A program made the position numbers and the translations under genes. The notes under the pieces are model-generated. The model saw nothing but the letters and a program-made list of their open reading frames with translations, was not told where the DNA came from and ran no database searches. 37,567 nucleotides of DNA from an uncultured Thomasclavelia sp. (GTDB lineage: Bacteria > Bacillota_I > Bacilli_A > Erysipelotrichales > Coprobacillaceae): NCBI RefSeq assembly GCF_944324745.1, contig NZ_CALUXO010000042.1:1-37567 (forward strand), read 5' to 3'. The first letter of the stretch is position 1; each line of letters begins with the position of its first letter. This document shows positions 1 through 37,567 of this stretch, piece after piece.

Positions 1-15
1 ATATACCTTGAAAAA

Positions 16-40
16 TGTAGTTTCAAGACTACACTTTTTT
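16..40 (+). terminator. Rho-independent terminator of a gene left of the window
   Basis: A 6-bp stem (TGTAGT/ACTACA, 16-21 and 28-33) with a 6-nt loop is followed by C and six T. It would end a plus-strand gene lying outside the window. A-rich flanks could let it work in both directions, facing the minus-strand operon that ends at 139. Confidence 0.6.
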
Positions 41-53
41 AGCTTGAATAAAT

Positions 54-94
54 ATTAAAAACCAGGAAAAATATATTTACATATAATTCCTGGC
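54..94 (-). terminator. Terminator of the 139-2611 operon
   Basis: Read on the minus strand, CCAGGAA (87-93) pairs with TTCCTGG (62-68) across an A/T-rich loop and is followed by a T tract (54-61). It sits just after the stop codon at 139, so it closes the two-gene operon above it. Confidence 0.7.
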
Positions 95-138
95 TAAAAT
101 TTTATCATCTTAACTTAATGACATTGAAGCTATGTCTT

Positions 139-1182
139 TTATAATTCTTTTTTACGAGCTACAATTAAAAAACGATGAGTAGTAAGCTCAAAATAATTAT
201 TCTCTTTAATCTGTTTTAATACTTGACTATAAAAATTCATAAATCTTTCCTGCGTAACATCTACGCGTGTCATTCCTTTCATAAACTGAACAAATGAAGC
301 TAATGTATCAAAACGAACAAAACCATGTTCTTCAAAACTATCAATAATCTCTAATCCAATTTCACTTAAAGTCTGACGACCCATTTCTTCATCCCAACGT
401 CCTCTAAGTTTAAAAGGTAAAAAGATATTTGTCAATTCTTTATAATTATCACTACCTAATTGATCAACAATAATATAACCTCCAGGTTTAACAACACGAT
501 AAAATTCATATTTATCATAATTAGCTAATTCATTGACCAAAACATCAATTCTTTCATCTTTAAAAGGCAATTTGCCTTCTTTAGTTAATTGCGTTACTTT
601 AACATTGCGACTTTCCAATAAGCTTTCAGCTTTATCCTTTTGAACATCGACTACATAAGTAATTGGTGGCAATTTTTCAAAAGAATCAACAAATACGCCA
701 CCATCAAAGGAAATAAAAGCTGCATGTGTATCATCATCAAGATATCTCGATGCGATTTCTTTGCATGAATATGTTGGTAAACTTTGTTGCACTAAAGCAT
801 CGGTTTCTTCATTCATCGCTTTAGAAATCTCAGCTCTCATTTCTGTAGCATTTTTTATTTTCTTACGGAAACGGATCTTATTATAATAAAATCCTAACAC
901 CTGACTCAATCCATCACTAATAACACCAACTGCGACAAATCCAATCATTTCTACAAACCATTCCATTGAAAATATAGGTTGAATTGAAGCCACTAAATAA
1001 CAAACAATACACATTAAAATAATGCTGCGAGTTCTTTGATATTTAAATGGCTGGCTATATTTAGTATACCAGTTCAATACACCATTTTTACTGGCTGATC
1101 TACCCTCAAGTTCACAAAAAACTAATTTAATGATCACTAACATCAATGCTAATGATACAAGCATATAGATATAATATTCCAT
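139..1182 (-). CDS. Membrane-anchored protein with methyltransferase-like domain
   Basis: A 347-residue protein. The N-terminal third has about three hydrophobic helices (roughly residues 3-22, 53-71 and 75-97). The rest looks like a Rossmann-type methyltransferase fold: a VVDV strand near 177-180 and, at 228-241, the YRVVKPGGYIIVD segment typical of the post-motif region of class I SAM-dependent methyltransferases. I do not see the usual glycine-rich SAM loop (GxGxG), so activity is uncertain; it could be a degenerate fold or act on a membrane substrate. The gene starts 4 nt after the stop of the lipoprotein gene and is probably cotranscribed with it. Function not recognised beyond the fold. 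Confidence 0.72.
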   Translation of the reverse strand: MEYYIYMLVSLALMLVIIKLVFCELEGRSASKNGVLNWYTKYSQPFKYQRTRSIILMCIVCYLVASIQPIFSMEWFVEMIGFVAVGVISDGLSQVLGFYYNKIRFRKKIKNATEMRAEISKAMNEETDALVQQSLPTYSCKEIASRYLDDDTHAAFISFDGGVFVDSFEKLPPITYVVDVQKDKAESLLESRNVKVTQLTKEGKLPFKDERIDVLVNELANYDKYEFYRVVKPGGYIIVDQLGSDNYKELTNIFLPFKLRGRWDEEMGRQTLSEIGLEIIDSFEEHGFVRFDTLASFVQFMKGMTRVDVTQERFMNFYSQVLKQIKENNYFELTTHRFLIVARKKEL

Positions 1183-1186
1183 TTCA

Positions 1187-2611
1187 TTACCTCGTATAAA
1201 TTTCTTCGCCTTCTAAAGTAAAATACTTATCAGCATCAGTTGTGACAAAATAGCCACGATCATTGAATTCTAAGTCACCCTCAGTTGAAAAGATAACTTC
1301 AAAATCAGACATATCGTAAACATAGCTAGTACCGCTCTTATTAAAAATACCATAAGTGATATCACCATATTTAAAGACGGTTCCAACATCCATAAAACTT
1401 TCATCAATGACAACATTTCCTTCGCTGTCAAAGACTTCATAAACACCGCCAGTAACATAACCAGCATAGAATTTACGTCCTAAATATTCAATTCGATCAT
1501 ATTCATCGGATATTTTTTTATTATCAGTATTAATTAAATAATACAAATCTTCTTCTTTAGAGACAACCGCTAAACCATTAAGATCAAAAGCTTCAGCACT
1601 TTCATAAACTGTTTTAAATGCTGCTTTACCATCAAAACCATAATATTGATATCCCTCATCTTTTACATAAACTGGGAAAATCTTATTTCGTGTCTGTGAA
1701 GCTAAAGGATCCAATTGAATTCCTTCCACTTCAATAGTCTCACCATCATTTACAAAAGTATGTGGACCATAAATTGTATCATTATTCTTTACTACATAAT
1801 TATCATAATCATAATAATAACTATTAGTTTCTACTACATCACCATCATTATTAAAAATATAAGTAGTTTGATTTAAAACACCAATAATATTGCTATTACT
1901 ATCAAAGTAAAAATCATCTAATTCCTGTTCAACTGTAAATAAAACTTTTCCTTTATTATTAATTGCACTGGCTTTATGATCTTCACGATCATATAGTAAA
2001 TATCCTTTATCATCATCTTGATCCATCAACTGGTTATCACCACCAAGATCAATTTCTAATGGCTCTTCTTCACTTAAATGATAATATAATGAAGCTTTAT
2101 CTTCATAATTAACTAGTGTATAGTTATCATTAACAGTATATGCACTAATAATTTCATCAGTACCTTTTACTAATTCTTCACCAGTATTGTATAAAACAAG
2201 ATAATTCTTCCCATCTTTGATAACTGGTAAACCAGTTAAAGTAATTTTAGTATCATCACTTTCTTTATACAATTTTTCGCCATTTCCATTTAAAATGGTC
2301 ATCTTTTCATTTTCATCATAACCTACTAGCATATTACTAATAGATTCTAATTTATCGTAAGTTCCTAATTTGATGGCTTCACTGCCATCACTTAAAATAT
2401 AACCATATTTATCATCACTAATAACAATATAACCGCTAGTTCCAACGGCTTCATATTTATCATAGACAAAATCAGTTTTGCTTTCACCGGCTAAATCCAT
2501 TAAAGCATATTTATTTTTACTATTTTCAACAAACAATGTTTGATCCGTTACACTATTTGAACATCCAGTTAATAACAAAATCGTTAATAAACCTGCTGCT
2601 ATCTTTTTCAT
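1187..2611 (-). CDS. WG-repeat-like lipoprotein
   Basis: A 474-residue secreted lipoprotein. It begins with a lipoprotein signal peptide (MKK, hydrophobic run, LTGC lipobox, lipidated Cys17). The mature part is many repeats of a roughly 40-50 residue unit with hallmarks such as KYGYI, YDxxE and G-(D/N)-V, followed by acidic turns. This resembles WG-repeat/KWG beta-propeller proteins of Firmicutes, which usually act as extracytoplasmic binding scaffolds. The partner is unknown. It is first in an operon with the membrane protein at 139-1182. The start is supported by AGGAG at 2621-2625. Strongly acidic composition fits an exported protein. Confidence 0.75.
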   Translation of the reverse strand: MKKIAAGLLTILLLTGCSNSVTDQTLFVENSKNKYALMDLAGESKTDFVYDKYEAVGTSGYIVISDDKYGYILSDGSEAIKLGTYDKLESISNMLVGYDENEKMTILNGNGEKLYKESDDTKITLTGLPVIKDGKNYLVLYNTGEELVKGTDEIISAYTVNDNYTLVNYEDKASLYYHLSEEEPLEIDLGGDNQLMDQDDDKGYLLYDREDHKASAINNKGKVLFTVEQELDDFYFDSNSNIIGVLNQTTYIFNNDGDVVETNSYYYDYDNYVVKNNDTIYGPHTFVNDGETIEVEGIQLDPLASQTRNKIFPVYVKDEGYQYYGFDGKAAFKTVYESAEAFDLNGLAVVSKEEDLYYLINTDNKKISDEYDRIEYLGRKFYAGYVTGGVYEVFDSEGNVVIDESFMDVGTVFKYGDITYGIFNKSGTSYVYDMSDFEVIFSTEGDLEFNDRGYFVTTDADKYFTLEGEEIYTR

Positions 2612-2637
2612 TTTATTTCACTCCTTAAAACATTTTA

Positions 2638-2646
2638 ATTATAGCA
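2638..2646 (-). promoter_or_regulatory. Extended -10 promoter of the lipoprotein operon
   Basis: On the minus strand TATAAT (2638-2643) is preceded by TG-C, an extended -10. No good -35 is visible 16-18 nt upstream, as is common for extended -10 promoters. It lies about 27 nt upstream of the start codon. Confidence 0.55.
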
Positions 2647-2685
2647 TGTTTTTTGTCGATAAACCACAGATTTAGACCGATAAGC

Positions 2686-2718
2686 AAAAAACGGTAATAT
2701 TGGAAATTATCGTTTTTT
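2686..2718. terminator. Bidirectional hairpin at the end of the APH-like gene
   Basis: Left arm AAAAAACGGTAAT (2686-2698) pairs with ATTATCGTTTTTT (2706-2718) with one mismatch. The last three codons and the stop of the kinase gene lie inside the right arm. T tracts occur on both strands. A near-identical hairpin (29 of 33 positions, same orientation) occurs at 7575-7607. Confidence 0.7.
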
Positions 2719-3750
2719 ACAATGCTCAAGTATTTGATTTTTCATATTAAAACAATAAATAATGTGGTGAAGCGTTTCTTCAACCTGTTTCATGCCGATT
2801 TCTTTTTCGTCTGCTCCACAATCTATCCCTAAAACACGCTTGATGTTATATTCCAGCCATTCTAATCTGCCATTATTACAATCATATAATGTTTCCCAAT
2901 CCACTGGCATATTGCCATCGGCATTTTTATATCCCTGTAAAAAAGATTCAAATAACTGAAAATTGATTTTGCAATCTTCATATCCCGACCAGCACAATGC
3001 CAATTCAAATAATTCCATAAACGGATTGTTATAAGATAAACATTCCAAATCAATAATGCGATAATCATTTCCCTTCCAAAGAACATTTTTACAGTCCATA
3101 TCATTATGACAGATTGCTATTACAAGTGGAAGTTTCTTTCGTGCCTGATTGCCTTTGTTTTGAGTATCTTGAATAACTGGTAAAGCATCTTTTAGCATTA
3201 TGTATAATTTGGTATCAATATTTTTCATTTTTGCAAGATAAAAATTCCAATCAATAGACATTTCATAAAATACTTCATCTTTATACCTTTTGTCTATACC
3301 ATGAATTTTAGCAAGTACTTTTCCCATTTCTTTACAGTGATAAGCGGTTATCTCATTGCTCTGTAACGATTTTCCCGGAAAATAATCAAATAGATAAAAA
3401 TATTGGCCATCTATCTCCTGCATTTTTCTTCCACCAAAAGATAAAGCTGGAAGAATAGGAACACCATGTTGCTCCAATAAAAATTCTATTTGTTCAGCTT
3501 TTGAAAAATTATCCATAGCATTTTTTCTTTGCATAACAAATGGATTTAGCAGTTTCAAAGCAAAAACTCCTTGCTGAGTATCAATCCTATACATCTTGTG
3601 CATAAAGCCGCCACTTAAAGCCACTGGCTTACTAATTATCTTCCAGTTATATCTTTTCTCTATCTTTGCAAAGATTGACATTTTATCATCATAAAAATAA
3701 TTCCATCCCATTTTCTTTTTTATAAATTCCTTCCTTGTATAAGCTTCCAT
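2707..3750 (-). CDS. APH/choline-kinase family phosphotransferase
   Basis: A 347-residue protein with the kinase fold of aminoglycoside/choline/homoserine phosphotransferases. Visible parts: a beta strand with the likely ATP-contacting lysine (FALKLL, Lys66), the catalytic loop CHNDMDCKN (His215, Asp217, Asn222), and the metal-binding IIDLE (Asp234), which replaces the usual DFD/DWE. Such proteins phosphorylate small hydroxylated substrates (aminoglycosides, homoserine, choline, sugars, spore-coat precursors). The substrate cannot be read from sequence, and drug resistance should not be assumed. It stands alone, with its own terminator overlapping the stop. No strong ribosome site precedes the ATG. 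It sits at the edge of an accessory block, so recent acquisition is plausible. Confidence 0.8.
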   Translation of the reverse strand: MEAYTRKEFIKKKMGWNYFYDDKMSIFAKIEKRYNWKIISKPVALSGGFMHKMYRIDTQQGVFALKLLNPFVMQRKNAMDNFSKAEQIEFLLEQHGVPILPALSFGGRKMQEIDGQYFYLFDYFPGKSLQSNEITAYHCKEMGKVLAKIHGIDKRYKDEVFYEMSIDWNFYLAKMKNIDTKLYIMLKDALPVIQDTQNKGNQARKKLPLVIAICHNDMDCKNVLWKGNDYRIIDLECLSYNNPFMELFELALCWSGYEDCKINFQLFESFLQGYKNADGNMPVDWETLYDCNNGRLEWLEYNIKRVLGIDCGADEKEIGMKQVEETLHHIIYCFNMKNQILEHCKKR

Positions 3751-3976
3751 TGATCCAATATAACCATAATCTTTTTATATGATACTGTATACTGTACTCC
3801 AGTGTCTAAAATTCGACTTACAAAGCCACATCTTTTAACATGTTTAAAAGTATATATTTAATATATAGACTTCTGTTTTACTTAAATTTCTCTGATATGG
3901 AATACAAGAGAATAAACACAGAGACCCAATCGCAATAATTTCTCTAAAAAACGAAAATTTCAGATATCTATATGGT

Positions 3977-4792
3977 TTACTCAAATTCTTTTTCATTCTT
4001 TTTAAAGAAATTGTAAAAATAGCGAACATTCTCTAAATCACTCCATTTAGTAATAGCATAATCTTTTGAATCGATATTATATATTTTGGCATCCAAAGTT
4101 CCCAACATAAAAGGTGAATGAGTTGCAATAATAAATTGACAATCTAGCCATCTTGCCATGTTATTAATTTCTTGAGCTAATGTGACTTGATTTGCAGGAG
4201 AAAGAGAAACTTCAGGTTCATCTAATAAATATAATGCATCAGGTTGTAAGCATTCAGCGAAGTACTCCATTGATGTCTCACCATTAGAATATTTTTCTTG
4301 TGCAAACATGATATATTCCATCTGCTTTGAGCCTTCCTTTGACTCTAAATATTTTCTTGCTTCTTCTTTCGTCATTCCTTTTTTTACATAATCATATAGC
4401 ATACCATCCGATAACACTTGTTGCTGTTGAATTTTCTTAACCTCATATAGAATATCTTCACTTTTGATATAGCTACTATTCTCTGGTAAACGTCTTATCT
4501 TTTGACCAAGCTCATTTTCACCCAAACTATAAGAACATTCCAAATAAAATTGACTGCAATAATCCATTATACCATATGAATTGCTAGTAGCATTTTCCCT
4601 ACCTTTGAGTTTTAACTTATTAGCGATGATATTGAGTAACGTTGATTTTCCAGAACCATTATTGCCATAAAAGACTGTTATTGGCGTAAATACGAAAGGC
4701 TCTATATCTTTATTCCTAAAAACACTATATGGATAAATATGAGGATTACATATTTGAGAATCACTCAATTTAAAAGTTCTTAAATATATCAT
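3977..4792 (-). CDS. Stand-alone AAA/ABC-type ATPase (COG3910-like)
   Basis: A 271-residue soluble ATPase with an ABC-type nucleotide-binding layout: Walker A GNNGSGKST (43-51), a signature-like SNGE (169-172), Walker B LYLLDEPE (187-194) and an H-loop histidine in ATHSP (His225). The spacing and the phrase LLDEPEVSLSP are typical of small predicted ATPases of the RecF/SMC-like AAA_15/AAA_21 group. There is no transmembrane segment and no partner permease or nuclease next to it. An AGGAGG (4804-4809) supports the start. Some relatives occur in defence or toxin-antitoxin loci, but nothing here proves that. Upstream lies decayed DNA (4838-5410), so a partner gene may have been lost. Confidence 0.8.
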   Translation of the reverse strand: MIYLRTFKLSDSQICNPHIYPYSVFRNKDIEPFVFTPITVFYGNNGSGKSTLLNIIANKLKLKGRENATSNSYGIMDYCSQFYLECSYSLGENELGQKIRRLPENSSYIKSEDILYEVKKIQQQQVLSDGMLYDYVKKGMTKEEARKYLESKEGSKQMEYIMFAQEKYSNGETSMEYFAECLQPDALYLLDEPEVSLSPANQVTLAQEINNMARWLDCQFIIATHSPFMLGTLDAKIYNIDSKDYAITKWSDLENVRYFYNFFKKNEKEFE

Positions 4793-4837
4793 AAATAAAG
4801 AATCCTCCTTTCTTTTCTAAATTAGGGTTTATACAAA

Positions 4838-5070
4838 TCAAATTTTTTCAATTATACTACTCTTACATAATGGAGATGTTTTTATATAATTAACTACAAT
4901 CTCTTTCATTTCATCAAAAGAATTACTATAAAAATATAAATTTGTTTCTTTTCACCAAGATAATGACTATAATATTGACCATTTACTTTGAGTAAAGCAT
5001 TTATATCCAAAATAACATCATTTACATCATTTTCTTTGTATACCTCTTCACTCAAACCAATTCCATCTAG
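4838..5070 (-). pseudogene. Truncated, frameshifted remnant of an unidentified gene
   Basis: The minus strand encodes a plausible protein tail in two frames. From 5070 it reads LDGIGLSEEVYKENDV and on to SHYLGEK. After a one-base shift at about 4946-4955 it continues LYFYSNSFDEMKEI to the stop at 4838-4840. There is no start codon; the 5' part is missing exactly where the transposase remnant begins. Codon pattern and residue composition look genuinely coding. The family is not identified (a DUF695-like domain end is a weak possibility). Confidence 0.5.
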
Positions 5071-5071
5071 T

Positions 5072-5410
5072 ATCAGAGTGAGTCCTTATAAGATCAATCT
5101 TTCTCGTATTCATAATTCTAAGCATGTCATAGGTCTTGTTTCGACCTATTACGTAAAACTGCTTTGATCCTTTACGAAGTTCATGATATAAGGATTTCTC
5201 ATCAAACTATCGCTAAATAACCATCTGCTTTTTCTTTGAATGGATAATTTTAAGCACGATCTTAATGCCTATCATTGTGGCGATGAAACATATGTCAAGG
5301 TTCTAGGTAAAAAAGCCTACGTCTTTTTCATGTGTGATGTAAAGAAAAAGATTATAACTTCATTTAAGATATATGCGCTTTATTTTTCATCCAGTAATTT
5401 TATCATCTAA
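5072..5410 (+). pseudogene. Decayed DDE transposase fragment
   Basis: Three plus-strand frames, read in order, give one transposase-like protein. They are: INLSRIHNSKHVIGL (frame of 5090), RKTALILYEVHDIRISHQTI (frame of 5149, ending at TAA 5218), then a 56-residue ORF from ATG 5240 with AYHCGDETYVKVLGKKAYVF. The GDETYVKV segment followed by hydrophobic strands matches the first catalytic Asp region of DDE integrase/transposase cores. Two frameshifts and loss of both ends show it is dead. It abuts the truncated gene at 4838-5070 and is the only insertion-sequence trace in the window. Confidence 0.65.
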
Positions 5411-5667
5411 TTCTACTCAATCATAATAATATAAATATCTGCAATAGCTCCACACTTTCGATATTGCAGGTTTATCTATTATTTTGTATATAGCAGATTG
5501 TTACTTAAAACACAAATTATGAAGTTGTATAAAAAATTATCTACGACTTAAAAATTCTCTAATTTTATGTTTTTATTATAAACTGCTTATTACTTTAAAA
5601 CTAAACCTATTTCCAATACCACAACCAAATCCGCTAAAACAATTATATATTAAGATAATAATATATC
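5411..5667. repeat. Non-coding AT-rich stretch with an 8-bp inverted repeat
   Basis: No coding remnant was seen here. The one clear structure is a perfect inverted repeat, CTGCAATA (5439-5446) and TATTGCAG (5462-5469), with a 15-nt loop. It could be a weak terminator or what remains of an element end next to the dead transposase. Confidence 0.4.
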
Positions 5668-6108
5668 TTATATTTTTCTTCTATATATTTTTTCAATTAT
5701 TCCGTGTTTGTTTTTTTTATAATCACAGACATAAAATCCATATTTTTCATATAAATTATCATGATCTGATACGATGTATACTTCTTTAAATCCCAATTCC
5801 TTTGCATATTCAATAGCTTTATCAATCATTTGTTTGCTGATACGATAGCCACGATACTTTTCATCAACATAAATATAACCTATATAAGGTGTGTAATTAA
5901 TATCTATAATGCCATCTTCTTTTGTAAAAGTGCAAAAAGCAATAATATAACCATCATCTTTTACAATCATCACTCTTTGCCAGTCATTAAAATAACCACT
6001 AGTCATTTTCTTAACTAAAGATTTTCCAGCTTTCCATGGACAAGTTTGAGCATATTCTATAGCATCTTCCCATTCTTCATCATTTGTCGTTATTAGTTTT
6101 AATTCCAT
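5668..6108 (-). CDS. GNAT family N-acetyltransferase
   Basis: A 146-residue GNAT-fold protein. The acetyl-CoA-binding motif A is YIYVDEKYRGYRIS (79-91), an R/Q-x-x-G-x-G/A-like loop with RGYRI in place of RGxGIG. The C-terminal motif B is LYEKYGF (119-125), where the tyrosine often acts as the general acid. Such enzymes acetylate amines of small molecules or proteins; the substrate is unknown. An AGGAGG 5-6 nt upstream supports the start. It lies in the accessory block with the second GNAT at 6908. Confidence 0.85.
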   Translation of the reverse strand: MELKLITTNDEEWEDAIEYAQTCPWKAGKSLVKKMTSGYFNDWQRVMIVKDDGYIIAFCTFTKEDGIIDINYTPYIGYIYVDEKYRGYRISKQMIDKAIEYAKELGFKEVYIVSDHDNLYEKYGFYVCDYKKNKHGIIEKIYRRKI

Positions 6109-6234
6109 TAACTACCTCCTGGTTTAATATCTATCATTTTGTAAATCCAATATATAGTATCAAAGGCTGGTAAATAGTAAAATAAATTTGTACCGATCAT
6201 ATCCACATGATTTTTGCTCCATACTAGCTTTTCT

Positions 6235-6420
6235 TTAAAGTTTCAAATCTTTTAACTTACTGTCTATAATATATTGAGCCCTCTTAACCTTTTTTTCAAT
6301 ATAAATCCTATCTTCGCTTTTTGTAACATTTGAGTAACCTAAATTACCTAAAAAATTGATATTTAACATTATCTTTATTACATTGTATTCCTGTATCAGA
6401 TAACTTTCAAAGATTATCAT
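6235..6420 (-). CDS. Possible small protein or gene remnant
   Basis: A 61-codon frame from ATG at 6420 encodes a peptide with a lysine-rich helical tail (KSEDRIYIEKKVKRAQYIID). No convincing ribosome site precedes it, and the terminator of the 6497 gene lies just upstream. A longer frame to 6558 runs back through that terminator and is not credible. The composition looks coding, so this may be the tail of a decayed gene. No family recognised. Confidence 0.25.
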   Translation of the reverse strand: MIIFESYLIQEYNVIKIMLNINFLGNLGYSNVTKSEDRIYIEKKVKRAQYIIDSKLKDLKL

Positions 6421-6439
6421 AACTTCTATAAAGAATAAA

Positions 6440-6475
6440 AAGGTATTTCTTGTTGCTATTACAAAGAAACACCTT
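6440..6475 (-). terminator. Terminator of the DUF6718-like gene
   Basis: A 12-bp stem with one wobble (6440-6451 with 6464-6475) and a 12-nt loop is followed on the minus strand by T4ATT. It lies 22 nt after the stop at 6497. Confidence 0.65.
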
Positions 6476-6496
6476 GAAATCATAATAACCAATTTC

Positions 6497-6718
6497 TTAC
6501 AATTGGCTTGCTTGTTTACTAAACTCATTATAACTATTAACAAAATGATATGGTTCATACTCGCCGTATGCAGTTGCTCTACTAATAGTTATAATTTGAA
6601 TATCATAGCCTAATTTTTCTTGCAAAGCATCAGCAAAGTGAGCCATTTCTTCGCCTGGTTCAGTTTGCAATGCTACACATCCTGATTTCTTAAATCTCTT
6701 TGCAATAAGATAACACAT
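6497..6718 (-). CDS. Small conserved protein (DUF6718-like)
   Basis: A 73-residue cytosolic protein starting MCYLIAKRF. I chose the ATG at 6718 because AGGAGG (6728-6733) lies 9 nt upstream; the longer TTG-start version would put the ribosome site inside the gene. The features MCYLIAK, a central lysine/glutamate helix, and the ending TISRATAYGEYEPYHFV match a small family common in gut Firmicutes that I know as DUF6718, with no known function. It has its own terminator, so is probably monocistronic. Confidence 0.65.
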   Translation of the reverse strand: MCYLIAKRFKKSGCVALQTEPGEEMAHFADALQEKLGYDIQIITISRATAYGEYEPYHFVNSYNEFSKQASQL

Positions 6719-6907
6719 TTGCTGACACCTCCTCAAATTCTTTTAGTGATTTCATTTTACTATTTTCAGATAGCTTTCACAAGATATTATTTACTGTCAT
6801 AATATCTCCACTTTTATAAATTTATCATACATTTAATAATTAAATTTTATTTCTATTAAAAAATGAAAATTATCTTTTTAAATAATAAATATATAAACAA
6901 TTTCAAT

Positions 6908-7408
6908 TTATTTTAATTTTCCATAAATGCAAACATTAAATATCTCTTCATTTTTTATAACCGCATTTTGCATTATGCCTTCAAGAACAAATCCATTTTT
7001 TTCAAGAACTTTTCTAGAAGCAATATTTGGTTCAAAAACGAATCCAGTAATTCGAATAATATTTAATTCTTGAAAAGCAATTTTACAAATTTGTCTCACC
7101 GCTTCACTCATGATTCCTTTTGAAGATTCTTCTGGCAATAAATAATACCCGATCTCTGCATTTTTTCGATAATTATTTTCTAATTTTTCAACTGATATAG
7201 TCCCTATAATTTTATCGTTTACAACTATTTTTCTAAATACTCCTTTTTTACCTTCGTTTTCATTTATCATATTTAACCACCATTTGGCAGATTCTTTTGT
7301 GTATGGATCAGGTAATATATCCGATAAATAACTTCTATCGATTTTATTGCATATTTCTATTAAAGATGCTTGATCTTCCATTGACCATTTTCTTAATTCA
7401 ACTTTCAT
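6908..7408 (-). CDS. RimJ/RimL-like GNAT acetyltransferase
   Basis: A 166-residue GNAT. The start is placed at the ATG at 7408 because GGGAGG sits 7 nt upstream; the TTG five codons earlier overlaps that ribosome site. Motif A is seen as AEIGYYLLPEESSKGIMSEA and motif B as ASRKVLEKNGFVLEG, the pattern of the Acetyltransf_3 (RimJ/RimL/YdaF) group. Members acetylate protein N-termini or small amines; the target is unknown here. The closing module GKLK after IYG is typical. Confidence 0.85.
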   Translation of the reverse strand: MKVELRKWSMEDQASLIEICNKIDRSYLSDILPDPYTKESAKWWLNMINENEGKKGVFRKIVVNDKIIGTISVEKLENNYRKNAEIGYYLLPEESSKGIMSEAVRQICKIAFQELNIIRITGFVFEPNIASRKVLEKNGFVLEGIMQNAVIKNEEIFNVCIYGKLK

Positions 7409-7574
7409 AACGATACCTCCCAAATAGCAATTTGATTTTTTAAATGTTCTTTATAGTATTATAAATTAATTAATACTTAATAAAACTAAATTCTCTATAA
7501 CAGTTAACTATTATCACGATATTTTAGATTTTCAGCATGGCTATAAATAGTTTTATAAAAAACTTTCCTAAAAG

Positions 7575-7607
7575 AAAAAACGATAATATTGATAATTATC
7601 GTTTTCT
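7575..7607 (-). terminator. Terminator of the DUF6465-like gene
   Basis: An 11-bp stem (AAAACGATAAT 7577-7587 with ATTATCGTTTT 7595-7605) is followed on the minus strand by T6CT4. It lies 24 nt after the stop of the 7630 gene. It matches the hairpin at 2686-2718 at 29 of 33 positions. Confidence 0.75.
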
Positions 7608-7629
7608 AAAATATAATTTTTATTAAATT

Positions 7630-7848
7630 CTATTCTACCACTAATGGTTCTTCATTATTATATGTTTTACCGTCTTTAGTAGTTACAACATAATATACTG
7701 AATTTGAAGCTGGTGTATAATAGATTTCTAAAGTATCAATAGTAGAAATTTTAATACCTTGAGCTTTAACTTCTTCCTTAACCATTTTTTCAATTTCAAC
7801 TGCGGTAACATTTTTACCATTATGTTGTATCTCAACTGTTGCTTTCAT
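7630..7848 (-). CDS. Small DUF6465-like protein
   Basis: A 72-residue protein. It begins KATVEIQHNGKNVTAVEIEKMVKEE and ends in a beta-rich part with VYYVVTTKDGKTY. This layout fits the DUF6465 family of small Firmicute proteins, whose function is unknown. A G-rich ribosome site (GGGGGA) precedes the ATG. It has its own promoter (7890-7918) and terminator. Confidence 0.65.
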   Translation of the reverse strand: MKATVEIQHNGKNVTAVEIEKMVKEEVKAQGIKISTIDTLEIYYTPASNSVYYVVTTKDGKTYNNEEPLVVE

Positions 7849-7889
7849 TTAAACAATCCCCCGTTTCTCTAGAACTTAGTAACAAAAAC

Positions 7890-7918
7890 ATAATAGCATA
7901 TCTTTTTCAAATATGCAA
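7890..7918 (-). promoter_or_regulatory. Promoter of the DUF6465-like gene
   Basis: Minus-strand -35 TTGCAT (7913-7918), 17-nt spacer and extended -10 TGC-TATTAT (hexamer 7890-7895). Confidence 0.65.
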
Positions 7919-8027
7919 ATTTTTATGAAATTAACAAAGTTTTTTGGATTTTCCGATTGAAAATAAAGTCAAATAATTACTAAATTTATCTAGTTTTAAA
8001 ACGTTATGAGTTAATATGAAAAATCTT

Positions 8028-9845
8028 CTACTTAGCTTTTAAACGATATTGTTGTTTACGTTCTTGTTCAGTAAGATAACGTTTTCTAAGTCTAATATGA
8101 TTTGGAGTAACTTCAACTAATTCATCATCATCAATATAGTCTAAGCATCCCTCAAGATTAAATGTTCTTGGTCGTTTTAACACTACGGTTGAATCTTTAG
8201 AAGAAGAACGCGTATTAGTTAATTGTTTACCCTTGGTTACATTTACAACTAAGTCATTTTCACGATTATGTTCTCCAACGATCATTCCTTCATAAACATC
8301 GACCCCAGGTTCTACGAACATAACGCCACGGTCTTCAACCCCACCTAACGCATAAGCAGTAGTTTGACCACGATCAATAGAAATTAAAACACCTAGCGCT
8401 CTTTTACCAACAGTTTCACCTTCCATTGGACGATATTCTAAAAATGAATGCGAAATAATTCCGTATCCTTTAGTCATCGTTAAGAAATTAGTCATAAATC
8501 CAATCAAACCACGTGATGGAATTGTATAAGTAACACTAGTTTGACCATCATTACTAACCATGTTTTCCAAAGTTCCATGACGATATCCTAATGATTCGAT
8601 GACATTACCAATACAATCATCTGGTGCTTCGATATTTACTTCTTCATATGGTTCACATTTAACACCATCGATTTCTTTAATAATAACTTTTGGTTTAGAA
8701 ACTTGTAATTCATAACCTTCACGGCGCATATTTTCAATTAAAATTGATAAATGCAATTCACCACGACCAGAAACGATCCATTCTTCACTATTTTTAATCC
8801 GTTCAATTTTTAAAGACACATCTCGATTAGTTTCTCTAAATAATCGTTCTTCTATTTGTCTGGCAGTAACAAATTTTCCATCTTGTCCTGCAAATGGTGA
8901 AGTGTTAGTACCAAAAACCATTTGAATAGTTGGTTCATCGATTTTTAATAATGGTAATGGTTCTTCTTTACCAGTAGTACAAACAGTTTCTCCAACTCCA
9001 ATATCACTAAGTTCAGCAATTGCAACAATATCACCGGCACTGGCTTCTTTAATTTCGATTCGATGCAAACCAATAAATCCATATAATTTTTGGATTCTAA
9101 ATTGACTATGACTTCCATCTTGACGAACACAAGTAACACTTTCATTAACTTTCATTTTACCACGTTGAATTCGACCAATTCCAATACGACCAACATAATC
9201 ATTATAATCCAACAATGCTGGTTGGAATTGTAATGGCCCTTCTTCATCAACTAATGGTTCTGGAATTTCATTGATGATCATTTCAAATAAACAATCCATA
9301 TTTGGTACTTGAGTTGATATATCAGGATCCAAGCTTGATGTTCCTTGTAAAGCTGATGTATAAACAACTGGGAAATCTAACTGATCATCATCAGCCCCTA
9401 ATTCCATGAACAACTCTAAAACTTCATCCATTACTTCTTGAATTCTAACAACTGGACGATCCACCTTATTAATAACAACAATTGGTTTTACATGAGCTGC
9501 TAAAGCTTTCTTCAAAACAAATCGTGTTTGTGGCATAGTTCCTTCATAGGCATCCACAACTAATAATACCCCATCAACCATGTTCATGATTCTTTCAACT
9601 TCACCACCGAAATCAGCATGACCTGGAGTATCCATAATATTAATTCGATAATCTTTATAATTAATAGCTGTATTTTTAGCTAGAATCGTGATTCCTCTTT
9701 CTCGCTCAATAGCATTACTATCCATAGCTCTTTCAGCGATATGTTCATTATCACGTAATGTTCCTGACAATTTTAAAAGCTGGTCAACCAAAGTTGTTTT
9801 ACCATGGTCGACATGGGCTATAATTGCGATATTTCTTATTTTCAT
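8028..9845 (-). CDS. typA: Ribosome-associated translational GTPase TypA/BipA
   Basis: A 605-residue GTPase, the normal family length. The start is the ATG at 9845 with AGAGAGG upstream, not the TTG nine codons earlier. The G motifs are G1 AHVDHGKT (10-17), G2 within RERGITI (48-54), G3 DTPGHAD (72-78), G4 NKVD (126-129) and G5 SAL. The EF-G-like domains III and V and the BipA-specific C-terminal domain follow (GYRHGTLENM, SRGLIGFMTNF, ending in lysine/arginine-rich residues). BipA assists 50S assembly and stress or cold adaptation by binding the ribosome where EF-G binds. It stands alone under a strong promoter. Confidence 0.97.
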   Translation of the reverse strand: MKIRNIAIIAHVDHGKTTLVDQLLKLSGTLRDNEHIAERAMDSNAIERERGITILAKNTAINYKDYRINIMDTPGHADFGGEVERIMNMVDGVLLVVDAYEGTMPQTRFVLKKALAAHVKPIVVINKVDRPVVRIQEVMDEVLELFMELGADDDQLDFPVVYTSALQGTSSLDPDISTQVPNMDCLFEMIINEIPEPLVDEEGPLQFQPALLDYNDYVGRIGIGRIQRGKMKVNESVTCVRQDGSHSQFRIQKLYGFIGLHRIEIKEASAGDIVAIAELSDIGVGETVCTTGKEEPLPLLKIDEPTIQMVFGTNTSPFAGQDGKFVTARQIEERLFRETNRDVSLKIERIKNSEEWIVSGRGELHLSILIENMRREGYELQVSKPKVIIKEIDGVKCEPYEEVNIEAPDDCIGNVIESLGYRHGTLENMVSNDGQTSVTYTIPSRGLIGFMTNFLTMTKGYGIISHSFLEYRPMEGETVGKRALGVLISIDRGQTTAYALGGVEDRGVMFVEPGVDVYEGMIVGEHNRENDLVVNVTKGKQLTNTRSSSKDSTVVLKRPRTFNLEGCLDYIDDDELVEVTPNHIRLRKRYLTEQERKQQYRLKAK

Positions 9846-9874
9846 TTCTTCACAACCTCTCTTACAACTCAATC

Positions 9875-9902
9875 ATTATATCACAGAATTACATTTTGTC
9901 AT
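9875..9902 (-). promoter_or_regulatory. typA promoter
   Basis: -35 ATGACA (9897-9902), 16-nt spacer and extended -10 TGA-TATAAT (hexamer 9875-9880), minus strand. The -35 overlaps a TGACA-N3-TGTAA palindrome. Confidence 0.7.
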
Positions 9903-9946
9903 TATTTTTTTAATTATGCCATTTTTATTTGATTTTATGAACAAAA

Positions 9947-10564
9947 TCATTCTACAATTACTCCTAATAACCTGGCTAAAGACGCTGCCTGGTAAATATC
10001 AACATGTGCTCCTTTTAAACTTGGCAAATCTACCTGCAATCCTTCAATATCCACAGTTTTTAAATCAATCCCCTGTAAACTAGTTTTAAACACTTCACCA
10101 TATCTAAAACTAACATTTTTAAAAATTAAATCTTTAACATCAACCTCTAAAAAGCTCCCTTCATCTAAACAACTATCAATGAATTCGCTACTTCTAATAT
10201 TACCAAAACTAATATTTAAATAACGAGCTTGAACATCTTGAAACAACAAATCATGTAATGAACAATCAATAAAACTAATCCCTGTCATCCGACAATTAAT
10301 AAAATGACAACAGTGAATACTCACCCGATCGAATTCCAGATTCGATAGATCACAGTTTTCAAACAAACAATTTACTAGATGCGTATTGATCAGTTTAATG
10401 CGACTAAAATCAATTTTATTAAATTTACAAGTTTCAATCGTAGTATCTTTAATCGTTATTTCGTAAGCAGGATTTTGATCAAATGATAATTGGTAAAAAT
10501 TATCATTAACATTTTCAAATTGCCCTTTGTTTAAATTAGATATGTTTAATTCTTTTCTTTTCAA
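9947..10564 (-). CDS. Pentapeptide-repeat protein
   Basis: About 205 residues made largely of five-residue units of the A/S-(D/N)-(L/F)-x-x type, such as CKFNKIDFSRIKL, CLFENCDLSNLEF and SHCCHF-like turns. These form a right-handed quadrilateral beta-helix. A hydrophobic helix near the C-terminus (YQAASLARLLG) resembles the dimerising cap seen in Qnr-type proteins. Qnr/MfpA proteins mimic DNA and protect gyrase, but most pentapeptide proteins have no known role, and quinolone protection is not claimed. The likely start is TTG at 10564, 6 nt after GAGGTG; the GTG upstream would lie in the ribosome site. Confidence 0.85.
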   Translation of the reverse strand: MKRKELNISNLNKGQFENVNDNFYQLSFDQNPAYEITIKDTTIETCKFNKIDFSRIKLINTHLVNCLFENCDLSNLEFDRVSIHCCHFINCRMTGISFIDCSLHDLLFQDVQARYLNISFGNIRSSEFIDSCLDEGSFLEVDVKDLIFKNVSFRYGEVFKTSLQGIDLKTVDIEGLQVDLPSLKGAHVDIYQAASLARLLGVIVE

Positions 10565-10582
10565 TAGCAACACCTCAAAATC

Positions 10583-10610
10583 ATTATAAGTTAATATTGG
10601 TTATTGTAAA
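10583..10610 (-). promoter_or_regulatory. Promoter of the pentapeptide-repeat gene
   Basis: -35 TTTACA (10605-10610), 16-nt spacer and -10 TATAAT (10583-10588). The implied leader is only about 12-15 nt. Confidence 0.6.
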
Positions 10611-10681
10611 GTTTTGTAATCTTTTTATTTTATTATTTTTTATAACTGTAGTATTCTATTAATAAGGATGTGAGAGGATAT

Positions 10682-12163
10682 ATGAAATTTAGTGAACTTA
10701 CAACTTCATCAAACTGTCACCATTTATACCAGCGTTATCTTAAAATTGTTTCTAATCCTAAAAAAACTGATGAAATTGATTCAAAACAAATCTGTAAAGA
10801 AATCGTTGCATATTATAACGAAGATTATCATCATGTTTTAGCTGTGTTATCACTTGATGAAATCAATTTTTTAAAACGAATCAATAACAAAGCTAATTAT
10901 CAGGATTTAGATATTATTAATTCTTTGATCAATAAATGCCTATTGATCAAAGATAAGCAAGATCATAATTATTTAATTATCCCAGATGATTTAAAAGATA
11001 TTGTTACTTTGGCTTTAAACCATGTAGATGTTAATAAAACAAAGCAGTTAGATCAAATCAATCAATTATTAATTGGTTTACTAGCATTACATGGAGCCAT
11101 AAAACAATCAACCTGGATTGGATTATATCATCGTTATGATGATTCTTTATCTACTTTAGATTTGTTAAATCATATTCATGATAATCGTTATCTACGCTGG
11201 CATTATTTTATTTATGACAAACAAGAAGAGTTAATTTATGGCTATGAGCCCTATGCTGTTTATTTAGATAAAATTGTTGCTAATCGGATAAATATCGAGC
11301 CTATGGAATTTACTTATTCAAGGGAAGAAATCGATTTAATTGCTCGTTATGGCATGAATATCAAACATCCTTGTATCAATTGTCTGTTTCAAGAGCTTAA
11401 AAAAATTGATAGTTATTTAATTCAAGAAATGCTTAAAGATTTTATCATTCAAGCCTGCCAAACTAACAGTCATACTAAAGAAGTGATTAATTTAATCTAT
11501 CAGCTGCAATTTGATACGGATATTGATTTAACATACTTGATTGAACCGATTAAAGAGGCGATGTATTATATTCATAGTGCCAGCTTTTATGGACTATCAT
11601 TAAATGATTATTATAGCTTATTACACCAAAATTCTAGCTTTACTAAACAGGAAAGTATGTTATTTTATCGACTTTATTTAAGTTTATTGGAATATACTAA
11701 TCAAAAATTTCAGATCAGTCCAATTTCAATTTATAATTTAGAGGAGATTGATCAAGTTGATTTAAATCATATTAGAATTTTATTATTTGAAAATCCTGAA
11801 ATTATTGATCAATACATCCAGGATAACCCCATTCATCTAAATCAAAGTCAATTAGATATCATTAAAGAGTTTAAAAAAGGATTTATTGATGAGTTTTTGA
11901 TTATCGAAAACACTGATGATTATACTATTATTTCTAATAAAAGTGATGTTTATGCTGTCTATGGAATCGTTAATCATTTAAAAGAAATCTATCCCAATCA
12001 GTCATTACCACAGGTTGTCAATCTCGCATTATTGCCATTTAAAAACAAAATAGTTTTCGACGGTATTTTAGCCTCTCAAGATAATTTACCGATAACTTCA
12101 CAAATTACTAAATTTGATTTTGACGACATCATCTTTCAGCTAAAACCACAAATTATAAATTAA
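10682..12163 (+). CDS. Conserved hypothetical protein, 493 residues
   Basis: The only sizeable plus-strand gene. It is a cytosolic, mostly helical protein with no signal peptide or membrane segment. I prefer the ATG at 10682 (AGAGG just upstream) to the GTG four codons earlier. No catalytic motif stands out. A CINCLFQ pair of cysteines lies near the middle. The last 90 or so residues (YTIISNKSDVYAVYGI, then LPQVVNLALLPFKNKIVFDG) resemble C-terminal segments of large Firmicute hypotheticals annotated near SEC-C or pRiA4b ORF-3 proteins; this is a weak resemblance. It is divergent from the pentapeptide gene and ends in a terminator shared with bceB. Function unknown. Confidence 0.7.
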   Translation: MKFSELTTSSNCHHLYQRYLKIVSNPKKTDEIDSKQICKEIVAYYNEDYHHVLAVLSLDEINFLKRINNKANYQDLDIINSLINKCLLIKDKQDHNYLIIPDDLKDIVTLALNHVDVNKTKQLDQINQLLIGLLALHGAIKQSTWIGLYHRYDDSLSTLDLLNHIHDNRYLRWHYFIYDKQEELIYGYEPYAVYLDKIVANRINIEPMEFTYSREEIDLIARYGMNIKHPCINCLFQELKKIDSYLIQEMLKDFIIQACQTNSHTKEVINLIYQLQFDTDIDLTYLIEPIKEAMYYIHSASFYGLSLNDYYSLLHQNSSFTKQESMLFYRLYLSLLEYTNQKFQISPISIYNLEEIDQVDLNHIRILLFENPEIIDQYIQDNPIHLNQSQLDIIKEFKKGFIDEFLIIENTDDYTIISNKSDVYAVYGIVNHLKEIYPNQSLPQVVNLALLPFKNKIVFDGILASQDNLPITSQITKFDFDDIIFQLKPQIIN

Positions 12164-12181
12164 GAGCCTCAAACGAGGCTC
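12164..12181. terminator. Shared convergent terminator
   Basis: A perfect 7-bp GAGCCTC/GAGGCTC stem with an AAAC loop lies between the convergent 10682 gene and bceB. The T-richer tail (TTAATTTAT) is on the minus side, so it serves bceB best. Confidence 0.65.
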
Positions 12182-14161
12182 CTATCTTTCAGATATAATT
12201 CGATTGCTGGCAAAATATGTTGCCAGATAATAACCACCATAGGCAATAATAATAAATAAACTAGTAATAATAATATTATCGGCTAAATCAATATTAACGA
12301 TTAAATTAATATAATTATTAATTTCATTCAAAGCGACAAAACTATGAACTAAAGCTACTGCTAAGGGGAAAATAAATGATATTCCAATTTGGACTAACAA
12401 ACTGCGATTTACCATTGGACGACTAGCGCCTAATTGATTAATAATTCGATAACGTTCTTTATTATCTGATGCTTCGGATAATTGTTCAATTGCAAGTAAT
12501 GTTCCACTGGCAATGGCAAAAACAATTCCTAGATACAGACCAATAAATGTAAAGATAGCTGCAGCTCCAATCCCTTCAGCGCTTAAATTAATTTTAGTAT
12601 AACAATAAATACTAGCATTTTGATTACTATAGCTAGTAACTAAATCATTAAACTTAGTTTCACAAGCTTCTTTATCTTCAAAATAATTACCAGCAAAGTT
12701 AACATACTCATCACTTTGTCCATAAGTAACTGCAATATTGTCACTTACGACAATAAAACCACTGTTACCATTACTATTGCTGATTGATAATTCAACTACA
12801 TGATTTTCCTTACTAGTTAAAGTGGTATCACCTACTTCAATAGTACTATCATTACCTAAAAACTCATTAAAATACTCTAAAGCCATGGGCTGGGTAGCTA
12901 CTAGAAGATACTGATTATCTGCCAAATTAACCGCTGCATCTTCATTATTTGATAAAGAAACTAGATTATTATAATCACTTTGTTTGATTACTTCCATATA
13001 TTGTTGTCTTAGCACTGTTAAGTTATCATACATTTCATTATTTTTATCAATAAAATCACCAATCATTAAATTATCAATCGTATATTGATGATAAACATAA
13101 TCTGATTTGATAATTTCCTGGTAAGCAGGATCTTGTCTTAATTTTTGAATATCCGCTTCATAACTAACACCACTTATATCATAGGGAGTATTATTGGCAA
13201 AAGAAATATTCATCGCATTAGCAAGTGATAATGACGCTGATAAAATTCCAATTGTTAGTAAGAGCATCAATGAAATAATCGTCGTCGAAACAACATGGGT
13301 ATTAATTTTATTATTTACCTGCTTTAAAATAAAGATATTTAAACCACGATAATAGATTCTTTTCAACCAGGAAATCGTTTTCAACAAAAATCCTGAAACT
13401 GATAAAAAGAACAAAAAGGTTCCTAGTGCTCCTAAAACTAACATCAATAAAAAGTTATTACCACCTTCTAATAAAGCACCATCAAATAATAGTTTATAAG
13501 CATAACCAATTAAGCCGATCGCTATAATAAAAATTAGTGAAATTAACCAGCCATTTTTAATCTTAACTTTCTCGTTTTTGCTTTTAGCATATAATAGATC
13601 AATTAGTTTAAAACGATTTAAACTGATTACATTAAAAATCATTACAATCAAGAAAATAATTCCAAAATTAATAATTGTCTTTAATAAAGCACTACCAGAA
13701 AAAACAAAAGTAAACGATGTCATATCTACTTGAAATAACTTAGCAGTAAAAATCGATAATAGCTGTGACAGACCAATTCCCAAAAAAGTTCCAATTAATA
13801 GCGATACGATACCAACTAATAATGTTTCAACTACTAGAATCATCGATACTTTTAAATTTGACATTCCAAGTGTTAAATAAACGCCAATTTCTTTTTTACG
13901 CCGTTTAATAATAAAATTATTAGCATAAACAATTAAAAATCCTAATACAACTGAAACAAAGATTGATACGGTACTAATAACACCTACTAAAGCAACTACC
14001 GTTTCTTTAGTTGATTGATTTAATTTCAGCATAGCTGTCTGGCTGCCAATAGAATTAAATAAATAAAAAATAGCTACAGCAATGACCAAAGTAATAAAAT
14101 AAATTGAATAATCTTTAAAACTCTTTTTAATATTACGAAAAGCTAATTTAAATGAGTTCAT
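12182..14161 (-). CDS. bceB: BceB-like ABC transporter permease (FtsX family)
   Basis: A 659-residue permease with about ten membrane helices: one at the N-terminus (18-36), pairs around 60-250, and a final cluster after residue 530. A large extracytoplasmic domain of roughly 210 residues lies between helices 7 and 8 (about 320-530). This is the BceB/VraG/YtsD layout. The FtsX signature IKRRKKEIGVYLTLGMSN is near 85-102, and the matching IINQLGASRP is near the C-terminus. Such transporters remove cell-wall-targeting peptides (bacitracin and similar) from their lipid targets and also act as flux sensor for BceS. It overlaps bceA by 14 nt. Confidence 0.9.
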   Translation of the reverse strand: MNSFKLAFRNIKKSFKDYSIYFITLVIAVAIFYLFNSIGSQTAMLKLNQSTKETVVALVGVISTVSIFVSVVLGFLIVYANNFIIKRRKKEIGVYLTLGMSNLKVSMILVVETLLVGIVSLLIGTFLGIGLSQLLSIFTAKLFQVDMTSFTFVFSGSALLKTIINFGIIFLIVMIFNVISLNRFKLIDLLYAKSKNEKVKIKNGWLISLIFIIAIGLIGYAYKLLFDGALLEGGNNFLLMLVLGALGTFLFFLSVSGFLLKTISWLKRIYYRGLNIFILKQVNNKINTHVVSTTIISLMLLLTIGILSASLSLANAMNISFANNTPYDISGVSYEADIQKLRQDPAYQEIIKSDYVYHQYTIDNLMIGDFIDKNNEMYDNLTVLRQQYMEVIKQSDYNNLVSLSNNEDAAVNLADNQYLLVATQPMALEYFNEFLGNDSTIEVGDTTLTSKENHVVELSISNSNGNSGFIVVSDNIAVTYGQSDEYVNFAGNYFEDKEACETKFNDLVTSYSNQNASIYCYTKINLSAEGIGAAAIFTFIGLYLGIVFAIASGTLLAIEQLSEASDNKERYRIINQLGASRPMVNRSLLVQIGISFIFPLAVALVHSFVALNEINNYINLIVNIDLADNIIITSLFIIIAYGGYYLATYFASNRIISER

Positions 14162-14915
14162 TTAACTCACCACCTAAAACCGTCTGGACATCCATGATCA
14201 TATCAAAAAACTCTTTCCGGCTATGATCACCTTTAATAATTTCAGTAAAAATCTTACCGTCTTTAATAAAGATTACTCGATCACCATAGCTGGCCGTAAA
14301 ACAATCGTGGGTTACCATTAAAATGGTTGCCTGCAGCTTTTGATTTAATGTTTCCAGGCTTTCCAACAATAAGCGAGCTGATTTACTATCAAGGGCTCCA
14401 GTTGGTTCATCAGCCAAAATTAAATCAGGATTAGTTACGATTGCCCGAGCACAGGCAACTCGTTGTTTTTGACCACCAGATAATTCATAGGGATATTTAC
14501 CCAAGATTTCTTTGATTCCTAGACCATTTGCAATCTTGTTGACTTTATCATCAACCAACTTATAATTAGTTTTTTTAATCGTCAGCGCTAAAGCAATATT
14601 TTCAAAAGCAGTCAAAGTATCTAATAAATTAAAATCTTGAAAGATAAAACCTAAGCTATCCCGCCGAAATTTGGTTAATTGATGGCCTTTTAATTTAGTA
14701 ATATCTTTACCACGCAAATAAATATGACCACTAGTTACCCGATCAATGGTTGAAATACAGTTAAGCAAAGTACTTTTACCACTACCACTGGCTCCCATAA
14801 TAACAACAAACTCGCCAGCATTAACATCAAAACTGATGTTATCAACCGCCTTAGTTAAATTATTTTTGTTCCCATAATATTTTTCAATCTTATCAATTTG
14901 TAATATTTTTTCCAT
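14148..14915 (-). CDS. bceA: BceA-like ABC transporter ATP-binding protein
   Basis: A 255-residue ATPase with Walker [10 protein letters not shown] (41-49), Q-loop in FIFQDFNLL, signature LSGGQ (145-149), Walker B DLILADEP (164-171) and H-loop in VTHD. The order and the phrase [16 protein letters not shown] place it in the MacB/BceA group that partners FtsX-type permeases. It overlaps bceB. Its own promoter and a BceR operator lie directly upstream, as in Bacillus subtilis bceAB. Confidence 0.93.
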
Positions 14916-14935
14916 CTATCCTCACCTCAAGCATA

Positions 14936-14997
14936 ATTATAATGATACCCTATTTTTTAACCATCGAATTAAATAACTTAACCTTACATTTTTGTCA
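14936..14997 (-). promoter_or_regulatory. bceAB promoter with BceR operator
   Basis: The minus strand holds TGACA-AAAA-TGTAA at 14984-14997. This is an exact match to the TNACA-N4-TGTAA inverted repeat known for BceR-type regulators. A -10 TATAAT (14936-14941) lies 42 nt downstream and has no good -35, as expected for an activated promoter. The operator centre is about 60 nt upstream of the expected transcription start. Confidence 0.75.
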
Positions 14998-15004
14998 TTT
15001 TAAA

Positions 15005-15026
15005 AGAATCTGCTTTCACAGATTCT
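15005..15026 (-). terminator. Terminator after bceS
   Basis: An 8-bp AGAATCTG/CAGATTCT stem with a 6-nt loop, followed by TTTTAAAAT, overlaps the bceS stop. It separates the sensor operon from bceAB. Confidence 0.7.
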
Positions 15027-16029
15027 AACGCAATGAGATATAAGAACTATCAGGAAAAACAATAGTAACACAAGTGCCTTGATTAGATACTATCTTAATT
15101 TCATGATTAAGTTTTTGACATAATTTTTTACACAAATATAAACCAATACCAGTACTTTTTTGATGACTACGACCATTAGTACCCGTAAATCCTTTATCAA
15201 ATACTCGATCAATTTCTTCTTTTAAAATCCCAATACCATTATCTTGAATCGATAATTCAACTCGGTTATCAAATACATCAGCTGATATTTTTAAAACTGG
15301 ATCTTTATCCATATATTTAATCGCATTATTGATAATTTGATTTAAAATAAACTCCAGCCATTTTAAATCACTATTTACCGATAAATTTAAATTTTCTAAT
15401 TCTATTTTAACTTTTCTAGCAATCAGATCTTTTTTATTTCGTTTAATTACTGTATTAACTACAGTAGCCAGATTTACTTTTTTTATCAGATAGTCTTTTT
15501 CTACATTAGCACTACGACTATAAAATAACACCTGCTCTAGATAATTATCAATTTTCATTAATTCTTCTTGCAAGCTTTGATTAATAGCATTCGGGTTATT
15601 TTCTGCCATCATTAAACTCGTAGCCAAGGGAGTTTTTACCTCGTGACACCACATTTCAATATATTCTTTAAAATCAATTTGTTCTTGCCGAATATCATTA
15701 ATGTGTTCTTTCATCGCTTTATCAATCTCATAAATACTGGCAACCATAATTTTACCATCTAAAAAAGCCGGTTGTTTAATTAATTCAGTAATCAAATATT
15801 TTTGATCTAAATGATCTAATATATTTGTAAACTCATTATAATAATTGCATTTGCGCCAAAAATCATAACTAAAAATCAAAATGACTCCAAACAGAACTAA
15901 AAGTGGTAAATAAATTAATAAAAATAAATTAACATCAAAGACCCATAAGAGTGTAACTAATAGTGTAATGACTATGGCCACAATAGAAAGGGCAAAAATC
16001 TGATCTTTTAGATAATCTTTCAAACTCAT
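15025..16029 (-). CDS. bceS: BceS-like intramembrane-sensing histidine kinase
   Basis: A 334-residue kinase. Two close membrane helices (about 11-29 and 35-55) with almost no extracellular loop are the hallmark of intramembrane-sensing kinases that read the state of a BceAB transporter rather than bind the drug. The phospho-accepting His129 lies in WCHEVKTPLA. The ATPase domain shows an N box (NQIINNAIKY), a G1 box (DNGIGI) and a G2 box (STGIGLYLC). The start overlaps the bceR stop by 4 nt. A terminator follows immediately. Confidence 0.92.
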   Translation of the reverse strand: MSLKDYLKDQIFALSIVAIVITLLVTLLWVFDVNLFLLIYLPLLVLFGVILIFSYDFWRKCNYYNEFTNILDHLDQKYLITELIKQPAFLDGKIMVASIYEIDKAMKEHINDIRQEQIDFKEYIEMWCHEVKTPLATSLMMAENNPNAINQSLQEELMKIDNYLEQVLFYSRSANVEKDYLIKKVNLATVVNTVIKRNKKDLIARKVKIELENLNLSVNSDLKWLEFILNQIINNAIKYMDKDPVLKISADVFDNRVELSIQDNGIGILKEEIDRVFDKGFTGTNGRSHQKSTGIGLYLCKKLCQKLNHEIKIVSNQGTCVTIVFPDSSYISLR

Positions 16030-16691
16030 AAAATTATATATCCCTGTTTTCGCTTAGTTAAAATAACATTAGATAAACCAATATCTTCTAATTTTTTGCG
16101 CAGCCGATTGATATTAACTGTTAATGTATTATCGTCAACAAACATATCACTATCCCATAAATACGACATCAATGTATCACGAGAAATTATCGTACCTCGA
16201 TGACTTAATAAATAATAGAAGATCTTTAATTCATTTTTTGACAAATCCACAATCTGCTTTTCTTTAATCAAACAGCTTTTAGAAACATCCAATTGAATAT
16301 CTTGATAATTAATAACTAATTCATTTTGAGGATGCATCCGTTTTAATACGGCTTCAATTCGTGCTAGTAAAATTAAAGGATTATATGGCTTAGTAATAAA
16401 ATCATCGGCCCCATAATTAATACACATTAATTCATCCATTTCATCATTACGACTAGTTACAATAATAATTGGTTTATTAGCTTGTTTACGATATTCTTTA
16501 CATAAAAATTGCCCATTGACATTAGGAAGATTAATATCCAATAAAATCAAATCACCATCAAAATGCAGCATCTGATCTAAAGTATCCCTAAAATCGGCAA
16601 CTTCTTTAGTCGTATACCCATTATTATTTAAAAAAGTAGCCAGTTCCTGTCGTAATTTTACCTCATCTTCGACAATTAATATTTCAGCCAT
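16026..16691 (-). CDS. bceR: BceR-like OmpR-family response regulator
   Basis: A 221-residue regulator. The receiver domain has acidic residues EDE (8-10), phospho-acceptor Asp52 in LILLDINLP, and the conserved Lys in FITKPYNP. The C-terminal winged helix contains DNTLTVNINRLRKKLE, the recognition helix of the BceR group. It is expected to bind the operator at 14984-14997 and switch on bceAB when BceS signals. It lies 2 nt after the SGNH hydrolase gene and shares its promoter. Confidence 0.93.
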   Translation of the reverse strand: MAEILIVEDEVKLRQELATFLNNNGYTTKEVADFRDTLDQMLHFDGDLILLDINLPNVNGQFLCKEYRKQANKPIIIVTSRNDEMDELMCINYGADDFITKPYNPLILLARIEAVLKRMHPQNELVINYQDIQLDVSKSCLIKEKQIVDLSKNELKIFYYLLSHRGTIISRDTLMSYLWDSDMFVDDNTLTVNINRLRKKLEDIGLSNVILTKRKQGYIIL

Positions 16692-16693
16692 AA

Positions 16694-17356
16694 TCAGTCC
16701 TCTGTTAAAAGCACCTTTTTAATTTCATTAGTTAAAACCTGATAACCAACATCATTGATATGGAGACCATCTTCATAATAGTTTTCAATCGGTTCTCCTT
16801 TTTTATTACATAATGCCTGATAGGGATTAATAAAGGTTACATAATCATAGGGAATAACATTTTTGTATTCTTTAAAGATCATCTTTAAAACATCATTACT
16901 TCTAATTCCCTTTTTAGTTGCTTTATAACCATCATATTTTTCTAGACAAGGAATTGGAGCTACTAGATAAATCTTAGTTTGTAAACAATTGTAATGAATG
17001 ATTTCCACCATTTCTTTTACATTTAAAGCAATATCTCGTGGGCTTTCCATCACAGTATCCCCTAGATCATTGGTACCAATAAGAATCACTACTCGATCAG
17101 GTTGATATTTGACAACTCCTTCATCAATAAAATTCAACAATATTCGTGATGTAATACCACAAATTCCCGTATTATATTTATTTTTTATTTCTGGATAATA
17201 CTGCTCTAAATTGCATTTTTCCGTAATGGAATCGCCAAAAAAGACGGTACCACCAGGTTTAAATGACTGATTTTGTTTAACGATTTCTAACATTCTTGTT
17301 AAAACAAATTCCCGTAATTGGTAATGATTCGTTAAATAACGCATTCCTTCTTTCAT
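16694..17356 (-). CDS. SGNH/GDSL-family hydrolase
   Basis: A 220-residue cytosolic hydrolase. Block I is FFGDSIT (Ser43 nucleophile), the glycine block is YNTGICGIT, block III is IGTNDLG (Asn96) and block V is DGLHIND (Asp196, His199), so all catalytic residues are present. There is no signal peptide. Close relatives deacetylate or deacylate small sugars and esters; the substrate is unknown. It is the first gene of the bceRS operon (2-nt gap to bceR). GAGGTGA supports the start. Confidence 0.88.
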   Translation of the reverse strand: MKEGMRYLTNHYQLREFVLTRMLEIVKQNQSFKPGGTVFFGDSITEKCNLEQYYPEIKNKYNTGICGITSRILLNFIDEGVVKYQPDRVVILIGTNDLGDTVMESPRDIALNVKEMVEIIHYNCLQTKIYLVAPIPCLEKYDGYKATKKGIRSNDVLKMIFKEYKNVIPYDYVTFINPYQALCNKKGEPIENYYEDGLHINDVGYQVLTNEIKKVLLTED

Positions 17357-17376
17357 TCAACTCACCTCTACCGACT

Positions 17377-17405
17377 ATTTTAACATATTGATTTTATGCT
17401 ATAAA
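17377..17405 (-). promoter_or_regulatory. Promoter of the SGNH hydrolase-bceRS operon
   Basis: -35 TTTATA (17400-17405), 17-nt spacer and extended -10 TGT-TAAAAT (hexamer 17377-17382), 21 nt upstream of the start codon. Confidence 0.55.
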
Positions 17406-17415
17406 GATAAATAAT

Positions 17416-18036
17416 TTAATCGATATGATCAATCGCCTGGTATTTACATACTTCTTGACACTTTCCACAATGTAAACAATGATCTTGAACAATAGTTACT
17501 CTTTCATCGTTAATGTTTATACAATTTTGAGGACAAACGGTTACACACTTTAAACATTTAACACACTGTTGATTAACAAAATATCCTTGTTCCTTTTTCT
17601 CTTGATTTACTGAAAAACTTTGACGATAAATTGGTTTTTGACTTAAATCAAAATATTCTAGATCATATTGATAAATTTCAAATACTTCTAAAACATCACG
17701 AGCTATTTCATCAGGATAGATTTCTTGCATATAAGGATTTTCTTGAAAGATCAAAGCTAATTTATCATGACCGATATTTTTAACTTTTCCTTGTAAGGAA
17801 ATTGCAATTGATGACATAGTATCTTCGCCTTTTAACCCCGTTAAAGCTACATAATGATTATTCATCAATCGCTGATAAAATGATTTGCCCCGAGCTGTTA
17901 AAAAATATAAACTCTCATTTTCTAATAACATTAAATCAATCGCACAAGTATAAACTTTTCCTTGAAGATCACTAGTAGCCATAATTACAGTATGAATATC
18001 CTGTTGTAATATTTGTAATATTTTTCCTCTTTCCAT
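17416..18036 (-). CDS. FMN-binding split-barrel / 2[4Fe-4S] ferredoxin fusion
   Basis: A 206-residue two-domain redox protein. Residues 1-130 resemble the pyridoxamine-5'-phosphate-oxidase-like FMN split barrel (TSDLQGKVYTCAIDLM, LYFLTARGKSFYQRL). Residues 155-200 carry two complete ferredoxin motifs: Cys158/161/164/168 followed by Pro, and Cys187/190/193/197. Fusions like this occur in anaerobes and probably pass electrons between ferredoxin-type clusters and a flavin; the substrate is unknown. It starts 16 nt after the transporter gene and should share its Rrf2-type promoter. GGGGTGA gives the ribosome site. Confidence 0.85.
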   Translation of the reverse strand: MERGKILQILQQDIHTVIMATSDLQGKVYTCAIDLMLLENESLYFLTARGKSFYQRLMNNHYVALTGLKGEDTMSSIAISLQGKVKNIGHDKLALIFQENPYMQEIYPDEIARDVLEVFEIYQYDLEYFDLSQKPIYRQSFSVNQEKKEQGYFVNQQCVKCLKCVTVCPQNCININDERVTIVQDHCLHCGKCQEVCKYQAIDHID

Positions 18037-18052
18037 TTCTTATCACCCCTTA

Positions 18053-19188
18053 TTAAATTTTAAACTTTTGATAAATAAACTGATCGGCTAATAACATAAT
18101 TATCAAAGTGATTGCGGCTAAGTAAAAGATTGCTTGATACCCTAAATATTGACCAACATAGCCCCAAACTACAGCTCCAACACCATAACCAATATCAACC
18201 CCACAATAGTAGATAGAAGTCGCAAAGGCAAATTGTGATGGTAAAACAGTCTGAATAATTCTGAAATTAAAGATTGGAAATAAAATTCCTGAAGCTAAAC
18301 CATATGGAATTGCCAATAAATATAACTGTAACTTTGTTTGAACTAAAGCGATGCTAAAAATGCTAACTGCCAGTACCAATGTTAAAATCAAACTAAGTTT
18401 TCTAATGCCTAACCAGTTTTGCACTTTACGAGAGAAAAATCGGGAAAAAAAGTTACGATTGCCGTAATGGTAAAAAATAATCCAATATTACCTAAATCTA
18501 AAATACGAGCAAAAGATGTTAAAAAACTATTAACATCTCCTTGAGATAAAGTTCCTAGAAAAAAGACACTGGCAATAATAATTTCCCGATATGACTGCTG
18601 CTTCTTATTAGCAGTAGCTAATTGATTATTGTTTTTTAATAAAAATGATAAAGTTAGAATTGTCATCGAAATAACAAACAAGACAATAAATAATGTTAAA
18701 AAGTTACTATAGTCCTGTCCTAATATTTGTAAAGCTATTGTAGGACTAATGGCATTGGCAATAGTATTTGCTGAAGAAGTAAAACCAACCCCTTCACTAA
18801 GCCTTGAAGCTGGAACATATTCATTAGAAATAGCTGTTGCACAAGTTAAACTAATTCCAAAACCAAATCCATGCAAAATTCTAAATAAGATAAAACTAAT
18901 AATTTCACCTGCTTTACAATAGCCGGCAGCGGCAATAACCGTTAAAACCAAACCAGAAATTAATAGTGTCTTATTATTAAACTTTTCATTCAATTTTTTA
19001 ATAAAAACTCGTGCAACTAGTGCAGCAATGGTAAATGCAGTAATCATATAACCACCGATAACGCTTGATGAAGTTAACACTGTTCCATAAATAGCCATAA
19101 CTGAGTTCAATAAAACATAGCCCATATTTACCCCAAATACTAATAACAGGGAAAAAAGATATTTTTTAGTCCATAGTTTTTCGTTCAT
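18053..19188 (-). pseudogene. MFS transporter split by a frameshift in an A7/T7 tract
   Basis: Two adjacent frames encode one major-facilitator protein of about 380 residues. The first (18409-19188) carries helices 1-7 with the MFS loop RVFIKKLNEKFNNK near 60-73 and ends in an off-frame tail after VTFF. The second (18053-18424) carries helices 8-12 from NWLGIRKLSL. Reading T8 in place of the T7 run (A7 at 18445-18451, plus strand) joins them as FFSRFFSRKVQNW, an intact loop. The substrate is unknown; the fold resembles drug or small-molecule exporters. The cause may be mutation, slipped-strand phase variation or a base-calling error. The promoter carries two TGTAA-N9-TTACA operators. Confidence 0.8.
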
Positions 19189-19205
19189 GATGCCCCCCTC
19201 CTTGA

Positions 19206-19266
19206 TGTAACTGTTATTATTACATTAATAATATACTACCATCCAATTGTAATGTCAATAGTTACA
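19206..19266 (-). promoter_or_regulatory. Promoter of the MFS/ferredoxin operon with two Rrf2-type operators
   Basis: A perfect -35 TTGACA (19253-19258), 17-nt spacer and -10 TATATT (19230-19235). One TGTAA-N9-TTACA palindrome (19248-19266) covers the -35. A second (19206-19224) lies around or just after the transcription start. This placement is that of a repressor. The rrf2 promoter at 29119-29157 has the same arrangement. Confidence 0.8.
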
Positions 19267-19280
19267 TTAAAAGATAAAAA

Positions 19281-19306
19281 AATAGACCAGCTTTTGCTGA
19301 TCTATT
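19281..19306 (-). terminator. Terminator of the Na/Pi cotransporter gene
   Basis: An 11-bp stem with one wobble (19281-19291 with 19296-19306) and a 4-nt loop is followed on the minus strand by seven T. It overlaps the stop codon. Confidence 0.75.
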
Positions 19307-20996
19307 CTAAAACCAAATATTTTTCATCATGATTTTTTTGATTAGTAATAGTTCCATTAGCAATATTTAAAGTATGATCACCAATTCGCTCTAAGTTTGA
19401 TAACATATCAATATAAGTAGAGTAAATAATTTGATTATGATCATCAATTTTATTACAAATTCGAGCAAAGTGATTATCACGATAAGTACGCTCTAAATCA
19501 TTAATATTTTTTTCTAATTCATTGATCTTCATTAACGTATCATTATCACTATCACTATTATCATAGAATTCAAATGTCAGTTTTAACATTTCTAATAATT
19601 TATCATAGATGGAATCTAATTCATTTCTTTCAATATCCGAGAATTTTTCTTCTTCTTCAAAAGCCATCCGATAGAAATTGGCTAAGTTAACACATATATC
19701 TGAGATTCTTTCAATATTTTTAATTATCTGGAAGTTCTTAGAATATTCAACTGTCTGATCTTGTCCTAAAGTTTGCTGCTGAACAATTTTAGCTAAGTAC
19801 TTTGATAAAATCGTATCATATTTATTAATAACAGCTTCAACTTCCATAATTTCATCGAAATCCTCTTGTTCTCTAGAAGTCATATATGTTTGAGTCAATT
19901 TAACATTTTCAATTACATTGCGACCCATTCTAACAGTATTTTTCTTGGCAACTTCTAAAGCCGCAGCTGGAAATTGTTCAATTAATGAGTAATCTAATTC
20001 ATCAATTGTTTCAATTCTAGTTCCTTGTTTATCTTCTCCAGGAATAAAGAATTTCAATAACTTAACACTTTGATTAACAAATGGGAAAATCAAAATCGTT
20101 GAACCAATATTGAAAATTAAATGCGCCTGGGCAATCCACATTTCTGGTCCACCTTGAATCATACTATTAACAAAATCAGTGAACATAATAAACGGTGTTA
20201 AGATAACCATACCAATCAAGGCTCCAACAATATTATAAACGGCATGGAACCAGGCTGCTCTTCGAGTAGAAACCGAACCACCAGCACCAGCAACAATAGC
20301 TGTTAAACAAGTTCCAACGTTAGCTCCAAAAATAAACGCTGCCCCTGCTGCTGGAGCAATTGCTCCAGTTGTATATAACTTTTGAACAATCCCGATTAAA
20401 GCCGCTGATGACTGTAAAATAGCCGTAGCTACCGTACCACCAACTAAAGCTAGCCAAGGATAACGTCCTAAAATCATCATTAAATCAGTAAACCATGGCT
20501 GATCAGCAATATGAACTAATTGGGTACTCATGATTTCTAGTCCTGCAAACAATAATCCAAAACCAAATAACGTTTTTCCTAAATAAACAAGCGTTTTTTT
20601 CTTTCCTAAAAACATCAGTGCTATTCCTACAAAGACAAAATAGTAGGCAAACTGTTCAATATTCAATCCAATCATAATTGAGGTAACACAGGTTCCAATA
20701 TTAGCGCCAATAGTAATTCCAATAGCCTGTTCCAGTTTCATTAAACCCGCTCGGACTAAACTAATTGAAATAACGGTAACAGCAGTAGATGAATTTAATA
20801 AAGCTGTGATAATCGTTCCCACCGTAACGGCCATAAATAGATTTCTGGTATATTTTTCAATATATTCCCGAATATGATTACCAGCCATACTTTTTAAACC
20901 ATCACTCATCTGGTCAATTCCATAAATAAACAAGGCAATACCACCTAAAACAATTCCTAAAGCAGTAATAACCTCCTGGTTAATTATATTAGTCAT
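19302..20996 (-). CDS. Na/Pi-cotransporter family protein with PhoU domain
   Basis: A 564-residue protein. Residues 1-320 hold two inverted membrane repeats with the family's paired motifs: NSSTAVTV (68-75) with GANIGTC (98-103), and QSSAALIG (195-202) with GANVGTC. These match NptA/PiT-II (SLC34-like) Na/phosphate carriers. Residues about 340-560 form a helical PhoU-like cytoplasmic domain (NIERISDICVNLANF, NLERIGDHTLNIANG). Bacterial members take up phosphate or adjust its export, and some respond to c-di-AMP; the direction is not certain here. It is monocistronic. Confidence 0.9.
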   Translation of the reverse strand: MTNIINQEVITALGIVLGGIALFIYGIDQMSDGLKSMAGNHIREYIEKYTRNLFMAVTVGTIITALLNSSTAVTVISISLVRAGLMKLEQAIGITIGANIGTCVTSIMIGLNIEQFAYYFVFVGIALMFLGKKKTLVYLGKTLFGFGLLFAGLEIMSTQLVHIADQPWFTDLMMILGRYPWLALVGGTVATAILQSSAALIGIVQKLYTTGAIAPAAGAAFIFGANVGTCLTAIVAGAGGSVSTRRAAWFHAVYNIVGALIGMVILTPFIMFTDFVNSMIQGGPEMWIAQAHLIFNIGSTILIFPFVNQSVKLLKFFIPGEDKQGTRIETIDELDYSLIEQFPAAALEVAKKNTVRMGRNVIENVKLTQTYMTSREQEDFDEIMEVEAVINKYDTILSKYLAKIVQQQTLGQDQTVEYSKNFQIIKNIERISDICVNLANFYRMAFEEEEKFSDIERNELDSIYDKLLEMLKLTFEFYDNSDSDNDTLMKINELEKNINDLERTYRDNHFARICNKIDDHNQIIYSTYIDMLSNLERIGDHTLNIANGTITNQKNHDEKYLVLE

Positions 20997-21356
20997 AGAT
21001 ACTCCTTTTCTATTTTAGTCTAATCTTTAAATTTCAATTAAATGAACTGCTAGTTATTTTACCAAAGCCTTATAGTTATGAATTTAAGCTCTAATGAAGC
21101 AATGAAAAAGACTGCTAGCTTAAAACTTTTACATATACTTCCACATCATATAAATAAATCCTTTTGATAAAAATAACTGCTTTTATCTTCATTTTTTATC
21201 AAAATTTCACATTAATTTTACATAAAATTAAGATAAGTGTAAATATCGTTACTATAAATTAACCAAATATTAACATTAGCTTAATATTAATAATAAAATA
21301 AAAAAACACTCATATAATAAAGGAAATTATCAATGACTGTTTTTTTAAAGCTAAAT
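20997..21356 (-). promoter_or_regulatory. Long upstream region and promoter of the Na/Pi gene
   Basis: No gene seen in this stretch. The best promoter is at 21215-21243: -35 TTTACA (21238-21243), 17-nt spacer and -10 TAAAAT (21215-21220). It would give a leader of about 210 nt. The leader holds a repeated ACTGCTAG (about 21045 and 21111) but no riboswitch that I recognise. Confidence 0.45.
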
Positions 21357-21382
21357 AAAAGTCAGTTAACAAAAACTGACTT
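21357..21382 (-). terminator. Terminator of the riboswitch operon
   Basis: A 9-bp stem, AAGTCAGTT (21359-21367) with AACTGACTT (21374-21382), is followed on the minus strand by TTTTATTTAG. It ends the operon that starts at the riboswitch at 28263. Confidence 0.75.
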
Positions 21383-22706
21383 AATCTAATTTCTTATCAG
21401 CATATTCTAAAGCCGTCTGATTGAAGGTTTTAGAAGCCCTTTTTAAATTTTCTCTTAAAGTTGATAATGAAACCTGTTGTAACTGTTTATTTAAAACCAG
21501 ACATTTACCATTAACAAATACTGTATCAACATTAGAAGCATTAGCGCTATAAACAATTGCTGAATAAAAATCATGCAATGGATACATATTAGCTGATTGA
21601 GTTTCTAAAATCGTAATATCCGCTTTTTTACCTACTTCAATTGAACCAACTAAATGATCGATCCGTAAAGCTTTAGCCCCTTTAATTGTAGCTAGAGCTA
21701 CAATATCTCGAGCTGGAAAAAGACTACGATCATGGTTTTTAGTTTTATGCACACAGGCAATCATTTTCATTAGTGTAAATAGTTCTAAAGTATTACCGCT
21801 AGATGGTCCATCAGTTCCTAAGGCAACTGGAACATCTTGTTCTAATACTTCTTTTAAAGGCATTGCTCCTTTAGCTGCCTTTAAATTAGCTACTAGACAA
21901 TGAACAATAGCACTATTATTTTGTTTAAATAATTGAATATCATGTTGATTTAAATTAATACAATGAGCAGCTAGAAGATGTTCATCCATCATTTGATAGT
22001 GATTCAAAAATTCGACGGGGGTCATCTGATATTCTTTTTTAAAATAATCCATTTCATAATCCATTTCACTGACATGTAAAGAAAAAGGAACATCGTATTC
22101 AACAGCTAACTGATGAGCCTGCTTTAAATGTTCTAGATCATTGGTATTAGTAGCATGAGGAGCAACAAATGGCACTAACAAGGGATGATTCTTCCATTTA
22201 GGAATAAACCAGCGACAATAATCTAAACCACCATATTCACTAGGACTATCACAACTTGGAAAATTAACAATCGTTTCCCCAACGAAACCACGCATATTCA
22301 TCTCATCACCGGCTCGAGCTACTTCATCTTCAAAATAATACATATCGACAAAGGTAGTGATCCCGGCAAGCAGCATTTCTGCCATCGCATATCGGGAGCT
22401 GTGATATACTAATTCTTTATCCATGCATTCAATTTCTAATGGAAATAAAAATCTTCTTAAACGATCAACGCAATCATCGCCTAATCCCCGAAAAGGAATC
22501 ATTCCTAAATGACTATGTCCATTGATCATGCCAGGCATTAAAATTCCATTATTTCCATCAATAACCTGATCTAATTGATAATTATGACTGCAATGATGAC
22601 CAACTGCAACAATAGTATCATCTTCAATCACTACTTCCCCATTTTCAATAACATCAAAATTTTGATTCATCGTTAGAATATTGACATTTTTAATTAGTGT
22701 GATCAT
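21381..22706 (-). CDS. Purine-deaminase-like amidohydrolase (COG0402)
   Basis: A 441-residue metal-dependent deaminase. The metal ligands are seen as GHSH (His64, His66), His211 in SLHVSE with catalytic Glu214, His248 in AAHC, and Asp299 in LGTDGPSS. The family covers guanine and 8-oxoguanine deaminases, MTA/SAH deaminase, SsnA and triazine hydrolases. The sequence itself is closest in feel to MtaD/SsnA. Its place after adenine deaminase under a guanine riboswitch favours a purine-base substrate such as guanine. The start overlaps the ade stop by 17 nt and uses GGAGG inside ade. Confidence 0.82.
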   Translation of the reverse strand: MITLIKNVNILTMNQNFDVIENGEVVIEDDTIVAVGHHCSHNYQLDQVIDGNNGILMPGMINGHSHLGMIPFRGLGDDCVDRLRRFLFPLEIECMDKELVYHSSRYAMAEMLLAGITTFVDMYYFEDEVARAGDEMNMRGFVGETIVNFPSCDSPSEYGGLDYCRWFIPKWKNHPLLVPFVAPHATNTNDLEHLKQAHQLAVEYDVPFSLHVSEMDYEMDYFKKEYQMTPVEFLNHYQMMDEHLLAAHCINLNQHDIQLFKQNNSAIVHCLVANLKAAKGAMPLKEVLEQDVPVALGTDGPSSGNTLELFTLMKMIACVHKTKNHDRSLFPARDIVALATIKGAKALRIDHLVGSIEVGKKADITILETQSANMYPLHDFYSAIVYSANASNVDTVFVNGKCLVLNKQLQQVSLSTLRENLKRASKTFNQTALEYADKKLD

Positions 22707-24399
22707 TTTCTGCCTCCATTAATGGGATAATTGTTTGATTATGAGTATCTAATAAACCAAAATCTGTAACTTTTAACTCTGGTGAAACTGGTAATGATAA
22801 AGTTGATAAAGACATGATAGCATTATCATGGTGATAACCTAATGCTGCCATTTCCTTTCTAACCTTAGATAATGAAGCTGCTAATTTTTCAATTGGTTCG
22901 TCAGAAATAATACCACCAATTTTTAATGGGGTATTGGCAACAACTTCTTTATTTCTAACTACTAGATAACCACCTTGTTGTTTCAGTAATTGTTGCTGAG
23001 CCATTACCATATCGTCGATATCATTTCCTAAAATCATGATATTATGATGATCATGAGCCCAGCTGGTAGCTATTGCGCCAGCTTGTGTAAAAGCATTTTT
23101 AACCAAAGCATGAACAATATGCCCATTTTTTTGATATCTTTCAAAAACTGTCAATAGTGATAATCCAGCACTTTGATAATCAACATAACCATCTTTAACC
23201 GGTAATGTCATTTTTAAATGTTTGGTAAAAGTCGAATGGGGTTCGATTTCCATTACATGACAAGTTACTTCTTTTTGATTACTTTTAATCATAAAATCTT
23301 GTGGTGTTGCCATTTTAGCGTGTAATGAATGATAAAAATCTTCTGGAAATACTGGTGGCTGATCTTTTATTTGAATCTTTCGTTGCCGATCAAAAACACA
23401 CTTTCCTTTTTTATAGACACTAGAAATTACAAAATTATCTAAATCATCTAATAAGACATAATCAGCCTGTTTTCCAGGAGCGATACATCCCCGATCGTTC
23501 ATATGCATTCTCCGTGCTGGGGTATAAGTGGCACAGTAGATGGCTTTTTCAATTGGCATATTTAAATCATGCGCTAATTTTACTAATAAATTCAAATGTC
23601 CCTGCTGTAATTGATCGGCCATGACATCATCAGTAACAAAAGCAAAGTATTCATAAAAGTTATTTTTAACTAAAGTATCAATAGTAGCTTGATTAATTGA
23701 CTTTCTTTGAATTTCCAAAAACATCCCGTTTTTAATCTTTTCAACGATTGATTCGGGAGTTTGATGCGTATGATCAGCATCAACTCCCTGATAGATATAT
23801 TTAGCCAAATCTAAACCACTAATTCTAGGACAATGTCCTTCTATTGGCAGTTGCCATCTAGATTCATGACAGGCTTTAATAATTTGATTAATTAAAGTTT
23901 CATCACCACCGATTAAATCCTTAAAATTCATTACTTCTCCTAAACACATGATTTTAGGATTTTTCAATAACTGTTTGACATCCGCAACATCAATGACACC
24001 ACCCGTAGTTTCCAGCGTACTATTAGTTGAAGGAACTGAAGATGGAATTCCATAAAAAATATCCAATGTTGTTTCATTGGATATCGTTGCTTCAATTCCC
24101 CTAATTCCAAAGACATTGGCAATCTCATGAGGGTCAGCAACCACGGTTGTGACCCCATGAGGTAATACGGCTTGTGAAAACTCACTAGGAACTGTCATTG
24201 AACTTTCTATATGCATATGGATATCAATCAACCCAGGAATCATGTATTTACCATTACCATCAATTACTTCATCAGCTTCTAATGGCAAATCATCACTGAT
24301 GTAATAAAATTTACCATTATGAACATAAACATTTTTAGTTTCAAAAGTTTGAATAAACGTATTATAAACATGAACATTTTTTATGAGTTGATTAATCAT
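22690..24399 (-). CDS. ade: Adenine deaminase
   Basis: A 569-residue enzyme of full family length that converts adenine to hypoxanthine and ammonia. Diagnostic segments are GLIDIHMHIESSMTVPSEF (His61, His63, Glu65), HGVTTVVADPHEIANVFG (His91) and the VTDDVMADQLQQGHL block. It also has the adenine-deaminase C-terminal domain, with ATSWAHDHHNIMILG and a closing LSLPVSPELKVTD. GCGGAGG lies upstream of the ATG. It is within the guanine-riboswitch operon, 14 nt after potD. Confidence 0.95.
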   Translation of the reverse strand: MINQLIKNVHVYNTFIQTFETKNVYVHNGKFYYISDDLPLEADEVIDGNGKYMIPGLIDIHMHIESSMTVPSEFSQAVLPHGVTTVVADPHEIANVFGIRGIEATISNETTLDIFYGIPSSVPSTNSTLETTGGVIDVADVKQLLKNPKIMCLGEVMNFKDLIGGDETLINQIIKACHESRWQLPIEGHCPRISGLDLAKYIYQGVDADHTHQTPESIVEKIKNGMFLEIQRKSINQATIDTLVKNNFYEYFAFVTDDVMADQLQQGHLNLLVKLAHDLNMPIEKAIYCATYTPARRMHMNDRGCIAPGKQADYVLLDDLDNFVISSVYKKGKCVFDRQRKIQIKDQPPVFPEDFYHSLHAKMATPQDFMIKSNQKEVTCHVMEIEPHSTFTKHLKMTLPVKDGYVDYQSAGLSLLTVFERYQKNGHIVHALVKNAFTQAGAIATSWAHDHHNIMILGNDIDDMVMAQQQLLKQQGGYLVVRNKEVVANTPLKIGGIISDEPIEKLAASLSKVRKEMAALGYHHDNAIMSLSTLSLPVSPELKVTDFGLLDTHNQTIIPLMEAENDHTN

Positions 24400-24413
24400 A
24401 ACAAGACCTCCGC

Positions 24414-25460
24414 TTAGCTATTTAAAATACGAGTCCATTGATCAACCCAGCTTTCTAATAATGGGTTAACAAATGTAAAATCAATAACTTTAGCACGATC
24501 AGCGATGTCACCATAAGTTTTGTTTTTAGCTTCTTCTTCTGTTAAAACAACATTTTTGTTTGTAGGTGCTTCATTTAAATCAGATACAGCATCTTTGTAT
24601 TGTAAATCAGCACTTAAACGCCAAGAAATATATTTATATGCAAGTTCTTTATTTTCAGAATTTTTATTTACTTCAATTGTATTAAAGTTAGCATATGTTC
24701 CTGAAGCAGGTACTACATAAACGCAGTTTTCATTAGCATTTTGAATTTGACTAACACCATAATCAGCAACTACGGCAACAGAAATTTCTCCAGCACTAAA
24801 CATATTTGTTAAGTCAGAAGATTTAGAATATGTTTTAACGATGTTTGGTTTTAATTCAGCAAGGGCTTCAAAAGCAGCAGCACCATCATCTGATTTAATA
24901 TCAACACCTTTATAATCACTAGCTATATGTACCATTGCTGGTCCAAAAGTTGTAGTAATTTCAGGAATAGAAATTTTTCCTTGAAGACGGCTGTCCCATA
25001 AATCATTCCATTCTGTAATTTCAAAACCAACTTGATCAGGATCATAGATGATACCAATACTATTTAATGTATATGGCACACCATAACCATTTTCATCTCT
25101 TAATTGCATTGCAGCATCAATTAAATCAGAAGCATTTTCGATTTTGCTGTAATCTAATTTTTCGAATAAATCGGCAGCATAACCTTTTTGAGCTTCAGCT
25201 TGAGATAATTCGATAATATCGATGCTGGCATCAGGATTGTTTGAAAATTTTGTGTAACGATCGGAAGTTCCACCTTCATCAGTTACGATTGTACAATCAT
25301 TTTCTTCTTCAAATGGAGCATAAACATCTTCTCTAATAATATCGGCATTTAATCCCCATGTTGAAATAACTAATTCATTTGAATTGCTGCTAGAGCTGTT
25401 ACTAGAACATCCAACTAAAAATAGTGCTCCAGCCATAAGACATGCTAATACTTTTTTCAC
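24414..25460 (-). CDS. potD: PotD-like ABC substrate-binding lipoprotein
   Basis: A 348-residue exported lipoprotein. The start is GTG (AAGGA upstream), with a short signal peptide, lipobox LVGC (Cys18) and a serine-rich linker. The periplasmic-binding-protein type 2 fold matches the PotD/PotF group: STWGLNADII at the start of the mature domain, VPYTLNSIGIIYD and ISIPEITTTFG. The E. coli polyamine-contact residues could not be mapped with certainty. With a guanine riboswitch and two deaminases in the operon, the ligand may be a purine or related compound rather than spermidine. Confidence 0.88.
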   Translation of the reverse strand: MKKVLACLMAGALFLVGCSSNSSSSNSNELVISTWGLNADIIREDVYAPFEEENDCTIVTDEGGTSDRYTKFSNNPDASIDIIELSQAEAQKGYAADLFEKLDYSKIENASDLIDAAMQLRDENGYGVPYTLNSIGIIYDPDQVGFEITEWNDLWDSRLQGKISIPEITTTFGPAMVHIASDYKGVDIKSDDGAAAFEALAELKPNIVKTYSKSSDLTNMFSAGEISVAVVADYGVSQIQNANENCVYVVPASGTYANFNTIEVNKNSENKELAYKYISWRLSADLQYKDAVSDLNEAPTNKNVVLTEEEAKNKTYGDIADRAKVIDFTFVNPLLESWVDQWTRILNS

Positions 25461-25475
25461 TTTTTTCCTTCCTTT

Positions 25476-26513
25476 CTATACTAAGACAATTTTGCTTGCT
25501 GGTAGATGCATCATAATGTTATCACCTTGTTTATAAACAGTTTCACTATCACTGTTAACTACAATTTTACCAATTGGAGTATCAACTTCATATTGGTAAC
25601 TCTTTCCTAGAAAAGTTCTCACACTTACTTGCCCGGCAACAACATTATTATATTTATCAGCAGATGTAATGATTTCAATATCATCAGGACGAATCGTTCC
25701 TTTACATGTTTTGAAATCACCATCATTGTCTACATGAAAAATTTGATCACTAATATTTTGATAACGATTATTATCAATTTTCTTTAAATCAATAAAGTTT
25801 TCAAACCCAATGAATCGGGCAACAAATTCTGTTTTTGGTCTTGAATAAATATTTTCAGGAGTATCATATTGTTCAATTACTCCATTATTCATAACTGCTA
25901 CTTTATCAGAAATTGAGAAACATTCTTCTTGATCATGAGTTACAAAAACAGTAGTAATTCCTAATCTTTTTTGTAATCTCTTAATTTCAACACGCATTTG
26001 AATTCTTAATTTTGCATCCAAATTACTCAATGGTTCATCTAAAAGTAACAATTTAGGTTCGATAACTAAAGCTCTTGCTAAAGCAACTCTTTGTCTTTGT
26101 CCCCCTGATAATTGTTTTGGTAAACGATCAACATATTCTGTTAAATCACAAATTTCAACTACTTCATTAATTTTAGCTTCCATTTGTGTTTTATCCATCT
26201 TTCTCATTTTTAAACCAAAAGCAATATTTTCTTTAACAGTTAAATGGGGAAATAGCGCATAACTTTGGAATACTAAACCAAAATTACGTTTATGTACCGG
26301 GACTTTAGTCATTTCATCACCATCTAAAACAAATTGCCCTTTTTGTGGTTCGATGAATCCGGCAATTACACGAAGGGTTGTCGTTTTTCCACAACCACTT
26401 GGCCCCAGTAAAGAAACCAATTCACCTTTTTCAATATCAAGATTTAATCCTTGTAAGATATAATCCTTTTTATTGTATGCTACTGCTATATCTTTTAAAC
26501 TTAAAAACGCCAT
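25476..26513 (-). CDS. potA: PotA-like ABC importer ATPase
   Basis: A 345-residue ATPase with Walker A GPSGCGKTT (37-45), signature LSGGQ (135-139), Walker B KLLLLDEP (154-161) and H-loop VTHDQEE. The C-terminal TOBE domain (about 270-345) is typical of MalK/PotA importers. AGGAGG precedes the ATG. It is followed 15 nt later by the binding protein and preceded 9 nt earlier by the second permease. Confidence 0.92.
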   Translation of the reverse strand: MAFLSLKDIAVAYNKKDYILQGLNLDIEKGELVSLLGPSGCGKTTTLRVIAGFIEPQKGQFVLDGDEMTKVPVHKRNFGLVFQSYALFPHLTVKENIAFGLKMRKMDKTQMEAKINEVVEICDLTEYVDRLPKQLSGGQRQRVALARALVIEPKLLLLDEPLSNLDAKLRIQMRVEIKRLQKRLGITTVFVTHDQEECFSISDKVAVMNNGVIEQYDTPENIYSRPKTEFVARFIGFENFIDLKKIDNNRYQNISDQIFHVDNDGDFKTCKGTIRPDDIEIITSADKYNNVVAGQVSVRTFLGKSYQYEVDTPIGKIVVNSDSETVYKQGDNIMMHLPASKIVLV

Positions 26514-26522
26514 ATTTTCCTC

Positions 26523-27305
26523 CTATTTTGCCAGTGCTGAAATACCTAATGTCTTTTCAACAATAAACATGATGACAATTGTCGCAAACATTAACAATAC
26601 TGAAACAGCAGAAACTGTTGGATCATAATTATATTCAATATAATTCATTAAAGTTGTTGGTAGTGTAGTAATACCAGGACCAGTTAAAAATATTGAAACT
26701 GGAATATTATTAAATGAATTGATGAATGATAACATAAAAGCAGCACTAATCCCTGATGTAATATTAGGTAAAACAACTTTAAAGAATGCTTGACCTTTTT
26801 TACATCCTAAACTGATTGCGGCTTCTTCAATTGCAAAATCAAATTGATCTAATGAAGAACCAACGATTCGAATTACATAAGGCAAAACAACTAAAAAGTG
26901 CCCTAATAATAAACTTTCAAATACCGGTAATCCCATACTTAAAATTAAACTCTGATATAAAGCATACCCAACTACAATACCTGGGATAATCGTAGGTGAT
27001 AAAAAGAAACTTTTTAAAAATTTTTTACCAATTACGCTATATCGAGCCATCGCATAAGCAGCTGGTACCCCTACTAATAATGCCAAAATTGTTGCTAATA
27101 AAGCCAATTTAGCACTCAAGGCTAAAGAATCCATAAAACTGCTGGAAGAAAAAACATTCGCAAACCATTTTAATGTAAAACCATCAATTGGAAAAGTAAT
27201 TGTGTTTTCAGTTCCAAAAGCCGTTACAGCAATAATGAAAAGAGGAATAAATAAGAAGGCAAAAACTAATATTGCAATAATCATCAATCCCTTATGTCTA
27301 CGCAT
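26523..27305 (-). CDS. potC: PotC-like ABC permease
   Basis: A 260-residue inner-membrane permease with six helices. The EAA loop that docks on the ATPase is EEAAISLGCKKGQAFFKVVLP. Start and PotB stop overlap as TAATG, so translation is coupled. Confidence 0.92.
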   Translation of the reverse strand: MRRHKGLMIIAILVFAFLFIPLFIIAVTAFGTENTITFPIDGFTLKWFANVFSSSSFMDSLALSAKLALLATILALLVGVPAAYAMARYSVIGKKFLKSFFLSPTIIPGIVVGYALYQSLILSMGLPVFESLLLGHFLVVLPYVIRIVGSSLDQFDFAIEEAAISLGCKKGQAFFKVVLPNITSGISAAFMLSFINSFNNIPVSIFLTGPGITTLPTTLMNYIEYNYDPTVSAVSVLLMFATIVIMFIVEKTLGISALAK

Positions 27306-28138
27306 TAAACCTCACCTCTTTTATCTAATTTAGCCGCAATGGCATTTAAACCTTTCATTACAATTAATGTAGTAATAATCATAATAACGGCAAAGACACT
27401 GGCTGCTGTCCAGTTGTTCAAACTTAAAGCCTGTTGCGAAATAAAAGTTGCTAATACTAAGTTTTTTGGTCCTCCTAATAATTGTGGTGTTGTATAAGCA
27501 CTTAATGAACCAGTAAAAACTAATACACAACCAACAATAATACCAGGAACACTTAATGGTAAAACGACTTTTAAAAACGCTTTAACTCGATTTGCGCCTA
27601 AACTTTCAGCCGCTTCCATCATATCGTTATCAATATTTTCCATAACCCCAACTAAAGTAACGATCATTAGTGGTAAAAATAAATAAATGGTACCAATCAG
27701 TACTGAAAACTCAGTATACAATAATGTCATCGGTTCTTTAATTACCCCTAAAGACATCAATAGATTATTAATGATTCCATTACGTCCTAAAATATTGATC
27801 CAGGCAAAACTACGAACAACTGAGTTAGTCAGCATTGGGAAAATAGAAATAGCCATTAAAATTCCCCGCCATTTTTTATCACATCGTGAAATAAAATAAG
27901 CTGTTGGTACTCCTAAAATCATACAAACAACTGATGATATTAAAGCAATCTTTACTGTTCTAATAAAAATTGTCATATAATATTCATCTTTAAAGAAATT
28001 CAAATAATGCTCGAAAGTAAAACCACTTCCATCTGGAAACAAGGTTGGAAAAATAATTTGTACTAGTGGCATTACCAAAAAGACAATCAATAAAACCAAA
28101 CCAGGAACCAAAAGCAAATAATGAATCCTTTTTTTCAC
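27305..28138 (-). CDS. potB: PotB-like ABC permease
   Basis: A permease of about 277 residues with six helices and the EAA loop MEAAESLGANRVKAFLKVVLP. I place the start at the GTG at 28138 (MKKRIHYLLLV), because AGGAGG lies 7 nt upstream of it but only 1 nt from the ATG at 28144. It is the first gene after the guanine riboswitch, so the whole operon (potB, potC, potA, potD, ade, amidohydrolase) should follow guanine level. Confidence 0.9.
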   Translation of the reverse strand: MKKRIHYLLLVPGLVLLIVFLVMPLVQIIFPTLFPDGSGFTFEHYLNFFKDEYYMTIFIRTVKIALISSVVCMILGVPTAYFISRCDKKWRGILMAISIFPMLTNSVVRSFAWINILGRNGIINNLLMSLGVIKEPMTLLYTEFSVLIGTIYLFLPLMIVTLVGVMENIDNDMMEAAESLGANRVKAFLKVVLPLSVPGIIVGCVLVFTGSLSAYTTPQLLGGPKNLVLATFISQQALSLNNWTAASVFAVIMIITTLIVMKGLNAIAAKLDKRGEV

Positions 28139-28156
28139 TACCATCCCTCCTCAATT

Positions 28157-28182
28157 AAAAAAGTCTATCAATACTGATAGAC
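28157..28182 (-). terminator. Riboswitch expression-platform terminator
   Basis: A perfect 8-bp GTCTATCA/TGATAGAC hairpin (28175-28182 with 28163-28170), 4-nt loop, then six T. Its 5' arm can instead pair with the P1 3' strand (TGATAGA, 28194-28200), which would act as antiterminator when no ligand is bound. Confidence 0.9.
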
Positions 28183-28193
28183 ACGAAAAAGCA

Positions 28194-28263
28194 TCTATCA
28201 TAGTCCCGTTATTTACGGTAACAGGGTAGAAACATTTGAGCCAATTCTCAAACATATATGATA
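28194..28263 (-). ncRNA. Purine riboswitch, guanine class
   Basis: A complete purine aptamer read on the minus strand. P1 is TATCATA (28257-28263) with TATGATA (28196-28202). P2 is TTTGAG/CTCAAA with a GG-containing loop. J2/3 is TTTCTACC. P3 is seven base pairs capped by the canonical loop CCGTAAA, and J3/1 is ACTAT. The specificity nucleotide before TAT is C (xpt-like GACTAT), which pairs with guanine, hypoxanthine or xanthine; adenine switches have T there. Ligand binding should hold P1, free the terminator and switch the operon off. L2 looks 6 nt, one shorter than usual. Confidence 0.93.
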
Positions 28264-28272
28264 ACCTAATTC

Positions 28273-28301
28273 ATTGTAACAAACACCACTTATTTTGTCT
28301 A
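28273..28301 (-). promoter_or_regulatory. Promoter of the riboswitch operon
   Basis: -35 TAGACA (28296-28301), 17-nt spacer and extended -10 TGT-TACAAT (hexamer 28273-28278). Transcription would start a few bases before P1. Confidence 0.7.
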
Positions 28302-28597
28302 ATCTTTTCCAAATTATTTCTGTTTTTTACCAAAAAAATATGATAGTAACACAATAAATTCCCAATAATAACCAGATAATTCTACCATATTTTGGGTATT
28401 TTTATGAAAAATTAAAATATTTTACATTTTGTAATCCCCTAAATAATATCAAACTAAAACAAGTTATTTATCACAACAATTTGTTTATCATTATCACCAT
28501 CGTATACTTTTGCAATTTACAAAATAACTTTTATAACTTACAATATAGTTGTTGTAGTCGGTGTCTTTTACAAACAACAATTAAACAATATTCAAAC
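28302..28597. other. Gene-free stretch before the riboswitch promoter
   Basis: No coding frame or known RNA recognised. AT-rich, with one short palindrome, TTACA-TTT-TGTAA (28422-28434), of uncertain meaning. Confidence 0.4.
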
Positions 28598-28633
28598 AAA
28601 AGGTTATCTCCAGCTTTAGAGATAACCTTTTTT
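28598..28633. terminator. Terminator of the rrf2 gene
   Basis: A long stem (AAAGGTTATCTC at 28599-28610 with GAGATAACCTTT at 28619-28630), 8-nt loop, T runs on both strands. It lies 24 nt after the rrf2 stop. Confidence 0.75.
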
Positions 28634-28656
28634 ATAGAAAAAATAATCTGATTATT

Positions 28657-29097
28657 TTATTGATTATTTGCCACATAATATCTTGTATCATCTAATACTT
28701 CTTTTAATGTAATTGAAGCTAATTCATCTTCCATTGCTTTTTGAACTCTAGACAATTTATCATCAAGAATATTATGGATGTTTTTACCAACTGGACAATT
28801 GGTGTTAGGATTTTCATGGAAATGAAATAACTGATTATTATCAATACTATCAACAGCTCTAAAAATATCCAATAAATTAATTTGATCTAATTCTTTAGCA
28901 ATCGTTGTACCACCAGTTCCCCGCTGAACATTAATTAAATTATTTTTCTTTAATGAAGATAAGATCTTACGGATAATGACTGGATTGACATTAATGCTGT
29001 CAGCTAAAAAATCACTGGTAATTTTATGATCCTTGCCAAAAGTATCGATACAAGCAAAAATATGTACTGCAATTGTAAAACGACTGGAAATTTGCAT
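28657..29097 (-). CDS. Rrf2-family transcriptional regulator
   Basis: A 146-residue Rrf2 protein with an N-terminal winged helix (MQISSRFTIAVHIFA, recognition helix NPVIIRKILSSLKKNNL, wing RGTGGTTIAK) and a dimer helix. IscR and NsrR carry three clustered cysteines for an Fe-S centre. Here only Cys101, in TNCPVGKNIH, lies in that region, so a cluster of that type is unlikely; a thiol switch or YwnA-like mode fits better. It has its own promoter with an overlapping palindrome and is probably autoregulated. The same palindrome precedes the MFS/ferredoxin operon. Confidence 0.9.
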   Translation of the reverse strand: MQISSRFTIAVHIFACIDTFGKDHKITSDFLADSINVNPVIIRKILSSLKKNNLINVQRGTGGTTIAKELDQINLLDIFRAVDSIDNNQLFHFHENPNTNCPVGKNIHNILDDKLSRVQKAMEDELASITLKEVLDDTRYYVANNQ

Positions 29098-29118
29098 AAC
29101 ATCACTCCTCCTGGCCTT

Positions 29119-29157
29119 ATTTTATTCGGTTTTAATTGTAATGTCAATGATTACAAT
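29119..29157 (-). promoter_or_regulatory. rrf2 promoter with overlapping operator
   Basis: -35 TTGACA (29142-29147), 17-nt spacer, -10 TAAAAT (29119-29124). A perfect inverted repeat, ATTGTAAT-N7-ATTACAAT (29135-29157), contains the -35. This is the placement of an autorepressor site. Confidence 0.8.
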
Positions 29158-29171
29158 CATTCATTAAATAA

Positions 29172-29200
29172 AAAGAGCCATTTTTAATAAATAGCTCCTT
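29172..29200 (-). terminator. Terminator of the lar/nickel operon
   Basis: A 9-bp stem with one wobble (29175-29183 with 29189-29197), 5-nt loop, then TTTTTATT on the minus strand, 19 nt after the larC stop. Confidence 0.75.
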
Positions 29201-29215
29201 TAATTATAATTATGA

Positions 29216-29995
29216 TTAAAGTGAGGGTTCATCAATTGTTCCCAGTAACACTTTTAATACATTTGGAATCTTTAGATCTTTACTACCACAGCCCCAACCA
29301 ATCTTAGACACCTTCATTGCAGGCATAATACCAAAAGATTGAGCTAATTCAGCAATAATTGCTGCTCCGGTAGGGGTTACTAATTCGGTATCGATGTCAA
29401 TCTGTCTAAACTTTACTTCACTGGCCGCAAAGATTTCTGAAGTAGCTGGCACTGGTACGCTAATTAAGCCATGGGCACATTCTATAAATCCATAACCATC
29501 ATTTACAACACTGCTAATTATTTTATCAGGTTTAATTTTACTAATTAAAATAGCCGTTCCTATGATATCTACAATTGAATCTACGGCCCCTACTTCATGA
29601 AAATGAACATTTTCTAATGGTTCATCGTGAACTTTACTTTCAGCTAAAGCAACTCGTAAGAAAATGCGTTTGGCCAAACTTTTAGCTTCTTCATCAATTT
29701 GAGCCTGATCAATAATAGCATTGACATCAGCTAAATTACGATGATGATGTCCATGATCGTGATGATGGTGGTGATGATCATGGTCGTGATGATGTTCATG
29801 TTCTAAATGAACATCAACATAAGTTCCAGTAATGCCGTTTTTCTTAGTCTTTGAAATATGAAGATGATATCCAGGAACATTTAATTTTTGTAATTCCTGT
29901 TGTAAAAAATCGGGCTCAGCAACCAACTCACTTAATGCACCTAAGGTCATATTACCACTTATTCCACTGCTGCAATCAAAATATAAAACTTTCAT
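29216..29995 (-). CDS. larC: LarC N-terminal half only (nickel-pincer cofactor synthesis)
   Basis: 259 residues matching LarC1. It opens with LYFDCSSGISGNMTLGAL and has a metal-binding histidine-rich loop (15 His within 66-85), then HFHEVGAVDSIVDIIG and the closing GWGCGSKDLKIPNVLKVLLG. LarC is a CTP-dependent nickel insertase. In Lactiplantibacillus plantarum the full protein is made by frameshifting from larC1 into larC2. Here the frame stops at the domain boundary, followed within 20 nt by a terminator, and no LarC2 sequence is seen in any frame. The larB stop and this start overlap as TAATG, with GGAGG just before. Confidence 0.88.
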   Translation of the reverse strand: MKVLYFDCSSGISGNMTLGALSELVAEPDFLQQELQKLNVPGYHLHISKTKKNGITGTYVDVHLEHEHHHDHDHHHHHHDHGHHHRNLADVNAIIDQAQIDEEAKSLAKRIFLRVALAESKVHDEPLENVHFHEVGAVDSIVDIIGTAILISKIKPDKIISSVVNDGYGFIECAHGLISVPVPATSEIFAASEVKFRQIDIDTELVTPTGAAIIAELAQSFGIMPAMKVSKIGWGCGSKDLKIPNVLKVLLGTIDEPSL

Positions 29996-30735
29996 TATCT
30001 TTTTCCTCCCAAATTATTAATTGAATGTGCCATATATCCAGCACCAAATCCATTATCAATATTAACAACAGCTACCCCACTGGCACAACTGTTTAACATT
30101 GATAATAAAGCTGACAATCCTTGAAAATTAGCTCCATAACCAACTGAAGTAGGTACAGCAATAATCGGAGCGTGAACCAGACCACCGACAACCGAAGCTA
30201 AAGCACCTTCCATTCCAGCAACAACAATAAGAACACTAGCTTCTTGAATGATTTCTAATTTATTAAACAATCGATGCAAACCAGCCACCCCAACATCACA
30301 GACCAGTTCGACTTCATTTCCTAAATAACTGGCAACGATATAAGCTTCTTTAGCGACTGGCAAATCTGAAGTTCCAGCACAGACAACAACAATCTTTCCT
30401 TTATTAATTGGATTAGGTTTTTGATTCAATAAAAATGTTCGTGCATCTTGATCATATTCAAAAGATGGGAAAGATTGTTTTAGATACTGATATTTTTCCT
30501 GACTAACTCTGGTAACTAAGATATTAGAAACATCATGGTCTAACATATTATTAATTATTCCGGCAATTTGTTCCTTAGTTTTAGACTCACCATAGATTAC
30601 TTCCGGTACCCCGGTTCTTTTTTGACGATTAAAATCAATCGTAGCATAATCCAGTGGATTTTCTAATAATTCTTGTGCCTGTTCAATTGATATTTGATTG
30701 TCTTGTACTTGTTTTAATATTTCTGTCACTTTCAT
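29995..30735 (-). CDS. larB: LarB pyridinium-3,5-biscarboxylate synthase
   Basis: A 246-residue protein of full family length. It has the N-terminal helix QISIEQAQELL and DFNRQKRTGVPEVIYGESKT, then a PurE-like domain with VVVCAGTSDLPVAKEA, CDVGVAGLHRLF, VVAGMEGALASVVGGL and PTSVGYGANFQGLSALLSMLNSCA. LarB carboxylates and hydrolyses nicotinic acid adenine dinucleotide, the first step to the nickel-pincer nucleotide used by lactate racemase. The start overlaps the stop of the ATPase gene by 4 nt. Confidence 0.94.
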   Translation of the reverse strand: MKVTEILKQVQDNQISIEQAQELLENPLDYATIDFNRQKRTGVPEVIYGESKTKEQIAGIINNMLDHDVSNILVTRVSQEKYQYLKQSFPSFEYDQDARTFLLNQKPNPINKGKIVVVCAGTSDLPVAKEAYIVASYLGNEVELVCDVGVAGLHRLFNKLEIIQEASVLIVVAGMEGALASVVGGLVHAPIIAVPTSVGYGANFQGLSALLSMLNSCASGVAVVNIDNGFGAGYMAHSINNLGGKR

Positions 30736-31445
30736 TTTTGTAACCTAAAGGGAAGTTCTAACCCATTTTCTTGTAATAATTGTTCATCGGTTAATATTTC
30801 CCTTGCCTTTCCAAACGCTTTTATTTTTCCATGATTTAATAAAATAACTTCATCACAAAGATCTAAAGCCATATCTAAATCATGAGTTGCGAAAATAATT
30901 TGCTGCTTTAATTTTTGTAATAAATTTATTATTATTCGGCGACTTTTAGGATCTAGATATGACGAAGGTTCATCTAATAATAAAATATCTGGCTGCATGA
31001 CTAAAACGGTTGCTAATGCTACCATCCGTTTTTGTCCCCCTGAAAGATGACTTGATGAACGTTCTAATAAATCTTGAAGATTGAGAGTTTTAGCTATATC
31101 ATTTATTCTTCTATCGATTTCTGATTTATCTTTCCCCTGATTAATCAAACCAAAAGCTATATCTTGATAAACATTAGCCATAAATAATTGATGATCAGAG
31201 TTTTGAAAAACAAACCCGATTTTTTGTCTCACTTGATTTAGATGATCTTTCACTTCTAAATCAGCAACCTTAATTGTACCCTGATAATCAACTAAACCTA
31301 TAAGGGCTGAAAGTAAAGTTGATTTACCCGAACCATTTTCGCCAATAATCCCAATGCAATGATCGTCACTTATCGTTGTACTTAAGTCATCTATAGCCAA
31401 AATATCTAAATTATAACTAACTTTTAAATTATTTATCTCAATCAT
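30732..31445 (-). CDS. cbiO: Nickel/cobalt ECF transporter ATPase
   Basis: A 237-residue ATPase with Walker A GENGSGKST (35-43), Q-loop FVFQNSDHQLF, signature LSGGQ (133-137), Walker B DILLLDEP and H-loop ATHD. The NSDHQLF phrase is typical of the CbiO/EcfA group. It pairs with the T component upstream (4-nt ATGA overlap) and powers metal uptake; equivalent to LarO of L. plantarum. Confidence 0.92.
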   Translation of the reverse strand: MIEINNLKVSYNLDILAIDDLSTTISDDHCIGIIGENGSGKSTLLSALIGLVDYQGTIKVADLEVKDHLNQVRQKIGFVFQNSDHQLFMANVYQDIAFGLINQGKDKSEIDRRINDIAKTLNLQDLLERSSSHLSGGQKRMVALATVLVMQPDILLLDEPSSYLDPKSRRIIINLLQKLKQQIIFATHDLDMALDLCDEVILLNHGKIKAFGKAREILTDEQLLQENGLELPFRLQK

Positions 31446-32206
31446 AATCCCACCACCTTAACAATTAAAAATAATCCAGCCGCAATCATTAAAATAAAAT
31501 AATTTTCTAATTGCAAAGGACGATAATTAACATAGACCCGATTGACATTAAACCCTCTAGTTTCCATACATTTATAAATTTCTTGGCATCGATGAAAACT
31601 ACGAATTAACAAGCTGCCTAGAAAAGAACCCATATCTTTCATAGCAATCCCTTTTTGATTGGGATTTCTAAGCAGATAGGCTTGTGACATCGAACTGGCT
31701 TCTTCTACTAATAAAAAAATATAACGATAAGTCATCAATAGCTGTAAAACGAAAATTGCCGGTACTTTTAAATGAATCAATTCACCAGCAATCACATCAA
31801 AACCTGTTGTGGCAATTAAGCTAAAGATTACTGATAAAGTCAAAGTAGTTTTTAAAATGATCATCAAAAAAGAAATAAAACCACTAGTCAGGGTAATTCC
31901 ATAAAAACTCACCTGATTTTGCATTAACAATAAATTAGATAAACCAATACAAAATGAAAACGGCAATCCAACTAATGTCTTCGTTAGAATCTTTTTAACT
32001 GGCAGCTTAGCCAATTTAATAATAATTAAAATAACTAAACAATAAATTAATAATGCCAAAATATTATTAGCCGTTAATATTCCCACTAATAACATTAAAG
32101 CCATGATCATTTTTAATAATGGATGTAACTGATGGATACATGAATTAATACTAACTAATTGCTCTAAATGATTTACTTCTATTAGAGCTTTAGTTATTCT
32201 TTTCAT
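31442..32206 (-). CDS. cbiQ: Nickel/cobalt ECF transporter T component
   Basis: A 254-residue membrane protein with about five helices. It has a CbiQ-type short motif region, AYLLRNPNQKG, and FHRCQEIYKCMETRGFN near the C-terminus, the A-R-G-like coupling segment that touches the ATPase. It overlaps the substrate-binding component by 17 nt. Equivalent to LarQ/NikQ. Confidence 0.9.
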   Translation of the reverse strand: MKRITKALIEVNHLEQLVSINSCIHQLHPLLKMIMALMLLVGILTANNILALLIYCLVILIIIKLAKLPVKKILTKTLVGLPFSFCIGLSNLLLMQNQVSFYGITLTSGFISFLMIILKTTLTLSVIFSLIATTGFDVIAGELIHLKVPAIFVLQLLMTYRYIFLLVEEASSMSQAYLLRNPNQKGIAMKDMGSFLGSLLIRSFHRCQEIYKCMETRGFNVNRVYVNYRPLQLENYFILMIAAGLFLIVKVVGL

Positions 32207-33200
32207 GACGTTTATGACAAATCGCTAAACCGATAGCCCCAACAATAACAAATGTTAGTCCTACCCCAACGACACCAGAAAATGAAGTTCCTAAAAGTCC
32301 ATCAGCGTTTTTAAAATTATAATCTGGTAAAATAGCGGTATTTTCTTGAATACTGCTTATCTGTTCTTTTGTTTCATCAGTACTTACAACTTCACTATTA
32401 CCAGTAACATTTAAAATTGACCACTCTAAACCATCAGGGTTACTAGAAGCATAAAGTGAAAGTCCGCCACCAATTAACAAAGCACTAAGCGCTAATATTA
32501 ATAATGGACGTTTTAATTCAATTCCCTGATATGTTTGGTTGCTTAAAGCCGTTTTAATAATTCCTGGATTATCTTGATAAACATAACCGGTTACTAAAGC
32601 GGTAATTATTCCTTCAACTAAACCAATTATTAAATGGATTGGCAACATTAAGATTACAAAAGAAGTAAATGGTAATGATGAAATACCACTGGCAACGGTT
32701 TCTAATACTACTGCTAAAGCTCCTAATTCTAATCCAATAACAGCTGTAAGAATGCTTGCTAAAATTAATCTTGGGCGGTTTAGGATTTTCAATAATGGTT
32801 TAGCAATTAGAGGATAAGCCACAAAACAAGGCAGAACTCCCATATTAAAAATATTGCATCCTAATGCTAATAATCCCCCGTCACCAAAAAATAAACATTG
32901 AATAATTAAAACCGTACATAATGAAAGAAATCCTGCATAAGGTCCTAAAATCAGACATAATAAAATTGCGCCACCTAGATGACCACTGCTTCCAGTACCA
33001 GGAATAGTAAAGTTAATCATTTGACCCGCAAAAACAAATGCGGCCATTACCGCCATCATTGGTATTTTACTAATATCTTGTTGTTTTGTAAGTTGTTTAA
33101 TTGAAAAGCCCATCATCAAAAGAGCAATAATGGTAAAAATAAGACTGATGTTGATGGATACTAGCCCATCAGACATATGCATTAATAAAATCGAATTCAT
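32190..33200 (-). CDS. cbiM: Nickel ECF transporter substrate component, NikM-NikN fusion
   Basis: A 336-residue membrane protein. Residues 1-220 are CbiM/NikM: MHMSDG near the N-terminus, GSSGHLGGA (70-78), GCNIFNMG (114-121). The C-terminal third carries a PDGLE motif (255-259) between two membrane helices, the mark of the NikN part of nickel systems, which argues for nickel over cobalt. The ribosome site points to the ATG six codons before MHM, so the metal-binding His would be residue 8 rather than residue 2. Sits next to lar genes, so it probably supplies nickel for the Lar cofactor. Confidence 0.88.
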   Translation of the reverse strand: MNSILLMHMSDGLVSINISLIFTIIALLMMGFSIKQLTKQQDISKIPMMAVMAAFVFAGQMINFTIPGTGSSGHLGGAILLCLILGPYAGFLSLCTVLIIQCLFFGDGGLLALGCNIFNMGVLPCFVAYPLIAKPLLKILNRPRLILASILTAVIGLELGALAVVLETVASGISSLPFTSFVILMLPIHLIIGLVEGIITALVTGYVYQDNPGIIKTALSNQTYQGIELKRPLLILALSALLIGGGLSLYASSNPDGLEWSILNVTGNSEVVSTDETKEQISSIQENTAILPDYNFKNADGLLGTSFSGVVGVGLTFVIVGAIGLAICHKRHEKNN

Positions 33201-33208
33201 ATTTTCCT

Positions 33209-33254
33209 TTCCACAGTTATTTCTATAACTCTTCAGCCACTTCCTGTGGTGGAA
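33209..33254 (-). promoter_or_regulatory. Possible three-way-junction leader before nikMN
   Basis: In the 68-nt gap, minus-strand RNA can close an outer TTCCAC/GTGGAA helix (33249-33254 with 33209-33214) around two hairpins: CAC/GTG with a 5-nt loop (33238-33248) and AGTTAT/ATAACT with a 4-nt loop (33215-33230). The outer helix touches the AAAGGA ribosome site. No known riboswitch is matched; it may affect nikMN translation. Confidence 0.35.
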
Positions 33255-33268
33255 TAGTAAAAATATTT

Positions 33269-34051
33269 TTAATCAAAGCTTCCGCTTTTTATTCCTTGTA
33301 AATCTAATGTTATATTCTTATAACCTAATTTTTTTAATTGACTAACCAATTCTTGATTAGCAACAACTTGATCAAAGTCATTTCTAGACACTTCAATCCG
33401 TGCTAAATCCCCATGATCTCGAAGTCGAACATGCTGGATTCCTAAATGATGAAAAATAGCTTCACCTTGAGCTACTCGATCCAGTTTTTCCTCAGTTAAT
33501 ATAGTTCCATAAGGAAAACGAGTGGCCAAACAGGCATTTGCTGGTTTACTATAGGTTTCAATTCCTAATTGCTTTGAATAATTTCTAATTTCGGCTTTTG
33601 ACATTTCTTTTAAAGGAGACAAAATTCCTAATTCAGCTACTGCCTTACGTCCCGGACGATATACTCCTAAATCATCATGATTCATTCCATCTAAAACAAT
33701 ATCAATTCCATGTACTTTAGCTGTAGCAAGCACTTGAGACATGATGGCTTTTTTACAATGATAACAGCGGTCTTTTTGATTATGCTTAAAGGCTGTAATT
33801 TTTAAAACATCAATAGGTACTATTTCATAGTAACCATCACTCAATAATCTTTTAGCACTAGATATGTCTTCTAATGACATCATCTTACCAACACATAAAA
33901 CTGCTAAAACATTATCCTTACCTAAGGTTTCTTTTGCCACGGTGTATAAAAAATGGGAATCACAACCACCACTATATGCAATTGCGACTCTTTGATAATT
34001 TTTCAGAGTCTTTTTTAAGCTTTCTAATTTATCCATTAATTTTAACTTCAA
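33269..34051 (-). CDS. larE: LarE sulfur transferase for the nickel-pincer cofactor
   Basis: A 260-residue PP-loop enzyme. The ATP motif is SGGCDS (27-32). Cys96 and Cys99 (RCYHCK) plus Cys174 (ANACLATRF) form a three-cysteine set. LarE puts sulfur on both carboxylates of LarB's product. The L. plantarum enzyme gives up its own cysteine, while homologues with three cysteines use a [4Fe-4S] cluster; this one fits the cluster type. The start is uncertain: TTG at 34051 has AAGGG 8 nt upstream, and an ATG at 34036 is the alternative. Confidence 0.93.
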   Translation of the reverse strand: MKLKLMDKLESLKKTLKNYQRVAIAYSGGCDSHFLYTVAKETLGKDNVLAVLCVGKMMSLEDISSAKRLLSDGYYEIVPIDVLKITAFKHNQKDRCYHCKKAIMSQVLATAKVHGIDIVLDGMNHDDLGVYRPGRKAVAELGILSPLKEMSKAEIRNYSKQLGIETYSKPANACLATRFPYGTILTEEKLDRVAQGEAIFHHLGIQHVRLRDHGDLARIEVSRNDFDQVVANQELVSQLKKLGYKNITLDLQGIKSGSFD

Positions 34052-34055
34052 TCAT

Positions 34056-34139
34056 TTAACCCTTAATAAAAATATCACAGTGGTTTAATTGATTGATTCT
34101 ATTTTTTATCCGTAACTTATCTTTGTGTTTCTTGTCCAT
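34056..34139 (-). CDS. Possible 27-residue peptide upstream of larE
   Basis: ATG at 34139 with GGAGGG 7 nt upstream encodes a basic peptide (MDKKHKDKLRIKNRINQ, then LNHCDIFIKG) ending 4 nt before the larE TTG. The good ribosome site and position suggest translation and coupling to larE. It contains one His-Cys-Asp cluster. An in-frame ATG five codons earlier is possible. No family recognised. Confidence 0.4.
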   Translation of the reverse strand: MDKKHKDKLRIKNRINQLNHCDIFIKG

Positions 34140-34158
34140 TACCTTTCCCTCCATAAAA

Positions 34159-34701
34159 TCAAAGATTTTTTCCTAACTGATAGGCTTCTTGAATATAACT
34201 CTGTGGTACATATTTTTCCTTTTCACTACGACAGCCACCAGCTAAAACCATTCCTCTATCTTTCCAGCCCAAGGCTCTTGTAAAAAAGCGATAAAAAGAT
34301 ACTGCTTGTTCAAAAGCATAGAAATCATCACTTCCTGCTGTCATTAATAACATGGTCTCTCGATATGGGTACTCATCATTAATTGAAATGGCATAAAGAC
34401 GATCGATCCATGATTTCAATCTTCCTGATATGCTCCAAAAATATAATGGTGAAGCCAAAACAATGATATCAGCCTTAGCAAACATCGGATAATATTCCTG
34501 CATATCATCTTGAATCACACAACTACCACCATTAATTTGACAAGCTCCACAGCCACGACAACCCATGATTCTACCATCTAGATTAATTTTAGTTACATGA
34601 TGATTAGCATCTTTGGCTCCTTGAATAAAAGAATCACACAACAAATTAGTATTTCCGTTTTTATTTCCAGCTCCTACCACAACTAAAATATTTTTCATCA
34701 T
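34159..34701 (-). CDS. Iron-sulfur flavoprotein / NAD(P)H-dependent FMN reductase
   Basis: A 180-residue flavodoxin-fold protein. FMN phosphate loop: GNKNGNTNLL (12-21). The compact cluster motif C-x2-C-x2-C-x6-C (Cys48, 51, 54, 61) matches iron-sulfur flavoproteins of the Isf type. LASPLYFWSISGRLKSWIDR is the conserved flavin-binding segment. It probably reduces flavin or a small electron acceptor in the cytosol. It follows the small 34717 gene by 15 nt and has G-rich ribosome site GGGGGT. Confidence 0.88.
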   Translation of the reverse strand: MMKNILVVVGAGNKNGNTNLLCDSFIQGAKDANHHVTKINLDGRIMGCRGCGACQINGGSCVIQDDMQEYYPMFAKADIIVLASPLYFWSISGRLKSWIDRLYAISINDEYPYRETMLLMTAGSDDFYAFEQAVSFYRFFTRALGWKDRGMVLAGGCRSEKEKYVPQSYIQEAYQLGKNL

Positions 34702-34716
34702 CTACCCCCTGCTTTT

Positions 34717-34935
34717 TTATTTCAAATTATTAATAATGGCATTAATACGATCAATTTGATGCTGTTTATTATGAATACTTTCTAATAAAAGACCACACTG
34801 TTTTAAAAAAAGTCCATCTACTTTTTTATAATCGTGTTGATTTAAACCCATTATTATTTCAGTAATCATTTGATGATCACATCCAATTTCATCTAAACAC
34901 TGCTGCAATTCTTTAATGTCAATATTTTCATCCAT
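34717..34935 (-). CDS. Small helical protein resembling a MerR C-terminal domain
   Basis: 72 residues, nearly all helical. It begins DIKELQQCLDEIGCDHQMITEI and ends with a coiled-coil-like SIHNKQHQIDRINAIINNL, similar to the dimerisation helix of MerR regulators but with no DNA-binding domain. Small proteins of this type often sit next to flavodoxin-fold genes in Firmicutes. It is the first gene after a MerR-type promoter, so it may be a modulator of, or relic from, that regulator. GGAGATGGA precedes the ATG. Confidence 0.7.
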   Translation of the reverse strand: MDENIDIKELQQCLDEIGCDHQMITEIIMGLNQHDYKKVDGLFLKQCGLLLESIHNKQHQIDRINAIINNLK

Positions 34936-35027
34936 ATTTCCATCTCCATCTTTTTAAGCTTAGGCAATGTTTTTAGATCAAACTTGTCGAATTGTTGCCA
35001 TTATCCACTTTAAACAGGGTTAAAGCT

Positions 35028-35058
35028 ATTATAAAACTTAAAGCAGACTTTAAGTCAA
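35028..35058 (-). promoter_or_regulatory. MerR-type promoter of the flavoprotein/lar operon
   Basis: -35 TTGACT (35053-35058) and -10 TATAAT (35028-35033) are 19 nt apart, longer than normal. The spacer holds a perfect ACTTAAAG-N4-CTTTAAGT dyad (35036-35055). This is the standard MerR-family design, and the dyad resembles that of aldehyde/thiol-stress MerR regulators (AdhR/NmlR). No terminator was found between here and 29200. Confidence 0.8.
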
Positions 35059-35163
35059 GTATCTAAAATACCTAGCAACATATTTGATTTATTAACATTG
35101 TCATTACATTTATTATTTTAAATGACCAATATTTAAATATCAAATACCTATAATAAAAGAAAA

Positions 35164-35184
35164 CCTATGCTAAAAAAGCATAGG
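35164..35184 (-). terminator. Terminator of the LysR gene
   Basis: CCTATGC/GCATAGG stem (35164-35170, 35178-35184), 7-nt loop, then TTTTCTTTTATT on the minus strand. Confidence 0.75.
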
Positions 35185-35197
35185 AATTCATTAACTA

Positions 35198-36088
35198 CTA
35201 TTTAAAATCATCAATTGTCTTTTTTACAGTATCTAAAAAATACTGTGAAGCTTTAGATAAGATTTGATACTTTTTCCAAATAAAATAATAAGAAACTTCT
35301 CTAGCCCCTACTAACGGTCTAAAACATAGCTGACTCTCTCCAGTAGTATTAATCAAATTATCTAAACAAATTGCATACCCTAATTGATCTTCGACCATCA
35401 AAGTTGCATTAAATAACAAACTATAAGTAGAAACAATATTTAGATGCTCAATATCATTATTAAACCATTCACTTAATTGGGAATTATTATTAATCTCTTT
35501 AGAAACAATCAATGGTTTATCTTTAATATCTTCTAAAGAAATAGCTTCTTTATCAGCCCATTTATCATCTTTGCGCATTAAAACACCCCAATGATGACTT
35601 ATAGGCAATAATAGATGATTATAATTATATAATTTAGGATGTTCCGTCAATACTCCGAAATCGATTAAGCCATTTTCAATTTTATCAATAATATCCGGAC
35701 CATTACCACTATGTATATTAAACTTTACGGCTGGATGCAGTTGTTGCATTTTTTTCATAGAACTAGTAATTATTCGCAATGTTTGACATTCACCAGCTCC
35801 AAGATAAATATTTCCTGCTAAAACCGAATCCATCGTCATTAATTCATGTTCAGTTTTATTAACTAGATTAACTATTTCTTCAGCTCTTTGCCTCAATAAG
35901 ATCCCTTCTTCAGTTAAAGTAATCTTCTTATTTCCTCTAATAAATAACTGTTTACCAATTTCTTCTTCTAGATCCTTCATCTGTCTTGACAAAGTAGGTT
36001 GCGTTATATGCAAGACCTCAGCAGCTCCGGATATAGTCTCTTCTCTAGCTATTGCCAGAAAATACTGTAACACTCTAAATTCCACCAT
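35198..36088 (-). CDS. LysR-family transcriptional regulator
   Basis: A 296-residue regulator with an N-terminal helix-turn-helix (FRVLQYFLAIAREETISGAAEVLHITQPTLSRQMKDLEEE) and a two-lobe effector domain from about residue 90. Start placed at ATG 36088, since AAAGGA abuts the ATG two codons earlier. It does not face a divergent target as many LysR genes do; it follows the surface esterase gene with a terminator between. A -10 TATAAT at 36115-36120 is the likely promoter. Effector unknown. Confidence 0.9.
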   Translation of the reverse strand: MVEFRVLQYFLAIAREETISGAAEVLHITQPTLSRQMKDLEEEIGKQLFIRGNKKITLTEEGILLRQRAEEIVNLVNKTEHELMTMDSVLAGNIYLGAGECQTLRIITSSMKKMQQLHPAVKFNIHSGNGPDIIDKIENGLIDFGVLTEHPKLYNYNHLLLPISHHWGVLMRKDDKWADKEAISLEDIKDKPLIVSKEINNNSQLSEWFNNDIEHLNIVSTYSLLFNATLMVEDQLGYAICLDNLINTTGESQLCFRPLVGAREVSYYFIWKKYQILSKASQYFLDTVKKTIDDFK

Positions 36089-36154
36089 GATCATCCTTTC
36101 TTATAGTTATTTTAATTATAATCCAATTTTATCAAATTAACTATTTCTTTTATC

Positions 36155-36181
36155 AAAAAAGAGCGATATATTCTATCGCTC
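36155..36181 (-). terminator. Terminator of the surface esterase gene
   Basis: GAGCGATA/TATCGCTC stem (36161-36168, 36174-36181), 5-nt loop, then six T on the minus strand. Confidence 0.8.
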
Positions 36182-36198
36182 CTAAACATTAATTAATA

Positions 36199-37567
36199 TT
36201 AAAATACTTTTTTCTTTTTTAAACTTACTAAAATTCCGACAATAGCGATACCGGCCATAGTTGCATATAATGGATAATTTACATCATCACCAGTTTTTAC
36301 AGCACTTTGATTACCAGTTGTTGTTCCGGTTGCTACACTTACTTGTCCACTTTGTCCTGGTTGACTTGGAGTTGTTGGTGTGTCAGGTACATCTGGAGTA
36401 TCTGGATTGTTTTGATCACCTGGATTATCTGGTGTATCTATATCTCCAGGATCTTCAGGAGTTACTGGTTCCCTATCTTTTGACCAGCACACATCTTTAG
36501 CAAATGTATATAAACATTGTCCCCAAGTATAAATATCATGAGAACCATGAACTAAACCACCATCAATGAAATTATCTTCTGGCATATACATGGCACACCA
36601 GTCACGAATTGTTTCATAAGCACCGTAATATCCAAATCCATTAGCAAAGACTGCTGTATCCGCATCACCAGCCATTGTAAAGACTACTGAATTTAATAAA
36701 TCATCAGAAGCTACGATATTTTCATATACTTCTTGTAAGTATTCAGCGGCATCATCATCGTAGAATCTTGAGCTATCATATTCAAATCCATCAGCAAATG
36801 TAGCATTTCCAATGTTACATCCTGAGAAAATTCCAAAATATCCAAAACTATCGGCATGATGGAATGCCATATAAGTAGTTGTCATTGCTCCCATAGAGAA
36901 TCCTGCAAATGCCCGATCATCTGGATCAGTTGATACATTATAATTAGCTTCGATATATGGAATGATATAATTAACAACGTTATCAGCAATTTGTTCATAA
37001 TTCCAATTGTATAATGTATTATCCATACCGACTACAATTGCTTCTTGTTCAGGATTTTCAGCAATTACATGATCCATAATATTTGTTGCTTGAGGTTGCG
37101 AGAACCAATAAGTTTCATTACCACCAGCACCATGAGTTAAATAAATAACTTTATAAGGTTCTTCACGATTTGGATCATAATTTGCAGGTAAATAAATACC
37201 TAAATCTTGGTCTTCAGCTAAAGAACCAGCATATTCTACATATTCAAGCGTACCTTTATTTTCACCTTCATATGGTGTTACATAGTCTAAATTTGGAGAT
37301 TCTGATTGTTTTACTGGATCCCATTTTCCATAAACAATACTATGAGTAATATCACTAGTAGCTGAATTACTATTAGCTTCATTATCACGACAAGGTGACA
37401 AGTTAGCAGGATCATCAATTTGAATTGATTGATGATCACCATAATTTACTGTGTAATAGTAATAATGTGCACCACTAATCATTGGAAGACTAATTTCATA
37501 ATATCCAGTATTTGGATTTAAAGTTAATTCATAAGACCATTCACCACCCCAAATACCACTTTGACCT
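36199..37567 (-). CDS. Cell-surface CE1 esterase, 5' end outside the window
   Basis: At least 455 residues; the frame stays open to the window edge. The N-terminal part seen (GIWGGEWSYELTLNPNTGYY, then YYYYTVNYGD) is an immunoglobulin-like esterase domain. An esterase-D/feruloyl-type alpha/beta hydrolase follows: oxyanion loop LTHGAGGNETYW, nucleophile in FAGFSMGAM, histidine in GLVHGSHDIYTW. Such CE1 enzymes cut ester-linked acetyl or feruloyl groups from plant polysaccharides. A proline/aspartate-rich linker leads to AVKTGD, a hydrophobic helix and KKKK, a sortase-type anchor lacking a strict LPxTG. Confidence 0.88.
   Translation of the reverse strand, partial: GQSGIWGGEWSYELTLNPNTGYYEISLPMISGAHYYYYTVNYGDHQSIQIDDPANLSPCRDNEANSNSATSDITHSIVYGKWDPVKQSESPNLDYVTPYEGENKGTLEYVEYAGSLAEDQDLGIYLPANYDPNREEPYKVIYLTHGAGGNETYWFSQPQATNIMDHVIAENPEQEAIVVGMDNTLYNWNYEQIADNVVNYIIPYIEANYNVSTDPDDRAFAGFSMGAMTTTYMAFHHADSFGYFGIFSGCNIGNATFADGFEYDSSRFYDDDAAEYLQEVYENIVASDDLLNSVVFTMAGDADTAVFANGFGYYGAYETIRDWCAMYMPEDNFIDGGLVHGSHDIYTWGQCLYTFAKDVCWSKDREPVTPEDPGDIDTPDNPGDQNNPDTPDVPDTPTTPSQPGQSGQVSVATGTTTGNQSAVKTGDDVNYPLYATMAGIAIVGILVSLKKKKVF

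Follow-up and report, generated by a model that had tools for sequence, protein, structure and literature searches.

A frameshifted MFS transporter gene in a putative Rrf2 regulon of an uncultured Thomasclavelia species

The split transporter gene

The window, by which we mean the whole stretch of 37,567 nucleotides analysed here from the Thomasclavelia genome G000, carries on its minus strand (19188 to 18053) a gene for an MFS transporter of 12 helices, whose reading frame changes at a run of seven T residues (T7; A7 on the plus strand, 18445..18451) that the first frame reads as T TTT TTT. The N-terminal ORF (18409..19188, minus strand) encodes 259 aa, comprising helices 1-8 and an out-of-frame tail, and is matched by the MFS_1 profile (PF07690) with E=3.8e-19 and 69.3 bits against a cut-off of 33.4. 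The C-terminal ORF (18053..18424, minus strand) encodes 123 aa from a GTG, comprising helices 9-12, and is matched by the same profile above the same cut-off (E=1.1e-12, 48 bits); its open frame starts further upstream, at 18487, and no ribosome site is visible by eye ahead of the GTG at 18424. The two ORFs correspond to successive stretches, residues 1-252 and 246-376, of the intact orthologue in genome G008 (locus L004). Thus, the window gene holds its 12 helices in two frames and not as a single chain.

Past T7 the first frame reads PDFSLVKCKTG and then a stop, and the other frame reads SRFFSRKVQNW. The SR motif of this second frame is shared by 12 of the 13 other homologues, namely those of genomes G002, G008 and G016 and nine of the ten distant ones, the tenth having TR in its place. 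Because SR is conserved in the second frame, we assign the shift to T7 and not to the T5 that follows closely; this, together with the two MFS_1 ORFs, agrees with the preliminary description, which had put the frame change at the A7 tract. That description had also divided the protein into helices 1-7 and 8-12, a split corrected by hydropathy and an alignment with the lactate transporter 6g9x, which locate the break behind helix 8, where the loop to helix 9 begins, and thus give an 8+4 arrangement. Hydropathy of the G008 protein shows seven segments before the motif and three after it, helices 5 and 11 falling under the cut-off and being assigned by eye, and the junction motif aligns to a region of 6g9x that is probably its helix 8-9 loop. 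A search of solved structures with the single sequence returned no match at 1e-5.

Promoter, operators and neighbouring genes

Upstream of the transporter gene lies a promoter of the form TTGACA-17-TATATT (19230..19258, minus strand) with two operators on the same strand: operator 1, TGTAACTATTGACATTACA (19248..19266), overlaps the -35 box and operator 2, TGTAATAATAACAGTTACA (19206..19224), lies past the -10 box. Both are of the type TGTAA-N9-TTACA, and the pair is conserved at the MFS promoter in all four orthologues, in keeping with an earlier remark that the promoter is elaborate. The same operator, as TGTAATCATTGACATTACA (29137..29155, minus strand), stands ahead of a gene for an Rrf2-family regulator (28657..29097, minus strand; Rrf2 E=1.8e-32), whose product is 81% identical to the Rrf2 whose gene immediately precedes the MFS gene in G002. 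From these sequence features, this Rrf2 is likely to be the regulator of the transporter. The operator also precedes a unit on contig C80 of G000 (L108 4442-6868) that encodes a NAD-binding protein, a sirtuin (L108 5235-6107) and, adjoining the sirtuin gene, a macrodomain protein (L108 6104-6868), these three names having been assigned by reading the sequences and not by profile search. Sites of the regulon share the consensus TGTAAY-NN-TTGACATTACA, and the operator pattern occurs in six of the nine genomes of the genus, with 16 sites against two for the reversed control. A putative Rrf2 regulon would thus link the MFS/ferredoxin unit, the Rrf2 gene and the sirtuin/macrodomain unit. We regard it as a more interesting by-product of the analysis than the frameshift, and membership of the transporter in it, alongside the sirtuin/macrodomain operon, would explain the elaborate promoter.

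Downstream of the transporter, the next gene of its unit (17416..18036, minus strand) is intact and combines two [4Fe-4S] motifs with a PNPOx-like flavin domain, for which the match to PF01243 scores below the gathering score. The transporter, flavin/ferredoxin and SIR2-like sirtuin genes are contiguous in G002, G008 and G016, accompanied in G002 and G016 by a macrodomain gene; in G000 the unit is split over two contigs. By tblastn, the sirtuin and macrodomain pair also occurs in G002, G016, G004, G007 and G006. The transporter is the variable member of the unit, since in G004, which has genes for the Rrf2, the ferredoxin protein, the macrodomain protein and the sirtuin, its place is occupied by a different gene. 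An NTF2-like gene lies between the Rrf2 and ferredoxin genes of G004 (L071 9553-10377), and a related gene in G008 is also preceded by the operator. The window further contains a LarC-like nickel-insertion gene (29216-29995, minus strand), which spans positions 1-235 of the 375 in its profile and then runs into a terminator-like stretch without a second half. Lactobacilli join the two halves of this nickel-insertion (LarC) protein by frameshifting.

Orthologues and the age of the break

Close orthologues, at 59-71% identity, are present in four of 43 genomes of the family (three of nine in the genus and one of 34 in the rest of the family); the transporter gene is thus accessory in the genus. 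In an order-wide sample of 315 genomes there were 12 matches at 1e-40, and the eight besides the close orthologues had 29-34% identity. Samples of the phylum (2/392 genomes) and the class (2/395) were matched both times by G000 and G011, a broader contig collection added two loci with 29-33% identity to the transporter, and no orthologue was found in viral contigs. As these wider samples added none, the comparison is limited to the four close orthologues. A mobile or plasmid-borne resistance gene was considered and rejected: 27 plasmid records matched, all at less than 60% identity, the ten listed being at 25-29%.

The orthologues of G008 (379 aa) and G016 (390 aa) are intact, each in a single frame, and neither has an equivalent of the T7 tract at the junction. 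That of G002, 71% identical to the G000 protein, is likewise out of frame and in the same direction; its frame change occurs at AGA TTTTTT CAA, 12 nt beyond the position of the G000 tract. The two breaks are separate events, since SR sits in the first frame in G002 and in the second in G000. A fixed A7 shared by all relatives, raised beforehand as an outcome that would speak against a recent event, is contradicted by these two intact relatives and by the third, broken at a different tract.

The C-terminal part of the G000 protein is 67.7% identical to that of G008 and its N-terminal part 66.5% (Fisher p=0.91), so the part beyond the break is no more diverged than the part before it, as expected of a recent mutation, one of the three options first offered. 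The loss in G000 is accordingly either very recent or no loss at all. For G002 the values are 55.6% and 69.4%, a difference with p=0.011 that is one of six comparisons and uncorrected. The C-terminal frame of G000 is open to its end, and against G002 its changes fall mostly on third codon positions (38, 15 and 68 at the first, second and third). The initial view that nothing else in the gene has decayed holds for this open, undiverged frame and fails for two substitutions private to G000: G148S and A218D, the latter placing an acid in helix 7. The other 13 aligned homologues have G or C at 148 and A, S or G at 218. Private changes in the N-terminal part number 13 in G000, 7 in G002, 18 in G008 and 30 in G016. 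For the C-terminal part, a tree of the four species differs in topology from that of the N-terminal part, on too few residues for any conclusion. The two substitutions suggest relaxed constraint, and the G000 break looks recent with a hint of such relaxation.

Explanations of the frameshift and known systems

We favour, at a probability of roughly 0.58, a recent slippage frameshift that inactivated a dispensable MFS transporter, with the same gene lost independently in G002. Slippage in the T run, which fits as the site since it is the longest homopolymer in the gene, would have put the gene out of frame recently, leaving a stub of eight helices, with the last four untranslated or poorly translated. 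In the sister species G002 the same gene would have been lost independently at the next T-run. The transporter product would be non-functional, with the downstream flavin/ferredoxin gene and the operator-promoter region staying intact. Here we take the DNA to have been read correctly, the change to have become fixed in the strain and the protein to be dead, all three being inferences. No selected tract needs to be invoked, since resampling of codons at the usage of the G000 sample (5000 trials) readily gives tracts of at least eight, in 79% of trials over the whole gene and in 31% when the junction alone is considered. The case looks like ordinary gene loss through slippage more than like a special switch.

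What weighs against this explanation is that a purely random process would seldom put frameshifts within 12 nt of each other in two species. Credible breaks other than that of the transporter, picked by eye, number three in G000 (281 kb; two in L049, one in L065) and about 3-4 in G002 (314 kb; L068, L074, L099 and perhaps L067 9527), or around 1.5 per 100 kb of sample; the underlying frame-change scans list many ordinary gene overlaps, from which the credible cases were chosen by eye, and a stricter coding-potential scan missed the window's own transporter break. At such a rate, the chance of a second break in the 1.15-kb transporter gene of G002 is about 1-2%, and at that particular one of its five tracts of at least six about 0.3%, both being rough, after-the-fact figures from candidates picked by eye. 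Rough as they are, these low odds point to repeated loss under weak selection, or to a contingency locus, more than to chance alone. In the transporter cluster of G002 an aldo-keto reductase gene (L068 about 1006-1916) has its frame broken at an A8 and is intact in G000, which would fit decay of the gene cluster in G002. A GNAT-like acetyltransferase gene beside the intact transporter of G008 (L069 4861-5425) also has its frame broken at an A8.

The recurrence of breaks at A8 tracts in G002 and G008 is what an error-prone platform would give, raising the question of whether the true tract in G000 is in frame and the gene intact. Homopolymers are where such errors fall and the downstream frame in G000 is undiverged, but we consider a sequencing or assembly error unlikely overall. 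The G000 sample contains 16 A/T tracts of 8-10 within intact coding frames (15 without one antisense frame, as judged by eye), although 11 of the 16, the antisense one included, lie in the single AT-rich stretch L062 and few outside it. Breaks at tracts in G000 number this one and one possible case at an A9 in L049, the two others not being at long homopolymers; intact A/T tracts of this class number 36 in G002 and 9 in G008. Systematic miscalling of long tracts is not supported by the count of intact in-frame tracts, and an error would leave G148S and A218D unexplained.

A tract that reversibly gains and loses a base, turning the transporter on and off, is a less probable account. The length of T7 (18445-18451) does set the frame from within the gene, the second half is otherwise intact, and in a second species the gene is likewise off, at a tract close by. 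A/T tracts of at least eight are indeed mutable, about 12% of such loci being mutated in Salmonella enterica (PMC8538453). The T7 tract, however, is short, its length is that predicted by codon usage, and it is absent from G008 and G016; in neither length nor conservation is there a sign of selection for it, and the slippage switching offered as one option at the outset is accordingly not supported. Switching is possible, the G002 parallel being the one positive indication of it. A more specific proposal strikes us as improbable: a sirtuin/macrodomain stress regulon under Rrf2 control would have the transporter as a contingency gene, turned off in two species or more when T-runs at the junction of helices 8 and 9 lose register, with on and off states that are reversible in the population.

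Rescue of the broken gene, whether by -1 ribosomal slippage on T TTT TTT, by transcriptional slippage or by restart at the GTG at 18424, is very unlikely. The tract gives U UUU UUU, a -1 slippery heptamer, in the right register, and a -1 shift is what the G000 and G002 genes would both need. The 77 nt from the tract onward show no special folding, 192 of 200 shuffles folding at least as well (z 1.6), nor does a 126-nt stretch (198 of 200; z 1.9), and no Shine-Dalgarno-like stimulator was seen by eye upstream of the tract. The shift site is not conserved either, G002 shifting at another tract and G008 and G016 being plainly in frame; programmed -1 frameshifting was thus rejected despite the heptamer. 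Restart is disfavoured by the missing ribosome site at the GTG. Frameshifted genes are reported to be kept undegraded in Blochmannia (PMC3017870), which speaks for rescue; a transcriptome-wide study found insertions in transcription to be rare and none that restored a frame (PMC5574713). An old pseudogene, which G148S and A218D might suggest and which had been discounted from the start, is scarcely credible given a C-terminal frame open to its end, its mostly third-position changes relative to G002 and the intact operators and promoter.

Taken alone, the transporter frameshift adds another case to the homopolymer frameshifts of AT-rich genomes. It gains weight from the independent break of the same accessory transporter in a sister species and from the promoter, which ties it to the sirtuin/macrodomain regulon. 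If populations proved to be mixed, the regulon would have a switchable transport arm; if they did not, the transporter would be seen to be in the course of loss and the rest of the regulon kept.

The favoured slippage loss resembles the tract frameshifts of Blochmannia (PMC3017870) and those at Salmonella A/T tracts of eight or more (PMC8538453), in that a one-base change in an A/T run strikes a gene that is nearly undegraded and that related species are hit in the same gene; a table in the latter source includes an MFS transporter pseudogene with an A/T tract. In contrast to those cases, the present genome is of a free-living type (2.76 Mb, about 30% G+C in the sample), the tract is shorter (7) and the case is known from its DNA sequence. 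With the contingency genes of homopolymer phase variation it shares a tract inside the coding region and two readable halves, whereas the tract here is short and not conserved. Lastly, the position of the MFS and flavin/ferredoxin genes beside a SIR2-like gene in G002, G008 and G016, the operator that these units share in G000 and the adjoining sirtuin and macrodomain genes recall the SirTM/Zn-macrodomain operons (PMC4518038, PMC11490716). The words Rrf2, pyridoxamine and ferredoxin are absent from the main text of these two papers, and the MFS matches displayed from them refer to a fusion protein named Mfs1. Unlike in those operons, the ORFs listed nearby include, as judged by eye, no GcvH-L or LplA2, and there is instead an MFS transporter, a PNPOx/ferredoxin protein and an Rrf2 regulator.
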